A stretch of 59,123 nucleotides of DNA from a virus: IMG/VR virus record IMGVR_UViG_3300032182_000379, positions 6,147 through 65,269 of that record; one strand, written 5' to 3'. The position numbers and the translations under genes were made by a program. Below the pieces are notes generated by a model, which was given only the letters and a program-made list of their open reading frames with translations, was not told the DNA's origin and ran no database searches. The first letter of the stretch is position 1; the number at the start of each line of letters is the position of its first letter. This document shows, piece by piece, positions 1-59,123 of this stretch.

Positions 1-333
1 GGTGTCGTTTTTGATCCAGTAGAACCCTGTAGATGCACTTGGATTCTGCTGTAAAATTGCTGCAGCACTTACAGCGGGACTAAGTTCACTGGAACCATCT
101 CCACTTTGAGTGATACCAGCATTAGACCAAGCGGAACCATTCCAAACCTTAATGGATTTGGTAGTGGAATCATATACCAACTCTCCCTCTGTACCTGATC
201 CAGGAAGATTTCCAGTTGTATATACTGGCAACCTAAGGTCACCATCAATCTCAAGTGTGTGACCAGAGGGAACCCTTACAGTATTGCTATATGTAGAGAT
301 CCCCTCAATATCATGAACTTTAATTGTACTCAT
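1..333 (-). CDS. Fibre-like structural protein, partial (3' end outside window)
   Basis: The ATG at 333-331 opens a frame that runs off the left edge after 111 residues. The start MSTIKVHDIEG is followed by a beta-rich stretch with VYDSTTKSIKVWNGSAW, a phrase typical of marine phage fibre proteins. Near the edge, AAAILQQNPSASTGFYWIKND resembles the entry to a fibrinogen-like C-terminal domain (NP-S-G-x-YWI), which would be a binding domain. It starts 3 nt after the stop of the 2899-aa fibre gene, and a late-type box TATAAATA lies in that gene's tail. The virion role is inferred; the fibrinogen-like domain cannot be confirmed because only its first residues are visible. Confidence 0.8.
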   Translation of the reverse strand, partial: MSTIKVHDIEGISTYSNTVRVPSGHTLEIDGDLRLPVYTTGNLPGSGTEGELVYDSTTKSIKVWNGSAWSNAGITQSGDGSSELSPAVSAAAILQQNPSASTGFYWIKNDT

Positions 334-336
334 AAC

Positions 337-3300
337 TTATACGATGCTCCAGGTACCGCCGCTACTAATTGTGATCGTAGTACCATTATTTATAGTGATA
401 GGTCCAGCGGACATGCAGTTGTCCGAAGCAGCAACCGTAATGCTCTCAGCAACCGTCTGGCGGTTACGCTTAAAGACGCCGTAGGTGTCAATATACTGCT
501 TATCTCCAGATGCTCTCAAGACAGTTGTCTTCTGACCGCTAGAGAGTGATTCAGTTGAATCGATGTTAAGACCGCTGCTACCACGAACGCTAATTCTATA
601 TGATGTTTGCCCACTAGCATCTCCGTGGAAGTTCCACTGACCAGTGCTGTTCATTCTAGCTTTGCTATTTCCTCCAATCTGGAAGTAGATGTCATCAGCA
701 GCAGAAAGACCAGTGTAACTGTTACTAGCGAAGTAGAATCTTCTAACTCCATCAGTGGAATTGATGCTAGTGTTAGTCGAACCACCGAGGTATGGAAGAC
801 TCAGTGCAGTGTAACCTTGGAGTCTAGCAGCGTTCAGGTTTGTACATTCTGTTGTGGAAGTAACGATGATTGGAGCAGTACCAGTTGCAACAGTAGAATT
901 AAATTGATTGTTTGTGCGAATGGATCCCTTCACATCCAGTTTTTCACCAGGAGTTCCACTACCAAAGTTGCCAATTCCGACGTTACCACTACGGGCAATT
1001 CTCATGGACTCAAAGAAGTCACCAGAACCATCAGTTCCTTGAGTGTAGAAGGTGAGACCAACATAATCACCGTCAGTGTTTTCTGCAACTGCAGAAATCA
1101 TCGCTCTTCTACGAGATCCAGACTTCCATACAAGAGAACCATAGGTTTCACCAACGGTAAATCCAGGCAAATCAATCAACATCGCCTCAGTGCCAGTCTG
1201 AGTCATCGATGCACTACCATCACCATCGTTGGTGGCACTACCAGATTGTATGTGGAGATACGTTAATGGATTGCTTACTCCAATACCCAAACGAGCACTA
1301 CGGAAGTAAACGTTGTTGTAACTTAAGTAACTACCATTCCATCCGAATGAATTAGAATCGTTACCAAATTGGATGAAACCATTTGCAGAAGCTTGTTTTC
1401 CTTTAATGCCAAGAACGTTTGTTCCTTGCTTGTCAAGTGTAATACCATTAGTGTCACCGAGACTCAGAGTAGAAGAGTTGTTGGTAAACACTCCGTTGGT
1501 GCTAGTTAACTGCTGAACAGTTAATTCACCAGAAGTTCCTCTTTTTGCAATTGTACTAGCGGTCGCAGCGGTAGCAGGTTCAGCACCCTGTAAATAGCGA
1601 GCATCCAACTGAGAAGATGCACCGTCGTTACCAGCGTGCCATACGGTATTACCATTAATGGTTACATCACCAGCATTGATTCTGAGTGTACCTTGACCGT
1701 TAGTGGCAGTACCACCAGAAACTCTCAACTGAACGTCATAGTCTCCTGCCGAACCACTGGAGCGGAAATCTAAGGTTGGAACGCTAGATACACTAGATTT
1801 ACCAAGTTCAATTCCAGCACCGCCAGCATTATCGTTGACTGCAAAGATTTGAGCAGCGGAGGTTGTCAGGTGGCGAGCCTGTCCAACTGTCCATTTAGAT
1901 CCTGGATTTGGACCCACGACATAAATGTCTTTAGAAGTAGCATTTCCAGTAAAGGTAATTGTACCTCTAAGAAGACTATAAATCGCCCCAGTATTATCTG
2001 TACCTTCATCAATATTACCTGCACCTGTAAAGGTAGTGAAACTACCAATATTGTTGGTTGCTCCAGAATCGGAATATAATGTATAAGTTGTGCCAGAAGT
2101 AATATTACCACCAGAGTTGACAGTTACGTGATAACCTGGAATATACAGTTCATATGCATCGCCATCAGCAGCGACGTAGAAATTCTCAAAGACGTACTTA
2201 TCAGTACCAAGAACTTCTGGGAGAGCGTCGTGTGTTAGTTCACTTGTATAAGAATCCTTAGTAAGTGGAATATTAACTAAGTTTCTTGCGGTCTGATACC
2301 AGAGTCCTTGCTGACCGTCAAGGACATCAGCATCCAATCCAGATGAAGCGCCGTCATTAGCGTCGGACCAGATCTTCGCCCAGTTACCGTAAGTGGAATT
2401 GACTCCACCTGCTCCGTTTGCATTACCTCTAATATAGAGATTGTTGTTATCAGTAAATCCAAGTTGAGTTACTGCACCTGGAGTTGTGCTTCTACGGTAT
2501 GTGAGAACACCGTTAGTTGTTCCACCATCAGTAAGAGAGTTTGCACTGTTATTTCTTAGATGCAACTGCAATCCATCCGTAGCGCCAGATGGAGATGGAC
2601 TGGAGGTTACTGATACAGTGTTGACGTTTACAGTGTCGGTGTTTGATGCCGTGCCCTGAATATTAATATTGTATGTTGCAGAATTGCTCAAACGTGCTGG
2701 ATCAATCGTTCCAGTCAGCAATGCTGCATTGTGGAAGTCCGCACCCTCTTCATTATCCAGTCTGTCGGCATGAAGTTTAGATCCAGAACCCTGATCGATA
2801 GAAACTTCACCATTATTGGTGATGACAAATCCACCTTCAGTTTGGTTAGCAAGTGCCTGGTTAGCAACGTCCTTACGGAACTTAAAGACACCGTAGTTAC
2901 CATAAACGCTAGTATTTGAGGTGAGACTATCACCTTTCTTAATATCAATGTTAACGTTACCAAAGACACGATTAATTGTACCTTTGACTGCAGTTAAAGA
3001 TGCACTAGAACCACCACCAAGTTCGGATGGAATTGTAACAGCAAAATCTCCAGTATATCCAGTACCAGAGTCAACAACACTAGCAGATGTAATTACACCA
3101 CCACTAACGATATAAGTTGCTCTCGCTACTCTGTCATCACTAACAGCGATATTACCACCCGCCAGCGGAATACTCTGATATGTACCATCAGTATATCCAC
3201 TTCCACCACTAACAATGGTGATGCTTTCGATGTAAGAACTATCTGTTACCGACGCGGACATTACAAGCGCGTCAGATGTAGATGGTTTGATGGACTGTAC

Positions 3301-6300
3301 TGCATACTCCCAAGAGGAGTCTCCTCTCAAGAAGGTGGAGGAGTTAGCAGTACCTCTGTTTGCAAGTCTATCGGTATCGATTGTACCAGAAACGATATTG
3401 TTTGCATCAATATTGGTCGATGTTAACTGAGTCCAGTTAGCAGCGTTAGATGCGGATGTATTGACTTCTCTACTGAGGTCAATAATTCTCTTTCTGTTAA
3501 CGTTACCTGTGGTGGATGCGCTAGTAGAAGCAGTTACTTCATACTCATTAGCGTTGTTGACAACCGAAACTGTGTAATAAGAATCTGCAGCAGTTCCAGA
3601 AGTGAAGTCAAGATATACAATGCTACTTGCGGTTACACCGTGATTAGTCTCGGTGATTGTAATTGTCGTGCCAGTCTGGGAGTATGTGCCAGATCCGACT
3701 GTCGTGAGAGAATTGTCAAGGATGAAGTCACCAGCGTCAAACTTGATATTGTTTGCAAGATCAACATCAAGTCTACCTTCAATCTGAGCAGCAAGAGAAC
3801 CAGTAGTTCCAGGAGAAGCATCGAGAGTTGCTGTTGGTTGATTGTAATATCCTTTACCTGCGTTTGTAACGGTAACTGCAGTTACAACACCCTGATTGAT
3901 GGTTGCTGTTGCAGTTGCTTGTACACCATTAACAGTATCGTCTGGAGCACTAATCGTTACACCTGGATTTGATACATATCCAGAACCACCGTTAGTAATA
4001 TTGATTGCAAATACTCTACCATCGTTATATGCAGTTACAACACCACGAGCAGTTGTGGAACTGCCTTCAATAATGTCATTAGTGTTGAAAACATATCCAC
4101 TATTAGGTGTGAACGCAAGGAATTGACTCTCAAGATCATTCTCAAGGATGTAAGATACTGCTAAACCTTGAGTTGTGAAGATTTGAGTACCAGTTCCTTG
4201 AGTTGTGAGGTCAATCGCTGTTCCGAGAGTTGCATTTGCTGCTGATACTGCCAACTTAATAGTGTCAGCATCAACACGAATTACATAATAAGTATTGTTA
4301 TTAGCGAGTCCGCCAATAGCACCAGTGCCCTGAGTATAAACTAAACCGTCTTCAGTAGAGAGACCATGACCAACAATGGTGATCTCTTCTGTGCTTGTAT
4401 TGACAGATGAAGGTGCAACGTTGAACGTTGTAGATGTTGTCTCAATTGCAATGTCACCTGCGTTAGCATCTTCAATTGCAAGTCTCTCAGTTGTATTTGA
4501 AACAGAAGTAACTTGAACTGGGCGAAGAGCAGGTAACTGGTCAATGTTAATCTTACCAGTTGCAGTTAATTGAACCAGAGCAGATGGAACTGCGTTTGTG
4601 GAGAATGGTTGGTTCAGGTATGGACCAAGGTTGTTGGAGATGTAGTCCTTAACCGCTGCCTGAGTTGGAAGGATAGAGTCACTTGCAAATGCACCACCAA
4701 GGTTATCATCAGCAGAGAAACCAGTAATAGTGATGTTACCACCAGTGATCTTAATCGATGTCAGTTCGGAAATTGCAACCGTACCAACAAAACTGATAGC
4801 ACCAGTTCTGTTGAAGATAGTAACAAAGTTACCTACCTTAAAGTCACCAAACTCGTTAGTACCTGAGGTATAAACCTGACCAAAAGATTCTTCTGCTGCT
4901 TCAAATGCAGTTCCTCTACCAACACCACCGTTCTGTGGAAGAGCAGCATAGGTGTTACCAGAACCAGAGTATTCCCAAGTGTGGGAAGAAGAGTTAACGA
5001 CAGATGGTCTGTGGAACCTAATTGTCTCATTAACGAGGTTACTTAAGTTACCAAGAGCATAGCTGTACTGAGTCGATGTAGCAGTCTCAGTTACATCGAG
5101 AGATGTATTGGTGGTAATCTTTGCAGTAATAGCACTACCAGGAGTACCAGAGATTACCTCTGTTTCTAAGATGATAAATTCAATTGCCGTGTTGGTATTT
5201 GTAAAACCATCGATCTTAATAATATAGTCTTCAACTGGAATATTTGTAAGAGAAGTTCCACTTACGGTTAATTCTTGTCTTCCAGTTGGAGTTCCATTTC
5301 CATCTACTTCATCAACAACGTTAGTGATAGTACCAACGTCGAATGTATAAGCTTCGGAACGGAAACCAGTTGCTCTCAGAGCGTATGTACCGAAGTTAGA
5401 TGCAGAGTTGGTTACAGAGGCATATCCACCAGACTGACAAAGAATACCATCTTGGCAGAAGATAGCGAACACAGAAACTAACTGTGTATAACCATCATTT
5501 AAGATATTGTATGCAGTACCACCGAAGGAAATAATCGTGAATGCCGAAGCAACCATCGACTTACCTTGTGGATCAAACTGAGCAACAGTTTGACCTTGTG
5601 CATTTTGTTTTAATCCAGGACGAGGTACGTTTGGTGTAGCAACCTTAGCACCGTCAACTTCACAACCAGAACCACCTGAGAATGAAATCAGAGAAGAGTT
5701 TTGAATGTATGGGGATGCTTCGATAACTGGAAGATCCAGGAATACATTAAACAGTGGGAAGGTATACAGAGAGGAATTCTGCTCTGTAATCATAGTTTCT
5801 GGATTTGTTGTAGTTCCAGAATAAACTGCACCAGTATTCAGAACACTATCTACAATTCCAAAGAGCGTATTGACACTAGAGACAACGTTTGCACATTCGG
5901 GAGAACTTGAATCAATCGTCACAGAACCGTTAGAAACGGGTGTGAGGGAAGAATACGTGCCAGATACTAAATCGCTTCTCAGAGCGGCAATACAGAGGGT
6001 CTCAGCTTCACTATAGACTCTTCTAGACTCAGTTACATATCCAGTGACATGAGCAATGCTGGAATTCTGGATATATTTGTTTGCTGCCTCAACAGTTTTG
6101 GAGTTACCGCCATAGCGAAGGTCATATTGAACTGCTCTGAGAACATGCAGAACATCATCAAGACAGTTCTGATCTCCACCAGGAACAGTAAAGGAAAGTG
6201 CATTCTTAGCAATTCCGAGTGCCTCTTCTGCAATAAAGGATTGGTTGACTCTGATTGCTTCTGCTGCGTCTCTGTATCTGTGAGTGAAAGTTGTCTTTGT

Positions 6301-9036
6301 GAACCCAAATGGAGAGTTCATCAAAGAAGCGAGCAAGTAGTTCGATGCGGAAATACTTGTCTGGTCTCCAGATGGATTGAGAGCAGTAGCGAATACTGAA
6401 TATGTACCTCTAACTACATATTCGATAGAATATCCATCAGCACGCTCAATTCTATGAGTGACGTACTTTCTACCGTTGAGGTCTCCGAGGTTGTCATTAA
6501 CTACGCAAGTACCACTTCTGGTTGCCGAATCTGGTGCCTTGAGGAGAAAAATAATTGTATTTGAAGACGAATTGTAGTCAGCAACACCAATACCGAGAGC
6601 AGTATTAGCAGGAAGAGTTCCAACGCTGCCTGTTTGAGTAAACGATGTAATGTGATAACTCTTGGTTGTTGCACCACCAGTCGAAAACGCAACGTTAATA
6701 CCAGCATCACCTAAGCTGGTAAGATTGCCCCAAATTGCTGCACCCTCAGTAGATCCGACATTAGATACAGTGACAGTGATCTCTGATCCTGTTTGTGTAT
6801 ATGAAGTGGTAGCAGATCCACCAAAATCAATTGGACTATATTGGAATCCATATAGATTGACTTCCTGACCTACTTCATAGTCATGATAATCTGTAGTGCC
6901 AAGAGCAATCTTGGGACCATTGTAAGTCTGCTGTGTAGTAAGTGAAGTATCTACAGTCAGAACTGAAAGAAGTTTCGATGCAACTTCAAATCTTTGGTAA
7001 CCAGTTCCACTAGAAGTAATATCAACAATGATTGGATCGTCTGCACCAGAAGCATTCTTTCTGACTGCGTTTGCCTGAGTTGCAGCAAGTTTGATGTGAT
7101 GACTATCAACTACATATGCAAAATACTGAGTGTTGTTGGAGAGATTTCCAATGCCACCCATTACATCGGATCTGTAGTAGAGACCATCTCCACTTGCTAA
7201 TCCATGTCTTTCGATATAGATTTCATCCGTCTCTGGTTGAATCTTACTTGTAGTTAAGGTGTGAGTTCCACTTTGAGTTCCTACAGTAATATCAAGGCGA
7301 CCCTGGGTCTGAGTAGTTGTTACTGCGTTTGTCCAAGTGTCATAAAGTTCGATGGTATTTGCATCGATGACTCTTGCGTAGTGATTTGTATCATTAACGA
7401 TACCTGGAATACCACCAGTGGTTCCACCATCATCATAATGGACAGATGCACCTGTGTAGAGTAGGTGATTTGTAACAGTAAGTCTGTCGGTTGTTGCATC
7501 AGCAGTGGTGAAGCTCAGAGTTTCAGACTCAGAGTTAACCGTGTGCTGATAAATTTGGTTGGAAATAACTTCCAACTCAGGTCTGATAGATTCTCTATCG
7601 GAAACACCAAAGTTAGGAGATACTGGTGGACTGTTTGGATTATCTTGGATTGCTCCTAAAGTTGCATCATAATATACAGTTTCACCCAAGTTGAAGACAT
7701 CATCTTCACCAGAAGTCACGAGAATATTGACCGTACCTGTAGAGTATGGCGAAACCTGAGGACCAGTGAAGGTTACTGACTGAACTGTACCTTCGGTACC
7801 AGATCCATCACCTCTAACTGCATATCCAACAACTAAATCGCTGTTTGTTCCAGTATTACTATTAAATGTAATAGTAAAGATGTTTTGACCCCTAAACTTC
7901 TCTCCAGGTTGACCTGGGATTTGTTCTACCTCTGGTTCATAGTAAAGTCTTTGCTTATCGTCAAAGACGAATGCAAACTTCCAAGTACCAATAACAGAAC
8001 TTTGGGGATCGCTAGCATTTTGGAGTTTATCTCTAAATACAACTCCGTTTACATAAGTTTCGTTAGATGCCTTGATCATGTGGCGATCAAGGTTGATTGG
8101 TCTTACTACAACTCTACGAAGGTTATCACCAATCAGAGAACAGTTTCTTGGGAGAGTGATTGGGTTATCTTCTAAGTATTCACCACCAGAAACGATGATG
8201 GATACATACTCGTCGTTTGGATCTGGAGTTGCTTTCTGCAATCCATATGCAATTTGAGCTGCTTTTTTGATCGTAGCAGTTGGTCTTGCTGCTGAACGAC
8301 CATCATTATCATCACTACCAATTGTAGAAGATACGTATACACGACCACCTGTGTCATTAGTGGCAACTTTATATACGAAATCTGTAGTTGCAATACGTCT
8401 AGACTGATCAGTTAGTTCTGGAGTATCTGCTGTTGGGTAAAATGTAGTACCGAATGTTGGACTCGTTACGTCAGAATCCAGATAATTAACTAAGTTTGGA
8501 GCACGAAGAACCAACGCTGGGTTGACAATAGTGCTAATATCCAGGTTGATAATTTGTGCAGTGTCAGAAATGATAGAACGATTTGTTCTGATCTGACCAT
8601 CAACATCAAGTTCATACTCGGGATCTACATTACCGATACCAACCCTGACATTATTGAGATTATCTTGCTTTACGATAATCGAAGACTTCTCGTTTGCTCC
8701 TGATCCAGAGCGGACATCAATAATGTCACTACCTTGGAGGACAAGAGATCTTCTTGGTTTATAGCTACACGTCTCCCCTGCTGTGATAGTGCCACTTGCA
8801 CTATCGGTTAGAGAAAAAGAGTCATCATCAATTCTGGTAATATCGTAATTACCATCGGTAGCACCACCACTGGTGAAGTCAATATAAATCTTTTCGTTAG
8901 TCTTAAGACCATGCCCAACCGAAACAACAGTTACGGTAGTACCAGATCTACTATAGGTCGCATTGGTCCAGGATCCTGTGGCGACTAAACCAGAACCTTC
9001 AATTCTCTGTTGATCAGAATTAAACTTGAGACTCAT
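337..9036 (-). CDS. Giant tail-fibre-like structural protein (2899 aa)
   Basis: The start is an ATG preceded by AGGAG 9 nt upstream. Visible modules: a TYSRSGTT beta module at about residues 24-95; a pectin-lyase-like start (GSDDNDGRSAARPTATI) near 225; HG-S-G-L beta modules; a helical module (SFIAEEALG, GGDQNCLDDVLHVL, YGGNSKTVEAANKY) at about 920-1075 that also occurs in the gp7-like protein; GSGY repeats; and fibre repeats of the type IWSDANDGAS/GLDADVLDG and VWHAGNDGASS near 2460. Two VGIG.....LDVKG segments lie near 2590 and 2690. The C-terminus SAGPITINNGTTITISSGG is a common end of marine phage fibres. There is no S74 chaperone. It probably forms part of the tail-fibre or adhesin apparatus. 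T4 fibre proteins are 1000-1300 aa, so this one is unusually long. Confidence 0.88.
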   Translation of the reverse strand: MSLKFNSDQQRIEGSGLVATGSWTNATYSRSGTTVTVVSVGHGLKTNEKIYIDFTSGGATDGNYDITRIDDDSFSLTDSASGTITAGETCSYKPRRSLVLQGSDIIDVRSGSGANEKSSIIVKQDNLNNVRVGIGNVDPEYELDVDGQIRTNRSIISDTAQIINLDISTIVNPALVLRAPNLVNYLDSDVTSPTFGTTFYPTADTPELTDQSRRIATTDFVYKVATNDTGGRVYVSSTIGSDDNDGRSAARPTATIKKAAQIAYGLQKATPDPNDEYVSIIVSGGEYLEDNPITLPRNCSLIGDNLRRVVVRPINLDRHMIKASNETYVNGVVFRDKLQNASDPQSSVIGTWKFAFVFDDKQRLYYEPEVEQIPGQPGEKFRGQNIFTITFNSNTGTNSDLVVGYAVRGDGSGTEGTVQSVTFTGPQVSPYSTGTVNILVTSGEDDVFNLGETVYYDATLGAIQDNPNSPPVSPNFGVSDRESIRPELEVISNQIYQHTVNSESETLSFTTADATTDRLTVTNHLLYTGASVHYDDGGTTGGIPGIVNDTNHYARVIDANTIELYDTWTNAVTTTQTQGRLDITVGTQSGTHTLTTSKIQPETDEIYIERHGLASGDGLYYRSDVMGGIGNLSNNTQYFAYVVDSHHIKLAATQANAVRKNASGADDPIIVDITSSGTGYQRFEVASKLLSVLTVDTSLTTQQTYNGPKIALGTTDYHDYEVGQEVNLYGFQYSPIDFGGSATTSYTQTGSEITVTVSNVGSTEGAAIWGNLTSLGDAGINVAFSTGGATTKSYHITSFTQTGSVGTLPANTALGIGVADYNSSSNTIIFLLKAPDSATRSGTCVVNDNLGDLNGRKYVTHRIERADGYSIEYVVRGTYSVFATALNPSGDQTSISASNYLLASLMNSPFGFTKTTFTHRYRDAAEAIRVNQSFIAEEALGIAKNALSFTVPGGDQNCLDDVLHVLRAVQYDLRYGGNSKTVEAANKYIQNSSIAHVTGYVTESRRVYSEAETLCIAALRSDLVSGTYSSLTPVSNGSVTIDSSSPECANVVSSVNTLFGIVDSVLNTGAVYSGTTTNPETMITEQNSSLYTFPLFNVFLDLPVIEASPYIQNSSLISFSGGSGCEVDGAKVATPNVPRPGLKQNAQGQTVAQFDPQGKSMVASAFTIISFGGTAYNILNDGYTQLVSVFAIFCQDGILCQSGGYASVTNSASNFGTYALRATGFRSEAYTFDVGTITNVVDEVDGNGTPTGRQELTVSGTSLTNIPVEDYIIKIDGFTNTNTAIEFIILETEVISGTPGSAITAKITTNTSLDVTETATSTQYSYALGNLSNLVNETIRFHRPSVVNSSSHTWEYSGSGNTYAALPQNGGVGRGTAFEAAEESFGQVYTSGTNEFGDFKVGNFVTIFNRTGAISFVGTVAISELTSIKITGGNITITGFSADDNLGGAFASDSILPTQAAVKDYISNNLGPYLNQPFSTNAVPSALVQLTATGKINIDQLPALRPVQVTSVSNTTERLAIEDANAGDIAIETTSTTFNVAPSSVNTSTEEITIVGHGLSTEDGLVYTQGTGAIGGLANNNTYYVIRVDADTIKLAVSAANATLGTAIDLTTQGTGTQIFTTQGLAVSYILENDLESQFLAFTPNSGYVFNTNDIIEGSSTTARGVVTAYNDGRVFAINITNGGSGYVSNPGVTISAPDDTVNGVQATATATINQGVVTAVTVTNAGKGYYNQPTATLDASPGTTGSLAAQIEGRLDVDLANNIKFDAGDFILDNSLTTVGSGTYSQTGTTITITETNHGVTASSIVYLDFTSGTAADSYYTVSVVNNANEYEVTASTSASTTGNVNRKRIIDLSREVNTSASNAANWTQLTSTNIDANNIVSGTIDTDRLANRGTANSSTFLRGDSSWEYAVQSIKPSTSDALVMSASVTDSSYIESITIVSGGSGYTDGTYQSIPLAGGNIAVSDDRVARATYIVSGGVITSASVVDSGTGYTGDFAVTIPSELGGGSSASLTAVKGTINRVFGNVNIDIKKGDSLTSNTSVYGNYGVFKFRKDVANQALANQTEGGFVITNNGEVSIDQGSGSKLHADRLDNEEGADFHNAALLTGTIDPARLSNSATYNINIQGTASNTDTVNVNTVSVTSSPSPSGATDGLQLHLRNNSANSLTDGGTTNGVLTYRRSTTPGAVTQLGFTDNNNLYIRGNANGAGGVNSTYGNWAKIWSDANDGASSGLDADVLDGQQGLWYQTARNLVNIPLTKDSYTSELTHDALPEVLGTDKYVFENFYVAADGDAYELYIPGYHVTVNSGGNITSGTTYTLYSDSGATNNIGSFTTFTGAGNIDEGTDNTGAIYSLLRGTITFTGNATSKDIYVVGPNPGSKWTVGQARHLTTSAAQIFAVNDNAGGAGIELGKSSVSSVPTLDFRSSGSAGDYDVQLRVSGGTATNGQGTLRINAGDVTINGNTVWHAGNDGASSQLDARYLQGAEPATAATASTIAKRGTSGELTVQQLTSTNGVFTNNSSTLSLGDTNGITLDKQGTNVLGIKGKQASANGFIQFGNDSNSFGWNGSYLSYNNVYFRSARLGIGVSNPLTYLHIQSGSATNDGDGSASMTQTGTEAMLIDLPGFTVGETYGSLVWKSGSRRRAMISAVAENTDGDYVGLTFYTQGTDGSGDFFESMRIARSGNVGIGNFGSGTPGEKLDVKGSIRTNNQFNSTVATGTAPIIVTSTTECTNLNAARLQGYTALSLPYLGGSTNTSINSTDGVRRFYFASNSYTGLSAADDIYFQIGGNSKARMNSTGQWNFHGDASGQTSYRISVRGSSGLNIDSTESLSSGQKTTVLRASGDKQYIDTYGVFKRNRQTVAESITVAASDNCMSAGPITINNGTTITISSGGTWSIV
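387..394 (-). promoter_or_regulatory. Late promoter box TATAAATA upstream of the leftmost gene
   Basis: A perfect T4 late box TATAAATA on the minus strand, about 53 nt before the ATG at 333, inside the last codons of the 2899-aa gene. T4-like cyanophages use NATAAATA as their late promoter. Confidence 0.5.
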
Positions 9037-9062
9037 TTATGTGTGCTCCTATTCTCCGAATC

Positions 9063-9596
9063 CTAAGATACGACTGTGATTTCTAATACTCCAACCCACT
9101 TTACAGTGGAGGATGATGTAACGGATTCAACTTCAAATGTAAAGTATGCATCACTACCAATCTTGAATGGGTCTGGAGTTACACTCCAGGACTCTTGTCC
9201 AGGTGGATTTGATCTAATCACGTTTTCATATTGGGATGCTACAGTAGCATTTCCACTGCCGTCAGTAGTAACAATTACTTCATACTGAGAGGCATATACA
9301 TATGTATTTGTAGTTGTTTCTTGCCCAAAAATTCTTGCAGTAATAAAAGATACACTGTTATCTACTAACGGCGCTGAATTTGCTGCAAGGGCATTTGATC
9401 CATCTAAAGTTAACTGTTGCGTATTATTTGACGCATCAGTCTGCCTTTTCATAATATAAACGTCCTTATTAGCGTCAGAAAACTGATCGCTAACCATGTG
9501 CATAGCAGAAATGTTCTTCAGAGCGTTCGCAGTGTTGAGAACTTCTGTGGAACCTACTGCATAGCCACCAATAGACGAGAAATTATTAATTGGCAT
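9063..9596 (-). CDS. Structural protein of unknown role (177 aa)
   Basis: The ATG is followed by PINNFSSIGGYAVGS; the protein is mostly beta-type, with SDANKDVYIMKRQTDASNN and a C-terminal strand-rich part ending VKWVGVLEITVVS. It lies between two giant fibre genes, 26 nt upstream of the 2899-aa gene, and has its own late box TATAAATA 20 nt before the start. That suggests a virion protein made late, perhaps a fibre connector or a small fibre-associated protein. I do not recognise a named family. Confidence 0.8.
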   Translation of the reverse strand: MPINNFSSIGGYAVGSTEVLNTANALKNISAMHMVSDQFSDANKDVYIMKRQTDASNNTQQLTLDGSNALAANSAPLVDNSVSFITARIFGQETTTNTYVYASQYEVIVTTDGSGNATVASQYENVIRSNPPGQESWSVTPDPFKIGSDAYFTFEVESVTSSSTVKWVGVLEITVVS

Positions 9597-9616
9597 GACT
9601 TTAGATTACCTTAGGT

Positions 9617-9624
9617 TATTTATA
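9617..9624 (-). promoter_or_regulatory. Late promoter box TATAAATA for the 177-aa gene
   Basis: TATAAATA lies 20 nt before the ATG at 9596. It overlaps the stop region of the upstream 2384-aa gene. Perfect match to the T4 late box. Confidence 0.65.
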
Positions 9625-12600
9625 CCTTGACCTTGGTGGTTGTGAACCTACCAGTAAAGGTTGTGGACGATGTTGCGGCACTTGATTTGGTGACTGTTAC
9701 CTGTACGTTGTTACCAACAACAGCGATAGAAGCATCAACCAAATCGTTATCGGACGTTACAGAATTTGTGACTGTAGCGTATGCGTTCGTGCCAGCGGCA
9801 GCACATACAGATGTAACTTCTAGCATGTGGACCTTACCATCATCACTTTCAATCGTGACGAGAGTCTTAGCACCCTTATATGCAGTCTTATCAAACTGAA
9901 CAAGTGTGGAGGATGCTGTGAACGATGTAAGTTGTCCACCTTCCACTCTGCAATCGTCAAGTTCTACGAAGTCTGCAGTAGAATCCATCACTGTCAGATA
10001 GGATTCGGTTCCAGCATTCCAACCACGGTTGATCTTCCAAGCTGCTTGCGCTCCATTAGCATCAAGAGAAAGGAATGGTTTATTGTCAAGTTGAGTTACA
10101 AAATCTTGCTGGAGAATATTCATTCTCGCAAAAGCAGTTCCAGCGTTCGCCAGAGTTGCAACTGGGAATGTTACATCATTGGTCGGAGTTGCTCCACCGA
10201 GTAAATTACCAGCAATAGTGACAACTTCGTTTACCTCATATCCAGCACCAGCAGCGGAAATGGTTACACTTGTAATACTTCCACTACCATCAGTGACAAC
10301 ATCAAATTCAGCTCCAATGCCCTCAAACTGAGAGGATGAAACTACACCAGAATAAGTTTGACTTGCCCCATATACTCCAGTACCAGCAGTAATAGAACCA
10401 ATACTAGCAATCTCACCTAAAACTGGAACACCCTTTAAGGTAAGTCCACCAGAGATTTCTAATTCTTTATTCGATTTTGCTTGGAAAATTGTAGAACCAC
10501 CAATCTGGACTGCAAATGGGTTTGCACCTAAGGTTGTTCCATTTACGTTTAAAGTTCCCGTAGTGTTGAAAGTTCTAGCAGTTCTTAATGTCCAAGTTGT
10601 TTCATTAAGACTTAAGCTGTTAACACCTTGATTATAGAACTCAAAAGTGTCTTCATCGGCACCAGGAGCAGATTCAGTTAAGATGTAAGTGTCTTGGTCA
10701 ACGTCACGAACACCACCAAGAGAAACAAAGTCAGTTCCGTTGTAACCCTCAAACTGCTGTTGTTCAGTATTAAATCTGACACCACCAACCTGACGATCTC
10801 CAGAAGGAGGTCTCTGATTAGTAGTACCAGAAGGAACAACGAACATAGAGGTAGCATCTACCTTAACGTTCTTTCCTGGACTTGGTTTCAGAACAAGACC
10901 AGCACCCTCAATATCGGTTACCGTGATTGTTTTACCAGTACCAGAACCAACTTGAGCTGCGTTGAGTGTAATTTCTTCTCCCTCAACATATCCAGCACCA
11001 CCAGCGTTAACTGTGATAACAGTGATGTCTCCACCAGATACAGTGACGTTGAATGTTGCACCAGTTCCACTTCCATTGGAAGTAGAAGTTACTCCAGTGT
11101 AAGTATTATCAGTAAATCCAGTTCCAGTTCCAGTTGCAGAAATGGTAATGATTTGACCAAAAGAAGTTGTTGCGGTTTGTGCAATTGTCGAAGCAATAAT
11201 GTTATCTTCGATTCTAACATTGCCATTAATATCAAGTCTTCCGCCGACCGTGGTATTTCCGTTTTCAGTGTCTACTCTGAATGTCTCAGTAGAACCATCA
11301 GTGATAGAGAAATCTTGATCGGTGCCACCAGTAAGAATTAAATTACCAGTTCCTTTTGGATCAATAGTAATATCAACGTTAGCATCAGTTCCTACAGATT
11401 GGATAGATGCATCATTATTAATCTGTAATTGTGTTGCTGCAGCACCAATAACTACGGTCTCTCCAGTTGCACTTACTTGGAAGAATGGAGTTGCCTCTGC
11501 AAGATTTTGATCTACGACAAGATCGGTTGAGAGATCAAATCCAGATGCACTGATACTTCCACGTTGAGTTCCAGAGATACTCAATCCAATATCATCTGCA
11601 GCTGCTCTGTAAAGTCCAGTTGTATTTGAATTTTCAAAAGCTAAGGATGGAAGACCTGCTGTTCCATCTGCAAGTTTTACTGTTGCATCTGCAATTGTAT
11701 TGGAACCACCAGCAGTCAAGTTGGAAATTTGTGCGCTAGTAGTAACTGAGAGTGTTGCTGTCCCTAAGTTTCCTTGGTTGGTAATTCCATCAGTAGTTAC
11801 ATCATGAAGAATTAAAGAACTTCCAGTAACACCGATAGTTCCACTTCCGTTCTTATCAATATTCCAGTTTGCAGAAGTTATACCACCATCATATCTAACT
11901 TCAATAGGAACACTATCAACCGTAGCATTGACAGTGAGACTAAAGTCGGTACCGTTAGTGGTTGGTGCAGAGAGAAGTTTGATGGCGTCTCCAGAAGCAA
12001 ATCCGTATCCACCATCATTTACAGTTACAGAGTCTACAAATCCAACTTTCGATAGTGTGAATGCAAAACTACTTCCAGAACCAACTCCGTCGAAGTTTGG
12101 ATCTACGGACAATACATCAGAGAGGGTGTATGGACCTCCATTAGGAGAGATATTTGTTACAGAGGAAATTCCAGTATTGAGTGAATTGATTGTATACTGG
12201 AAAGATGTTCCTGTACCAGCCTGACTTGTTCCAGGAAGTCCGAAAGTATCAGTAATCTTATATCCAGATCCTTGAGTTACAATCGTAAATCCAGTTACGG
12301 TTCCACCTGCATCTACAGTTACGGTTGCCGTCAGACCATCACCATATACTCCAGGAGAACCAGAACCGTTTGTGACGGTAACATAGTTACCCATGGTGCC
12401 ACCATGAGCAGTGCAATAGTACGAAACCGTTCCTGTTGATGGGGCAGCAGTATCTTTTGCAATGACCTCTACATATGCTCCAGTGTTTCCTGGAGTTCCA
12501 TCTTCAGTTACTACAAATTGTCCAGTCCCAAAGTTTTGCAATTGGAATGGATGACCAGTATTACTAGAATCACTCATATCAAAACGATATGTGTTGTGAC

Positions 12601-15600
12601 TTGCTAAACTAATTACTGGTGTTTCAGACCCATCAATTACATATACATTAACGTTGGATACTGTGCCTACCGTTGCAGTAGCAGTTCCATTTGTAATCGT
12701 TTCTCCATTTTGGAATGGACCGTTGGTGATAGATGTAAATCTTAAAACATCATCACCATTCGCATTTGTTCCAGCGAAAACTGCTGTTGCACTTGCTCCA
12801 CTACCATTACCAGTGATGGTGTCACTTGCGGCGAATGTACCACCAGATAAAGATGTATAAGTTAATTGCTCTCTATTGACTACGGTTACTACGTATGTTG
12901 TTCCTACAGCATTACGAACCGAAATTGGAGTATGAGTTCCTGTGGTATAACCAGAACCAGCATTAGTAATTGTTCCACCAAGACCAGGGACGGTGATTGT
13001 TGCTGTGGCAGCTGCGGTTGGAGATCCTCCAGTAAAAGGAACATTATTATATACACCAGCAGCATATCCACTTCCATTATTGGAAATAGTTCCTTCAAAT
13101 GGGAGAATATTTACAGAAAGGTTTGCATCTGCACCAGCACCACCAACTACCTCTAAAGTTGGTGCTGTGGAGAATAATTCGCCAGGGTCATCAATAGTTA
13201 CAGATTCAATAAATCCAGATTTCTTACCAAAGACAGCGGTGAAGGAAGCTGGAGATGTTGGATCTCCCCCAGATACATTAATAGTTGGAGTGATTGAATA
13301 TCCTTCACCAGCATTATTGATAGTTACACTTGCAACTTGATATCCAAGAGTAGTTGTAGCTGCTGCACCTGTACCATCTCCAGTGATGGTTACGGATGGA
13401 GCAGATGAATACCCTTCTCCAGCGTCGGAAGCTGTGATACTTTCAATTTTTCTACCAACTAAAACGGAAATGGTTGCACCTGCTCCAGGTGCCCCTGTAA
13501 TAGTTGCTGAAGTTGATTGAGAATATTTTACACCAGAATTAGTAATGGTAACTCCAGTAATAACTCCACCACTTTCCTGAACTGTACCTGTGGCAACAGT
13601 ACCTCTTAAGGAATGTTGTTCAGACTGAGTACCAGTGGTAAGAGAAATTGCAGATCCACCTTGAGAAGTAGAAAGTTGTAAAGTATTTGCTGTTGTATTT
13701 ACATTGATAACATAGTAGGTTGTTCCATCTACCAGTCCAATATTTTCTGATCCGCCTTGATTGCTGTAAACTACAGTATCATCATTTTCAAAAATAACAC
13801 CACTAGTATAAGTGATGGTATTATTAACTGTTGATACTTCGCTATCTACACCAAAGAATTGGTCGGGTGGATTGTCAAATGTAATCGTTGGAGAAGCATA
13901 TCCAGAACCACCTTGATCAACGGTAACAGACTTAATTGATCCAAACGAAGCAAGAGTAACCTGGGCTGTTGCTGGTGTAGTTGCAGATCCAACAAAATTT
14001 ACTACTGGCACTTGAGTGTATCCAGATCCATTGTTGGTCAGAGTTACAGTTTTGACTCCACCAGTAGCAGCTAAAACTGCCGTAAGTGATGCGTTTACTG
14101 TTGGGTTGGATACAGCAGTAAGGGTGTAAGTATTTGCTGCATATTCAGAACCCTCTGCGACAATATTTACACTAGAGATGCCTACATTAAAAACGCTAAG
14201 ATTCTTATTGCTGTACAATCCATAAGTAGACCATCCAGCTTGTTCTTCTGACGCAATGTTAAATGCGCCCGCGCCAGCATTACGATCTTGAATGCCAACT
14301 TTTTTATCTGTTCTAAAATATAGTTGCTCTGCAGCGATCGTTTCTGCACTTAAGGTAATATCCTCATCTGCAGATGGATCAACGATAATTCCACCAGAGG
14401 TAGAACTTAAAGTATTACCAGAGAGTCTGAGGTTACCAGTTTCTACAAATGCTGGGAAAATTCTAGTTGTACCAGTAGCATCACTCAAAGTGATGTTCGC
14501 TGCTTCCTGAGCAGTGCTAGTTGACTGGAACTGAACGTTACCAGTTTGTTGGTCAACTACAAATGCATCACCAATACGGAAGTCACCATTTTGATTAGTG
14601 GCAGAATAAAATACCTTACCACCATTAGTTTCCGTAACTTCGTTAGCAGGAACCGCAAGAGAAGGATCGTTAGTAAAGTCAGCACCAGCACCGATATATG
14701 CAAAGTTATGTGCTGTTAAAAGTATTTTAACACCCGCACCATCAGCAATAGCACCTTTAGTTCCATAGATGTTTGCAGATGAAATACCACGCAACTCAGC
14801 ACCAAACTGAGCATAGTCCGCAGTTAAGATAGATGTAGCAGAATCTCCACCGTTAGAACGAATATCTTTTACACCCTTTCCACTATCAGTGATGGTTGTA
14901 GATCCATCAGTTCCATCAAAGTGGAGAAGGAGAACTGTATAAAGATCTGTAGTAAATGCTGCGGTTGGTGCGGTAAATGCTGCAGTATACCTTGCAGATG
15001 CTTTAGAAACACGAACTTCATCAATATGTCCACCAAATTCATCTGCGCCACTATACTGACCACCAATACCTAATGGTTTGGTTGCACCATAGTCATTAGA
15101 ATCGCTGTATGTTCCGAGTTCTGTACCATCCAAGAACAACTTAGTGGTTCCACCAGAACGAGCAACAGCAACGTGATACCAAGTGTTAGTAGCAAGAGTT
15201 CCACCACTAATTTGAGAAGTATTACCTACAGCGTAGTGGAGTGTGGTGCCATCAAGATAGAGAACTGGTGCAGTATCACTTGCAGATGCATCTCTAAAGT
15301 CTAAGAAGTATTGAGTGCCAGATACTGACGCTGGACGGATGAAACACTCAACAGCGAAGTTTGTGGTTCCGAAACCAAAATCCTGATCAGTTGGATAGTT
15401 AAGGTGGTCAGTTGTACCGTCAAGTAACAGAGATGCAGTGCCAAACTTCTTCTGTGCAGTATCTAACTGTGCGTCACCAGCGATGACTCCAGTTTTACCA
15501 GTAGGAACTCCAGTGGTAAACTCTCCAGTTCCCTTGCCATTGATCAGCAAATAAGTACCATCATTAGTCGTAATGGTGCCATATGCATCTGCTTTCTTGT

Positions 15601-16774
15601 ATGTAATATTACCGCTGGTTGTACCAGATGCAGTGTCGGTAACTTCAAATGTATTTGTTGCTACGTTAGCAACCGTATAATACCCATCAGTTCCACCACC
15701 ACTAATAAAGTCAGCATAGATTACATCGCCATTTTGGCAACCATGACTATTCTTAGTAACGGTAACTGTTGTACCAGATCTAGAATACGTACCAGATTTA
15801 AAACTATCTTCAAGTTGATAGATTACTTCTGCAGCAGCAAAGGTGCCAGAGACACCAGACAACTTAAGACGAGTTTGACCTGCACCTGCACGTCCAGTAG
15901 ATCCTTGAACACCCTTGATACCTTCTGAAGCAAAGTATACGAAGGAGTTTAACCATTCAACACGAACACCATTGGTAATAAGTAAACCAACGGAGTTTGG
16001 AACAATAAAGGTTACCTCATTAAAAAGAATTGCTGCTTCGATGCTGTTGGATGAAAACAGAGCGCCATCGAGCTTTGCACCTCTACCTGCATCACCCTGA
16101 GAAAAACCATATGGGTCAGATCCAGAAGTTACACTACCCTTAGTGAGGACAGTAACTCTCTCAATGTAAGGACTTCTTTCGGAGTCAAGACTGGAAGCAC
16201 AGACGAAACCGTAACCTGTGTCGTTACCAGAGTTGTAGAAAAAATCTTTTACCGTGAGGTCGGAGACATGGCAATCCCCTTCAAGAACAAATGCGTTTAG
16301 ATCGTTTGTTGCGGAGGAAGGATAGATTTGAGTGGATCTTAAGTTAGCACCACGAACAGTTACTCCATCAGGAACCGTTAATGGAAATGTTTCTTGGAAT
16401 GTGCCAGCGCCAATATTAATCGTGTCTCCAGATGTAGCTAAACTGAGAGCTTTAGCAACAGTAAGGAATGGAGTATCTGGATGTTTTCCGTTTGCTCCTC
16501 CGTTTGTTAATGTGGTTACATCAGAACCATTTTTAGCAACATAAAAAGTTTGCCCTGGACCATTAGTAACGTCCGTGGCAAACATGGAGGTTGTAACTTC
16601 ACCCGTATTGGGTTTTTGGTTAGCAACTTCAATAATAGATCCGCCATTTCTGACGTAGACTTTTCTATCAGCAATATTAACCGCTACTTCCCCATCTAGG
16701 AGGTTAGAAGTCGTCGGGACTACTGCCGCCGTCGTCGATCTCTTTAGCTTGATTCTCGTTGGTTCCGCTGCCAT
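9620..16774 (-). CDS. Giant fibre protein with LamG-like and cupredoxin-like domains (2384 aa)
   Basis: The N-terminus (IKLKRSTTAAVV, then LLDGEVAVNIADRKVYVRNG) is the short beta domain seen at the start of many phage fibres (Mtd-N type). About 75-300 looks like a beta-helix (FYVAKNGSD, TPFLTVAKAL, GVTVRGANL). A TYSRSGTT module is at about 328-395. A LamG/concanavalin-like domain is at about 435-616 (FGTASLLLDG, WYHVAVARSGGTTKLFLDG, IDEVRVSKASARYT). Many GSGY repeats follow at about 840-1340. A cupredoxin-like domain at about 1378-1462 has GHPFQLQ and SYYCTAHGGTMGN. The C-terminal part is beta repeats. It is probably an adhesin or side fibre; LamG domains bind sugars in other proteins. Its start overlaps the 71-aa coiled-coil gene by 71 nt. 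Confidence 0.88.
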   Translation of the reverse strand: MAAEPTRIKLKRSTTAAVVPTTSNLLDGEVAVNIADRKVYVRNGGSIIEVANQKPNTGEVTTSMFATDVTNGPGQTFYVAKNGSDVTTLTNGGANGKHPDTPFLTVAKALSLATSGDTINIGAGTFQETFPLTVPDGVTVRGANLRSTQIYPSSATNDLNAFVLEGDCHVSDLTVKDFFYNSGNDTGYGFVCASSLDSERSPYIERVTVLTKGSVTSGSDPYGFSQGDAGRGAKLDGALFSSNSIEAAILFNEVTFIVPNSVGLLITNGVRVEWLNSFVYFASEGIKGVQGSTGRAGAGQTRLKLSGVSGTFAAAEVIYQLEDSFKSGTYSRSGTTVTVTKNSHGCQNGDVIYADFISGGGTDGYYTVANVATNTFEVTDTASGTTSGNITYKKADAYGTITTNDGTYLLINGKGTGEFTTGVPTGKTGVIAGDAQLDTAQKKFGTASLLLDGTTDHLNYPTDQDFGFGTTNFAVECFIRPASVSGTQYFLDFRDASASDTAPVLYLDGTTLHYAVGNTSQISGGTLATNTWYHVAVARSGGTTKLFLDGTELGTYSDSNDYGATKPLGIGGQYSGADEFGGHIDEVRVSKASARYTAAFTAPTAAFTTDLYTVLLLHFDGTDGSTTITDSGKGVKDIRSNGGDSATSILTADYAQFGAELRGISSANIYGTKGAIADGAGVKILLTAHNFAYIGAGADFTNDPSLAVPANEVTETNGGKVFYSATNQNGDFRIGDAFVVDQQTGNVQFQSTSTAQEAANITLSDATGTTRIFPAFVETGNLRLSGNTLSSTSGGIIVDPSADEDITLSAETIAAEQLYFRTDKKVGIQDRNAGAGAFNIASEEQAGWSTYGLYSNKNLSVFNVGISSVNIVAEGSEYAANTYTLTAVSNPTVNASLTAVLAATGGVKTVTLTNNGSGYTQVPVVNFVGSATTPATAQVTLASFGSIKSVTVDQGGSGYASPTITFDNPPDQFFGVDSEVSTVNNTITYTSGVIFENDDTVVYSNQGGSENIGLVDGTTYYVINVNTTANTLQLSTSQGGSAISLTTGTQSEQHSLRGTVATGTVQESGGVITGVTITNSGVKYSQSTSATITGAPGAGATISVLVGRKIESITASDAGEGYSSAPSVTITGDGTGAAATTTLGYQVASVTINNAGEGYSITPTINVSGGDPTSPASFTAVFGKKSGFIESVTIDDPGELFSTAPTLEVVGGAGADANLSVNILPFEGTISNNGSGYAAGVYNNVPFTGGSPTAAATATITVPGLGGTITNAGSGYTTGTHTPISVRNAVGTTYVVTVVNREQLTYTSLSGGTFAASDTITGNGSGASATAVFAGTNANGDDVLRFTSITNGPFQNGETITNGTATATVGTVSNVNVYVIDGSETPVISLASHNTYRFDMSDSSNTGHPFQLQNFGTGQFVVTEDGTPGNTGAYVEVIAKDTAAPSTGTVSYYCTAHGGTMGNYVTVTNGSGSPGVYGDGLTATVTVDAGGTVTGFTIVTQGSGYKITDTFGLPGTSQAGTGTSFQYTINSLNTGISSVTNISPNGGPYTLSDVLSVDPNFDGVGSGSSFAFTLSKVGFVDSVTVNDGGYGFASGDAIKLLSAPTTNGTDFSLTVNATVDSVPIEVRYDGGITSANWNIDKNGSGTIGVTGSSLILHDVTTDGITNQGNLGTATLSVTTSAQISNLTAGGSNTIADATVKLADGTAGLPSLAFENSNTTGLYRAAADDIGLSISGTQRGSISASGFDLSTDLVVDQNLAEATPFFQVSATGETVVIGAAATQLQINNDASIQSVGTDANVDITIDPKGTGNLILTGGTDQDFSITDGSTETFRVDTENGNTTVGGRLDINGNVRIEDNIIASTIAQTATTSFGQIITISATGTGTGFTDNTYTGVTSTSNGSGTGATFNVTVSGGDITVITVNAGGAGYVEGEEITLNAAQVGSGTGKTITVTDIEGAGLVLKPSPGKNVKVDATSMFVVPSGTTNQRPPSGDRQVGGVRFNTEQQQFEGYNGTDFVSLGGVRDVDQDTYILTESAPGADEDTFEFYNQGVNSLSLNETTWTLRTARTFNTTGTLNVNGTTLGANPFAVQIGGSTIFQAKSNKELEISGGLTLKGVPVLGEIASIGSITAGTGVYGASQTYSGVVSSSQFEGIGAEFDVVTDGSGSITSVTISAAGAGYEVNEVVTIAGNLLGGATPTNDVTFPVATLANAGTAFARMNILQQDFVTQLDNKPFLSLDANGAQAAWKINRGWNAGTESYLTVMDSTADFVELDDCRVEGGQLTSFTASSTLVQFDKTAYKGAKTLVTIESDDGKVHMLEVTSVCAAAGTNAYATVTNSVTSDNDLVDASIAVVGNNVQVTVTKSSAATSSTTFTGRFTTTKVKV

Positions 16775-16919
16775 TTATAGCATTCTCAATAGATTGGGTT
16801 TCTTTTATACTATTTAACTGACTTTGTAAATCAGAAATTTGTGCCTCCAACATTACATTTGTCAGTGTCAAATCAGAAATTTTTTTCTGTAATGTTGCAA
16901 TAACAATTTGTACATTCAT
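16704..16919 (-). CDS. Small coiled-coil protein (71 aa)
   Basis: Starts ATG, MNVQIVIATLQKKISDL, and shows a heptad pattern over the first 45 residues (LQKKISDLTL, LEAQISDLQSQL), then an acidic tail rich in N, E, D and S. It sits 15 nt after the 560-aa fibre gene and its 3' end overlaps the start of the 2384-aa gene by 71 nt in another frame. A coiled coil between two fibre genes suggests a trimerisation or assembly aid, but this is inference. The long overlap lowers certainty slightly. Confidence 0.68.
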   Translation of the reverse strand: MNVQIVIATLQKKISDLTLTNVMLEAQISDLQSQLNSIKETQSIENAINGSGTNENQAKEIDDGGSSPDDF

Positions 16920-16934
16920 AAGTTAATAATAATA

Positions 16935-18617
16935 TCAGAACGTGCCGCCATCAATCGTGTTTGTCCAAACAGGAACACCAGCGGCAGTGACGGTAAGGAT
17001 TTGGAAAGATGTTGTGACATCGTTTCCAGAACCAGGACTACCGACGTTAGCTGCAGCAGTAACTTGAAGTGCTCCAGCAGCATTGCCATAGAGGATACCG
17101 TTTGTAGTCCAAGTAGAACCACCAGTACCACCATATTGAACTTCAAGATCGGTATCGAGTTCCAGGTCACCAAGTACAACCGTACCACGATCACCACTTA
17201 CACCAAATACAGTGTTAGTGTCGGTTGCATCTTCAATAAAGGTCCAAGCACCGTTACCATCAGCACCACCAGTGCGATCGTAACCGAAGAAACCAAACTT
17301 AGCACCACTGCCACCATAGTAGTGAACTTTTACACCACGATCGAGAGCGTCATCCGCAGCACGAGTTACTGTTAAAGATGCTCCTTCAGCAAGACCTGCG
17401 CCTGAGAGGTTGGCACTTAAGGTAAGAGTCTTAGTACCAGTATTAATCGAACTGATAGTAACACCAGCACCGATGATACCAGAAACGGCAGCAACGGCGT
17501 CACCTGCTTGAAGACCATCCAGTTTGTCAACTACGACATCTGCTTGTCCTGCTGCAGCAACAGCTTCAACATTGAGGACTGTTGTTGGATCTCCTAACTC
17601 GATGGTAGGATCATTAACCGACATGTTTGCCGAGTTAACAGTTGTGGTTGTACCATCAATTTGAAGGTCGCCCTTGATGATAACCAAACCAGCAGCATCT
17701 CCACCAGCAGGGAATGGGTCAATGATCATCTCAGTACCAGAAGTGGTAGAGATGATATTACTGTCCAGTTTCAACTGGTCAATGGTAATCTCACCAGTTT
17801 GAGCAGTATTACCTGTGATCGTGGTTTGACCGTTGAAAGTTACTCCGTTAGCAAACGTGGTTGTCGAATTAACAGTCAGAGTATCTGAACTTGCATCACC
17901 AATGGTAGCGTCTCCTTCAACCAGAAGAGCTCCTGTGGAAGTTTGACCTGCAACACCGACACCACCAACAACGGTGAGAGCACCTGTGGTGGAGTTGGTG
18001 GAAGCTGTAACGTCAGATAACTTAAGTGCGACTCCATTATCGTATTCCCAATCTGCTCCATCAACTCTTACTTTATCTAGAGTTGTTTCATCATAACGAA
18101 TGCCACCATCTTTGTTATTACCAAAGTAGATACGCATATCATCAGCGATACGCAGGTCGGGGGTTCCTGTGACACGCTTGATATCTAATGCGCTATCTGC
18201 ATCAGTAAAGACGAGCTCTACATCTCCAGTTGTACCAAATTCAAGTTCTTGTCCATCTTCTACGACAAGTTTACCTGTACCATTAGCACGGAAAATAAGA
18301 TCTGCGTCAGTTGTGCTAGTCGTAATAACATTTGCATTCAGCTCAATGTCATCAACTAACCACTGGTCAATCTTTGAATTGCTATCAACAATAGCAACGG
18401 AACTTGCGGTGAGTGTACCATGAACATGATCTAACATGTCCGTGAAGTATCTACCACCAACTACCTGGGCAGCACCATTGTTATCACCGATGAATAAACG
18501 GTCACCCTGGTTTGCCTGAGTACCAGTACCACTTTGAGTTACAGCTAATTCGCCGTATGTAATAGTACCTGGCGCTGTAGTGCCCGTACTTCTTTTAATA
18601 AGGATGGATGATGCCAT
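16935..18617 (-). CDS. Fibre-like structural protein (560 aa)
   Basis: Begins MASSILIKRSTGTTAPGTITYGELAVT, the same short N-terminal beta domain as the 2384-aa protein. Then come repeated beta strands typical of phage fibres: DLIFRANGTGKLVVEDGQ, LTVVGGVGVAGQTSTG, LLVEGDATIGDAS, QYGGTGGSTWTTNGILYGNAAG. It ends TNTIDGGTF, close to the ending INGGSF of the 73-aa protein encoded just upstream, with which it shares an ATGA stop-start overlap. A virion fibre or whisker-like role is likely; the exact place in the particle is unknown. Confidence 0.86.
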   Translation of the reverse strand: MASSILIKRSTGTTAPGTITYGELAVTQSGTGTQANQGDRLFIGDNNGAAQVVGGRYFTDMLDHVHGTLTASSVAIVDSNSKIDQWLVDDIELNANVITTSTTDADLIFRANGTGKLVVEDGQELEFGTTGDVELVFTDADSALDIKRVTGTPDLRIADDMRIYFGNNKDGGIRYDETTLDKVRVDGADWEYDNGVALKLSDVTASTNSTTGALTVVGGVGVAGQTSTGALLVEGDATIGDASSDTLTVNSTTTFANGVTFNGQTTITGNTAQTGEITIDQLKLDSNIISTTSGTEMIIDPFPAGGDAAGLVIIKGDLQIDGTTTTVNSANMSVNDPTIELGDPTTVLNVEAVAAAGQADVVVDKLDGLQAGDAVAAVSGIIGAGVTISSINTGTKTLTLSANLSGAGLAEGASLTVTRAADDALDRGVKVHYYGGSGAKFGFFGYDRTGGADGNGAWTFIEDATDTNTVFGVSGDRGTVVLGDLELDTDLEVQYGGTGGSTWTTNGILYGNAAGALQVTAAANVGSPGSGNDVTTSFQILTVTAAGVPVWTNTIDGGTF

Positions 18618-18838
18618 CAGAATGAACCCCCGTTGATCGTGATGTTATTTAAAACGTTTGTTGGTACAAATTTACTATTTGCAGAGTCATAAACTAATAC
18701 TCCACCGTCCTGCAAACCACCTTGAGAAGTGTCTGTAAGGTCAACATCAGAGAGACCTCCAACACTACCGCCCCCACCACCAGCAGCAACGCGGGTGACC
18801 TTTGGGACTGATTGATCTCCAAATCTTAGTCTTGCCAT
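18617..18838 (-). CDS. Small fibre-related protein with glycine linker (73 aa)
   Basis: MARLRFGDQSVPKVTRV is followed by AAGGGGGSVGG and then GLSDVDLTDTSQGG, VLVYDSANSKFVPTN and the end ITINGGSF. The middle phrase (LSDVDL ... G.VLVYD....KFVP) is a recurrent fibre repeat, and the ending matches the 560-aa neighbour, so this may be a short fibre subunit or its partner. It starts directly after the TAA of the 112-aa gene and overlaps the next gene by ATGA. Confidence 0.75.
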   Translation of the reverse strand: MARLRFGDQSVPKVTRVAAGGGGGSVGGLSDVDLTDTSQGGLQDGGVLVYDSANSKFVPTNVLNNITINGGSF

Positions 18839-19177
18839 TTAAAGTGTTACCCCCTCAAGAACGCTTACAGTACCTTCCAATACTCTAGTCTTTTGACCTG
18901 TTGTGGAAGTAATAACAACGTCATAAACATATCTGCCTGATTTAAGAGCAGCAGTTACAGTATTTCCTAGAGATAATTGAATTTGACCTGCAGTTGCTGG
19001 ATTTAATACAGCAGCAGTCACCGTTGTAGATGTACTACTCGTATAGTGTTTCTTAATTAAACATGCAACTGTATATCCAGTCAGGTCAAACATAGTGCCG
19101 TTATCATTCTCGATTGAAAAATCGGTAATGAAATCAGCACCTTGATAGATCAAGAGATTGGATACAGCAGAAGCCAT
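18839..19177 (-). CDS. Ig-like baseplate/fibre connector protein (112 aa)
   Basis: The layout (LLIYQGADFITDFSIENDNG, FDLTGYTVACLIKKHY, GQIQLSLGNTVTAAL, GRYVYDVVITSTTG, RVLEGTVSVLEG) matches the Ig-like beta-sandwich found at the N-terminus of BppU-type upper baseplate proteins and in many small phage structural proteins. A late box GATAAATA lies 36 nt upstream. The likely role is attaching fibres to the baseplate; this is inferred from fold and neighbours. Confidence 0.78.
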   Translation of the reverse strand: MASAVSNLLIYQGADFITDFSIENDNGTMFDLTGYTVACLIKKHYTSSTSTTVTAAVLNPATAGQIQLSLGNTVTAALKSGRYVYDVVITSTTGQKTRVLEGTVSVLEGVTL

Positions 19178-19213
19178 GCTCTAAAGAATTCCTTTTATTA
19201 TTTAGCTCATTGC

Positions 19214-19221
19214 TATTTATC
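19214..19221 (-). promoter_or_regulatory. Late promoter box GATAAATA for the 112-aa gene
   Basis: GATAAATA fits the cyanophage late consensus NATAAATA. It overlaps the last codons of the upstream 72-aa gene and lies 36 nt before the ATG at 19177. Confidence 0.55.
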
Positions 19222-19435
19222 GATCTTCTAGGAGACCTTTAACAAGATTCTTTAGTTCGTCTATTTCATCTCGCAGATCAGTTAAGGTACGATCTTTACG
19301 TCTTGCCTCTTCTCTTGCTTGGATATATGCTTCATATCCAGTCTGATCCATATTGATAATTGCATTAGAATCTTTATCCCTGCCGAGTTTAGAATGTCCC
19401 TCGACAGGTATCAAATCAACATAGTCTTCATCCAT
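19217..19435 (-). CDS. Small coiled-coil protein (72 aa)
   Basis: MDEDYVDLIPVEGHSKLGRD, then DQTGYEAYIQAREEARRKD, then a clear C-terminal coiled coil (LTDLRDEIDELKNLVKGLLEDR). It overlaps the end of the 2216-aa gene by one base. Small coiled-coil proteins sit at this spot among baseplate genes of related phages; function unknown. Confidence 0.75.
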   Translation of the reverse strand: MDEDYVDLIPVEGHSKLGRDKDSNAIINMDQTGYEAYIQAREEARRKDRTLTDLRDEIDELKNLVKGLLEDR

Positions 19436-22400
19436 TATGCTAGAGCAATAATTCTTAAATCTTTAACCCTAGGTATATATGGTTGATTATAACCAACTAA
19501 AGAAATTTTGATTTGGAATGCATCAAAGTTTCCAAGATCATCAACTGTATATTCAAAATCTTCAAACAATTCTGGATTATTCTGTGCGATGATGTCACCA
19601 CTATCAGGTTTTCCATCTGTGTTAAAGAATTCAAAGTCGAGATCATCAACATTACCACCAAATCCAACAGGAACCATCTTATACATTACTCTAATATTAG
19701 ATTGAGTAAAAATGTTTCCAGCAAGCATAACTTTGAGACCAGTAGCACCTTTGTCAAGTCTAGCGAGTCTAGTAATGTAATTTGCTACACATTCTCCACC
19801 AATAGTTTTTGATGGTTCAATATTATTATAAACGTTTCCAGTAGTAACAATAGAGCACTTTTCAAGATCAACTACAGGAGAAAGATTATCTCTCTCAGAA
19901 AGGAAATCAATCTCCATGGTAAATGATTTTTCACTGTTCATTCTATTGATCTCATTCAACTCAGATGCAATCATCTTAGTTGTAGTGAAGTAATTGATTT
20001 CTCCAAGAGTTACATCAGCGTAGATAGTATCCTTGACAAAAGAAGTTTCAGCAGATACTCCAGATGGGAAAGGTCCACAAGAAGTTGCACTGGTAGCAAG
20101 GACGCGAGCAACTAAAGAAGTTTCTGGTTGCTGTTGATTCTGAATTTGTGGAGTAAGTACATCCCAAGGAATATTCTGAGAGACTGTGATGTTTGGACCA
20201 CCTGCACTAAGAGATGCGCTAGCAGTTTTTCCAGTAATTCTTAGATTGTAGGAATGTGGACTGTTGATGCTGATAATTCCACCTGTGGTGCTGTTATGAG
20301 TTGTGTTGATCAAAGGTAATGGAATACCTGCAAGGTTAAAACATTCAACTACAGCGTTGTCGTTATGTGCCTTACCTGTGCCAGTTCCAGAACCGTTTGT
20401 CCAGTTTCTACCAGTTACAGTACCAGCTCCATGACCAACAACGTTGATAACGTTTCCGTTAATTGCCTCATATGCAACAACTTCATCACCGCTTCCATCT
20501 TCCTCTACACCAAGAATTCTGATAAATCCTGGATTAGCTGCGCTAACAGCAGATCCACCAATAGTAGTGTGAAGATCACTGGCATCATCAACAGTAATTT
20601 GAGATGCAGTAGTTCCGAATCCACCACCCATGTTAATTGCTGTGTCTGCGATTTCAGAAATTACACCATCAATCTTGACATAGTTGAGGTTAGATTGCAT
20701 ACCATGATTGGAATGGAATACTCTAATTTCATCACTTCCAGAAGTAAGTAAGAAAGAGTTTGGTAACAAGCGGAGGAATCCACCATTACCCTCTCCTAAC
20801 TGTGCATTATTAAGAACAAGTTTGGAGTTTGCAGATGTGGTTGGAAGAGTAAACTTACATCTGTAGATCTTGAACATCAGATCTTCAAACTGAGAAGGAG
20901 TCCAAGTAGATGCGTTCTGAGACTTAAATAGAACACCGATATATGGTTGCTCAGAGATCTTTTCACCAGAGTGAGTAGCATCAATAGCATCCTTACCCAA
21001 GATAGAAATAAACGTCTTGTAGTTATTGGAATCTGATGTCAAAACTAACGCAAATTCTTGTCTGTATGGGATGAATACAGGAGACTCAAAAGTAAACGTT
21101 GTTGGTGTGGATGCATCCTCAGAGATGAATACATCTGCTGGTTCTTTGACAACCTTAGACAATGGAACGATAACTTGTGTTGGTGTTCCATTTACAACAG
21201 TTCTAATATCAAGAGATACTGGAATTTCTGCATCTTTGCTTTGGAAGAATAGATCTACCTTACTAAGATATACACCACCCTCTAATCCAGACTCATCTAC
21301 AAGGAAGGTCTGTGCAAGTGGGTCAATGAATCTTGTTTGTGTGCTGGAAGACGTGCTAACAAGAGTTCTCTCCTCTCTCATTTCTTCAGAGGTAACTTGT
21401 GCATTTCTTACAGAAATGATAGTTTCCTGCTGAGTTTGGAGAATACCTGAAGATACAAATTCTGATTCTGCATTAGAATCTGACAATCCAGGAGTTCTAC
21501 TGTCGTCGGTCTGGTCAGTAAGTCTAAAGAGTCTCGTTCCTGTCTTAAATTTCTGATTACCATCTACATTTGGATCAGCAATGAAGAAACTTCCTCTGAG
21601 TTTTCCAGCACCGTCGGTAATCAAAGATTTATCACTTACTTTTGCAATAGCTCCAGAGGTCTCTCCGACAAGATAGTCATTAAGTTTTGGAGAACCATAG
21701 TACGTTCCTTTTGCTTGATCTGCAAGTGCCTTAGTATCAATATTAATGAATCCTAAGTTAGAAGTATAATCACTCAGGGCAGAAATACTTGATCCATCAA
21801 GAGGATTGATTGTATTATCCTCATTTGGAGGAACTGCTTTTGCTTTGAATCTAAAGTTGCCATTTGCATCTTTAACATACACAGTCTCACCAATTTGGAA
21901 AGGAGTGCTGTTAGTCTTAGTGTCAACTGAAGGATCCTTTACAAGTCCAATAATTTTTGGAGTAACATTTGCAGTTTGTACAGCGATTCCGTCGAAGAAT
22001 GCATAGAACTTAGTTCTAGGTTTGAGTTTCTTAACGTTGAACTCAATATTTCTAGAACGCATAAAGTTGATGTGCTCTACAGAAACAACTCTATTACCGA
22101 GAGACTGTTGCTCAATAATAGGAGTCACTCTAAAACGAACACCAGTTCTGGATTGTCTTGTGGTGGTTGTGGTAGTTCTTGTAGTTCTAACTTCAACTCT
22201 TCCCTTTCCTCTTCTAGTTTCGGAAACAGATGTAGAAGTTCCCGTCCAAGTTGTTTGCCAAGAATTCCATTGAATTGGAGCAAAACCATTCTGATCGGCA
22301 TTAAAGTCACGAACAGTTGTAAGGAAGTTACCCTCTAAGGTTGGTCCTTTGATTGGAGAAAGTGATTTTGTATCTACCCAGTTATCGGATTCTGGATAAA

Positions 22401-25400
22401 GTGTAACATCACCAATAAAAGTAAAGACGTTAAATGGGTTGACGTTCTCTACTCCAGAAGCATAATCTTGCTGCAATAAGAGTTCATCGGTAAATGGCAG
22501 AGTTACAAGACTGCCAGTCTGCGTGATATTTGTAGAGGATGTTCCAAAAACAAGAGGAACTTGAGTAGTGTAGTGACTTGGACGTAATTCACCTGCTTCA
22601 AAGTCAACAGAAACTCTATAGTCTGGGTGTAAAGTGTCACTAGTGGCGAGACTTGCAAAGTTATCAACAATAAATCCATTCTTAAATCTATCAAGACCAC
22701 TGGTGTCTCTAATAGACATGTTTGCAGTTTCACTTTCAAGCAAAGAAAGTTGAGTGTAATATTCTAAATTCTTGATTCTTTCATCAAGTTTTTGAATATC
22801 TCTAAATGTATATCTTCTAAAGTTTGTCTCAACAATACTTACATCTTCTTCGACATCAAATACATATGGATTGTAAGTGATGGTTGCTAAGAGCATTGCA
22901 TCATCAATGTCTTCTGGTTGAACCAGAGTTTCTGCTGGGGATCCTTTTACAATTTGAATAACGTTATCTCTGTTAAGGAATACCTTGTCAATTCTTCCAA
23001 GATAGTGCTCATAACTAATAATTGTACTATCGCTTCTTCCTGGAATACCAACTAAGTTTCCAGTAAAGGCACGATTATCAAAATCAAATTTACCACCAGA
23101 GGTTAAAGTAAATGGTGCTGTTCTAGAACCAGATCCACTGAGATTTGATGGGACAATTGGTCTATAGTCGATTGCATCACGGAGAGGCAGACCAAGGTAA
23201 CTTGGAATTTCTTTATACTCTGATGCTGGATAGGAGTCTACTGTATAGAAACCAGTTCCACTTGTAGTTAAGAATCTGTCAAAGATAACGAGAATCTTAT
23301 GCGTTGGCGCAGTAAAACCTGCTTTTCTTACAATTCTAGAATAGTCATAATATTGATCTCTTTGACCATTATCTAAGGTGTAAGTATCAGTAATGTCCTT
23401 AGAACCTAAAACAATAGAACCAGCTACAATAGTCAATGATGAATTTTGTGAGGAAATAGTTTCAGAATCAGTAAACTTGTCATCACCTACAGGGATAAAG
23501 TAAACATAGTTACTATCAATAGAAACCACTCTTGCTCTAGATCCTGAGATAGATCCAGTGATAATATCATCAATTTGCAGGGTTCCAGTTAGGTTCGTAT
23601 ATTGAAAACTTGGAAGAATTGGATCTTGGTCATCCTTAGATTCTAAGATTGCTTTAATCTTAATTACGTCTGCACAACCTAAAGAAATTTCAGTATCTTC
23701 AATTCTATAACCATAACCAGAGGTGCTGCTAGTTAAACCATTGATCGCAGAACCAGTGGTGTCATCAATCTTAAGGATCTTCATCCTTTCAGTTGTCTTG
23801 ACCTTTGCAGACCTGTCACTCTGGAATACAGTAGCAATGACCTCAACGCCAGTTACAGCGTTGTCTAGACCACTTACAGTGACCGATGATTGAGTTCCTG
23901 CAGCTGCACTGAAAGTTGGAGATCCACCAGAGGTTACAATAGTTCCTGTTGGCATTGTTCCACCACCAGCGGTAACAATGACAAAGAAGTCATCAGCATC
24001 AGTAGCATCTCTGAATGAAAGACCAGTACCAGCAGTCAAACTGAAAGATCCAGAAGAAACACTAATACCAGTATAACTTTGTCTAAAGAATCCAGATGGA
24101 GCAACTGTATTATTTTTGTTTGTGTTCTTAACAGCTAATTGACCAATATCAGTCAAAAGAACACGATTATTAGTATCCTTGATTTCTGGTCTAGTTCTTA
24201 CTAAAGGACTAGTAATTGCAGAATTAGTAAGAGTGGTAGATCCAAGACGAGTAATATTAAAGCTAAAGTTATTAGTAATAGCAGTAACTTTCGCTTTATG
24301 ACTTGCATTGTTATTAGAGAACTCGATAATATCATTAAGTCTCAATTGAGACACAAAATTAGACAGAGTTGCTGTTACTGTAGCATTTCCACCAGATACA
24401 CCAGACAGAATAGGACCAGATCCAGGCAGAGCAACTTTTACATCTAGTTGAACATCAGCAGTAAATCCTCCACCAGCAAGTTGCTTAACATCACTGAAGT
24501 TATACGTATATGCAGCGGTACTTGTGGCAAAAGTGCTTCCATCACTAGCAAGGAGAGCTTCTGCTTGTGCAAATGTACCAGTTACACCATAGACGTAACC
24601 AGTTGTACCAGAACCACTTGCAATAAAACCTTTAGCACCAGAAGTCGCGCCAGTAATTCTATTTCCAGCGGTCCAAGTTACACTATTAGTAGTTAACTTA
24701 GTATACAGAGTAGTATCTGCAACGTTTACTCTATAGATGGTATCAGTAGTATCTCTTGTACCATCTTCGTAACTAAAACCATATACTCTAGTTTTGCCAA
24801 TAACGGTTCCGTTAGCTGTGCCAGGGGTAGTATTTGTCTCATCACGCAACTCAATTGTCTCATAAAGAGATGGTGCTTGATGTGCATTGGTAATAAGAAT
24901 GTGATTGCCGAAAGATGCACTTAAAGACTGACTATCTTTACCAATAAAAGTTCTTGGTTTATCTACATCCGTATAAGTTGCAGACTGTTTCTCAGTTCTA
25001 TATCCAGAGATGTATGCAACACCAGCAGACAATTGAACTGCTACTTTATCTTCAGATGCAGTGTTGCCGTTAGCAGTGGTCGCACCGCTGTCATATACCC
25101 CATTGTTGAATCCATCATTAAGATTTTCTCTTACGTCAACATCAAATTTTTTAACGTAATAGTCTCCAGACTCCTCTCTAGTTCTGTTTGCAAGAACTTG
25201 ATTGATGAATCCAAGATCGCTTCTTACAACTTTTTTCTTGATAGATCCAGTATCAGTTCTAAGAAGTTCAATAAAGTCAGCAGAGTTAGGATCTGTGACA
25301 TTCTTCTTAACTAAAGTCAGATTAATTTTAAATCTATCTGCACCAGGAGCGGAGAAGTTGGTGCTACCGATGGCATTATCGTAGAGAGTTTCATCTTCAT

Positions 25401-26085
25401 CTGCAGTGATGAGTCTCTCTTCTACTTTCAGACCAACTTTATATGTTGGTGTAGTTCCATACTGATCAAGAATAAGAGTTTGTTCTAGAACAGGTACAAA
25501 GTAACCTCTTACAAAGTAAATACCTGCACCAATGTTAGCAGTAGAACCAGTAGAACTTGAGTTTGAGTTAAGAAGTTGTGCTAATGGAGTTCCTGCAGAA
25601 ATGGTTGTAGATTGATATGTAATATCCTCTTCGCAGGTTAGAACCTCACCATTAGTAAATGTTGTAGTAGTATTATCGCTTGCTTTCTGCAAATACGTTA
25701 CATAAAACGTAATATTGTTTCTTTCTGAAGTAGCAGCAGAGATAGAGAATGAAACTCTAGCACGAACGCCAGATGTAGCGCCTTTAACAACCTTTCCGTC
25801 AATTGCAGCACGATATAACTCAACATCAAGGTTGAGATATGTGTTCTGAATTAAGACTGCGGGAAAATCGTTGTTAAGAGTAATTCCACCAGGAACTACT
25901 ACAGATCCTTCCTTATATACACCTTGACCAAACGTGTCAATCTGATTCTGCAGAATACTCTGCAGAGTCGTCAGTTCTCTAGCTTGAACTGGATACCCTG
26001 GCTTAAAAAGAACTTTTAGAAACCCCTTATCCGAGTCAAAGTCGTCAAAATAAGGGGCGATGTTCAGGTTGGTATTCTGTGCCAT
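19435..26085 (-). CDS. DUF4815-type baseplate/tail structural protein (2216 aa)
   Basis: The N-terminus APYFDDFDSDKGFLKVLFKP followed by GYPVQARELTTLQSILQNQI is the hallmark of the DUF4815 family of phage virion proteins, covering roughly the first 550 residues. The middle contains VPSEYKEIPSYLGLPLRDAID-like and FRDIQKLDERIKNLEYYTQL segments, then SVEHINFMRSRNIEF, and a C-terminal portion (FGGNVDDLDFEFFNTDG, YNQPYIPRVKDLRIIALA) usual for cyanophage homologues. It starts immediately after the gp8-like stop, so it is co-expressed with the wedge. By position it may replace T4 gp9/gp10 as the link between wedge and fibres; that assignment is inference. Confidence 0.87.
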   Translation of the reverse strand: MAQNTNLNIAPYFDDFDSDKGFLKVLFKPGYPVQARELTTLQSILQNQIDTFGQGVYKEGSVVVPGGITLNNDFPAVLIQNTYLNLDVELYRAAIDGKVVKGATSGVRARVSFSISAATSERNNITFYVTYLQKASDNTTTTFTNGEVLTCEEDITYQSTTISAGTPLAQLLNSNSSSTGSTANIGAGIYFVRGYFVPVLEQTLILDQYGTTPTYKVGLKVEERLITADEDETLYDNAIGSTNFSAPGADRFKINLTLVKKNVTDPNSADFIELLRTDTGSIKKKVVRSDLGFINQVLANRTREESGDYYVKKFDVDVRENLNDGFNNGVYDSGATTANGNTASEDKVAVQLSAGVAYISGYRTEKQSATYTDVDKPRTFIGKDSQSLSASFGNHILITNAHQAPSLYETIELRDETNTTPGTANGTVIGKTRVYGFSYEDGTRDTTDTIYRVNVADTTLYTKLTTNSVTWTAGNRITGATSGAKGFIASGSGTTGYVYGVTGTFAQAEALLASDGSTFATSTAAYTYNFSDVKQLAGGGFTADVQLDVKVALPGSGPILSGVSGGNATVTATLSNFVSQLRLNDIIEFSNNNASHKAKVTAITNNFSFNITRLGSTTLTNSAITSPLVRTRPEIKDTNNRVLLTDIGQLAVKNTNKNNTVAPSGFFRQSYTGISVSSGSFSLTAGTGLSFRDATDADDFFVIVTAGGGTMPTGTIVTSGGSPTFSAAAGTQSSVTVSGLDNAVTGVEVIATVFQSDRSAKVKTTERMKILKIDDTTGSAINGLTSSTSGYGYRIEDTEISLGCADVIKIKAILESKDDQDPILPSFQYTNLTGTLQIDDIITGSISGSRARVVSIDSNYVYFIPVGDDKFTDSETISSQNSSLTIVAGSIVLGSKDITDTYTLDNGQRDQYYDYSRIVRKAGFTAPTHKILVIFDRFLTTSGTGFYTVDSYPASEYKEIPSYLGLPLRDAIDYRPIVPSNLSGSGSRTAPFTLTSGGKFDFDNRAFTGNLVGIPGRSDSTIISYEHYLGRIDKVFLNRDNVIQIVKGSPAETLVQPEDIDDAMLLATITYNPYVFDVEEDVSIVETNFRRYTFRDIQKLDERIKNLEYYTQLSLLESETANMSIRDTSGLDRFKNGFIVDNFASLATSDTLHPDYRVSVDFEAGELRPSHYTTQVPLVFGTSSTNITQTGSLVTLPFTDELLLQQDYASGVENVNPFNVFTFIGDVTLYPESDNWVDTKSLSPIKGPTLEGNFLTTVRDFNADQNGFAPIQWNSWQTTWTGTSTSVSETRRGKGRVEVRTTRTTTTTTRQSRTGVRFRVTPIIEQQSLGNRVVSVEHINFMRSRNIEFNVKKLKPRTKFYAFFDGIAVQTANVTPKIIGLVKDPSVDTKTNSTPFQIGETVYVKDANGNFRFKAKAVPPNEDNTINPLDGSSISALSDYTSNLGFINIDTKALADQAKGTYYGSPKLNDYLVGETSGAIAKVSDKSLITDGAGKLRGSFFIADPNVDGNQKFKTGTRLFRLTDQTDDSRTPGLSDSNAESEFVSSGILQTQQETIISVRNAQVTSEEMREERTLVSTSSSTQTRFIDPLAQTFLVDESGLEGGVYLSKVDLFFQSKDAEIPVSLDIRTVVNGTPTQVIVPLSKVVKEPADVFISEDASTPTTFTFESPVFIPYRQEFALVLTSDSNNYKTFISILGKDAIDATHSGEKISEQPYIGVLFKSQNASTWTPSQFEDLMFKIYRCKFTLPTTSANSKLVLNNAQLGEGNGGFLRLLPNSFLLTSGSDEIRVFHSNHGMQSNLNYVKIDGVISEIADTAINMGGGFGTTASQITVDDASDLHTTIGGSAVSAANPGFIRILGVEEDGSGDEVVAYEAINGNVINVVGHGAGTVTGRNWTNGSGTGTGKAHNDNAVVECFNLAGIPLPLINTTHNSTTGGIISINSPHSYNLRITGKTASASLSAGGPNITVSQNIPWDVLTPQIQNQQQPETSLVARVLATSATSCGPFPSGVSAETSFVKDTIYADVTLGEINYFTTTKMIASELNEINRMNSEKSFTMEIDFLSERDNLSPVVDLEKCSIVTTGNVYNNIEPSKTIGGECVANYITRLARLDKGATGLKVMLAGNIFTQSNIRVMYKMVPVGFGGNVDDLDFEFFNTDGKPDSGDIIAQNNPELFEDFEYTVDDLGNFDAFQIKISLVGYNQPYIPRVKDLRIIALA

Positions 26086-27597
26086 TTAGAATTCTATTAC
26101 TACTTTGAGCTCTTCATTTTGGTCTGCCGATCTGGTGATCGGATTCCTATTATCTATGTAGAGGACTTCTCCAGAGTTAATTTCAATTTCTTGGTTAGCA
26201 TAACCACCAATAAAGGAGAGACCTAATTCATAAACAGAAACACCAATGGTGATCTGTGATACTGGAATTGTACTTGTACCGAAAGTGGAGTCTGGGGTTG
26301 CAGTAACGTTAGAATCCGATGTAATTTCATTAGCACCAGAAAAATCAACTACATTACCCTGATAAACACCATCAGCAGAATCTTGTACATACTTAAGAGT
26401 CTTTGTTGTGGAATCGTAAGAAACAACAAATCCTTTTGCATTTGTAGTTGCCTGAGTGATGATATCTCCAGGTGCAAAGTTTCCGCTAGGTGTTCCCGCT
26501 CCAGATTGAGGGAACTTGATCGCTCTAGCAGCAGATCTAGTATTTTGATTTGCTACGGTTGTAGTATTAAAATCAAATGGATTTAGTACAAGACCAATTC
26601 TTCTATATGTAAGATCGCTTGGAAAATCAACAAAAGCGTTAGTTGTCTCTAACTTAGTAGAGAACATCAAACGATAAGATCCAAGTTCTCTTGCAGCGTC
26701 AGATCCATGACCTCCATTTGGAGGAATAACAACATCTAATGACGCCGATGTTCCACTACCGATGTTTGGAATCAGAGAAACATCTACAGTTCCAAATGTA
26801 TAACCAGAACCAGCAGTGGTCATAATAACGGAGGTAACCGATCCAGATACTACCGTAACAGTACAAAATGCTTGGGTTCCACCATTAATTTCCCAATCAC
26901 CACGAACAGGAACATTAGTATATGTTCCGTTATTATATCCAGTGCCAGCATTTTCAACTACAATGGTATCAACAGAACCTTGACTAGCAGCAGATTTTAC
27001 AAGTGAGTTTGTAAGAACTGGAATAAATTCAGAAGTAACAAATTTCAGGATATTATCGGCATCAATAGTATACATGTACTTCCATCTATATGAGTACACT
27101 CCAGCGCTGTCACCAGTTTCAATAACAGTGGTAGATGTTCCTGTAGGTTCTACCAGCGATGGGCGACCTTTAGGAAAGTCTGGACTTTGACCATTATACA
27201 GACATTTATATACATTGAACTCACTATTCATTACATAATAGTTTGAGTCAAATAATCTCGAAGATCCGTTAGAAGTTGTTTTTGATGGTGAATAGTCTGG
27301 TTTGTACATTGAATATACTTTTCCAGTTCCACCAGTAGTATTGACAGGATCAATCCAATCAATCCTAGGAATAACTAAAGCGGTATCTGCGATATCAATT
27401 CTTTTGAATGCCACAGAATCTCTATATGAGTCTCGATGATACTCAAAACTGTCAATAGGCTCGTTAGCAGGGGGAGAATCTGGTGTTCCCCATGATTTTG
27501 CGCGACCAATGAACATGTACACTCTATTCGTACTGAGAAGAGTGTCCCTGAAACTTTCAGCGGCGTAAATTCTAAATTTATCAGTGACTAATGCCAT
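26086..27597 (-). CDS. 8: Baseplate wedge subunit gp8-like (503 aa)
   Basis: MALVTDKFRIYAAESFRDTL, NRVYMFIGRAKSW, YSYRWKYMYTIDADNILKF and VTSEFIPVLTN are typical of cyanophage gp8 homologues. In T4, gp8 (334 aa) joins gp7, gp10, gp6 and gp53 in the wedge. This copy is longer because GSGY repeats are inserted at about residues 205-290 (NAGTGYNNGTYTNVP, TAGSGYTFGTVDVS). It lies between gp7-like and the DUF4815 protein, as expected, and has a perfect late box 19 nt before its ATG. Confidence 0.86.
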   Translation of the reverse strand: MALVTDKFRIYAAESFRDTLLSTNRVYMFIGRAKSWGTPDSPPANEPIDSFEYHRDSYRDSVAFKRIDIADTALVIPRIDWIDPVNTTGGTGKVYSMYKPDYSPSKTTSNGSSRLFDSNYYVMNSEFNVYKCLYNGQSPDFPKGRPSLVEPTGTSTTVIETGDSAGVYSYRWKYMYTIDADNILKFVTSEFIPVLTNSLVKSAASQGSVDTIVVENAGTGYNNGTYTNVPVRGDWEINGGTQAFCTVTVVSGSVTSVIMTTAGSGYTFGTVDVSLIPNIGSGTSASLDVVIPPNGGHGSDAARELGSYRLMFSTKLETTNAFVDFPSDLTYRRIGLVLNPFDFNTTTVANQNTRSAARAIKFPQSGAGTPSGNFAPGDIITQATTNAKGFVVSYDSTTKTLKYVQDSADGVYQGNVVDFSGANEITSDSNVTATPDSTFGTSTIPVSQITIGVSVYELGLSFIGGYANQEIEINSGEVLYIDNRNPITRSADQNEELKVVIEF

Positions 27598-27616
27598 GCC
27601 AATTGAGCTTTCTAGT

Positions 27617-27624
27617 TATTTATA
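27617..27624 (-). promoter_or_regulatory. Late promoter box TATAAATA for gp8-like gene
   Basis: Perfect T4 late box, 19 nt before the ATG at 27597, overlapping the stop of the upstream giant gene. Confidence 0.65.
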
Positions 27625-30600
27625 ATGATCTCAGACGGATCTCTGGGAGAAGTGAGATGTTTCCACTTGTAGTTCTAGCAAATGGATATTCTACAGTGAA
27701 TTCTGTTACACTAACATGAGTTATTTTGTAACTGCCGTCAAATCCATCTCCACTTGTATGCTTGAGATAAATCTCCATTCCAGTGCTGAGATTGTGGTTA
27801 CCTGATGTGGTAACGGTACATGCTGTACCAGAAGAACTGTAAGTTCCTGTAACAATAGTGTTAGCAAGACCAACTCCAGTAGAAGGACCAGTTCCTTTGA
27901 AACCCCTACCGTTAGTTGCTACGGTAAATGTGTTCGCAGATACATCTCTAGATCCATAGAGAATTCTTTCTACACCCCAAGCAGAACCATTCCAGACTTT
28001 TACTAAGATTTCACCTTCATCTGGGAATCCAATAGATTGAGAACTATTCCAATAAACGTTTTCTGCAGTAATAGTTGTTGCAGTATCGGTTATCGATGCA
28101 GAAAGATATGTATTTGCCAATGGGGTTGTATTAGAAATAATTCTATCTCTCTGAGCTCTTTCAATAGAAACTGGATGACATGGAATCACGTTTGGTGTGG
28201 TTATATAACCAGATCCAGAGCGCAAATTAATTACACCAGTTACTTCACCAGTATTTGGAGAGATAGTGGTTTCTGCAAACGCACCTTGACCACCACCAGC
28301 AGTAAATACTAAGATTGGTGCTACCTCAAAGTTTCTTCCTGGATTAACAATATTGACGGATACAACTCTACCATTTGATACGAATGCACTAAACTCTGCT
28401 GGAGTTGGGCGGAGTCCAGTATATTCATACGTGTCAATCGTAGTAGAACTACTAACAGATGCCAGAATACGATCTGATCCTTCACTTGCAACTTGAACAA
28501 TATCATCAGGATCCAAAGAGTTAAATGTATCTTCAATTAAGACATCATCAGGAGATCCGAGATATGCGTACATAACAATATTAGAACCAGATCTAGGTGC
28601 TTCAGTAAACTCAAGTTGAGACCCAGTAAGATTATATGCGACTCCTGGTTCCTGATAAACTCCATTGATAAAGATCAACAGGTTACCAGAAGCATCGACA
28701 TCTGGATCATCAGACTCAATAGAGAACGGACTTGTATTCTCTTTGATAATAAAAGTAGTGGAAGAACTATCAGCAAAAGGAGAAAGATCATCTAAAAGAT
28801 TCAACTGACCAAAGTAGAAGCAGTAGAAGTCCATGTTACCCAGTGGAGCTTCATTGAAAGTAATATTACTTCCAGTATAAGTATATGATTCATTGGTCCC
28901 CTTAACCTGTAGAGTGCTATTCAAGAACAGTAAGAAGTTATCGGAGGCTGGTAATGAATAATTAGATCCACCTACTTGTGCAGTAAACGTTGTGTCCACG
29001 CCATCAAATGTGACATCATTAATTTCAACTTGGAATTCCTGAGTTGGAGTTCCTGCTAATGTTGCTGTAACAATACCATCGTTGGTGTATCCAGATCCAG
29101 CAGCATTGATACTAATAGAAACTACTTCTCCACCAACAACAGAAATATTTGCTGTTGCTCCAGATCCAGTGCCTCTCTTATTGATTAATGGTTCAGCAGT
29201 ATAAACTCCATCAGTATATCCAGCACCAGCAATTAAACCATCAGTGGTATCAAAGTCCTTAATTCCATCACCAAAAGTATCAAGTGTAAATGTATTGCTG
29301 TAACTTGATCTATCAAAATACATAATCAAGATTTCAGAATTTTCTAGAGGTGCTTCTAGGAATGTAATCGTGTCACTTGCAAACGTAAATCCTGCAGGAT
29401 TCTGAACAATGCCATTGATGACTACCATCAACTGACTCTTAGCAGCAGTTTTTCCAAGATGAGTTCCTAATTCAGAATTATCAACTCTTAGCTTATATTG
29501 AGTGTTGATACCATCAACAGACAATTGAAGTTGATGCGAAGAACCAGATCCCAATGAAGTCAATCCAACAACAGATCCGTTTGGTGCATCCAGAAGGCGG
29601 ATGGTATTAGCATCAACATAATCTACGTAATATGCAGAGTCAGCAGTAAGTCCACCAATAGGAGTTCCAGTTCTAAGATTTGGATAATTACCTTGATCTA
29701 CGTCTGGAATACTTCCTGGATTATCAATCGCTTCAGTTAGGATTTGAGCTAAAGTAGTAATTGTGCTCTGTACATTTGCACAAGCATTAGGATCAACTGT
29801 GATTGTCAAATCTGTATTTGGTGCAATCGTAGTGTATGTTCCTGTAGGTAAACTATTGTTGATTGCAAGCAAAGCAAGATCCCTTGCGTAGTTGTATGCA
29901 GCAATAGTCTCTGCTTCCTCTCCACCAATATGAAGAATAGAATTTGTAGGAGCAGTTCTAGTAACACCATTCAAATTGCCAGGATTACCAGTTGTTCCAA
30001 CTGCTTGAGTGAGAATACCAAACAGAGTTGTCATTGCGGAGACAACGTTCTGACAAGAGTTTACATATCCACCACCAGTAGTTCTAGTGGCATGTGACAT
30101 ACTATCTGTAGATACAGCAGTGGTTACAATTGCAAACAGAGTATCAATAGTAGACTTGATTGCAGCACAACCGCCTGGATCTACAGTAATCGTGGTGTCA
30201 AATGTTTGAGTTAATCCGTGAGAACCTTGAACAGTAATAGTCTCATTATTAATAGCTTGTCTACACATATCTCTTGCGAGATTCATAATTGCTACCGTCT
30301 CCGCCTCCTCTCCATCAACATGAGAGGTTCCAACATAGTAATTTGCAGCATCATAAGTATAATCGTTACCACCGCTTCCGACATTCTTAGAAACTTCGTT
30401 GATAACATCAATAACATCATCAATACAGTTTTGAGATCCTGTTGGTACAGTGAAAGATGGATTTGCAATTAAATATTGCTCAACTGCTTCATTAGCGATG
30501 AAAGTCTTATTAGATTGAAGTAAGTTGTACGCATCACCATTTCTATCAGCAACATATCCAAGTGGATCAATTGAAATACTAGGATCAGTGTATTGTGTTC

Positions 30601-33600
30601 TAGAAGTGTGTGCTGCTGTGATTGGATAGTTTTGAATTACATCCTCGCAGAGTTCCAACGCAATGTTGAATACCTGAACAGTTTGATCTTCTTCTCCAGC
30701 AACATGAGCACCACTTACATAGAGATTAGCAGCGTCATAGACCTCGCTGTTGCCACCATAGGCAGTGTTGTATGCAATGACCTCAACAATATCAATAACG
30801 TCGTCAATACAATTCTGACTTCCACCTGGAACAGCAAACGCAGAGTTAGCTGGATCAGCAAGCATTCTTCCAACTGCTTCTTCCGCAATAAACTCTTTAT
30901 TTGCTCTTAACAGGTTTCTGGCATCTCCATACCTATCAGCAACTAGTACAGTTGTACCAATGTAAGAGTTAGCAGCAGCAACCGTAAATGCGTTTCCACC
31001 ATAACGTAAGTCATTTGCCCATGCAGCAATAACTAATCTAGTATCTCTAGCACAGACAGATCTATCGTAATCTGGAAGTTGACCATTAGTGAGAGATGGA
31101 TAGGTTGCTTCCAACCAACCAATTGTCTCTTCTACAATGTAATCAATGTTGTTAATAACAAGATCTCTAGCATCTAAGAATCTATCACCGCCAGCATCAT
31201 ATACAACTCTTTGATTTGCAACTAATCCATGATTGGTTAGAGTAATTTGGTTAGATGTTGTGTTTACAATGCTAGAAGATGTTGGATCAAATGCAACGGA
31301 TCTCGTATTGAGACTATCAACTTTAGATACTACACAAGTAAGGATTTTCTGGATATCTAAAAGTTGTCTTCCAAAAAGGAGAACTTCTGTTGGTACAGCT
31401 GCACTGTAATCTGGTTTACCCAGTGCAAAATTAGCGATAGTTGAAAGTTTTCCAGTATTTTGTGCAGATGGTTTTGGTGTTACTAATGTAATACCATTGG
31501 TCGTTCTCAAAGTATTTGGTGGTTGACCAGGAATCCACCAGTTGTAGAGATCGTTTGTGACGTAATCTCTAGTTGGCATTGGTCTAAAGTCTTTGAATAC
31601 TTTAGTTTCGAGTAACTGTGAACCAAATACCTTAAATCCTGCTGGGTGTGCAGCAAATTTAATAGGACTCTTCCAATCTGCAATATTAACAGAAGAAGAG
31701 ATTTCATATGAAAATTCTTGGAATCTATCACTGTCATAAAGTCTCTGTTCGTTAATATCAAGGAATCCTGTTGTTTTTTCCCATTTATTTCCAGAAATAC
31801 TAATCGGTGAAACTTCAAACGTAGCGTCTGCTCTGTCAAACGCATGGATTTGACCGAAAGCAGCAGTTTGATCACCAAATACAGGTTCACCTACCTTGAA
31901 CTCACCTTCAAAAATTTCAACACTAACAACTCTTCCCTTTGAATCCCAATTCTTAACTAAACCTCTAGCGGTAAAGGAACTAGATGATGCACCCTGATAG
32001 ATAATTTCACCAATAGCGAAATTAGCTGGTTTCATAAATGCTTTGATATTATCTCCAAGATCCGTTGTTTCAAGAACAAATGTAGCAAGACCATTGTTAC
32101 CTAAAACTGGTTGAGTTGTAAAGTTAATATAAGTTCCAGCATTAGCATTTGCAAGAGAGGTTGCTAATCTAATTTGATTATTCGCTAATCCATTTGCAAT
32201 GGTATCTTCAATAGCGTAGTAGGTCGTGCCTGCAACTAAAGGTTGAGGTAAGATGCCAAAAACTTCTTTCAAGGTAACCGCAGTTCCAGTAGGAATTTTG
32301 GTATCATATGGGAAGTTAATAGTGCTATTAGAAGTTAACGCAACAAAGTTATGAGATACTTTTGCTTTGACGACTGGAGCTGATAAGAATCCTCTTCCAG
32401 GGTTAATAACTTCAACTTCTTGAATAACTTCGTTTTGGATAATTGGATTTAACTGGAAAGCAGAACCACTAGAGTTCTCAAGAACAATTTCAGGTATAGA
32501 AACAAAAGAAGAACCTCCATCAATTACCTGTAGATAATTAATTTCTTGAGTTCTAATTAATTGTAAATTATATGTTGTGTTCAACTCTGGTTTCAGAGTT
32601 CTATCGTGACTGTAGTTGTAAGTGATGTTATCACCACCAATCTTAATAATCTGACCAAGATCAGATGACTTAAGCAAGATAGATGCACCATCTCCAGTTT
32701 TTTGGAGAATATTAATAACTGGAGCAGTCTCAAATTGAGTACCACCATTCTCAATAGTAACATTAGTTACGCCTTGATTGGCAAGTTCAGCGTTAAGAAT
32801 TGCATTGATTCCATTCCCACCACTAACCTCAACATCAGGAGAAGAAAGATATCCAGATCCACTATTGCTTATAGTTACTGAGTCGATGGATGCATTAATC
32901 TTTGTAATAACTGTTGCTGGGTTTGCATGAGAAAGACCAGTGACAGTCAAAGTAAAATCATCAGCTCCATCAGCACCACCAGTGATCTGAGCACCAGAAA
33001 CCGTAATTACGTCTCCTAGTACATATGTACCACCACCAGCGGTAACGGTCACACTTGAGATATCTTGAGTAACCGCATCGATGATAACAGTAAACTCAAC
33101 ATTAGTTCCTCCAGTTGGAGCGACAGACTTTTGAGTTACTCCTGTATACGTGCCAGCAGTAAAGTTTGCAGATGTATTTTGAGATGTAATAGAAACGGCA
33201 TTGACAGATCCATAATACGGATCGTCAAGAATGATGGATGGTGGTTGTCTATAATTGGATCCAACCCCAGTAATGGTCAAACTTTCCAATGATCCTGCAT
33301 TTGGTCCTGTAGTAGGAACAACTGAAGCTACTGTTGCTTGAGTTCCACTAATAGCACTAATAGATGCTGAAGATGCAGACGAATATACTTTATTAGTATT
33401 TGCATTGGCAGAGGTGTACATAATGTACCCCTTGTTTGCTGCTCCAGTTACATTATTTCTAATTGGTTCTACTCTAAGAGTGGATGTATCGGGAGTCCAG
33501 GATATAACTCTACCTCTAGCAGTTTGATTTCCAACTACTTGCTGAGATGTTACAATTTCACCAGGAAAAAAGTCACCAAGAACAGATGTTAATGTCAGAT

Positions 33601-36600
33601 CAACAAAATCTGGCATCGTAACTACTGCAGTAGGTAAAGCGCTGCCGTTGTATCCAGACCCTTTATTGGTAATTGATGTAGAAGAAAGTTGACCAGCAAT
33701 GGTAGCAGTTGCAGTTGCACCAAATCCAGATCTACTACTTCCAGTCAGAGCAGGTAAAGAAGAGTAGTTTCTACCTGGATCTCCAATTGTAATTGCTCCA
33801 ATACCACCTTTAGCATAAATCGAATTAGTAATATAAGATACACCATTTCCAGATCCAGTATATCCAGACTCAGGTTCAATACTTACTGCATATGAAATGC
33901 TCAAATCGGTTACAGATGTAACTGTATTAGTCCCGATCACTGGGTCATTAATTACATTAAAATAGGATCCAGATCCACTTGTAGTGCTATTAATATCAAA
34001 GAAATAGAAAATACTAGCAAGATCTTGGACTGTAATAGTAATAGATTCTTGCTCGCCAGTGATTATGTCATTTTCAGTAGCAAAAATATTCTTATAACTG
34101 AATATATCTGTATTATCAGCATCTTTAGTAAATGCTAATCTCTTTCCAGTATGAGACGCATCTGAGACATCAAACTTATATTTGTGTCCGTTAATAAATT
34201 GATATTTCGCCTCTTTCACATATGGTAAGGCGGATGTAACATCAGCAGCAGCAACAGTTCCAAAATTTCTCTTTACCGCAGCTCTTCTATTGCTATCAAC
34301 TCTAACAACTGAGTAATCAACTTTGTCATAGTCGGATGGAGTAATTCCAGTGAGTCTAACAGTATCACCAACATTAAGATAATGTGCAGAGTTAGAATGT
34401 ATTACTAATTCTTTCTCTACCTCTGTAAGCGTAATAGTAAATCCAGAACCAGCAGAAGGAGTTAGATTATTACCTAGATTTAAGTTGATAGCAGAGATAG
34501 TATCCCCAATCTCGTATCCAACTCCAGGTTCGGTAATTGTTACTGTAGTAACTGCTCCACCACTTACGACGATAGTTGCCTTACCATTTATACCATTTCC
34601 ACTAGTAGTTAATGGTACATTTGTGTAAGTTCCATTCAGATAGTTAGATCCACCAGTGATAGAAGACCATCCACCCTGATATAGATTTCCATCTGTTCTA
34701 ACTCTTTGGAATGTCCACTCAACGCCACCAACACCATCAATTACAGTTCCAGAGGTGTGGGATGGAATAGTTGCTCCAGAGGTTCCTGCTGCTTTTGCTC
34801 GGTATACATTTCTACCGTTAAGTACGAGATCACCTTGCTCATATGCAGTAGCAGTCACCCAAGTAGATATTAACTTGGCGCTTTGTAAATTAAAATACTT
34901 AAAGTAATAATCATCATTATAAACCTGCACCGTAATGTCTTTTGAGTAAGAATTATCAGTTACGGATGGAGTAATTAAATCTCCTACCTTTACGTAATGA
35001 TTTTCAGTGGTATTAATTGTTACAGTAGATTGGTCATCATTATCGACAGCAAACGATAAAGTATTAACTGGAGCTCCAGTTACGGAGGAGACAACTGCAC
35101 TAAGACCACTACCACCAGTATCATCCTCATCAAAGGTAAGTCTATCATTTACTTTATATCCGTTACCAGCACCTTCAATTAGGTATTGATCTACTCCACT
35201 AGAGGAATACTTATTTGTAGAAGATACAAACAGAGAATCTGCTTGAGTTCCTTTTACTAATGGATAATATGCAAAATACCCAATACCATCTTCATCATAT
35301 TGGAAGAATTCTCCAGTTTCAAGAGTAATAATCGTTGTAGTATCTTCCATTGCGAGGAAGAAGAATTCAATATCCTTAAGTTGTTTTCTCTTGACTGTTA
35401 ATGCATCAACATTAATAAATGGTCCTTTGTAACGAATGGCGTCTTCAGTAAAACTTTTCTGCAGACCATTTCCGTTCCAGTTAACTTCATCAGCTTGACC
35501 ATAGAATTGTGGTCCGACAAAGTAAGGGAATTTTGGTCTACCAGTTACACCATCAATACTGCAGAAGTATGCATAAACTCCATTTGGATACTCTGGAGTA
35601 ACACAAAATCTACCATTGTACTGATCAAGGTCACCAAGACCCTCAACATACTCATAATCTTCAATGTAAGTTCCAAGAGGATCCGTTAGACCTGCTACTA
35701 AAGAACTTCTAGATGATTTAATTCTGTAACTAGATGAAAGTTGTTTATATTCGTTAAATGGATTTTTATTCTCAGAATCTTTAAAACCGTATGGTCCATA
35801 GATTGGATGTCCATCATACGCCCAACCAAGAATAGGAGAATGCTTGGTTGGATTTAATTCTGCGTAACTATCACTAATATTGTCTTCAAGAATAAAACGA
35901 AGTGCAACAGGATTGAACATGTGCCCATATTCACCACCATAAATCAAGAAGTTAGTTCCTTCAAAAGATCCTCCATTTGCAGAATCAAGAGTTTTTCTTG
36001 GAACATACGTATTTGCATTTACTCCCAACTCAGAGGCACTTGCAGATTCATTGTATGTAAGTTCAGTTAGTGACGTTTGGAACTTTGCACCTTCACCAGG
36101 ATATACAATAAAGACCTCTGTATTACCTGCAGAGTATCCGATACCTTTATTTGTAACTACAATGTTGGTAACAATGTTAGTATTTTGATCTACTTGAGCA
36201 AATGCGGTAGCACCAACTCCATCACCGACAATAACAACGTCGGGTGGACCAAAATATCTCTCACCACCAAAAGTTACAATAATACTTTCAATTTTGCCAT
36301 TCAAAATTGATGGATATGCAACAGCACCGTTACCAGAAACCAATGAAACGTTAGGTGGATCGATATAAGCGGTTCCTGGATTTGTAAGTGTGATTGCACT
36401 AATAGGTCCCCTGACAACTGCCTCTCCAGTCGCTCCAGAACCGCCTCCACCAGTGATATTGATCGTTGGGACCGAAGTATACTTAGAACCAGAATTGGTA
36501 AGGTTAATGGACGTTACAGCGCCGTTTGTGATGTTACATGTAGCGGATGCAGCGTTAGTAGCAGTCGTTCCACCACCAATGATAGAAATAATTGGTTCAG

Positions 36601-38863
36601 TAGTATATCCAGATCCACCATTAGTTACGTTGATAGAAATAACCCTACCATCGATAGATGTTGTTGCGGCAGCAGGGGTTCCTTCATATTGCCAGCTAAC
36701 TTGACCTAAAAGGATAGATCCACTAGTATGAGTTGGATATACATCAGGAGAAGTCAGTCCAGCGGTAAGTGCTCTGTATCTGTTGCCATTCCACTTTACT
36801 CTTGTTCCGATAGCGTATGTTCTGTCAAGTTCATAGTCACTTTCAAATTCAACGACAGGTGGATTTGCTAAATCAAATCCATCTCCACCAGAAATTGTTT
36901 CGATACTGAGGATTCCACCGAACCTTTTCTTATTTTCAGACTTATATGAGAAAAATGGAACTCCATTGACACCAATACCAACTTGACCAATAGGAGTATC
37001 TTGCTTTGTACTCTTTACCTGTGGAACCAGTGGAATACGTTTTAAGTATCTTTGATTTCCAGGATCTAAATCGTCATTTGCAAAAGGACCAATTTTGTAA
37101 CTAGGAATACCAGAACAAGCTACAATGGCATTATCAGTGCTCTTATATGTGTTTTGAATACCTGTGGTTGAATCTTGAATACCCTGTCTAACACTAGAAT
37201 AATCACTCTTACCAAAAGAAAACTCTCTAGTAGCAATGAATTCAACAGTAACACCTTGATTTGGAGTTGATGGAATTGTAATGTTAAATGTTGTAGGAGA
37301 TCCAACACCATCGACAGAAAATTCAGAGTTATAAACGTCTTCTGGACAATTTAAGATTTTTACAACATCATCACGGATTAATCCATGTGGATCTTTAGTT
37401 GTAACGGTTGCAGTCACACTTCCATTTGCATTTGGAGTAGAAAGTGTAATTGATGTTCCTGCAAACGCCTTTCTAATATTATATACAAAAGAATCCCAAA
37501 TAGGATCAATACTGTCAAAACCAGGAGACAATGGTGTCGTAATTTTACTGTCTGGTAAATAATATCTACCACCAGAATTCAAGTTAATGCCTCTAGTGCC
37601 ACCAAATAGAGACAGAGTAATTTCTGAATTATCTACACTAGAAAATCCGTAAACTTTGAATGCAGAGATAACTGGTTGACCAGCAATATGTTCGGAAATG
37701 ATAGTATTATCTCTTGCTCTTGTACAACCAAGAAATTGTGTTACTGTTTTTTCTGCATACGAAATAATTTCGTCTTCAATACGAATTTTTCCGTTTGATT
37801 CTGGCCATCCAAGTGTGGAATCAACGGTTACGATAGTATCATTTAATACATTATTTCCAAGACCAAAAGCAAGCGTAGTTTTATAAGGAGTTACAAATGT
37901 TCCTTCGGAATTGTTAGTATCTACGTCAATTTCGTAAATAACACCTTCTTCAGTAAAAACTTCAACAACACTCTTTACATAAATTCTTGCAGAGTTGACT
38001 TCTGAATCAGTCGGATCATTTTCTTGCAGTAAAACTTGACCAACAAGTTCTAGTGGGTTGCCAGAAAGTTTCTGAGCTCTAATAACTTCTCTAGAGACGT
38101 AAAATGCGTCAGATGGTTTAAAAATTCTGTCTCTTGGATACTTAACTTCCGACTCAACGCCGAAAATTGTTCTCATAATAAACTGGAAAGATCTTGTAGT
38201 ACCTTTAGAGGCATAAAAATCTTTAATTCTCTTTACAACAACGTTCTGATTGACAGATTCGTAAAAATCTTTTGGATAGTTTGCAAGATATTGCTCTTTG
38301 AACTTTTCAAGAATGTAAAGAGGGAAAATATTGTTAAGATTGGTGACGGTTGCACCAGTAGTGTGAGTTTCGGCGGCAGTTTCTTCAAATACGAAATTTG
38401 CAGTAGAACCTACAGAAGAAACTCCAGAAAAACCTCTTACACAGTTTTGGAAAGAAGTTGAGATTTTACCATTGTAGTAAATAATCTCATTTCCAATCTT
38501 AATAAGACCCTCATTTGGAAAATCTCTAGTATTAGTAACATCAATACTAGTTGCGGTTGAATTAGCAACAGAAATAAGAGTAGTTTCAGTTACTAGATCA
38601 GCATATTGATCAATATTATAGTATTGATCCCAGTTTTGAACAATATCAAGAGGATTGCCCTTTAGTTCTTGAGATTTATAATATTTTTTAACAAAATCTA
38701 CGAACGTAGAATAATCTTCCCTTACAAACTGAGGGAATTGTGAGAATATTCTGTCCGAGACTTTTGATTTAGACTCTGGACTAACCTCAGATGGAACTGG
38801 AGGTACAGTTACCTGAGTTGTGGGCGTAGTCCACGAACTAACTTTCCAAGAAGATGTAGGCAT
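27620..38863 (-). CDS. 7: Giant baseplate wedge gp7-like protein (3747 aa)
   Basis: The first 330 residues hold the conserved part (IFSQFPQFVREDYSTFVDFV, KKYYKSQELKGNPLDIVQNW, VVVKRIKDFYASKGTTRSFQ). By sequence type and place between gp6 and gp8 this is the wedge initiator gp7 (T4: 1032 aa). Added modules: GSGY repeats at about 740-950; a YHYH domain at about 1005-1117 (WAYDGHPIYGPYG, YNGRFCVTPEYPNGVYAYFC); a cupredoxin-like domain without copper ligands at about 1553-1635; more GSGY repeats; three or four helical repeats at about 2560-3025 (EFIAEEAVG, GSQNCIDDVIDIV, YGGNSEVYDAANLYV); and a TYSRSGTT-type module at the extreme C-terminus. At 11.2 kb it takes a fifth of the window. Confidence 0.85.
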   Translation of the reverse strand: MPTSSWKVSSWTTPTTQVTVPPVPSEVSPESKSKVSDRIFSQFPQFVREDYSTFVDFVKKYYKSQELKGNPLDIVQNWDQYYNIDQYADLVTETTLISVANSTATSIDVTNTRDFPNEGLIKIGNEIIYYNGKISTSFQNCVRGFSGVSSVGSTANFVFEETAAETHTTGATVTNLNNIFPLYILEKFKEQYLANYPKDFYESVNQNVVVKRIKDFYASKGTTRSFQFIMRTIFGVESEVKYPRDRIFKPSDAFYVSREVIRAQKLSGNPLELVGQVLLQENDPTDSEVNSARIYVKSVVEVFTEEGVIYEIDVDTNNSEGTFVTPYKTTLAFGLGNNVLNDTIVTVDSTLGWPESNGKIRIEDEIISYAEKTVTQFLGCTRARDNTIISEHIAGQPVISAFKVYGFSSVDNSEITLSLFGGTRGINLNSGGRYYLPDSKITTPLSPGFDSIDPIWDSFVYNIRKAFAGTSITLSTPNANGSVTATVTTKDPHGLIRDDVVKILNCPEDVYNSEFSVDGVGSPTTFNITIPSTPNQGVTVEFIATREFSFGKSDYSSVRQGIQDSTTGIQNTYKSTDNAIVACSGIPSYKIGPFANDDLDPGNQRYLKRIPLVPQVKSTKQDTPIGQVGIGVNGVPFFSYKSENKKRFGGILSIETISGGDGFDLANPPVVEFESDYELDRTYAIGTRVKWNGNRYRALTAGLTSPDVYPTHTSGSILLGQVSWQYEGTPAAATTSIDGRVISINVTNGGSGYTTEPIISIIGGGTTATNAASATCNITNGAVTSINLTNSGSKYTSVPTINITGGGGSGATGEAVVRGPISAITLTNPGTAYIDPPNVSLVSGNGAVAYPSILNGKIESIIVTFGGERYFGPPDVVIVGDGVGATAFAQVDQNTNIVTNIVVTNKGIGYSAGNTEVFIVYPGEGAKFQTSLTELTYNESASASELGVNANTYVPRKTLDSANGGSFEGTNFLIYGGEYGHMFNPVALRFILEDNISDSYAELNPTKHSPILGWAYDGHPIYGPYGFKDSENKNPFNEYKQLSSSYRIKSSRSSLVAGLTDPLGTYIEDYEYVEGLGDLDQYNGRFCVTPEYPNGVYAYFCSIDGVTGRPKFPYFVGPQFYGQADEVNWNGNGLQKSFTEDAIRYKGPFINVDALTVKRKQLKDIEFFFLAMEDTTTIITLETGEFFQYDEDGIGYFAYYPLVKGTQADSLFVSSTNKYSSSGVDQYLIEGAGNGYKVNDRLTFDEDDTGGSGLSAVVSSVTGAPVNTLSFAVDNDDQSTVTINTTENHYVKVGDLITPSVTDNSYSKDITVQVYNDDYYFKYFNLQSAKLISTWVTATAYEQGDLVLNGRNVYRAKAAGTSGATIPSHTSGTVIDGVGGVEWTFQRVRTDGNLYQGGWSSITGGSNYLNGTYTNVPLTTSGNGINGKATIVVSGGAVTTVTITEPGVGYEIGDTISAINLNLGNNLTPSAGSGFTITLTEVEKELVIHSNSAHYLNVGDTVRLTGITPSDYDKVDYSVVRVDSNRRAAVKRNFGTVAAADVTSALPYVKEAKYQFINGHKYKFDVSDASHTGKRLAFTKDADNTDIFSYKNIFATENDIITGEQESITITVQDLASIFYFFDINSTTSGSGSYFNVINDPVIGTNTVTSVTDLSISYAVSIEPESGYTGSGNGVSYITNSIYAKGGIGAITIGDPGRNYSSLPALTGSSRSGFGATATATIAGQLSSTSITNKGSGYNGSALPTAVVTMPDFVDLTLTSVLGDFFPGEIVTSQQVVGNQTARGRVISWTPDTSTLRVEPIRNNVTGAANKGYIMYTSANANTNKVYSSASSASISAISGTQATVASVVPTTGPNAGSLESLTITGVGSNYRQPPSIILDDPYYGSVNAVSITSQNTSANFTAGTYTGVTQKSVAPTGGTNVEFTVIIDAVTQDISSVTVTAGGGTYVLGDVITVSGAQITGGADGADDFTLTVTGLSHANPATVITKINASIDSVTISNSGSGYLSSPDVEVSGGNGINAILNAELANQGVTNVTIENGGTQFETAPVINILQKTGDGASILLKSSDLGQIIKIGGDNITYNYSHDRTLKPELNTTYNLQLIRTQEINYLQVIDGGSSFVSIPEIVLENSSGSAFQLNPIIQNEVIQEVEVINPGRGFLSAPVVKAKVSHNFVALTSNSTINFPYDTKIPTGTAVTLKEVFGILPQPLVAGTTYYAIEDTIANGLANNQIRLATSLANANAGTYINFTTQPVLGNNGLATFVLETTDLGDNIKAFMKPANFAIGEIIYQGASSSSFTARGLVKNWDSKGRVVSVEIFEGEFKVGEPVFGDQTAAFGQIHAFDRADATFEVSPISISGNKWEKTTGFLDINEQRLYDSDRFQEFSYEISSSVNIADWKSPIKFAAHPAGFKVFGSQLLETKVFKDFRPMPTRDYVTNDLYNWWIPGQPPNTLRTTNGITLVTPKPSAQNTGKLSTIANFALGKPDYSAAVPTEVLLFGRQLLDIQKILTCVVSKVDSLNTRSVAFDPTSSSIVNTTSNQITLTNHGLVANQRVVYDAGGDRFLDARDLVINNIDYIVEETIGWLEATYPSLTNGQLPDYDRSVCARDTRLVIAAWANDLRYGGNAFTVAAANSYIGTTVLVADRYGDARNLLRANKEFIAEEAVGRMLADPANSAFAVPGGSQNCIDDVIDIVEVIAYNTAYGGNSEVYDAANLYVSGAHVAGEEDQTVQVFNIALELCEDVIQNYPITAAHTSRTQYTDPSISIDPLGYVADRNGDAYNLLQSNKTFIANEAVEQYLIANPSFTVPTGSQNCIDDVIDVINEVSKNVGSGGNDYTYDAANYYVGTSHVDGEEAETVAIMNLARDMCRQAINNETITVQGSHGLTQTFDTTITVDPGGCAAIKSTIDTLFAIVTTAVSTDSMSHATRTTGGGYVNSCQNVVSAMTTLFGILTQAVGTTGNPGNLNGVTRTAPTNSILHIGGEEAETIAAYNYARDLALLAINNSLPTGTYTTIAPNTDLTITVDPNACANVQSTITTLAQILTEAIDNPGSIPDVDQGNYPNLRTGTPIGGLTADSAYYVDYVDANTIRLLDAPNGSVVGLTSLGSGSSHQLQLSVDGINTQYKLRVDNSELGTHLGKTAAKSQLMVVINGIVQNPAGFTFASDTITFLEAPLENSEILIMYFDRSSYSNTFTLDTFGDGIKDFDTTDGLIAGAGYTDGVYTAEPLINKRGTGSGATANISVVGGEVVSISINAAGSGYTNDGIVTATLAGTPTQEFQVEINDVTFDGVDTTFTAQVGGSNYSLPASDNFLLFLNSTLQVKGTNESYTYTGSNITFNEAPLGNMDFYCFYFGQLNLLDDLSPFADSSSTTFIIKENTSPFSIESDDPDVDASGNLLIFINGVYQEPGVAYNLTGSQLEFTEAPRSGSNIVMYAYLGSPDDVLIEDTFNSLDPDDIVQVASEGSDRILASVSSSTTIDTYEYTGLRPTPAEFSAFVSNGRVVSVNIVNPGRNFEVAPILVFTAGGGQGAFAETTISPNTGEVTGVINLRSGSGYITTPNVIPCHPVSIERAQRDRIISNTTPLANTYLSASITDTATTITAENVYWNSSQSIGFPDEGEILVKVWNGSAWGVERILYGSRDVSANTFTVATNGRGFKGTGPSTGVGLANTIVTGTYSSSGTACTVTTSGNHNLSTGMEIYLKHTSGDGFDGSYKITHVSVTEFTVEYPFARTTSGNISLLPEIRLRSL

Positions 38864-38871
38864 TCTCGACT

Positions 38872-40722
38872 TTAATTATAACTGGACTCTAAAGTAACTC
38901 CAGTTCCAGAAACATTGGAACCGCTGCTGATAACGTCTTCAACAACGTTAACCACAGTATTATCTATGCCAATTGTCAAATAGGTTTCTCTGAGAGAAAT
39001 CAGGTCATTTGACTCTGGAACAGCATTGATACGGATTTGGTTAATTTCATATGGAGTATCTCTAATAATTACATCATTAATTACTACTTCACCTAAGATG
39101 TAGTCAACAGAACCCCACAAACCATCAATAAACTCTTTTTCTCCAGTGTCTTTGACATAGAAAAGTTGAAGCAATCCTTTACCATCATCTTGTAGATAAT
39201 ATGTATTGACCGCATCACCAGCGATATTAAATCCTGTTGTGGTTACTGATGGTTTATCAGTAGAAGAGAAGATGGAATTTCCGTAACAAACTTTATAGTT
39301 TACTCTTGCATTCAAAGTCACAGGAACATTCTTTCTCATCATAATCTTAGTGATATTTGATGTGAATGAGGGATCGGAGTCGTCAATAATCTTTTGCAGT
39401 TTGGAATATTTGAATTTTCCGCCAAATTTGTTAAATTCAGAACCAGAGTTTAAAATATTAAACGCAGCAATGACAATGTTCTTTAGATCTGATTGAGTTC
39501 TACGAGTTAAGTTGGGATTAAAATATACGAAACTTGTAATGTCAATGTAGAGAACCGATGGATCAATAATTTTTGGCTCTACAGCAGCAACAGAGTATTC
39601 TCTAAGTTTTTTGAGAACATTATTTTTCTCTGCAAGAGAAAGTTTATCTGCATTCTTAGGTTTAATTGCTAAGAATACTTTTCCATACTCAGGGGGATCT
39701 GCTTCTTCACCACCGTAAGCGGAGATGGATTGAATGTTTGGATAGATCTGTGGCAATAAGACTTCATAGTCTCTAGTTGATACCGCTCTACCAAAAGCAG
39801 AGTAAAATTTAGGAGCAGAAAACTTAATTGACTCTGTAGATTCTTGAACTGCACCTCCATCTGGATTTTGTACTAGAGTTGTAGTAATTCCAGATGTGAT
39901 TGTATTGCTGTTGTTATCTCTAACTGTACCAATAAAATCAAATGAAGTTAATCCATTTGCACCGCTTCCACTACTGGTAGTGTATGTTACACTAATAACG
40001 TCTCCATCTAGTAGAGCTTTACCTAAAGTGTTGTCACCAAATAATACTTCTGGTCTTCCATATTCAGACTCTTCTAAGAAATAAACTTTAGCGCTACTAT
40101 CAATCTTAGTGATGTCCGTTGCCTTAAGGTAAGACTCAGTAGTAGTTCCGCTAGTTACCTCAACCCTAAGGGTAGTAGTATCAATGTTTTCATTGGTGAG
40201 AATAAATCTTTGTCTTTCACTAGTGTCTCTAACAAAAGTATCAGTTAAGAATACACCCTCATATAAATTGAGATTACTAAATGTTGCAACTCCAGTTAAA
40301 CTATCTACAGAAACACTTTGGTCTGAGTTTGTAGAGAATACAAAGTTATCGTTATCTGGTCCAGTGAAGTTTAATACAATACCTCTTGAAATGGTTACTG
40401 TCTTAGGATATGGAAATGCAGTCTGAATTGCGACGTTAACTGGCATCGACGAAGATCGGGCACTCTTAGGAGTGTATCCGATCATTCTTGCAAGTTTTAC
40501 AACATTCTCTCTAAGAACTGCGGTCTCAAGAAAGTTCTCATTGACAATCAGGTTGGCGTTCATCGCCGTATAATATGTGTTATACGCAAGAACATCCAAA
40601 AGAACAGTCAAAGACGATCCTTCAAAGTCGTAATCCGAAAACTCAGATTGACCTTTTAGGTAATTTTTGATCTGTAACTTAATCTCGTTATATTCTAACG
40701 AGTTTACCTGATTAAATGCCAT
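38872..40722 (-). CDS. 6: Baseplate wedge subunit gp6 (616 aa)
   Basis: MAFNQVNSLEYNEIKLQIKN, YDFEGSSLTVLLDVLAYNTY and NANLIVNENFLETAVLRENV are diagnostic of gp6 (baseplate J-like family), which dimerises to form the ring of the baseplate. Length is close to T4 gp6 (660 aa). YSAFGRAVSTRDYEVLLPQI and the downstream IPYEINQIRI-like part agree. Its ATG shares one base with the gp25 stop, and the gp7-like gene begins 8 nt after its own stop. Confidence 0.92.
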   Translation of the reverse strand: MAFNQVNSLEYNEIKLQIKNYLKGQSEFSDYDFEGSSLTVLLDVLAYNTYYTAMNANLIVNENFLETAVLRENVVKLARMIGYTPKSARSSSMPVNVAIQTAFPYPKTVTISRGIVLNFTGPDNDNFVFSTNSDQSVSVDSLTGVATFSNLNLYEGVFLTDTFVRDTSERQRFILTNENIDTTTLRVEVTSGTTTESYLKATDITKIDSSAKVYFLEESEYGRPEVLFGDNTLGKALLDGDVISVTYTTSSGSGANGLTSFDFIGTVRDNNSNTITSGITTTLVQNPDGGAVQESTESIKFSAPKFYSAFGRAVSTRDYEVLLPQIYPNIQSISAYGGEEADPPEYGKVFLAIKPKNADKLSLAEKNNVLKKLREYSVAAVEPKIIDPSVLYIDITSFVYFNPNLTRRTQSDLKNIVIAAFNILNSGSEFNKFGGKFKYSKLQKIIDDSDPSFTSNITKIMMRKNVPVTLNARVNYKVCYGNSIFSSTDKPSVTTTGFNIAGDAVNTYYLQDDGKGLLQLFYVKDTGEKEFIDGLWGSVDYILGEVVINDVIIRDTPYEINQIRINAVPESNDLISLRETYLTIGIDNTVVNVVEDVISSGSNVSGTGVTLESSYN

Positions 40723-41111
40723 TATGGTTTAAATACTAAATCTAGATTGTCAATCTTGGGTTGAGTGCCCAATATGATGTAATTAATTTTTGCTTGCATG
40801 TCATTGCCAGTTTCATCAAAGATAACTGCAACATCATAACAAGTCACTCTAGGTTCGTAGGAGTTGATGGAATCCTGGATGTTACCCTCCAGTTCAGAAG
40901 CAAGTGTATCCGTATAATTTTCAAAAAGTTGCCTAATTATATTTCCACCAAACTGAGGTAAAAAAGGCTTCTCAAAAAAATTGTACCTAACAATGTTTTT
41001 TACAGACTCTTTAATCGCTTTCTCATTCTTTAGAGTCAAAACATCCTTAGTTACAGGGTTTTTTTCAAATGTTAGACTAAAATCTCGGAAAGATTTTGAA
41101 ACAAACGCCAT
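40722..41111 (-). CDS. 25: Baseplate wedge subunit gp25 (129 aa)
   Basis: A lysozyme-like wedge protein family (GPW/gp25) that starts sheath assembly on the baseplate. Features: FSLTFEKNPVTKDVLTLKNE, then KNIVRYNFFEKPFLPQFGGN and the conserved SYEPRV motif near residue 88 (the EPR signature). Length equals T4 gp25 (132 aa). A late box GATAAATA lies 21 nt upstream. It overlaps gp6 by one base, as a coupled pair. Confidence 0.92.
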   Translation of the reverse strand: MAFVSKSFRDFSLTFEKNPVTKDVLTLKNEKAIKESVKNIVRYNFFEKPFLPQFGGNIIRQLFENYTDTLASELEGNIQDSINSYEPRVTCYDVAVIFDETGNDMQAKINYIILGTQPKIDNLDLVFKP

Positions 41112-41132
41112 TTTTACAGTTCGACCATGATT

Positions 41133-41140
41133 TATTTATC
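41133..41140 (-). promoter_or_regulatory. Late promoter box GATAAATA for gp25
   Basis: Matches NATAAATA; 21 nt before the gp25 ATG in the short gap after the 56-aa gene. Confidence 0.6.
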
Positions 41141-41153
41141 AGGGTTTCAAAAA

Positions 41154-41324
41154 CTAATCGCTCAAACGCTCAACATAGTCATCAAATCCGTTTTTACGGT
41201 CTTTGGAAGGCGCGTTTTTCGCTTTTTTTGCTCTATTGAGGTATTTGTCGGACCTTGGATCAGTGATTAGGGTCATTCCAGACTTCATAAAGTCCTTTCC
41301 CAAGTCTGTTCGATGATTGCCCAT
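41154..41324 (-). CDS. Small charged protein (56 aa)
   Basis: Reads MGNHRTDLGKDFMKSGMTLI and ends DDYVERLSD, with a lysine-rich middle (RAKKAKNAPSKDRKNG). A very strong Shine-Dalgarno, AGGAGGT, stands before the ATG, so the reading frame is well supported despite its size. The SD is part of a long hairpin (41326-41370). It lies between the basic 48-aa gene and gp25. Function unknown. Confidence 0.78.
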   Translation of the reverse strand: MGNHRTDLGKDFMKSGMTLITDPRSDKYLNRAKKAKNAPSKDRKNGFDDYVERLSD

Positions 41325-41325
41325 G

Positions 41326-41370
41326 AAAAAAACCTCCTAAAAGTTCGTTTTAGAACTTTTAAAGAGGTTT
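41326..41370 (-). terminator. Hairpin with U-tract that also pairs the Shine-Dalgarno
   Basis: On the minus strand AAACCTC ... GAGGTTT (7 bp) encloses a second stem of 9 bp (TTAAAAGTTC side against GAACTTTTA) with loop TAAAAC, followed by a run of T. It has the shape of an intrinsic terminator for the upstream 48-aa gene, and its 3' arm contains the AGGAGG that should start the 56-aa gene, so folding would hide that site. Arms: 41330-41336/41364-41370 and 41338-41346/41353-41361. Confidence 0.6.
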
Positions 41371-41382
41371 CTATCTCTCTTT

Positions 41383-41390
41383 TATTTATT
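41383..41390 (-). promoter_or_regulatory. Possible late promoter box AATAAATA
   Basis: Fits NATAAATA and lies 58 nt before the 56-aa gene, at the stop of the 48-aa gene. Less certain than the others because of distance and AT-rich surroundings, and because the hairpin lies between it and the gene. Confidence 0.35.
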
Positions 41391-41532
41391 TTCCTTGTCC
41401 GCGATACGCTTTTTTCGCCTTATTACGCGAAGTGGCTGCGTATTTTGTGTTTTTAGACGATCCCTGACGAGTCAATTTGGGTTTTGCGGGTACATAACCA
41501 TCTTTTACGAGACCAGTTTTCGCTTTTGCCAT
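41386..41532 (-). CDS. Small very basic protein (48 aa)
   Basis: MAKAKTGLVKDGYVPAKPKL is followed by TRQGSSKNTKYAATSRNKAK and a KAYRGQGK end: 12 Lys/3 Arg and almost no acid, so it should bind nucleic acid. Similar short basic proteins occur in T4-like marine phages, to my recollection. It has a good sigma70 promoter directly upstream (TTGACA, 17 nt, TAGGAT), unlike the neighbouring late genes, so it may be made early. The start is ATG with only a weak SD. Confidence 0.75.
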   Translation of the reverse strand: MAKAKTGLVKDGYVPAKPKLTRQGSSKNTKYAATSRNKAKKAYRGQGK

Positions 41533-41556
41533 TGAAATTTAGCGGTTTACCCGTAA

Positions 41557-41585
41557 ATCCTAGTAGTACCAAGCGTTTTTGTCAA
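41557..41585 (-). promoter_or_regulatory. Sigma70-type promoter for the 48-aa gene
   Basis: TTGACA at 41585-41580, a 17-nt spacer, and TAGGAT at 41562-41557, ending 25 nt before the ATG. It is one of the few sites in the window with a perfect -35 box, and it overlaps neither coding region. Confidence 0.62.
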
Positions 41586-41586
41586 G

Positions 41587-41901
41587 TCATCCGCCGATGT
41601 AAACCTTTTTTGCGCCTGCTGATAGACCATTGTTGCCTACTGCATCACCGCAATTGACATTAGAACCCAATCTTCCGCATTTTATATTGTTTACATACAC
41701 AGAATTGCTCCCATCAGCGATCCCTCGTGCTGATCCTGCGTGAGTTGTCTGTCCACAAGTGTGTGGAGCATACTGATCACCCACTCTACCGACTTGCATA
41801 TTGCCTGCAAAGACGTTTGAGGACCCCTGTGTGAGGTTTGTTGGGGGAAAACACCCGTGTCCAGTGGATTGACCACCTACTACTGCTGGAGTTGTTGCCA
41901 T
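41587..41901 (-). CDS. 5.4: PAAR-type baseplate spike tip, gp5.4-like (104 aa)
   Basis: Glycine-rich beta protein with the metal-binding pattern of PAAR proteins: GHGCFPP (H15, C17), APHTCGQTTHAGSA (H47, C49, H54), IKCGRLG (C75) and VNCGDAVG (C84). PAAR proteins sharpen the membrane-piercing spike; in T4, gp5.4 sits on gp5. It overlaps the 214-aa gene by one base. Three His and one Cys normally bind zinc, and there are more candidates than needed here. Confidence 0.85.
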   Translation of the reverse strand: MATTPAVVGGQSTGHGCFPPTNLTQGSSNVFAGNMQVGRVGDQYAPHTCGQTTHAGSARGIADGSNSVYVNNIKCGRLGSNVNCGDAVGNNGLSAGAKKVYIGG

Positions 41902-42545
41902 TATGTTCCGTATCTAATTTTGTTAGCGAGGATATCTTGTAATTTATCGCGTCCAAGATCCCAATTATTAAGAATCGTATGATTTGTTGATATCGTTTGA
42001 GTGAAAGGGACGCCTGCACACAGTAGATTCAACGTATATGTATATGTTACAACTATAGATGCTCTAGGATCTGGTTTGTATCTAATCAAAGTATCACATG
42101 GGTTTGGAATCTCTAACTCATACTGACCACCAATGCCATCTGGGTCGGATACGTTGTTCTTGCTAATGTTGTATATACGCCCCGCAGGATCGCTTATACT
42201 GCTCTGTAACTCAATGATAGGGGTATGATTAGGGTTACCCGTCGTATCGTCCCTGTACTCCCATTCTCGCTGGTCAAAGTACGTCTCATTAAACGTTCCA
42301 CTAATACTCAATGTGAGACTAGTGCTAGGAGTTGCATTAGGAGTATATGTTAGATTACCTATAGGAAGACCTGGATCTAGTCCTGGTTGAAAATTAGTAA
42401 TTAACGTTGGAGTTACTGAGGTTAATGCTACGTTAACAAGGGTTTCAACAATAATACCATTACACGGTTCCATCACAAGTAGGATAGAATCGCTAAATGG
42501 TACACCTATAGTAGCATCATTGAACGGTCTGGATAAACTTGCCAT
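41901..42545 (-). CDS. Unknown protein coupled to PAAR gene (214 aa)
   Basis: Mostly beta-type: MASLSRPFNDATIGVPFSDS, LTYTPNATPSTSLTLSISG, TYFDQREWEYRDDTTG, ASIVVTYTYTLNLLCAGVPF, ending LGRDKLQDILANKIRYGT. I do not recognise the family. Its stop shares a base with the PAAR start, so a structural role near the spike or central hub is plausible. Contains four cysteines. Confidence 0.75.
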   Translation of the reverse strand: MASLSRPFNDATIGVPFSDSILLVMEPCNGIIVETLVNVALTSVTPTLITNFQPGLDPGLPIGNLTYTPNATPSTSLTLSISGTFNETYFDQREWEYRDDTTGNPNHTPIIELQSSISDPAGRIYNISKNNVSDPDGIGGQYELEIPNPCDTLIRYKPDPRASIVVTYTYTLNLLCAGVPFTQTISTNHTILNNWDLGRDKLQDILANKIRYGT

Positions 42546-42579
42546 AACTTAGAGACTACGCGGGGGTTACGCGATTTTT

Positions 42580-42789
42580 TTACCCTCCAAGAGTATTTAA
42601 TCGATCTTCATGGTCACAAACAATATCTACCAGTTTCTCATACTCATCTGAACCAGGACGCCTCATCATCATCTTAGATTCGTTCACACGCTTCTCTAAG
42701 GCATTCACACGCGCCCATAAAAGTTCTAACTCAGCATCATACCTGAGTCTTTCATTGTTTTCAGACTGAATACTTTTCTTTTCCAACAA
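42580..42789 (-). CDS. Small coiled-coil protein, TTG start (69 aa)
   Basis: Only a TTG start gives the full coiled coil (NERLRYDAELELLWARVNAL, EKRVNES); it follows GAGGAG by 7 nt inside the end of the 67-aa gene. The next ATG, at residue 40, would lose most of it. The C-terminus DEYEKLVDIVCDHEDRLNTLGG is also helical. Function unknown. Confidence 0.6.
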   Translation of the reverse strand: MLEKKSIQSENNERLRYDAELELLWARVNALEKRVNESKMMMRRPGSDEYEKLVDIVCDHEDRLNTLGG

Positions 42790-42964
42790 ATTGCTCCTCT
42801 AAGTTGTAGTTCATAACCCAGTTCTCAGTTACCACATAGTAACCACTGATGTTTTCGCCATCACACTGGAAGCCATAGGTCCTCACTTTCTCACACACTC
42901 CATCAATGCAGAACTTCTTGTCACTGTGAAGGTATGAGTGATACCTTTCGTCCAGATTAATCAT
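42761..42964 (-). CDS. Small unknown protein (67 aa)
   Basis: MINLDERYHSYLHSDKKFCI, then DGVCEKVRTYGFQCDGENIS and an end NLEEQFVGKEKYSV. Three cysteines; no recognisable domain. Its end overlaps the coiled-coil gene by 29 nt. It begins 27 nt after the phosphopantetheinyl transferase-like gene and is probably in the same transcript. Confidence 0.65.
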   Translation of the reverse strand: MINLDERYHSYLHSDKKFCIDGVCEKVRTYGFQCDGENISGYYVVTENWVMNYNLEEQFVGKEKYSV

Positions 42965-42991
42965 GGCAGTTTTGTCTCTGATGTAATTATA

Positions 42992-43453
42992 TCAAATACA
43001 CACCGCACCTACAAGCCCCCTAGGTAATCCTGTAATATTGATTATACCATCCTTTACTTCTTTGTCTAAGTTACCTCCGATGGTCAACTTGTCACGTTTT
43101 ACCTTTGCTTCCTTTGCAGTCCATAACTCATAGAACTTTTGTTTGTCAGAGGTGATCTCTGAGGCACTAAAAAATCTACGAGAAATATTTTCAAAGGGAC
43201 GTTCTCTCGTAATCTCAATATCTATGCCGATGGGCATGGATGCTACCGCAACTGCAACGAAGTCGCCGCTGTCGGATTTGTTCCAATGCACAATGGCAGG
43301 TTTTTTGCAACTCAATTTACCCTCCAAGAAATCTGCGATACAAGCTCGGATGATCTTGGAATGACTGATCTGGGGCGACTCGAAAAGGTATACAAGAAAT
43401 TTTTCACCCAAAAAAATTTCTGAAATAGGGATCCTAAGTTTTTCAACGAACAT
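42992..43453 (-). CDS. 4'-phosphopantetheinyl transferase-like protein (153 aa)
   Basis: Enzymes of this family move the phosphopantetheine arm of CoA onto a serine of acyl or peptidyl carrier proteins. Sfp-type motifs appear in order: KKPAIVHWNKSDSGDFVAVA (residues 50-69, the KP...N.SHSG region), PIGIDIEITRERP (D78 and E80 as metal ligands), and FYELWTAKEAKVK (W111, K114, E115, K119). The usual His of SHSG is Asp here. The protein is shorter than Sfp (224 aa) but holds the core. No carrier protein gene is in the window, so the target may be a host ACP or a phage ACP elsewhere. It lies at the border between island and virion genes. Confidence 0.8.
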   Translation of the reverse strand: MFVEKLRIPISEIFLGEKFLVYLFESPQISHSKIIRACIADFLEGKLSCKKPAIVHWNKSDSGDFVAVAVASMPIGIDIEITRERPFENISRRFFSASEITSDKQKFYELWTAKEAKVKRDKLTIGGNLDKEVKDGIINITGLPRGLVGAVCI

Positions 43454-43554
43454 GATAGTACGGACGCGAATGCAAGACTTTATAGATTAGCTCTTTAGGT
43501 ACCATATTAACACGGGCTACGCCCCACCGCAACGGGGGCGGGGGCGACTGCCCC
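43454..43554. other. GC-rich intergenic gap with short hairpins
   Basis: Contains GGGGC/GCCCC (43540-43554) and GGGC-TAC-GCCC hairpins just after the stop of the 52-aa gene, without a clear U-tract. This is also the point where base composition shifts from the AT-rich virion genes to the more GC-rich island. Confidence 0.4.
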
Positions 43555-43713
43555 TCAGTCCTCCCAGAAGATGGGCAGTGCCTCTACTGCCTCGTCGTGG
43601 TAGAGTTCAGCGAAGAGACCAGCGATCGCAGCAGACGATGCACCCAGGGGATGCTCTACGCTGCCGTCATTCATGCACCACACGGTGCGGCGGGTCTGCA
43701 GGTCGGTGCTCAT
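43555..43713 (-). CDS. Small unknown protein (52 aa)
   Basis: MSTDLQTRRTVWCMNDGSVE, then a helical stretch (GASSAAIAGLFAELYHDEAV) and an acidic end IFWED. It has a plain sigma70-like promoter: TTGCCA, 17 nt, TACAAT, with TACAAT at 43752-43747. This is the only island gene seen with a recognisable -35 instead of the palindromic element. Function unknown. Confidence 0.65.
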   Translation of the reverse strand: MSTDLQTRRTVWCMNDGSVEHPLGASSAAIAGLFAELYHDEAVEALPIFWED

Positions 43714-43764
43714 GGAGTAGGTCATCAGTCGGTTGCTGTTGTGTGTATTGTACAGGGTCTGGCG

Positions 43765-43995
43765 TCACTTGGCAACGCCGAAGACCAGATCAGCGATGGC
43801 GTTGGTGTTGGCATCAGTGCGACACCAGCGGTAAGGGTCTGCCTTGGGGTTAGCGGGCACTGCCCAGATCATGCACTCTTCGCCCCATGCCTGAGCGATG
43901 CGGTAAGCGTGGTTCATGTCGGTTGCCCAGTCGCAACCGTGGGGGTCAAAGGTGCCCCATGCTGAGGGTTGGACTGCGAAGGTCATGGTGGGCAT
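43765..43995 (-). CDS. Small unknown protein (76 aa)
   Basis: MPTMTFAVQPSAWGTFDPHG, then HAYRIAQAWGEECMIWAVPA and a polar C-terminus. Rich in Trp and Ala. Preceded by promoter TATAAT at 44024-44019 that lies just past the stop of the 38-aa peptide gene. Function unknown. Confidence 0.7.
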   Translation of the reverse strand: MPTMTFAVQPSAWGTFDPHGCDWATDMNHAYRIAQAWGEECMIWAVPANPKADPYRWCRTDANTNAIADLVFGVAK

Positions 43996-44018
43996 CGGTC
44001 GTTTGCGTTGTTGATCTA

Positions 44019-44072
44019 ATTATAGAGGGTCAGCGGCACAGGTGCTGTTGGTGCAGTGCCACTCCTGCAACC
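44019..44072 (-). promoter_or_regulatory. Palindrome-linked promoter (copy K, variant)
   Basis: TATAAT, then 28 nt upstream an AGTGGCACTGC element; the exact copies have 27 nt. The element is inside the 38-aa peptide gene. Drives the 76-aa gene. Confidence 0.45.
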
Positions 44073-44146
44073 GCACCCTGTCGGATGTAGTCTGCAGCGA
44101 AGACGCCAACGATAAGGGCGAGGGAGACGGATGCAATGAGTTTCAT
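44030..44146 (-). CDS. Short membrane or signal-like peptide (38 aa)
   Basis: MKLIASVSLALIVGVFAADY has a positive start and a 16-residue hydrophobic run, then a short polar tail ending QQHLCR. It could be an inner-membrane peptide or carry a signal sequence with cleavage near VFAA. It follows the 69-aa gene by 7 nt and is probably co-translated. Too short for homology by eye. Confidence 0.55.
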   Translation of the reverse strand: MKLIASVSLALIVGVFAADYIRQGAVAGVALHQQHLCR

Positions 44147-44153
44147 GATAGAA

Positions 44154-44363
44154 TCAGTCGCGGTCGGAAATGTTCCAGACGCCCCAAGCGGGGGCATCGA
44201 TCAAGTCGTTTGCAGCACGGCGGCACTGACGAGCGCGGCGGTCTGCCTCCAGACACTCCATCGCGATGGACTTCAGAAAGGGGTTGGATGCATAGATGCC
44301 GTCATCATCGAAGAGGGACTGTGCCATGGGGAAGTCGGATGGTTTCATGGGTTTGTTGTTCAT
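44154..44363 (-). CDS. Small unknown protein (69 aa)
   Basis: I start it at ATG 44363 (MNNKPMKPSDFPMAQSLFDD) and not further upstream, because the upstream part overlaps the next gene and its promoter. Then come a helical cysteine-containing stretch (ECLEADRRARQCRRAANDLI) and the end VWNISDRD. Function unknown. Confidence 0.65.
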   Translation of the reverse strand: MNNKPMKPSDFPMAQSLFDDDGIYASNPFLKSIAMECLEADRRARQCRRAANDLIDAPAWGVWNISDRD

Positions 44364-44369
44364 GGGTCT

Positions 44370-44419
44370 ATTGTAGGTCAATTGAAGACGTAACCCGACT
44401 CGAAGGGGACAGTCTGTCC
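44370..44419 (-). promoter_or_regulatory. Palindrome-linked promoter (copy L, variant)
   Basis: TACAAT at 44375-44370 and a perfect GGACAG-T-CTGTCC palindrome at 44407-44419. The distance from -10 to the inner GACA base is 32 nt, equal to the exact copies. It lies within the 3' end of the 105-aa gene and serves the 69-aa gene. Confidence 0.5.
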
Positions 44420-44695
44420 ATTGTCCATGATGTACCAAGCGAAGTCTTTCTGAAACACGCCGTCGGTAGCACCGTTGCAGAACTCATTGATCAAAGCGTT
44501 CAAACGGGACTTAGTGGTGTTAGACTGCCAACCGCCGTCAAAGATCCGCATCCATGTGTCGGTGATCTCTGCAATCTTGTTTCCATGGAGTCGGACGGTA
44601 GAGACGCTGCCGACGGTCTCGACACAGGTGTTGGAGTTGGACCAGTTCTTGCCTGCGTTGATAGCGGCGTTCATTTGGGATTCGATCTTACGCAT
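44378..44695 (-). CDS. Phage protein with VRLHGN/SRLNAL motif, unknown function (105 aa)
   Basis: MRKIESQMNAAINAGKNWSN, then TVRLHGNKIAEI and WQSNTTKSRLNALINEF. The pattern (short N-terminal helix, strand with LHGN-IA, then T-SRLNAL) recalls a small protein family spread among phages, to my recollection; function unknown. Has its own promoter of the palindromic type. Confidence 0.72.
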   Translation of the reverse strand: MRKIESQMNAAINAGKNWSNSNTCVETVGSVSTVRLHGNKIAEITDTWMRIFDGGWQSNTTKSRLNALINEFCNGATDGVFQKDFAWYIMDNGQTVPFESGYVFN

Positions 44696-44725
44696 GATGT
44701 GGTGGGGTGATTGGTTGATGTCTTA

Positions 44726-44785
44726 ATTATAGCGGTCAGAGGGTGGGGCGGCGAGCACCGATGTGCCAGTTCACCCACTGTCCCA
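44726..44785 (-). promoter_or_regulatory. Palindrome-linked promoter (copy J, variant)
   Basis: TATAAT at 44731-44726, 28-nt gap, then AACTGGCACATC, with the other arm GGACAGTGG. It lies within the last codons of the 74-aa gene. Serves the 105-aa gene. Confidence 0.5.
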
Positions 44786-44960
44786 ATGACCTGTCACCAG
44801 ACAGCAGAAGCGCTACGATGTCACGCTTGCGAGTTTTGTAGGTGTACTCTACCAGCGGACCTTTGAACCAGCGAACTTTGAACGTACCTGTGAGCGGGTT
44901 AACCTTGAGAGTCCAGACGCTCTGTGAGACTGAAGGGGAGCAGGTGTTGATGCTGATCAT
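44736..44960 (-). CDS. KTSC-like small protein (74 aa)
   Basis: Start chosen at MISINTCSPSV because the longer frame would begin within the -10 box. The core (WTLKVNPLTGTFKVRWFKG, EYTYKTRKRDIVALL, SGDRSLGQWVNWHI) has the order of a KTSC domain: strand, F.G..Y.Y, helix, S.G..N. KTSC proteins are small and often encoded beside lysyl-tRNA or phage genes; their function is unclear. A second KTSC-like protein is at 46702-46956. Confidence 0.62.
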   Translation of the reverse strand: MISINTCSPSVSQSVWTLKVNPLTGTFKVRWFKGPLVEYTYKTRKRDIVALLLSGDRSLGQWVNWHIGARRPTL

Positions 44961-44982
44961 GTGGTTCGTTTGGTATGTACCC

Positions 44983-45039
44983 ATTATAGGCACAGGGTCA
45001 GACGGTTTGGGGTCGGTGGTGGACAGATGCTAGACTGTC
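44983..45039 (-). promoter_or_regulatory. Palindrome-linked promoter (copy M, variant)
   Basis: TATAAT at 44988-44983 and GACAG/CTGTC arms at 45022-45026/45035-45039, one nt further away than in the exact copies. Serves the KTSC-like gene. Confidence 0.42.
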
Positions 45040-45109
45040 ACCCTTCTAGGATCATCATGATGATCAGCAGCAGCATTCCAAACCCTTTGAGGATTTTCTT
45101 TGTCATCAT
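45038..45109 (-). CDS. Tiny hydrophobic peptide (23 aa)
   Basis: MMTKKILKGF then GMLLLIIMMILEG: a basic N-terminus and a single hydrophobic helix. Its ATG overlaps the stop of the 55-aa gene (ATGA), the usual sign of coupled translation. Too short to name; membrane insertion is inferred from composition. Confidence 0.5.
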   Translation of the reverse strand: MMTKKILKGFGMLLLIIMMILEG

Positions 45110-45273
45110 TCAGCGGGGAAGTTTTTGCAGACAGCATTACAAAGGACACGGATCAAATCCTCCATGTCGTCTTCACTAATCCATGGACTATTGTGCTGGG
45201 TAAACTCTTCGACGATTCCATCAATGTCCCACATGAGTTGTTCGCGTTGGGAGAGCATTTTGAGTCGATCCAT
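45106..45273 (-). CDS. Small acidic unknown protein (55 aa)
   Basis: Start set at MDRLKMLSQREQ; the longer frame overlaps the upstream gene for over 100 nt. Acidic and helical (DIDGIVEEFTQH, ISEDDMEDLIRVLCNAVC). It lies 10 nt after the 63-aa gene and is coupled to the 23-aa peptide. Unknown function. Confidence 0.65.
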   Translation of the reverse strand: MDRLKMLSQREQLMWDIDGIVEEFTQHNSPWISEDDMEDLIRVLCNAVCKNFPAE

Positions 45274-45283
45274 GATAGTAAAC

Positions 45284-45475
45284 TCAGAAAGGGTTGGTCC
45301 AGTTGTCACATTGGCGCTGTGAGATCTCATCACATTTGCAAAGCATATCGACGAAGTTGTTCCACTCCTCACGCTTGGCAATTGTATCACCTCGCCATGA
45401 TGGATTCTGCTTTACAAAGACTTTCCAGTTGTAGCGGAACTGTTGCAGAACTTGTGCTTTTGTGTAATGGCGCAT
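45284..45475 (-). CDS. Small unknown protein with QxQCDNWTNPF end (63 aa)
   Basis: MRHYTKAQVLQQFRYNWKVF, WNNFVDMLCKCDEISQRQCD and NWTNPF. The C-terminal pattern (two short helices around an acidic turn) is partly shared with the 57-aa protein at 50560-50733 (YECLIECDSLNQHICKRICK), suggesting a small family. First gene of a three-gene unit. Function unknown. Confidence 0.68.
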   Translation of the reverse strand: MRHYTKAQVLQQFRYNWKVFVKQNPSWRGDTIAKREEWNNFVDMLCKCDEISQRQCDNWTNPF

Positions 45476-45495
45476 GTGGTTTTGTAACTGTTCTC

Positions 45496-45551
45496 ATTAT
45501 AGACACAGGGTAAAAGGGAATGCGACCTGCTGTGTGACACTTTGCCAACTG
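45496..45551 (-). promoter_or_regulatory. Palindrome-linked promoter (copy I, variant)
   Basis: TATAAT at 45501-45496 and AAGTGTCAC about 34 nt upstream (two nt longer than the exact copies), with CAGTT as the weak opposite arm. The gap 45476-45599 also holds CTGACC/GGTCAG and CGCCCT/AGGGCG inverted repeats, which may terminate the 67-aa gene. Confidence 0.42.
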
Positions 45552-45599
45552 ACCCTGGTCAGCCGCCCTGATTAACATTTAAGGGCGACACAGTTAGTG

Positions 45600-45803
45600 T
45601 TAGATAAGGGGTTGCATTCTCACGACCTCAGGTGCTGTATCATCCACCTGAATAGTGATAATGTGAAAGTGAGGATTGAGGCGCTGGCATGTAGCGATTG
45701 CCTCCTCTCTTGTCTCAGCAATGTAACTCAGAATGTCCCACTGTTGATGACCATTAGGGCGGATATGTTCGCCGTAGAGATTGAACTTAGTCTCTTCAAT
45801 CAT
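45600..45803 (-). CDS. Small unknown protein (67 aa)
   Basis: Start at MIEETKFNLYGEHIRPNGHQ; longer versions run through the upstream gene. Alpha/beta ferredoxin-like layout: strand, helix (TREEAIATCQRL), strand (HFHIITIQVDD). Overlaps the 51-aa gene by 8 nt. Function unknown. Confidence 0.65.
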   Translation of the reverse strand: MIEETKFNLYGEHIRPNGHQQWDILSYIAETREEAIATCQRLNPHFHIITIQVDDTAPEVVRMQPLI

Positions 45804-45951
45804 AGGGGAAAAATGAGGATGAAGTGGAACCTGTGTAGTAAGGAAAGGGTGCAGCATCCTCCCCGAACATTTGGTAGTAGAGTTCGCTAAAGATAGCGAA
45901 ATCGTCTGGCGTTTCGTTATTCCAGACTTTCAGGATTGCATCGTAGTTCAT
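45796..45951 (-). CDS. Small acidic unknown protein (51 aa)
   Basis: MNYDAILKVWNNETPDDFAI, then LYYQMFGEDAAPFPYYTG and an SSSFFPYD tail. The start at 45951 is directly after the stop of the 57-aa gene. Acidic and aromatic. Unknown function. Confidence 0.6.
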   Translation of the reverse strand: MNYDAILKVWNNETPDDFAIFSELYYQMFGEDAAPFPYYTGSTSSSFFPYD

Positions 45952-45952
45952 A

Positions 45953-46126
45953 TCAGTTACCGTGGAAGGCATCGTGTGCATCAAGGACGAAATCTATGAC
46001 TTCATCAGTTGCACTAACGTTAAAACGGTCGCAGTACCAATCAACGCACATGTCTGCAGGGAACATAGTATCGAACATGAAATCCTGGAGTTCTTGGAGA
46101 GTGTTGGTCATCTGTGTTTTGTTCAT
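45953..46126 (-). CDS. Small unknown protein (57 aa)
   Basis: MNKTQMTNTLQELQDFMFDT, then DMCVDWYCDRFNVS and ATDEVIDFVLDAHDAF. Acidic and helical, two nearby cysteines. It heads a three-gene unit. A weak relative of the palindromic element (GTGGCACACT, with CAAGG opposite) lies about 31 nt above a poor TATACC box, so its promoter is uncertain. Confidence 0.65.
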   Translation of the reverse strand: MNKTQMTNTLQELQDFMFDTMFPADMCVDWYCDRFNVSATDEVIDFVLDAHDAFHGN

Positions 46127-46202
46127 GATGGTATATTTGCACAGATCGGGACCGATTGCAATCCAGAGTGTGCCACCTTGTCAACCGTCCACGGGCGGCT
46201 TG

Positions 46203-46232
46203 AATTCTCAATAAGAAAGAGTAGTTGAGAAT
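46203..46232. repeat. Inverted repeat of TTGAGAAT
   Basis: AATTCTCAATAA at 46203-46214 and TTGAGAAT at 46225-46232. The same decamer recurs at 47159-47211. Could be an operator or part of a hairpin in the 200-nt gap 46127-46327. Confidence 0.35.
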
Positions 46233-46260
46233 GAAAACATTTGCCGCTAAGTATAAAGAA

Positions 46261-46292
46261 CTCCTGTGACAGTCAAGAAACTGTCACAGGAG
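46261..46292 (-). terminator. Perfect 12-bp hairpin after the 57-aa gene
   Basis: CTCCTGTGACAG and CTGTCACAGGAG with an 8-nt loop, followed on the minus strand by TTCTTTAT. It lies 35 nt after the stop at 46328. It has the same core (GTGACAG/CTGTCAC) as the promoter palindromes but no -10 at 27 nt, so I read it as a terminator. Confidence 0.55.
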
Positions 46293-46327
46293 CGGTTGTT
46301 AATATTCAGTTTTGGTGTAGTGTATAT

Positions 46328-46501
46328 TCAGTCGGAAATGTATCCGACAAAGTAACACAAACCCTCTGCTACAAATTTGTTAGCGAGTCCCTGCAATTCA
46401 GGGTGATCATAGATCAAGTCAGTGTCAAGTAGATGTTGGATCATAGCGACCTCATCGTCCACTGAATTGATACATGTATCGGGGCGTACATTACTCTTCA
46501 T
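46328..46501 (-). CDS. Small unknown protein (57 aa)
   Basis: MKSNVRPDTCINSVDDEVAM, then IQHLLDTDLIYDHPELQGLA and FVAEGLCYFVGYISD. Start placed at 46501, overlapping the end of the 59-aa gene by 11 nt; longer forms run far into that gene. Unknown function; last gene before a strong hairpin. Confidence 0.6.
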   Translation of the reverse strand: MKSNVRPDTCINSVDDEVAMIQHLLDTDLIYDHPELQGLANKFVAEGLCYFVGYISD

Positions 46502-46670
46502 AGTACACATCATCCTCATAGTCGAAATCAACGTTCTTGATACGCTTTGCGTTAGATACATTATCCATGTATCCACTCTGAGCTAAATCGATGTATTGGG
46601 CGTATTCTTTTTTTCTTTGAGAGAATGAAGAATTCCGCCCTTTTCCGCGATTATTCCAAGTTTTCGCCAT
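46491..46670 (-). CDS. Small two-faced protein, basic start and acidic end (59 aa)
   Basis: MAKTWNNRGKGRNSSFSQRK is basic, while the end DFDYEDDVYYEE is strongly acidic. The opening recalls the basic 48-aa protein near gp25. Sits 31 nt after the KTSC-like gene and overlaps the next one. Unknown function. Confidence 0.62.
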   Translation of the reverse strand: MAKTWNNRGKGRNSSFSQRKKEYAQYIDLAQSGYMDNVSNAKRIKNVDFDYEDDVYYEE

Positions 46671-46701
46671 TTTCTTCAGAATTGAAAGTTTTCTTTAATA
46701 T

Positions 46702-46956
46702 TCAGGGTTTTTGAATAAGATCACCCTTTTTGAGTGATTCATTATAAAACTTTCCAAGTGAGAAACTTTCGGGGTTTTTCACATGTTCTTCAAGTTTACT
46801 CAGCAGTGTCTTATTTGCAGGTTTCCAAGTGAATTCGTAGGTCTTGTCATTTCCTACAAAGTTTACGAAAACATTGGAACCTTGCACAGAAATCCGATCG
46901 ATGGCAGAACTGACTGAAGTAAAGTCGAAGTCGTATTTTTTGGAGGTTCTGGGCAT
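46702..46956 (-). CDS. KTSC-like protein (84 aa)
   Basis: VSSAIDRISVQGSNVFVNFV, then GNDKTYEFTWKPA, a helix (KTLLSKLEEHVKN) and ESFSLGKFYNESLKKG. The SSAI start, F.G..Y.F strand and S.GKF.N end follow the KTSC domain pattern. Its promoter is one of the exact palindrome-linked copies. Function of KTSC proteins is unclear. Confidence 0.66.
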   Translation of the reverse strand: MPRTSKKYDFDFTSVSSAIDRISVQGSNVFVNFVGNDKTYEFTWKPANKTLLSKLEEHVKNPESFSLGKFYNESLKKGDLIQKP

Positions 46957-46980
46957 TTGCTTCCCTTGTGTACATTAATA

Positions 46981-47040
46981 ATTATATGAGCAACACTCTC
47001 AGAATGGGGACAACCTGTGCCAGTTCTTAAAGTGTCACTG
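46981..47040 (-). promoter_or_regulatory. Palindrome-linked promoter (copy F, exact 27-nt spacing)
   Basis: TATAAT at 46986-46981, 27 nt, then AACTGGCACAGG with GTGACACTT as the other arm. Serves the 84-aa KTSC-like gene. Confidence 0.62.
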
Positions 47041-47158
47041 AGGTGCTTGACTTTTCTGTGGTTGCGGTCTAAGACAGCAGAGGTACTCCAGAGACCCTCG
47101 GAGATACCTCCACAGTCGCCGTCAAGCTCACGCAAACCTATTTTTTAATACATTTTTT
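47041..47158. other. Intergenic stretch of unknown role
   Basis: Part of a 273-nt gap. A minus-strand frame is open here from 47135 but it crosses the promoter and the start of the KTSC-like gene, so I do not call it. I see no RNA gene. Confidence 0.3.
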
Positions 47159-47211
47159 AATTCTCAATAAAACAACGTTATTGATTCTCAATAGTGCGCG
47201 TTTCTTGAGAA
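47159..47211. repeat. Cluster of ATTCTCAATA repeats
   Basis: AATTCTCAATAA (47159-47170), ATTCTCAATA (47184-47193, same direction, 25 nt apart) and the inverted half TTGAGAA (47205-47211), next to a TAACGTTA core. The spacing suggests binding of a protein on neighbouring turns. It lies between two convergently unrelated units, after the stop at 47230. Confidence 0.4.
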
Positions 47212-47229
47212 ATGTATCAAAAACAGGTC

Positions 47230-47415
47230 TCAAATGTGCGCTTTTGACGTTGTACCATACTGAGAGTACAGTTTTGCATCGTTAATCGCCTGTTGATCGC
47301 TGCGGAAAGGTCCGTAAGACATATCAACACCATCATAGTTCCAGTAGATACCTTTCCTCTTCTTAGAGAGATGAATGGTCAGTTCTTTGTTCAATGCATT
47401 GATGATTGTCTTCAT
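47230..47415 (-). CDS. Small basic unknown protein (61 aa)
   Basis: MKTIINALNKELTIHLSKKR, then GIYWNYDGVDMSYGPFRSDQ and QAINDAKLYSQYG. Beta-beta-alpha layout. Its ATG overlaps the upstream stop (ATGA). Last gene of a run of five coupled small genes. Unknown function. Confidence 0.66.
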   Translation of the reverse strand: MKTIINALNKELTIHLSKKRKGIYWNYDGVDMSYGPFRSDQQAINDAKLYSQYGTTSKAHI

Positions 47416-47576
47416 GAGAATACAGGAATGAGTTCAGTTGAGATGACCTTAGGGTCGTGTTGTTTGATTTGACGTTCGTAATGTGCGGCGTCGTCGAGAG
47501 AAAAGAAGTTCAATCTCTTCGTAGAGATCACGTTTCCCTTCTTCTTCCTCTTCAAAATAACGGCATACTTCATCAT
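47412..47576 (-). CDS. Small basic unknown protein (54 aa)
   Basis: MMKYAVILKRKKKGNVISTK, then NFFSLDDAAHYERQIKQHDP and VISTELIPVFS: strand, helix, strand. The longer frame would overlap the upstream stop, so the start is at 47576 or 47573. Unknown function. Confidence 0.64.
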   Translation of the reverse strand: MMKYAVILKRKKKGNVISTKRLNFFSLDDAAHYERQIKQHDPKVISTELIPVFS

Positions 47577-47584
47577 AGAAACGT

Positions 47585-47773
47585 TTACTTTGTGATGGGG
47601 TGGATGTGTCCCCAATCAGATGGGAATACAATAGGGAGTGCTCCTGTGACATTATGTTTGAGTGTAATGTAAGACTCTTGTGCGAAGTTCACTGTCCATT
47701 GTGATCCTTCGTATTCAACTTGATCTCCCTTTGTGAAGGGCAAGCTTGTTCCAGAGTTGTCGCTCGTACTCAT
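47585..47773 (-). CDS. Small beta protein (62 aa)
   Basis: Start at MSTSDNSGTSLPFTKGDQVE. The core KGDQVEYEGSQWTV then SYITLKHNVTGALPIV resembles a small SH3-like barrel. It overlaps the 59-aa gene by 59 nt in another frame. Function unknown; the fold is a guess from strand pattern. Confidence 0.6.
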   Translation of the reverse strand: MSTSDNSGTSLPFTKGDQVEYEGSQWTVNFAQESYITLKHNVTGALPIVFPSDWGHIHPITK

Positions 47774-47894
47774 AGAATACTTTCCATAGATGGACTGTAC
47801 AGTGTTGAGTGTAGTCGAGTTCTTCTGCTGTGTCAATACACTCTCGGATGCGTGATAGTTGTGAATAAAGCAGTTTTGTCTCTGTATCCATCAT
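47715..47894 (-). CDS. Small helical unknown protein (59 aa)
   Basis: MMDTETKLLYSQLSRIRECI, then DTAEELDYTQHCTVHLWKVF and YEYERQLWNKLALHKG. The first ATG gives an ATGA overlap with the upstream stop. Helical and amphipathic. Unknown function. Confidence 0.62.
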   Translation of the reverse strand: MMDTETKLLYSQLSRIRECIDTAEELDYTQHCTVHLWKVFYEYERQLWNKLALHKGRSS

Positions 47895-48082
47895 ACCACA
47901 TCTACCCGTAAAATGCTACCCAGTTGACATTGTTCCATCCATGCAGCACGTAACGATTCCCAATCATAATACGTTACTGCTTTCTTATGTTTGTAGATCA
48001 GTTTGTACTTATGTCTGTCATATGGTTTGTCAGACGTACAAGTGAAATACCTTGGATCGTTAGGTTGAATGAGTTGGGTCAT
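47891..48082 (-). CDS. Small unknown protein (63 aa)
   Basis: MTQLIQPNDPRYFTCTSDKP, YDRHKYKLIYKHKKAVTYYD, WESLRAAWMEQC. It overlaps the upstream 91-aa gene by 23 nt and the next gene by an ATGA. Unknown function. Confidence 0.64.
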   Translation of the reverse strand: MTQLIQPNDPRYFTCTSDKPYDRHKYKLIYKHKKAVTYYDWESLRAAWMEQCQLGSILRVDVV

Positions 48083-48335
48083 TGATTTGCATAGCAGAGT
48101 AAGGAGTAGTGGACTCCAGTGTTACTATCTTACCATGCTTTTTGGGATTGATGGGAGCATGGTAGCATCCTTTCTTATTGTCAAAGAAACCCCAGATGGA
48201 CTTGGGAGTTTCATCGGTATAAGAAAACTCGCGATGATTACAGATCCAGATAGCAGAAAGATTACGCTTGAAAGGTTGAACTTCATAAGTGTAACCTTCT
48301 GGTGGACGATGGAAGTCAAGTGGGAGATGTGGCAT
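48060..48335 (-). CDS. Conserved-looking cyanophage small protein (91 aa)
   Basis: Start at MPHLPLDFHRPPEGYTYEVQ. Then FKRNLSAIWICNHREF, KSIWGFFDNKKGCYHAPINP and KKHGKIV. This pattern (aromatic strands with FKRN..AIWI and K.IWGF......YHAPIN) is one I associate with T4-like cyanophages; no function is known. First gene of the five-gene run. Confidence 0.72.
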   Translation of the reverse strand: MPHLPLDFHRPPEGYTYEVQPFKRNLSAIWICNHREFSYTDETPKSIWGFFDNKKGCYHAPINPKKHGKIVTLESTTPYSAMQINDPTHST

Positions 48336-48386
48336 AATAAAAGAAGAGGGGAGGTCTCGCGTCAGGAGACACAATTACATAGACCC

Positions 48387-48623
48387 TCAGCAGTAGACAG
48401 GAGAGTAGTCTTTGCCAGTGTAATCGTTGAGGTTGAAGTCACTAACAGTAGCACCGTTGGCGATGTAACCCTCAACATCATACTTCATGCCGATACGATC
48501 GCGGGTGGAGAAGGAAGTCATTTCAGTCTCAGCACCAGGATGCCAGATGACACGCTTGACGAAACGCTTGCCAGTGCCGACGGGGTAGAAGTCGATCTGG
48601 GTAGCAGTGGTGTGGAGTCGCAT
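48387..48623 (-). CDS. Small unknown protein (78 aa)
   Basis: MRLHTTATQIDFYPVGTGKR, then HPGAETEMTSFSTRDRIGMK and VEGYIANGATVSDFNLNDYT. Beta-type. The start was chosen downstream of its promoter (TATACT at 48650-48645), which rules out the longer frame. Unknown function. Confidence 0.68.
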   Translation of the reverse strand: MRLHTTATQIDFYPVGTGKRFVKRVIWHPGAETEMTSFSTRDRIGMKYDVEGYIANGATVSDFNLNDYTGKDYSPVYC

Positions 48624-48644
48624 GGGTGTTTTGCTGATGAACTT

Positions 48645-48699
48645 AGTATAGGGTGGATCAGGCGTTACGGATGTCACCCTGTACCACTACGTCAGCTGG
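48645..48699 (-). promoter_or_regulatory. Palindrome-linked promoter (copy E, exact 27-nt spacing)
   Basis: TATACT at 48650-48645, 27 nt, then TAGTGGTACAGG. The element lies within the last codons of the 80-aa gene, so coding and regulatory needs overlap. Opposite arm CAGCTGAC is weak. Confidence 0.58.
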
Positions 48700-48900
48700 C
48701 ACACGAGAGATGGTGTAGCGACGGATCTGCTGAGAGAATGGACGCCATGCATCAACAGTCTCGTTCACCATACGATTATGCTGACGATCAGCACCCTTGG
48801 CAGTCTTGCAACGCTTCGCCTTACGGAAGTAAACGATCGGTTGCTGGGGAGCATCCTTGGTGTCGATCTCAACCTTGTAGAAGACGTGAGTGGCGCTCAT
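48658..48900 (-). CDS. Small basic unknown protein (80 aa)
   Basis: Start at MSATHVFYKVEIDTKDAPQQ, after the promoter. Then PIVYFRKAKRCKTAKGADRQ and helical RMVNETVDAWRPFSQQI. Basic middle, possible nucleic-acid or protein binder. Unknown function. Confidence 0.68.
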   Translation of the reverse strand: MSATHVFYKVEIDTKDAPQQPIVYFRKAKRCKTAKGADRQHNRMVNETVDAWRPFSQQIRRYTISRVPADVVVQGDIRNA

Positions 48901-48924
48901 GGGTGGTGTCCTGTCGATGTATGT

Positions 48925-48979
48925 AATATAGAGCATTATGGGGGCAGTTCAATGCCCCCTGTGCCACTTATGCAACTGG
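48925..48979 (-). promoter_or_regulatory. Palindrome-linked promoter (copy D, exact 27-nt spacing)
   Basis: TATATT at 48930-48925, 27 nt, then AAGTGGCACAGG with CCAGTT as imperfect opposite arm. The spacer itself forms GGGGGCA/TGCCCCC, which may terminate the upstream gene. Serves the 80-aa gene. Confidence 0.63.
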
Positions 48980-49396
48980 TCCTGCAGGGATCGCAACCTG
49001 CATTACATTGTGAGGCAGGTAGGGGTTAGGACGAACATCGTGACAGGTCCACTCGCCATCAGCATAGTGGTAGGTATACTCTGCACCGCTGGCATCAGCA
49101 CCGTTGAGGAAGGCGTTCAGGTCGCTGTACAGTTCAGGAGCATTGCTCTCCAGAGACTCACCACGAGAGGTATAGTGAAGAGGACCAGACTCAGGCAGCG
49201 TTTCGTTGTTCCATCCTGCATTGGTATAGACGCAGGACATATCACCACCGTCGATCAGTTTGTCAACCTTAGCAACGGTGTTGTACTTGTCACGAAGCAT
49301 ACGACCGTTGTACTCAGGATAACCATCGTAGTGGCAGTAGACACCGAGGATGCTACCGTCTTTGAGTTGTTTGCCGATGAGAGAGCGGGTGCCCAT
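48968..49396 (-). CDS. MGTRS-type conserved phage protein (142 aa)
   Basis: MGTRSLIGKQLKDGSILGVY, CHYDGYPEYNGRMLRDKYNT, then KVDKLIDGGDMSCVYT and TYHYADGEWTCHDVRPNPYL. The MGTRS start and CH.DGYPE.NG motif mark a family found in many phages; function unknown. Has an exact-spacing palindromic promoter upstream. Confidence 0.8.
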   Translation of the reverse strand: MGTRSLIGKQLKDGSILGVYCHYDGYPEYNGRMLRDKYNTVAKVDKLIDGGDMSCVYTNAGWNNETLPESGPLHYTSRGESLESNAPELYSDLNAFLNGADASGAEYTYHYADGEWTCHDVRPNPYLPHNVMQVAIPAGPVA

Positions 49397-49424
49397 GTGT
49401 GAGTTGTGTTCCTTTGACTCTTTT

Positions 49425-49479
49425 AATATACACGGTTTTGGGGGTCAGGGTAGTGACCCTGTGCCACTTCTAGAACTGG
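49425..49479 (-). promoter_or_regulatory. Palindrome-linked promoter (copy C, exact 27-nt spacing)
   Basis: TATATT at 49430-49425, 27 nt, then AAGTGGCACAGG with CCAGTT opposite. The spacer contains CAGGGT/ACCCTG. Serves the MGTRS-type gene. Confidence 0.63.
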
Positions 49480-49710
49480 TTACTCAGAGAGGGGTGACTC
49501 ACGTTTGCAGATGTTATTCTTGCCAGACAACACATCATCGACATAGTTGTTGACTTTATCAGACACTTTCCACGATCCACCTACACCGCCGTCCATATTG
49601 ACAACGATGTCATCACCTACCTTGTCTTCAGGATACCATGTACCAAACTTCTCTGGTGCATACCAGAAGTCTTCCCAATCGTTTGCTGTTGCTTCGGTGA
49701 TGTTGCTCAT
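49480..49710 (-). CDS. Small acidic unknown protein (76 aa)
   Basis: Start at MSNITEATANDWEDFWYAPE. Then KFGTWYPEDKVGDDIVVNMD and WKVSDKVNNYVDDVLSGKNN. Acidic. Promoter TATACT lies 22 nt upstream of the start. Unknown function. Confidence 0.68.
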   Translation of the reverse strand: MSNITEATANDWEDFWYAPEKFGTWYPEDKVGDDIVVNMDGGVGGSWKVSDKVNNYVDDVLSGKNNICKRESPLSE

Positions 49711-49732
49711 ATTAGAATGTGGTGATGTCATA

Positions 49733-49782
49733 AGTATACAGTCCAGTCAGAGCTCACAGTGGTCATACAGACACTTCCCTGA
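49733..49782 (-). promoter_or_regulatory. Palindrome-linked promoter (copy H, variant)
   Basis: TATACT at 49738-49733 and AAGTGTC ending 31 nt above it, one nt shorter than the exact copies; opposite arm CCAGTC. The element is within the 85-aa gene. Serves the 76-aa gene. Confidence 0.5.
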
Positions 49783-50004
49783 CTGGCATAGGGTACGTTC
49801 CCTTTTGATCTGGTTCCAGGCAGCATTGAAGGTCTTTCTACTACCTATCTGCCGCCCATGGTGGATCATACACCATCCCTTTGCACTCTTACGTGATCTT
49901 GTTAGAAAGGGGAAAATTGCCCACATACCTTTGTCAATCAATACTGGTTGTGGTTCTAGATAATCATCAAGTAGACTTGGGTTGCTTTTGTTGTCGTTCT
50001 TCAT
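49747..50004 (-). CDS. Small basic unknown protein (85 aa)
   Basis: Start at MKNDNKSNPSLLDDYLEPQP, overlapping the upstream gene by 38 nt. Then AIFPFLTRSRKSAKGWCMIH, RKTFNAAWNQIKRERTLC and CLYDHCEL. Basic, with cysteines and histidines at the end (C-x5-C-x4-C) that could hold a metal. Function unknown. Confidence 0.62.
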   Translation of the reverse strand: MKNDNKSNPSLLDDYLEPQPVLIDKGMWAIFPFLTRSRKSAKGWCMIHHGRQIGSRKTFNAAWNQIKRERTLCQSGKCLYDHCEL

Positions 50005-50215
50005 GCGTATACCATGGATGTTTATATTCACGTTTGTTGTGAATAGTCAACGTTGGATCAGTGCCCCAATCATTCATAGCACGAATACCACCAAACGATA
50101 ACTCCAGATCTTTACCCCATCCTAGTTCTTTTACGAACTCATTTGCGATACTGATCTGCAAATTCCCGCTACCATCGTAGTGATAGCGGAAATAGTCTTG
50201 AATGTTTGGTTTCAT
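49967..50215 (-). CDS. Small unknown protein (82 aa)
   Basis: MKPNIQDYFRYHYDGSGNLQ, then ISIANEFVKELGWGKDLELS and a polar tail. Its ATG overlaps the upstream stop (ATGA). The IANEFVKELGW...LEL part recalls a short AbrB-like strand-helix-strand, but this is weak. Unknown function. Confidence 0.66.
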   Translation of the reverse strand: MKPNIQDYFRYHYDGSGNLQISIANEFVKELGWGKDLELSFGGIRAMNDWGTDPTLTIHNKREYKHPWYTHEERQQKQPKST

Positions 50216-50484
50216 TTCTTCTTCGCTTTCTCTTGCTGTTGTTTACGGGCACGCTCTATTCTAGCATAGTCGAGAGCACTAGTGCCACCTGCATATGTAT
50301 CATTGAAACGATCACAAACAAATTTGAGTGATGGATCTTCCTTAGCAACTGGTTTGTGTCCAGCAGCACGCATCTGTCTCCATGTCATTGTGTCATTGTG
50401 AGGACGTTGTGCGTGATAGAAAGGTGCGAGACACGCAGCGTCATGTACGTTGAGAGTCATTCTGTCTGGTAGTGATCCTTGCAT
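50212..50484 (-). CDS. Small basic unknown protein (90 aa)
   Basis: Start at MQGSLPDRMTLNVHDAACLA, downstream of the promoter. Then MTWRQMRAAGHKPVAKEDPS, FVCDRFNDTYAGGTSALDYA and a very basic coil RKQQQEKAKKK. Unknown function; first gene of a three-gene unit. Confidence 0.68.
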   Translation of the reverse strand: MQGSLPDRMTLNVHDAACLAPFYHAQRPHNDTMTWRQMRAAGHKPVAKEDPSLKFVCDRFNDTYAGGTSALDYARIERARKQQQEKAKKK

Positions 50485-50505
50485 TGCTTTCCTGTAGCAA
50501 CACAC

Positions 50506-50562
50506 ATAATAAAACACCCCAGCGTCCGCTGAGGTGTGCCTGTGACACTAATCAAAGTGTCA
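50506..50562 (-). promoter_or_regulatory. Palindrome-linked promoter (copy B, exact 27-nt spacing)
   Basis: TATTAT at 50511-50506, 27 nt, then AGTGTCACAGG; the palindrome TGACACT/AGTGTCA (50543-50549/50556-50562) is perfect. The spacer is filled by a terminator hairpin. Serves the 90-aa gene. Confidence 0.6.
50508..50537 (-). terminator. Intrinsic terminator
   Basis: ACACCTCAGC and GCTGGGGTGT (one mismatch) around GGAC, followed on the minus strand by TTTTATT. It should end the transcript of the 57-aa gene whose stop is at 50560. Confidence 0.65.
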
Positions 50563-50733
50563 GTGTAAGATTTCCTTGCATATTCGTTTACAGATATGTT
50601 GGTTTAACGAATCGCACTCAATTAAACACTCATAATAATCATTAAGTTTTTGATTTTCTACCTCCAGTTCTTCAATGGTGCCTTCAAAATGTCTCCATTC
50701 ATCTAGCTGTGATCTTGATAGTAGGTTGTGCAT
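50560..50733 (-). CDS. Small helical protein (57 aa)
   Basis: Start at MHNLLSRSQLDEWRHF with GGAGAGGA as SD. A coiled coil (EGTIEELEVENQKLNDYYE) and a cysteine-rich end (CLIECDSLNQHICKRICK). The C-terminal half resembles the 63-aa protein at 45284. A TATAAT at 50791-50786 lies 53 nt upstream without the palindromic element. Unknown function. Confidence 0.65.
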   Translation of the reverse strand: MHNLLSRSQLDEWRHFEGTIEELEVENQKLNDYYECLIECDSLNQHICKRICKEILH

Positions 50734-50871
50734 GTATCCTCTCCACACTTAAATGCCATAACAAAGGAGGGGTCAGGTTGCATGTATTATATCTCCAACT
50801 CTGTTTCTATTTAAACACAAAAGACTGGAAATGTCAAAAACGATACAAAATACTTCATGAAATTTGCTTCA

Positions 50872-51378
50872 TTAAGATATCTGAATATTTCCTGAGATTA
50901 TTATACGCTCATGGTCACACTCATGTGGAGGAACATAGTGCAGGTCTGTAGAGCTAAAGAACGCTAATACTCCTGTGCTAGGTGTAATTAATGCTGCTGG
51001 TGGCATCCATGGACGTTCTGGATCAGGAAACACCAGAGGAGCACAATCAGGACAGGCATCAATGTACCAAATAAAAGATTGCACGTATCCTGGGTCTGGG
51101 TGCATATGAATTACAGCATAATCACCACGTTTGTATACACCACCCCACATTTCACATACTTCTACACATCCATGACGATCAATCAGCAAGTCATTTGCCA
51201 TAACATTGATCTGTTCTGTAATTTCCCAGAACGCTTCATCCTGATGCATGGTCCAGTGGGTCACGTCGCATTTAAGACTTGACCCTCTATCGTTCTTATC
51301 ACCAATGTTCTTGATATAGTCAGCGATCCAGAAGTCTGGTTCTAAGTATCTGACCTGTGGGTTTACTCTGCGTGGCAT
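50872..51378 (-). CDS. 2OG-Fe(II) oxygenase-like protein (168 aa)
   Basis: Start at MPRRVNPQVRYLEPDFWIAD. The core AVIHMHPDPGYVQSFIWYID, then CPDCAPLVFPDP, LITPSTGVLAFFSSTDLHYV and ERIIISGNIQI follows the double-stranded beta-helix of Fe(II)/2-oxoglutarate oxygenases: H91 or H93 and D95 as first ligands, H147 as distal ligand, R158 for 2OG. Such enzymes hydroxylate protein or nucleic-acid targets, and several kinds are common in cyanophages. The spacing of ligands is unusual enough that activity is not certain. It overlaps the metallopeptidase-like gene by 16 nt. Confidence 0.68.
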   Translation of the reverse strand: MPRRVNPQVRYLEPDFWIADYIKNIGDKNDRGSSLKCDVTHWTMHQDEAFWEITEQINVMANDLLIDRHGCVEVCEMWGGVYKRGDYAVIHMHPDPGYVQSFIWYIDACPDCAPLVFPDPERPWMPPAALITPSTGVLAFFSSTDLHYVPPHECDHERIIISGNIQIS

Positions 51379-51800
51379 GTATACTCCTGATATAGTTTCT
51401 CTTGCATACCAAATGCTTCTACCTCCCATGGTTCATCCTCGTAGGATGTTTCAGAGGATATAACATCTCCCATCCATTTATTCGTAAACTTAGGAGCAAA
51501 TCTCTGCTGGTGTCGATTGCGGAGACGTTGCTCAACGTGCATTAGTTCATGAAACAACGTGACGAGATACTGTTTAGCATCTAGACGATTGTCCAGTTCA
51601 ATAAGAAACTCCCTAGGAAAAGACAAGGATGATGTTGTTGTGCAAGCACCATCCATGTGTTCATGCCAGCATCGACGATCCTTCACCTCAATGTGAAAAC
51701 TGAGGCGGTTGAGGTTACGATGTTTGGTAAACCATTCGATTGCATCCCTAACGATGCGCTTTCGGTTGCGATAACCACTAAACGTGACGTGACAAGACAT
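51363..51800 (-). CDS. HExxH metallopeptidase-like (SprT-like) protein (145 aa)
   Basis: HELMHVEQ at 84-91 gives the zinc motif HExxH, and EPWEVEAF at 123-130 supplies a possible third ligand Glu, as in small phage metalloproteases. The N-terminal part is alpha/beta (RIVRDAIEWFTKHRN, LSFHIEVKD). SprT-like proteins cut DNA-bound or partner proteins; a processing or host-takeover role here is only a guess. Next to the oxygenase-like gene, overlapping it. Confidence 0.62.
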   Translation of the reverse strand: MSCHVTFSGYRNRKRIVRDAIEWFTKHRNLNRLSFHIEVKDRRCWHEHMDGACTTTSSLSFPREFLIELDNRLDAKQYLVTLFHELMHVEQRLRNRHQQRFAPKFTNKWMGDVISSETSYEDEPWEVEAFGMQEKLYQEYTCHAE

Positions 51801-51847
51801 AACCAGTGCAGGAACCAGACGAACGAGATTACAAAGGCGAGTTTCAT
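51683..51847 (-). CDS. Possible hydrophobic peptide overlapping the metallopeptidase gene (54 aa)
   Basis: MKLAFVISFVWFLHWLCLVT is a clear transmembrane-like start, coupled to the upstream stop by TAATG. The rest overlaps the metallopeptidase gene by 118 nt in another frame, and its sequence there looks random. The other tiny hydrophobic peptides of the island make a real gene plausible. Confidence 0.35.
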   Translation of the reverse strand: MKLAFVISFVWFLHWLCLVTSRLVVIATESASLGMQSNGLPNIVTSTASVFTLR

Positions 51848-52026
51848 TACAATTCTTTCTGCGCTTCAGTCAAATAGCGCTGTAGTTTCTGTTCTAGATG
51901 GACATCATTGATTTTGTGTCGGATGGCATATGCTTGAGAATCATGTCGAGTATTACCCCACATGCTATCAATTAGGAATTTAATTTCAGCAGTGGATAAC
52001 TCAACTTGCGTTACACATTCTTTCAT
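51847..52026 (-). CDS. Small helical unknown protein (59 aa)
   Basis: Start at MKECVTQVELSTAEIKFLID. Then SMWGNTRHDSQAYAIRHKIN and LEQKLQRYLTEAQKEL. The pattern ELS..E..FL...M......D.......I..KI is frequent in small phage proteins. Overlaps the upstream 67-aa gene by 26 nt. Confidence 0.64.
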   Translation of the reverse strand: MKECVTQVELSTAEIKFLIDSMWGNTRHDSQAYAIRHKINDVHLEQKLQRYLTEAQKEL

Positions 52027-52204
52027 TCTGAATAATGTCAATAGGTTGGGTTTTGTCGATTGCCAACCACTTATGGAACTCATCAACAGTCATTTCCATG
52101 GATGCTGCTGCTTCTTCATCCCACATGGCGTTGTTTGCATCGACTTCGGCATTGAACTCAGGGTCATCTGCCAAGTGTTCAAGGAGTTGATCGAGGTCGG
52201 TCAT
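52001..52204 (-). CDS. Small acidic unknown protein (67 aa)
   Basis: Start at MTDLDQLLEHLADDPEFNAE. Very acidic first half, then SMEMTVDEFHKWLAIDKTQP. It heads the unit with the metallopeptidase-like and oxygenase-like genes, driven by a promoter inside the methyltransferase gene. Unknown function. Confidence 0.68.
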   Translation of the reverse strand: MTDLDQLLEHLADDPEFNAEVDANNAMWDEEAAASMEMTVDEFHKWLAIDKTQPIDIIQNERMCNAS

Positions 52205-52228
52205 GTGCGTTTTGTTGATTACTCTGTA

Positions 52229-52287
52229 ATCATACACACTGGAGGAGCGCATCTGAGCGTGCCTGTGACAGTTTTGCTTCTGTCACA
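52229..52287 (-). promoter_or_regulatory. Palindrome-linked promoter (copy G, exact 27-nt spacing)
   Basis: TATGAT at 52234-52229, 27 nt, then CTGTCACAGG; TGTGACAG/CTGTCACA is a perfect 8-bp palindrome. All of it is inside the methyltransferase C-terminal codons and stop. Serves the 67-aa gene. Confidence 0.62.
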
Positions 52288-53204
52288 CGTTCCTGAGCGA
52301 GTTTGGCGTATTCTTCCTCCTTTTCTACTAGTATGTAGTTTCTATTTGATTCTACCGCAGCAACACCAGTGCTGCCACTCCCAGCGAAACAATCAAGAAC
52401 AGTATCACCAGGATCGGTGCAATGCTCAATAATATTTTTGAGGAGCGGAATTGGTTTAGGAGTGATGTGACCTTGTTTATTAGAGTCGAAATCATAGTTC
52501 CAAACGGAATGATGTGTGCATTTATTACGGAACTTAGGAACCAAATCATCCATAGTGAGACCAAGATGCTTTGTAATTGGAACGATTGTATCCACTGTGG
52601 GATAATTCTTTCCTGTCTCGATGTTGCTATACCACCCTGTAAGTTTGCCATTCTTGCTCAGGATCTCCCTGCTGATGTCACTGGACTTGATATTGCGCTC
52701 CATGCGTCTCTGTCGTAGTTTCTTGTGCAGATCCTTGCGCGTATAGAACATGATATACTCTGAGATCTTCTGGAAGTTGTTGAGTCCTTTGACCTGAACA
52801 AATCCATTCAAGAAACCCTCCTGCTTTGCACCAGAAAATAGTTTGTTCCAGACAATAAAGTTACGGTATTCTAGATCTGTGCTCTGCTGGATGCGCCGAT
52901 CCAGTTCTGCCATGATACGAAAGTCATTGTGGAAGAACCAGAATGATCCACTATCCTTCATCACTCGCGCACACTGGACAAAAACTTCCTCCATCCAGTC
53001 ATAGTAACACTCACCAGAGTAAGGTTTAGGTTGATACCCTCTCTTGGTGTAACCAAAGTTGTCCCAATCATCCTTCCCAATGTTGTAGGGAGGATCAATT
53101 AGGACAAGATCTACAGACTTATCAGCGAGTTTTTGTAACTGCTTTAGGCAATCGCCTTGGATTAGTGTGGAGATAGGCTTGTTTGAGGATGGGCGCAATT
53201 TCAT
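52230..53204 (-). CDS. DNA methyltransferase with inserted helix-turn-helix (324 aa)
   Basis: Start at MKLRPSSNKPISTLI. Motif IV LIDPPYNIG (residues 35-43) comes first and the AdoMet motif I CFAGSGSTG (272-280) comes last: a beta-class amino-methyltransferase, DPPY pointing to N6-adenine (N4-cytosine possible). Between them, about 163-225 (RRMERNIKSSDISREIL, NGKLTGWYSNIETGKNYP, LGLTMDDLVP) reads as an XRE-type helix-turn-helix in the place of the target-recognition region. The upstream HNH-type gene overlaps it by 83 nt, so they may form a restriction-modification pair. Methylation could also protect phage DNA. Confidence 0.85.
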   Translation of the reverse strand: MKLRPSSNKPISTLIQGDCLKQLQKLADKSVDLVLIDPPYNIGKDDWDNFGYTKRGYQPKPYSGECYYDWMEEVFVQCARVMKDSGSFWFFHNDFRIMAELDRRIQQSTDLEYRNFIVWNKLFSGAKQEGFLNGFVQVKGLNNFQKISEYIMFYTRKDLHKKLRQRRMERNIKSSDISREILSKNGKLTGWYSNIETGKNYPTVDTIVPITKHLGLTMDDLVPKFRNKCTHHSVWNYDFDSNKQGHITPKPIPLLKNIIEHCTDPGDTVLDCFAGSGSTGVAAVESNRNYILVEKEEEYAKLAQERVTEAKLSQARSDALLQCV

Positions 53205-54027
53205 CGAGAGGAGTGTCTGACTGGATAAGGTTGGAACGGCGTGTAAGAGGGAGAATGTTACCTCCACGAGTCATATATTTACTGTCACTGAGCGGAGTAA
53301 CATGTCCGAACTGGATCTGATACGGAGAACGATCATCATCAATAGTATACCACTCTGGTTCAAGAATGTCACCTAGGATAGGATCACACAGATAACCATC
53401 CTTGGCGATGTAGATACCGCGCTTATGATATTCTTTCACCAGACGAAATGCGTGCATGAGCAGTTTGTCATGCACATCAGCGGGCATAGTGTAAGTAACA
53501 CCCTTCTGCATGAGCAACAATGCCGCAAAGTCGAACTCTGCTGTTGCTACAGTGAAACTAGTTCCCGCATTTTCTAGAGGAATACCTGCCTTGAGTTTGA
53601 CTCTTTGCTTCAGGTTGTACTCATTACGCACCTCAGTCTCCTGACGCTTGGTAATCTGTACAGGAAAAGTGCGCTTACAACGATTCTTAAACAGCACGTC
53701 ATCTGCACCAGGCGCAGTGTTGCAGTCTTTTATCTTGTTAGCAAACTTGTCAGTATAGAAACCAGCAAGAGTAGAGCGGCACTTGCCACTGTGACCCTTT
53801 GGAAGACAACAAATAGCGCCACTATGGTTGTTGTAGAAGTCATCATAGAAGTCAGATTCCGCAGCAGTGATGTCAACTTGAGCAAGGCGAGCGAGAGATT
53901 CAGAGAACGTTCTCTGCCTTACACCACCATTACAAGTCTTACCGCAGATGTAATCCTTGTATGGACTGGTTTCTTGGAAGTCTACTGCCTCAGCGACAGC
54001 AGCACGGTTTTGAGGGGTGATAAGCAT
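53122..54027 (-). CDS. Probable HNH endonuclease paired with the methyltransferase (301 aa)
   Basis: A cysteine-rich N-terminal half (C28-x3-C32; CCLPKGHSGKC at 73-83) looks like a zinc site. At 240-266, FGHVTPLSDSKYMTRGGNIL followed by PLTRRSN has the HNH pattern: H242, then GGN (N257), then R-x-N. Many type II restriction enzymes have such a domain, and it is directly followed and overlapped by a DNA methyltransferase. Restriction activity is inferred from motif and context; a homing-type or replicative nuclease is the alternative. No clear SD is visible. Confidence 0.7.
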   Translation of the reverse strand: MLITPQNRAAVAEAVDFQETSPYKDYICGKTCNGGVRQRTFSESLARLAQVDITAAESDFYDDFYNNHSGAICCLPKGHSGKCRSTLAGFYTDKFANKIKDCNTAPGADDVLFKNRCKRTFPVQITKRQETEVRNEYNLKQRVKLKAGIPLENAGTSFTVATAEFDFAALLLMQKGVTYTMPADVHDKLLMHAFRLVKEYHKRGIYIAKDGYLCDPILGDILEPEWYTIDDDRSPYQIQFGHVTPLSDSKYMTRGGNILPLTRRSNLIQSDTPLDEIAPILKQAYLHTNPRRLPKAVTKTR

Positions 54028-54067
54028 AATAAGTCTGTGAGGGGTCTAGGAGCGCCCAGAAGGCACC

Positions 54068-54454
54068 TTAAACCATGTAGAGGTAACCACCTGACCAGTC
54101 TGCACGCTTAAGGCACTCATCGCAACTGTCGCTGTCAAGGAGGTTGTAGCGCACATGCTTGGCGGGAGACTTCCAACCTGCGGGTTTGTATACGTCACCA
54201 GTCTTCTTGTCAACGAAAGCATGAACACTACGCTGGTTGTTGACCATAACGATCTTGTAGTATTTGCGCCCCTCTTCGATCTCGAAGGAATAGTCGCACT
54301 TACCATCCAGCAGTTCGTTGATGCAGTTCTGGTGATAACCAGTGCTGTCGCCATCTTTCATGATGGAGCGGTTGTGACTGTGGATGCTGTGGCTCTTGAA
54401 GTCCTCTAGCAGTGCGGTAACAAGGAGGTTGGTGCGTTGGAGGACGGGAGTCAT
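54068..54454 (-). CDS. Phage protein with SVHAFVDKKTGDVYKPAGW motif (128 aa)
   Basis: MTPVLQRTNLLVTALLEDFK, then SFEIEEGRKYYKIVMV, RSVHAFVDKKTGDVYKPAGW, PAKHVRYNLLD and a C-x2-C with a final ADWSGGYLYMV. The strand-turn motif with VHAFVDK.TGDVYK is one I recall from marine phage proteins of unknown function. Promoter with an exact-spacing palindrome upstream. Confidence 0.78.
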   Translation of the reverse strand: MTPVLQRTNLLVTALLEDFKSHSIHSHNRSIMKDGDSTGYHQNCINELLDGKCDYSFEIEEGRKYYKIVMVNNQRSVHAFVDKKTGDVYKPAGWKSPAKHVRYNLLDSDSCDECLKRADWSGGYLYMV

Positions 54455-54469
54455 GGGGTTTCTGTGTTT

Positions 54470-54486
54470 GATATACTAAGTATATC
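54470..54486. promoter_or_regulatory. Palindrome GATATACT-t-AGTATATC over the -10
   Basis: A perfect 8+8 palindrome covering the -10 box TATACT of copy A. Its position would let a bound protein block transcription of the 128-aa gene. Confidence 0.4.
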
Positions 54487-54534
54487 AATTCCTAGGAGCG
54501 CAGCAACCACCCCTGTGACACTTTGCGAAGTGTC
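54479..54534 (-). promoter_or_regulatory. Palindrome-linked promoter (copy A, exact 27-nt spacing)
   Basis: TATACT at 54484-54479, 27 nt, then AAGTGTCACAGG; GACACTT/AAGTGTC (54517-54523/54528-54534) is perfect with a 4-nt loop. No -35 at the usual distance. Serves the 128-aa gene. Confidence 0.65.
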
Positions 54535-54537
54535 CCG

Positions 54538-54852
54538 TCACTCATCAAAGTCCCAGTCTTCCGTGTCATCATCACTGTTGTACCACAAGTTATATGATTC
54601 AGCGTCCTCATCGTCAAAATGTTGGAGGTGGTGGTTAAGTGTGGTTCTTCCCGCAAGTGAAGCAAATGCCACACAAGAATCACCATTGTTCATACAGAAA
54701 CCCCTGCGGAACCATTCAGTTATCTCATGGTCAGGGTAAGATTCAATGAGCATGTCCAAGAGTTCTTCAAACTTATCACGCTCTAGATGCTTATATTCAT
54801 TCCAGGGCAGGTTAGCAAAGTCCCGCCAGTCTTCAATTCTAGGATCGATCAT
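54538..54852 (-). CDS. Acidic unknown protein (104 aa)
   Basis: Start at MIDPRIEDWRDFANLPWNEY, giving an ATGA overlap with the upstream stop. Strongly acidic throughout, ending in a D/E-rich tail (NSDDDTEDWDFDE). FEELLDMLIESYPDHEITEW is helical. It could imitate DNA or bind basic partners, but this is only composition. Last gene of the right-hand unit. Confidence 0.7.
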   Translation of the reverse strand: MIDPRIEDWRDFANLPWNEYKHLERDKFEELLDMLIESYPDHEITEWFRRGFCMNNGDSCVAFASLAGRTTLNHHLQHFDDEDAESYNLWYNSDDDTEDWDFDE

Positions 54853-55538
54853 CGGGAAACCCATTGGGTACGTTCAATAATTTCAATCTTGTTCGCGGCA
54901 ACTTGGTCACAATATTCTAGAACAGCTTTGTTTAAGTTCATGCGTTCGCGTGAATATTCAACTAAAAATCCTGGTTTTCTAAATTTTAGTTCAACTTCCT
55001 TATTTGCTGCGCGATGTGGAGATGCCTGTGCGAAGTCTGTACCGTCATATGTACATTCTTGCGTAGGTATGATGATTGAGTTGTTACTCATGGGAGTAAA
55101 CAACATTGTATCATCTACTTTTATAACACGCCTCTCTCTACATGACAAGTCATTTGCGTCAGGATCAACACCAATGCAGATTGCATCCGCATCATTAGTT
55201 AGTGCTGTGAACCTTGTTAGTCCAGATATACGCAAACTGAGATATGTTCCAGGTCTATAGCGTAACGCTTGAGCATAACCAGCAGTCTCACTTAACCATA
55301 CACCTGCAGGAAATAGTAGGCAGCGACTATGTGCGTAGAATCTACGTAAATAATCGATTGCACCGACCATCTGTAACTTGTCATGATGAATCTGTTTCAC
55401 CATGTCAACGTTGTCTTGCTTGACATAGATCTTCTCTTCCTCAGGATCATCTCCGAAGAATTTAAAACCTGCTTGACATCCACCATAATAAAGAACCGTG
55501 ATACCATCAAGGTAATCACGAGTAGTCACTTTATTCAT
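54849..55538 (-). CDS. Unknown protein, paralogue of the 243-aa neighbour (229 aa)
   Basis: Shares a pattern with the next gene upstream: FGDDPEEEKIYV.QDN..MVKQ, YLSLRISGLTRFTALTND, VDDTMLFTPMSNNSIIIPTQ, GFLVEYSRE, and a final ANKIEIIERT. About 20-30% alike by eye. Jelly-roll-like strands; family not recognised. It overlaps the paralogue by 8 nt. Location next to fibre genes suggests a virion or assembly role. Confidence 0.74.
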   Translation of the reverse strand: MNKVTTRDYLDGITVLYYGGCQAGFKFFGDDPEEEKIYVKQDNVDMVKQIHHDKLQMVGAIDYLRRFYAHSRCLLFPAGVWLSETAGYAQALRYRPGTYLSLRISGLTRFTALTNDADAICIGVDPDANDLSCRERRVIKVDDTMLFTPMSNNSIIIPTQECTYDGTDFAQASPHRAANKEVELKFRKPGFLVEYSRERMNLNKAVLEYCDQVAANKIEIIERTQWVSR

Positions 55539-56262
55539 AAACCCTATCTACGATTTCAATAAGACCTCTTTCTACCTGATCTAACCAACTTGTAGAAAAC
55601 TCTGCTACGTTTGGTTCCGCATCTGTGAACTCAATGAGCACATTAGGTTCATCAGAAGTAATTTTAATTGTGTCTAGTTCAGACACGACAAATGGAAAAT
55701 GTTGAGGCATCTTCGTATTATGATACCATGCATCTTTCAAAGGCACAAGTATCGTTCCAACTTTGCTGGGAGTATATGACAGAGAGTTATTGACTGTGAG
55801 TATATTTCTATGGAGTGCAGATCTATTCGCAAAACCAGTGCAAACACAATTACCATTTGCTTCCATGGATGTTAATCTTGCTAACCCAGGGAATCTAAAG
55901 TGTGTATATGCGCCGTCGTGATAGATAAAAGATTTATTTGCAGGTCTGAGTGAGTCACTCTTCCACGTAGATCCAAACATTACCGTGCGATGATGCACCT
56001 GTAGAGTGTCACCGAGACCAAAGATTAGATCCTGATGCTTATCTACAGGACCACCTGGGTGATCAGTGATCCATTGGCGCACAATCTCACTGTGATCTTC
56101 CAGGACAATCTCTTTGAGAGGGTCTGGATCATTACCAAATAGTTTTTTACCGAGAAGTGCGTCAGTACAACTGAAAATGTTCAACCCGACAGACTCAATA
56201 ACCCTGCCGAAAGAGTATTCAGCGATTCTGCTGTCTTGGATTTGTGTAAGATCTAGTGTCAT
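55531..56262 (-). CDS. Unknown protein, paralogue of the 229-aa neighbour (243 aa)
   Basis: MTLDLTQIQDSRIAEYSFGR, LFGNDPDPLKEIVLEDHSEI, YTHFRFPGLARLTSMEANGN, SYTPSKVGTILVPLKDAWYH, NVLIEFTDAEP and GLIEIVDRVYE. The last three blocks match the 229-aa protein in order, so one arose by duplication. The start overlaps the upstream stop (ATGA). Function unknown. Confidence 0.74.
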   Translation of the reverse strand: MTLDLTQIQDSRIAEYSFGRVIESVGLNIFSCTDALLGKKLFGNDPDPLKEIVLEDHSEIVRQWITDHPGGPVDKHQDLIFGLGDTLQVHHRTVMFGSTWKSDSLRPANKSFIYHDGAYTHFRFPGLARLTSMEANGNCVCTGFANRSALHRNILTVNNSLSYTPSKVGTILVPLKDAWYHNTKMPQHFPFVVSELDTIKITSDEPNVLIEFTDAEPNVAEFSTSWLDQVERGLIEIVDRVYE

Positions 56263-56714
56263 TCTTCAGCTGCCGCTTGTGATGCTGCTTCAAATTGAGT
56301 GTCAAAGTCTTCTTGACCGTGTACGTTGGAAACCTGAACTGTAGAAAGGACTGGATCGAGAATTGTAGAGTTCTTCTTGTACATAGCTTCTCTATGTCTA
56401 TTCATAGTAGCAGGTTCAACAGTCTGAGGTGTGTTGAGAATAGCAGTCAAAGCAAGAACTAAAGGTTTCTTATCCTGTTCTTCCTTCTTCAGTTTCTCTA
56501 CTTCCCAGAATACTAGTTGTGCAACCTGAAACAGGACTGGTTCTTCCTCCTGTGATTTCATGTTGTTCACATTAAAGACTACAACATAGTCATCTTCCGC
56601 CTTCAGTTCAGGAGAATTGAAGTGAACTTCAAAACTGCCGTCTTCTGAGTTGTAGTTTTTACATGTAAATGTTGGTGCCAAACTAGCATCAACAACGAAT
56701 TGTGGATCAAACAT
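56259..56714 (-). CDS. Unknown protein (151 aa)
   Basis: MFDPQFVVDASLAPTFTCKN, strand-rich EDDYVVVFNVNNMKSQEEEP, then helix WEVEKLKKEEQDKKPLVLAL and TAILNTPQTVEPATMNRHRE. Preceded by AGGAG. It lies between the glycine-rich protein and the paralogue pair and is coupled to the latter. Possibly a virion or chaperone protein; family not recognised. Confidence 0.74.
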   Translation of the reverse strand: MFDPQFVVDASLAPTFTCKNYNSEDGSFEVHFNSPELKAEDDYVVVFNVNNMKSQEEEPVLFQVAQLVFWEVEKLKKEEQDKKPLVLALTAILNTPQTVEPATMNRHREAMYKKNSTILDPVLSTVQVSNVHGQEDFDTQFEAASQAAAEE

Positions 56715-56723
56715 TTTTTACTC

Positions 56724-57602
56724 CTAGTTAATGCTACGACCTCTGCGGTCGCCTGTTGTTACCCAACTGTACACATACGACGCTCCATCTATATATGCTC
56801 CACGAGTGCCCCCGCTACAGGAAGAGTTCTGACCATCTACACCGATGCCGCCACCACTGCCGCCACCGTTGGATCCGCAACCCGATCCTCCTCCACCACC
56901 GCCGCCACCGTCGGCGTTACCATTTGCACCACCGTCATTACCAGATCCACCAGGGAGACCAGCGCCACCGCCGCCACCACCACCATTTACTCCATAAGAG
57001 TATTGGTATGATCCGAAGCACTGACTACCCTTCATGCATCCATACTGGTAGGTAACTGTAGCGTTGCAGGTTCCGTTGTTACCTCCACCACCTCCTCCGC
57101 CACCGCCAGCGAGGAGACCATCATTTCTGATTGCTACACTTGTTCTAGTATAAAGACCAGTGGAACCACCTGCTCCACCGCCGCATCCACGACTGCCACC
57201 GTTGCCGCCACGTCCTTGAATACGTTTTCCACTATTAATTTTGAGATAAACTCTACCATTAATACTGCCAAGATTCATTGCGGTGGAGCCACCTTGCAAG
57301 CGATTAGTTTCTACAACACCCTTGATAGTTTGAGAACCATTCCATCCTTGTCCAGTCAAATAATTACTGAGATTGAATGTAGTATTAGTATTACTATTGA
57401 GAGTAACTTTAAATCTAAAGACTTCAGAGTTATGGATTGTTCTCCACGATCCACCTTGTTTGATGTAAACTTGTTTAGAAGTTCTCCAAGAACCTCCACT
57501 CTTTACATATACATCCTCAAGATTTCTCCAGTTACCACTGATCTTGACTTCTAAATGTTCGCCAAGAACTCTTGCTTCTTCGTCGTTATACGGTAACGCC
57601 AT
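56724..57602 (-). CDS. Glycine-rich adhesin-like protein (292 aa)
   Basis: The N-terminus has three copies of a short beta unit (ISGNWRNLEDVYVKSGGSW, RTSKQVYIKQGGSW). The second half is more than 50% Gly with runs of up to nine Gly and eight Cys/aromatic islands (GTCNATVTYQYGCMKGSQCF). Such layouts occur in gp38-type adhesins of T2/S16-like phages, where polyglycine II helices carry receptor-binding loops. A receptor-binding role is inferred; other glycine-rich fibre proteins of cyanophages are the alternative. It follows the truncated fibre gene by 16 nt. Confidence 0.8.
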   Translation of the reverse strand: MALPYNDEEARVLGEHLEVKISGNWRNLEDVYVKSGGSWRTSKQVYIKQGGSWRTIHNSEVFRFKVTLNSNTNTTFNLSNYLTGQGWNGSQTIKGVVETNRLQGGSTAMNLGSINGRVYLKINSGKRIQGRGGNGGSRGCGGGAGGSTGLYTRTSVAIRNDGLLAGGGGGGGGGNNGTCNATVTYQYGCMKGSQCFGSYQYSYGVNGGGGGGGAGLPGGSGNDGGANGNADGGGGGGGGSGCGSNGGGSGGGIGVDGQNSSCSGGTRGAYIDGASYVYSWVTTGDRRGRSIN

Positions 57603-57618
57603 GTTATCTAATCACCTA

Positions 57619-59123
57619 TTAATACTTATACCAGATGTCACCATCGCTTCCGCCAGATGGATTACTTGTGGAGACTGTTCTTGTTCCATATGCATTAGAT
57701 CCAGATCCAACAGAGAGACTGACTGCTCCAGTGGAAGCGTTAACGGAAACTCCACTCCAACCAGTACCTACTGCAAGAGATTGAACACCAGTGTTGTTAA
57801 TGGTAACTGTACCATCACCATTGGTAATACTGATACCAGTAGAAGAACCGAGAGTTGCCTTAGCAAATCCACTGGCACCACCAATAAGTAGTTGACCACT
57901 AGAAAGACTAGATGCATCAATTCCAGTACCACCATAGTTTCTGGCGATAATGGATGCTTGCCATGTACCAGTTCCAATAGTACCAACACTCGTCAAGTTA
58001 GACAGAGTGTCGATTGCTGCTTCGATTGTTGCCTCAGTTGTAGCATCAAGCGCATCAATGTTCTGCAGAGTTGCAGTACCAGAAGAATCGCTAACGACTT
58101 GAGATGTACCAACCGTAAGTTGCCCACCAGTTACAGTTAAGTCACCTGCCATTGTAACATCACCACTAGAAGCAGTAACGTTAAACTTATTGGTGTTAAC
58201 GCTTACATTTCCAGTTACATTCAAGGCACCACTAACAGCGGTAGTAGCATTTCTAAGTGTCAATGTACCAGTGGTAGCACCAACAGTCATCGACGTTGCA
58301 GCGCCAGCAATATTGACTGTGGTTGCAGTAGCGTTAATTAAATTGAATGTGGATGCTGATGTGGTAAGATCTCCACCATTAACGGCAAGATCACCAGCAA
58401 GAGTAAGATTAGAAACACCAGTAATCGCTCCAGTAACAGAAAGATCTCCACCAAGAGTTGTATTGCCACTGTTAACGTTCAGTGTACCAGTGCTCTGAAT
58501 ATCAAGACCTAAACCATTCTTAAGTTGCAGATCTCCAGTTGCATCATTGGCACCAGAACCACCAGAAACCGCCATGTTTCCAGTGTCAGACAGACCCCAC
58601 TTGACCCACTCAGCACCAGTCCAATACCAACCAAGATACTGACCACGAGTAATATTTTCAAGTAACTTCCAGTCTCCTGTGTTCGCCTGAATAGATGCAG
58701 ATGGAGTTGATCCAACGATGTCAATATTTTTCTGTGATTCAGATGCACCACCAATCGTGATGTCATTGGCAGTCAGAGTATCATCAACCGTAGCTTCTTT
58801 CTTGACAAGTAACTTACCTCTAATTTCACTCTCAAGAGTTTCAGACTCAACTGTGAACTTATCACGAATGATGATCTCATCAAACGTAGGACGTAAGTTA
58901 GCAGTTTCACCAACAATAGAAAGTGTTGGTGTATCCAGATCTGCTTCTTCGCCAGTAACAGAACTAATCTTAGTGTTACCAATAAACAAGTCACCATTAG
59001 AGTTCAGACCAGAATAGAACGCGATACCACCTTCTTCTTTCTGTGACTGTGCAAGTAGAACTTCTTCATCAGTAAGAACTCTGTTCTGTACAGATGGAAG
59101 ACCAGTAGAGTAGTTACCAGGAC
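57619..59123 (-). CDS. Fibre-like structural protein, partial (5' end outside window)
   Basis: The frame is open to the right edge, so the true start lies outside; 500 residues are visible. It begins PGNYSTGLPSVQNRVLTDEE, then YSGLNSNGDLFIGNTKISS and fibre repeats (TTLGGDLSVTGAITGVSNLT, GDLAVNGGDLTTS, GDVTMAGDLTVTGGQLTVG), and ends SNPSGGSDGDIWYKY. The repeats are those of phage tail fibres. An internal TTG at 58989 is not a plausible start because the conserved frame continues upstream. It probably forms a fibre with the glycine-rich protein as possible tip. Confidence 0.85.
   Translation of the reverse strand, partial: PGNYSTGLPSVQNRVLTDEEVLLAQSQKEEGGIAFYSGLNSNGDLFIGNTKISSVTGEEADLDTPTLSIVGETANLRPTFDEIIIRDKFTVESETLESEIRGKLLVKKEATVDDTLTANDITIGGASESQKNIDIVGSTPSASIQANTGDWKLLENITRGQYLGWYWTGAEWVKWGLSDTGNMAVSGGSGANDATGDLQLKNGLGLDIQSTGTLNVNSGNTTLGGDLSVTGAITGVSNLTLAGDLAVNGGDLTTSASTFNLINATATTVNIAGAATSMTVGATTGTLTLRNATTAVSGALNVTGNVSVNTNKFNVTASSGDVTMAGDLTVTGGQLTVGTSQVVSDSSGTATLQNIDALDATTEATIEAAIDTLSNLTSVGTIGTGTWQASIIARNYGGTGIDASSLSSGQLLIGGASGFAKATLGSSTGISITNGDGTVTINNTGVQSLAVGTGWSGVSVNASTGAVSLSVGSGSNAYGTRTVSTSNPSGGSDGDIWYKY

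Follow-up and report, generated by a model that had tools for sequence, protein, structure and literature searches.

What a phage would do with an enzyme that activates carrier proteins is the question raised by a small gene in the window, i.e., the whole stretch of 59,123 nucleotides analysed here, which covers most of a 65,269-base record of a marine cyanobacterial virus. The gene is an open reading frame with an ATG start at 42992..43453 on the minus strand, exactly where a first-pass annotation had placed it, and encodes a phage 4′-phosphopantetheinyl transferase (PPTase) of 153 amino acids. The motifs KKP (residues 50-52), HWNKSDSG (56-63), GIDIE (76-80) and WTAKEAKVK (111-119) follow one another as listed here, and that annotation gives the positions of D78, E80 and E115 correctly. 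The protein is an orthologue of cyanophage T4-GC 500 and matches PHROG 23098 (3e-27 over residues 22-152), and the location of its gene upstream of PAAR-gp25-gp6 agrees with this assignment.

The PPTase locus and its known relatives

The genes downstream of the PPTase gene lie on the same (minus) strand. The downstream neighbour (42761..42964) belongs to PHROG 6312 and has no assigned function; a similar gene is found in contig G009, which is without the PPTase. Beyond it are the conserved neighbours, namely a PAAR-motif protein (41587..41901), a gp25-like baseplate wedge protein (40722..41111, recognized by its position and order) and the gp6 baseplate wedge (38872..40722). The window gp6 shares 69-72% identity with its counterparts in P-HM1, P-HM2 and MED4-213, which infect Prochlorococcus MED4, compared with about 41% for the next cyanophages, which puts the phage beside Eurybiavirus. 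All three of these phages have a PPTase at the same site, with small genes followed by PAAR, gp25, gp6 and gp7. Orthologues of the PPTase were found in 53 IMG/VR contigs. The dN/dS values among six of the closest copies range from 0.13 to 0.27, and the gene is under purifying selection. The late-promoter pattern shows no excess within the window. A GC-rich patch (50-60% in places) that is full of short open reading frames lies at 43500-46000 amid the low-GC structural genes. Also on the minus strand are a 2OG-Fe(II) oxygenase-like protein (50872-51429; PF13759, 2.9e-6) and a DNA N6/N4 methylase (52230-53267; Pfam, 2.7e-43), and the latter has a weak helix-turn-helix match at residues 213-242 that is apparently inserted within the methylase domain.

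The first-pass annotation regarded carrier-protein activation as an unusual task for a phage. The gene is less novel than this implies, because the copies in P-HM1 (PHM1_077) and P-HM2 (PHM2_076) are already annotated as 4′-P-pantetheinyl transferase, and Sullivan et al. 2010 listed an acyl carrier protein (ACP, T4-GC 457) together with its synthase (T4-GC 500) in these two phages (PMC3037559). The T4-GC 500 proteins of P-HM1 and P-HM2 share the genome site, the length and the KSD motif with the window PPTase, but are only about 38% identical to it. The window represents a sister sublineage to P-HM1/P-HM2, known here from metagenome contigs only. The PPTase gene is an already known cyanophage gene, and it is the phage-specific change in the CoA pocket that merits follow-up. 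In the literature, we found neither a description of the altered active site of the phage PPTase nor a paper on the function of the ACP/PPTase pair, and the main text of the P-HM2 transcriptome paper mentions neither gene.

Fold and active site of the phage enzyme

The PPTase-like identity proposed from the motifs is borne out by profile and sequence searches. The window PPTase passes the curated cutoff of the Pfam ACPS profile (PF01648; 4.7e-9, 36.7 bits, cutoff 25), the PDB entries clearly related to it in sequence are those of Sfp (1qr0, 1.4e-7), and the whole phage-family profile matches Sfp at 1.1e-9; similarity of this degree is far above what chance would give. It stays below the curated NCBIfam cutoffs of pantethn_trn (24.2 against 45.35 bits), AusB (41.3 against 225) and HetI (21.4 against 370). 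An AlphaFold2 model built on an alignment of 29 phage copies is confident (pLDDT 86, pTM 0.81), and its best solved match (VIA) is 4mrt (Z 12.2, 129 residues, rmsd 3.0), in which Sfp is complexed with CoA and a peptidyl carrier protein. Fold comparison thus also supports the PPTase identity; profile search and structure prediction were checks named in the first-pass annotation. The next structural matches are human PPT, PcpS and mycobacterial PPTases with Z of 9-11; the Sfp-type enzymes Sfp (1qr0/4mrt) and human AASDHPPT (2c43, Z 10.1) have the two-subdomain alpha/beta fold in common with the model.

AcpS-type holo-ACP synthases have a single such domain per chain and act as trimers. AcpS (1f7l) aligns only with the C-terminal half of the model (residues 74-153; Z 8.1 over 78 residues), with the same chemistry, whereas the phage protein has both halves and is therefore Sfp-type rather than AcpS-type. 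Since Sfp, human PPT and PcpS align over almost the entire length of the model (Z 10-12), the fold as modelled is the two-subdomain Sfp type. The phage enzyme shares the metal ligands, the catalytic Glu and Lys and the Ser of the SHS motif with Sfp-type PPTases, but differs from them in several respects. It has 153 amino acids rather than about 225 (the Sfp type spans about 200-250, and the median of the cellular enzymes is 224), and the stretch after WxxKEAxxK is of 34 amino acids compared with mostly 47-86. In the SHS motif, His is replaced by Asp and the hydrophobic residue before Ser by Lys. All phage copies have SDS/T instead of SHS/T, and the phage enzyme should thus be considered a variant of the Sfp type, not a canonical member.

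Residues D78, E80, E115 and K119 align with D107, E109, E151 and K155 of Sfp, and D61 aligns with H90. The metal ligands D78 and E80 are in GIDIE (43214..43228, minus strand), and E115, the base or metal ligand, and K119, the acid, are in WTAKEAKVK (43097..43123, minus strand), with roles taken from human PPT, in which Glu181 serves as base and Lys185 as acid (PMC2148441). K59-S60-D61 (43271..43279, minus strand) corresponds in the phage enzymes to the (I/L/V)-S-H motif that cellular enzymes have at the CoA 3′-phosphate. We compared the phage enzymes with cellular PPTases from bacteria at large and from cyanobacteria in a single alignment of 29 phage rows and 66 cellular rows, the latter including two pairs that are the same gene met twice. 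D78, E80, E115, K119 and W111 are invariant in all these rows. In contrast, all 29 phage rows have Asp at position 61, where 65 of the 66 cellular rows have His; at position 59, 28 of the 29 phage rows have Lys or Arg and all 66 cellular rows have a hydrophobic residue. SD[S/T] is present in all 52 readable phage PPTase open reading frames. The KKP motif is indeed present in the window protein, but its Lys residues are not conserved in the phage family, where only C49 and P52 of this region are kept.

In human PPT, the side chain of the equivalent His contacts the CoA 3′-phosphate and its main chain the alpha-phosphate, and in Sfp the 3′-phosphate is held by Lys28 and Lys31 (PMC2148441). Mutants at these CoA contacts bind CoA more weakly, and the arginine mutants turn over faster (PMC2148441). 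In the model of the phage enzyme, just five residues separate strand two (19-25) from the first helix (31-43), and, judging from these lengths, the segment bearing Lys28/Lys31 in Sfp seems to have no counterpart. The S-D-[S/T] motif in every phage copy, together with the shortening, makes the CoA 3′-phosphate pocket look rebuilt, and the most economical reading is that this would have happened in an otherwise competent enzyme. The earlier suggestion that SDSG may alter substrate handling is strengthened by these results, as the His-to-Asp change occurs without exception throughout the phage family, accompanied by a change from a hydrophobic residue to Lys two residues earlier. It is possible, if doubtful, that phage PPTases no longer need the 3′-phosphate, their pocket having been remade by these two changes and by loss of the Lys28/Lys31 segment. 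Such enzymes might take 3′-dephospho-CoA or release the product faster than the host enzyme, as dedicated partners of a long-tailed phage ACP whose gene lies among those for the baseplate and tail. The conserved change in the pocket poses a sharp biochemical question, in an enzyme that is small and soluble and for which a phage (P-HM2) and its host (Prochlorococcus MED4) are in culture; the minimal enzyme, if active, may also serve as a compact labelling enzyme.

The phage acyl carrier protein

P-HM1, P-HM2 and MED4-213 each encode one protein with a PP-binding domain; its gene comes shortly past the gp5 genes, ahead of cpeT or close to it. Using two ACPs of the phage type as queries against 50,697 phage records, we obtained strong high-coverage matches from these three phages only, and the weaker matches are ACPs of other phages. 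The PPTase query retrieved the same three phages from the phage records, plus two weak matches in gut phages. In IMG/VR, 126 loci encode the phage-type ACP, and the attachment Ser of the DSL motif is kept in 80 of the 80 loci fetched. The phage ACP matches the solved ACP 2ehs (1.1e-12); a structure model made without an alignment was poor (pLDDT 45) and was set aside. In the loci read, the phage ACPs are of 139-184 amino acids (e.g., L075 10001-10426 and L021 1238-1768); the usual ACP domain is extended at the N terminus and followed by a C-terminal tail that is charged and variable. No acyltransferase or synthase family was found among the scanned near neighbours of the ACP gene.

Both genes are present, about 25 kb apart, in the sister contig G001, and its PPTase shares 95% identity with that of the window. 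The distance between the ACP and PPTase genes is about 22-25 kb, and they do not form an operon. A search for an ACP with a DSL motif, also proposed in the first-pass annotation, came up empty in the window's own contig (by PF00550 or by motif) and succeeded in its close relatives, where the DSL serine is invariant. Colinearity between the window and G001 extends through the final base of the window, at about 72.8 kb in G001 coordinates, and the ACP of G001 lies at 81.9-82.1 kb. The contig thus stops about 9 kb before the ACP site would be reached, and finding no ACP in this record tells us nothing about the phage itself. Similarly, searches of nine PPTase contigs (30-90 kb) yielded no ACP, but at least five of these contigs, by their coordinates, run out within about 21 kb on the upstream side of the PPTase and are equally uninformative on the ACP. 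Among the PPTase-bearing genomes sampled at both sites, the ACP is present in four of four (P-HM1, P-HM2, MED4-213 and G001), all of one lineage. Since the three isolates belong to one clade, this co-occurrence is close to a single event.

The reverse dependence does not hold. Neither the phage profile nor Pfam detected a PPTase in G007 (189 kb) or G009, although both contigs have gp6 and the ACP; in G009, the PAAR gene, a coiled-coil gene and the PHROG 6312-like gene are all there and the site of the PPTase is vacant. Strict dependence between ACP and PPTase is therefore rejected: either the ACP needs no phage PPTase or a host enzyme serves, and a host enzyme can probably substitute. These observations suggest that the ACP would be the older or more needed member of the pair, and that the PPTase would free ACP activation from the host.

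Candidate function, origin and host enzymes

We consider it probable that the gene encodes an active Sfp-type PPTase which makes the phage's own ACP holo. During infection, the enzyme would bind Mg2+ and CoA via D78, E80 and E115; E115 would activate the serine of the carrier protein and K119 would protonate the leaving group. In this way, 4′-phosphopantetheine would be moved onto the phage ACP, encoded upstream after gp5 in the relatives and, in the phage of the window, presumably beyond the end of the contig. The holo-ACP could then bear acyl groups for some phage purpose. A virus with both a carrier and its arming enzyme could control acyl transfer in the host without the host activating enzyme. 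What speaks against this explanation is that G007 and G009 have the ACP alone, that the co-occurrence in the isolates comes from one clade, that the two genes are far apart, and that the His-to-Asp change and the shortening could impair CoA binding.

Alternatively, the gene might encode a decayed or repurposed protein that has kept the fold and the metal site and binds another nucleotide, or the carrier only, with no transfer of phosphopantetheine. The invariant Asp in place of a residue that reaches the CoA 3′-phosphate through its side chain (PMC2148441), the length of 153 against a median of 224 amino acids, and the short loop ahead of the helix at 31-43, where Sfp carries Lys28/Lys31, would all fit such decay. 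But all the catalytic residues, including the acid/base pair, are invariant over very divergent phage copies, selection on the gene is purifying, and the basic residue at position 59 that accompanies D61 looks like part of a rebuilt pocket, and we regard loss of transferase activity as very unlikely. The first-pass annotation had offered two uses for an active enzyme, i.e., keeping fatty-acid synthesis running or modifying a phage carrier protein elsewhere, and the latter is favoured over the former because an ACP is found in close relatives, with its DSL serine invariant. If the enzyme were directed at the host, the host ACP would be its main substrate, and the added PPTase capacity would sustain fatty-acid and membrane synthesis in infection. 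Extra enzyme could matter to likely hosts with a divergent PPTase, and metabolic genes are commonly carried by cyanophages; yet the phages with the PPTase carry their own ACP too, and most T4-like cyanophages do without a PPTase gene, which makes a host-directed role unlikely.

In a quick maximum-likelihood tree, whose deep branches are long and poorly resolved, the phage copies form one clade (SH-aLRT 99); a second clade (100) holds the picocyanobacterial enzymes, and the phage copies are not nested in it. Recent capture of a host gene is not supported by this separation, and the phage PPTase, as far as the tree indicates, is not a recent host copy. The picocyanobacterial (HetI-like) PPTase of the probable hosts is also Sfp-type, with a Trp and a Lys-rich stretch after the catalytic Lys, but is of about 220 amino acids and has an S-H-C motif. 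The small cyanobacterial genomes examined are, judging by their size (1.6-1.9 Mb) and GC (down to 29% at the PPTase loci), probably Prochlorococcus-like and would be likely hosts. A host without its own PPTase was also considered; the small genomes missed the Pfam cutoff, but with the phage profile a divergent enzyme turned up in seven of nine, which mostly removes this case. In six loci from small high-AT cyanobacterial genomes (L270, L271, L274, L275, L276 and L278), the PPTase falls below the Pfam cutoff and has S-H-C and W-C-A-V-E-A, with Val replacing the usual Lys of WxxKEA.
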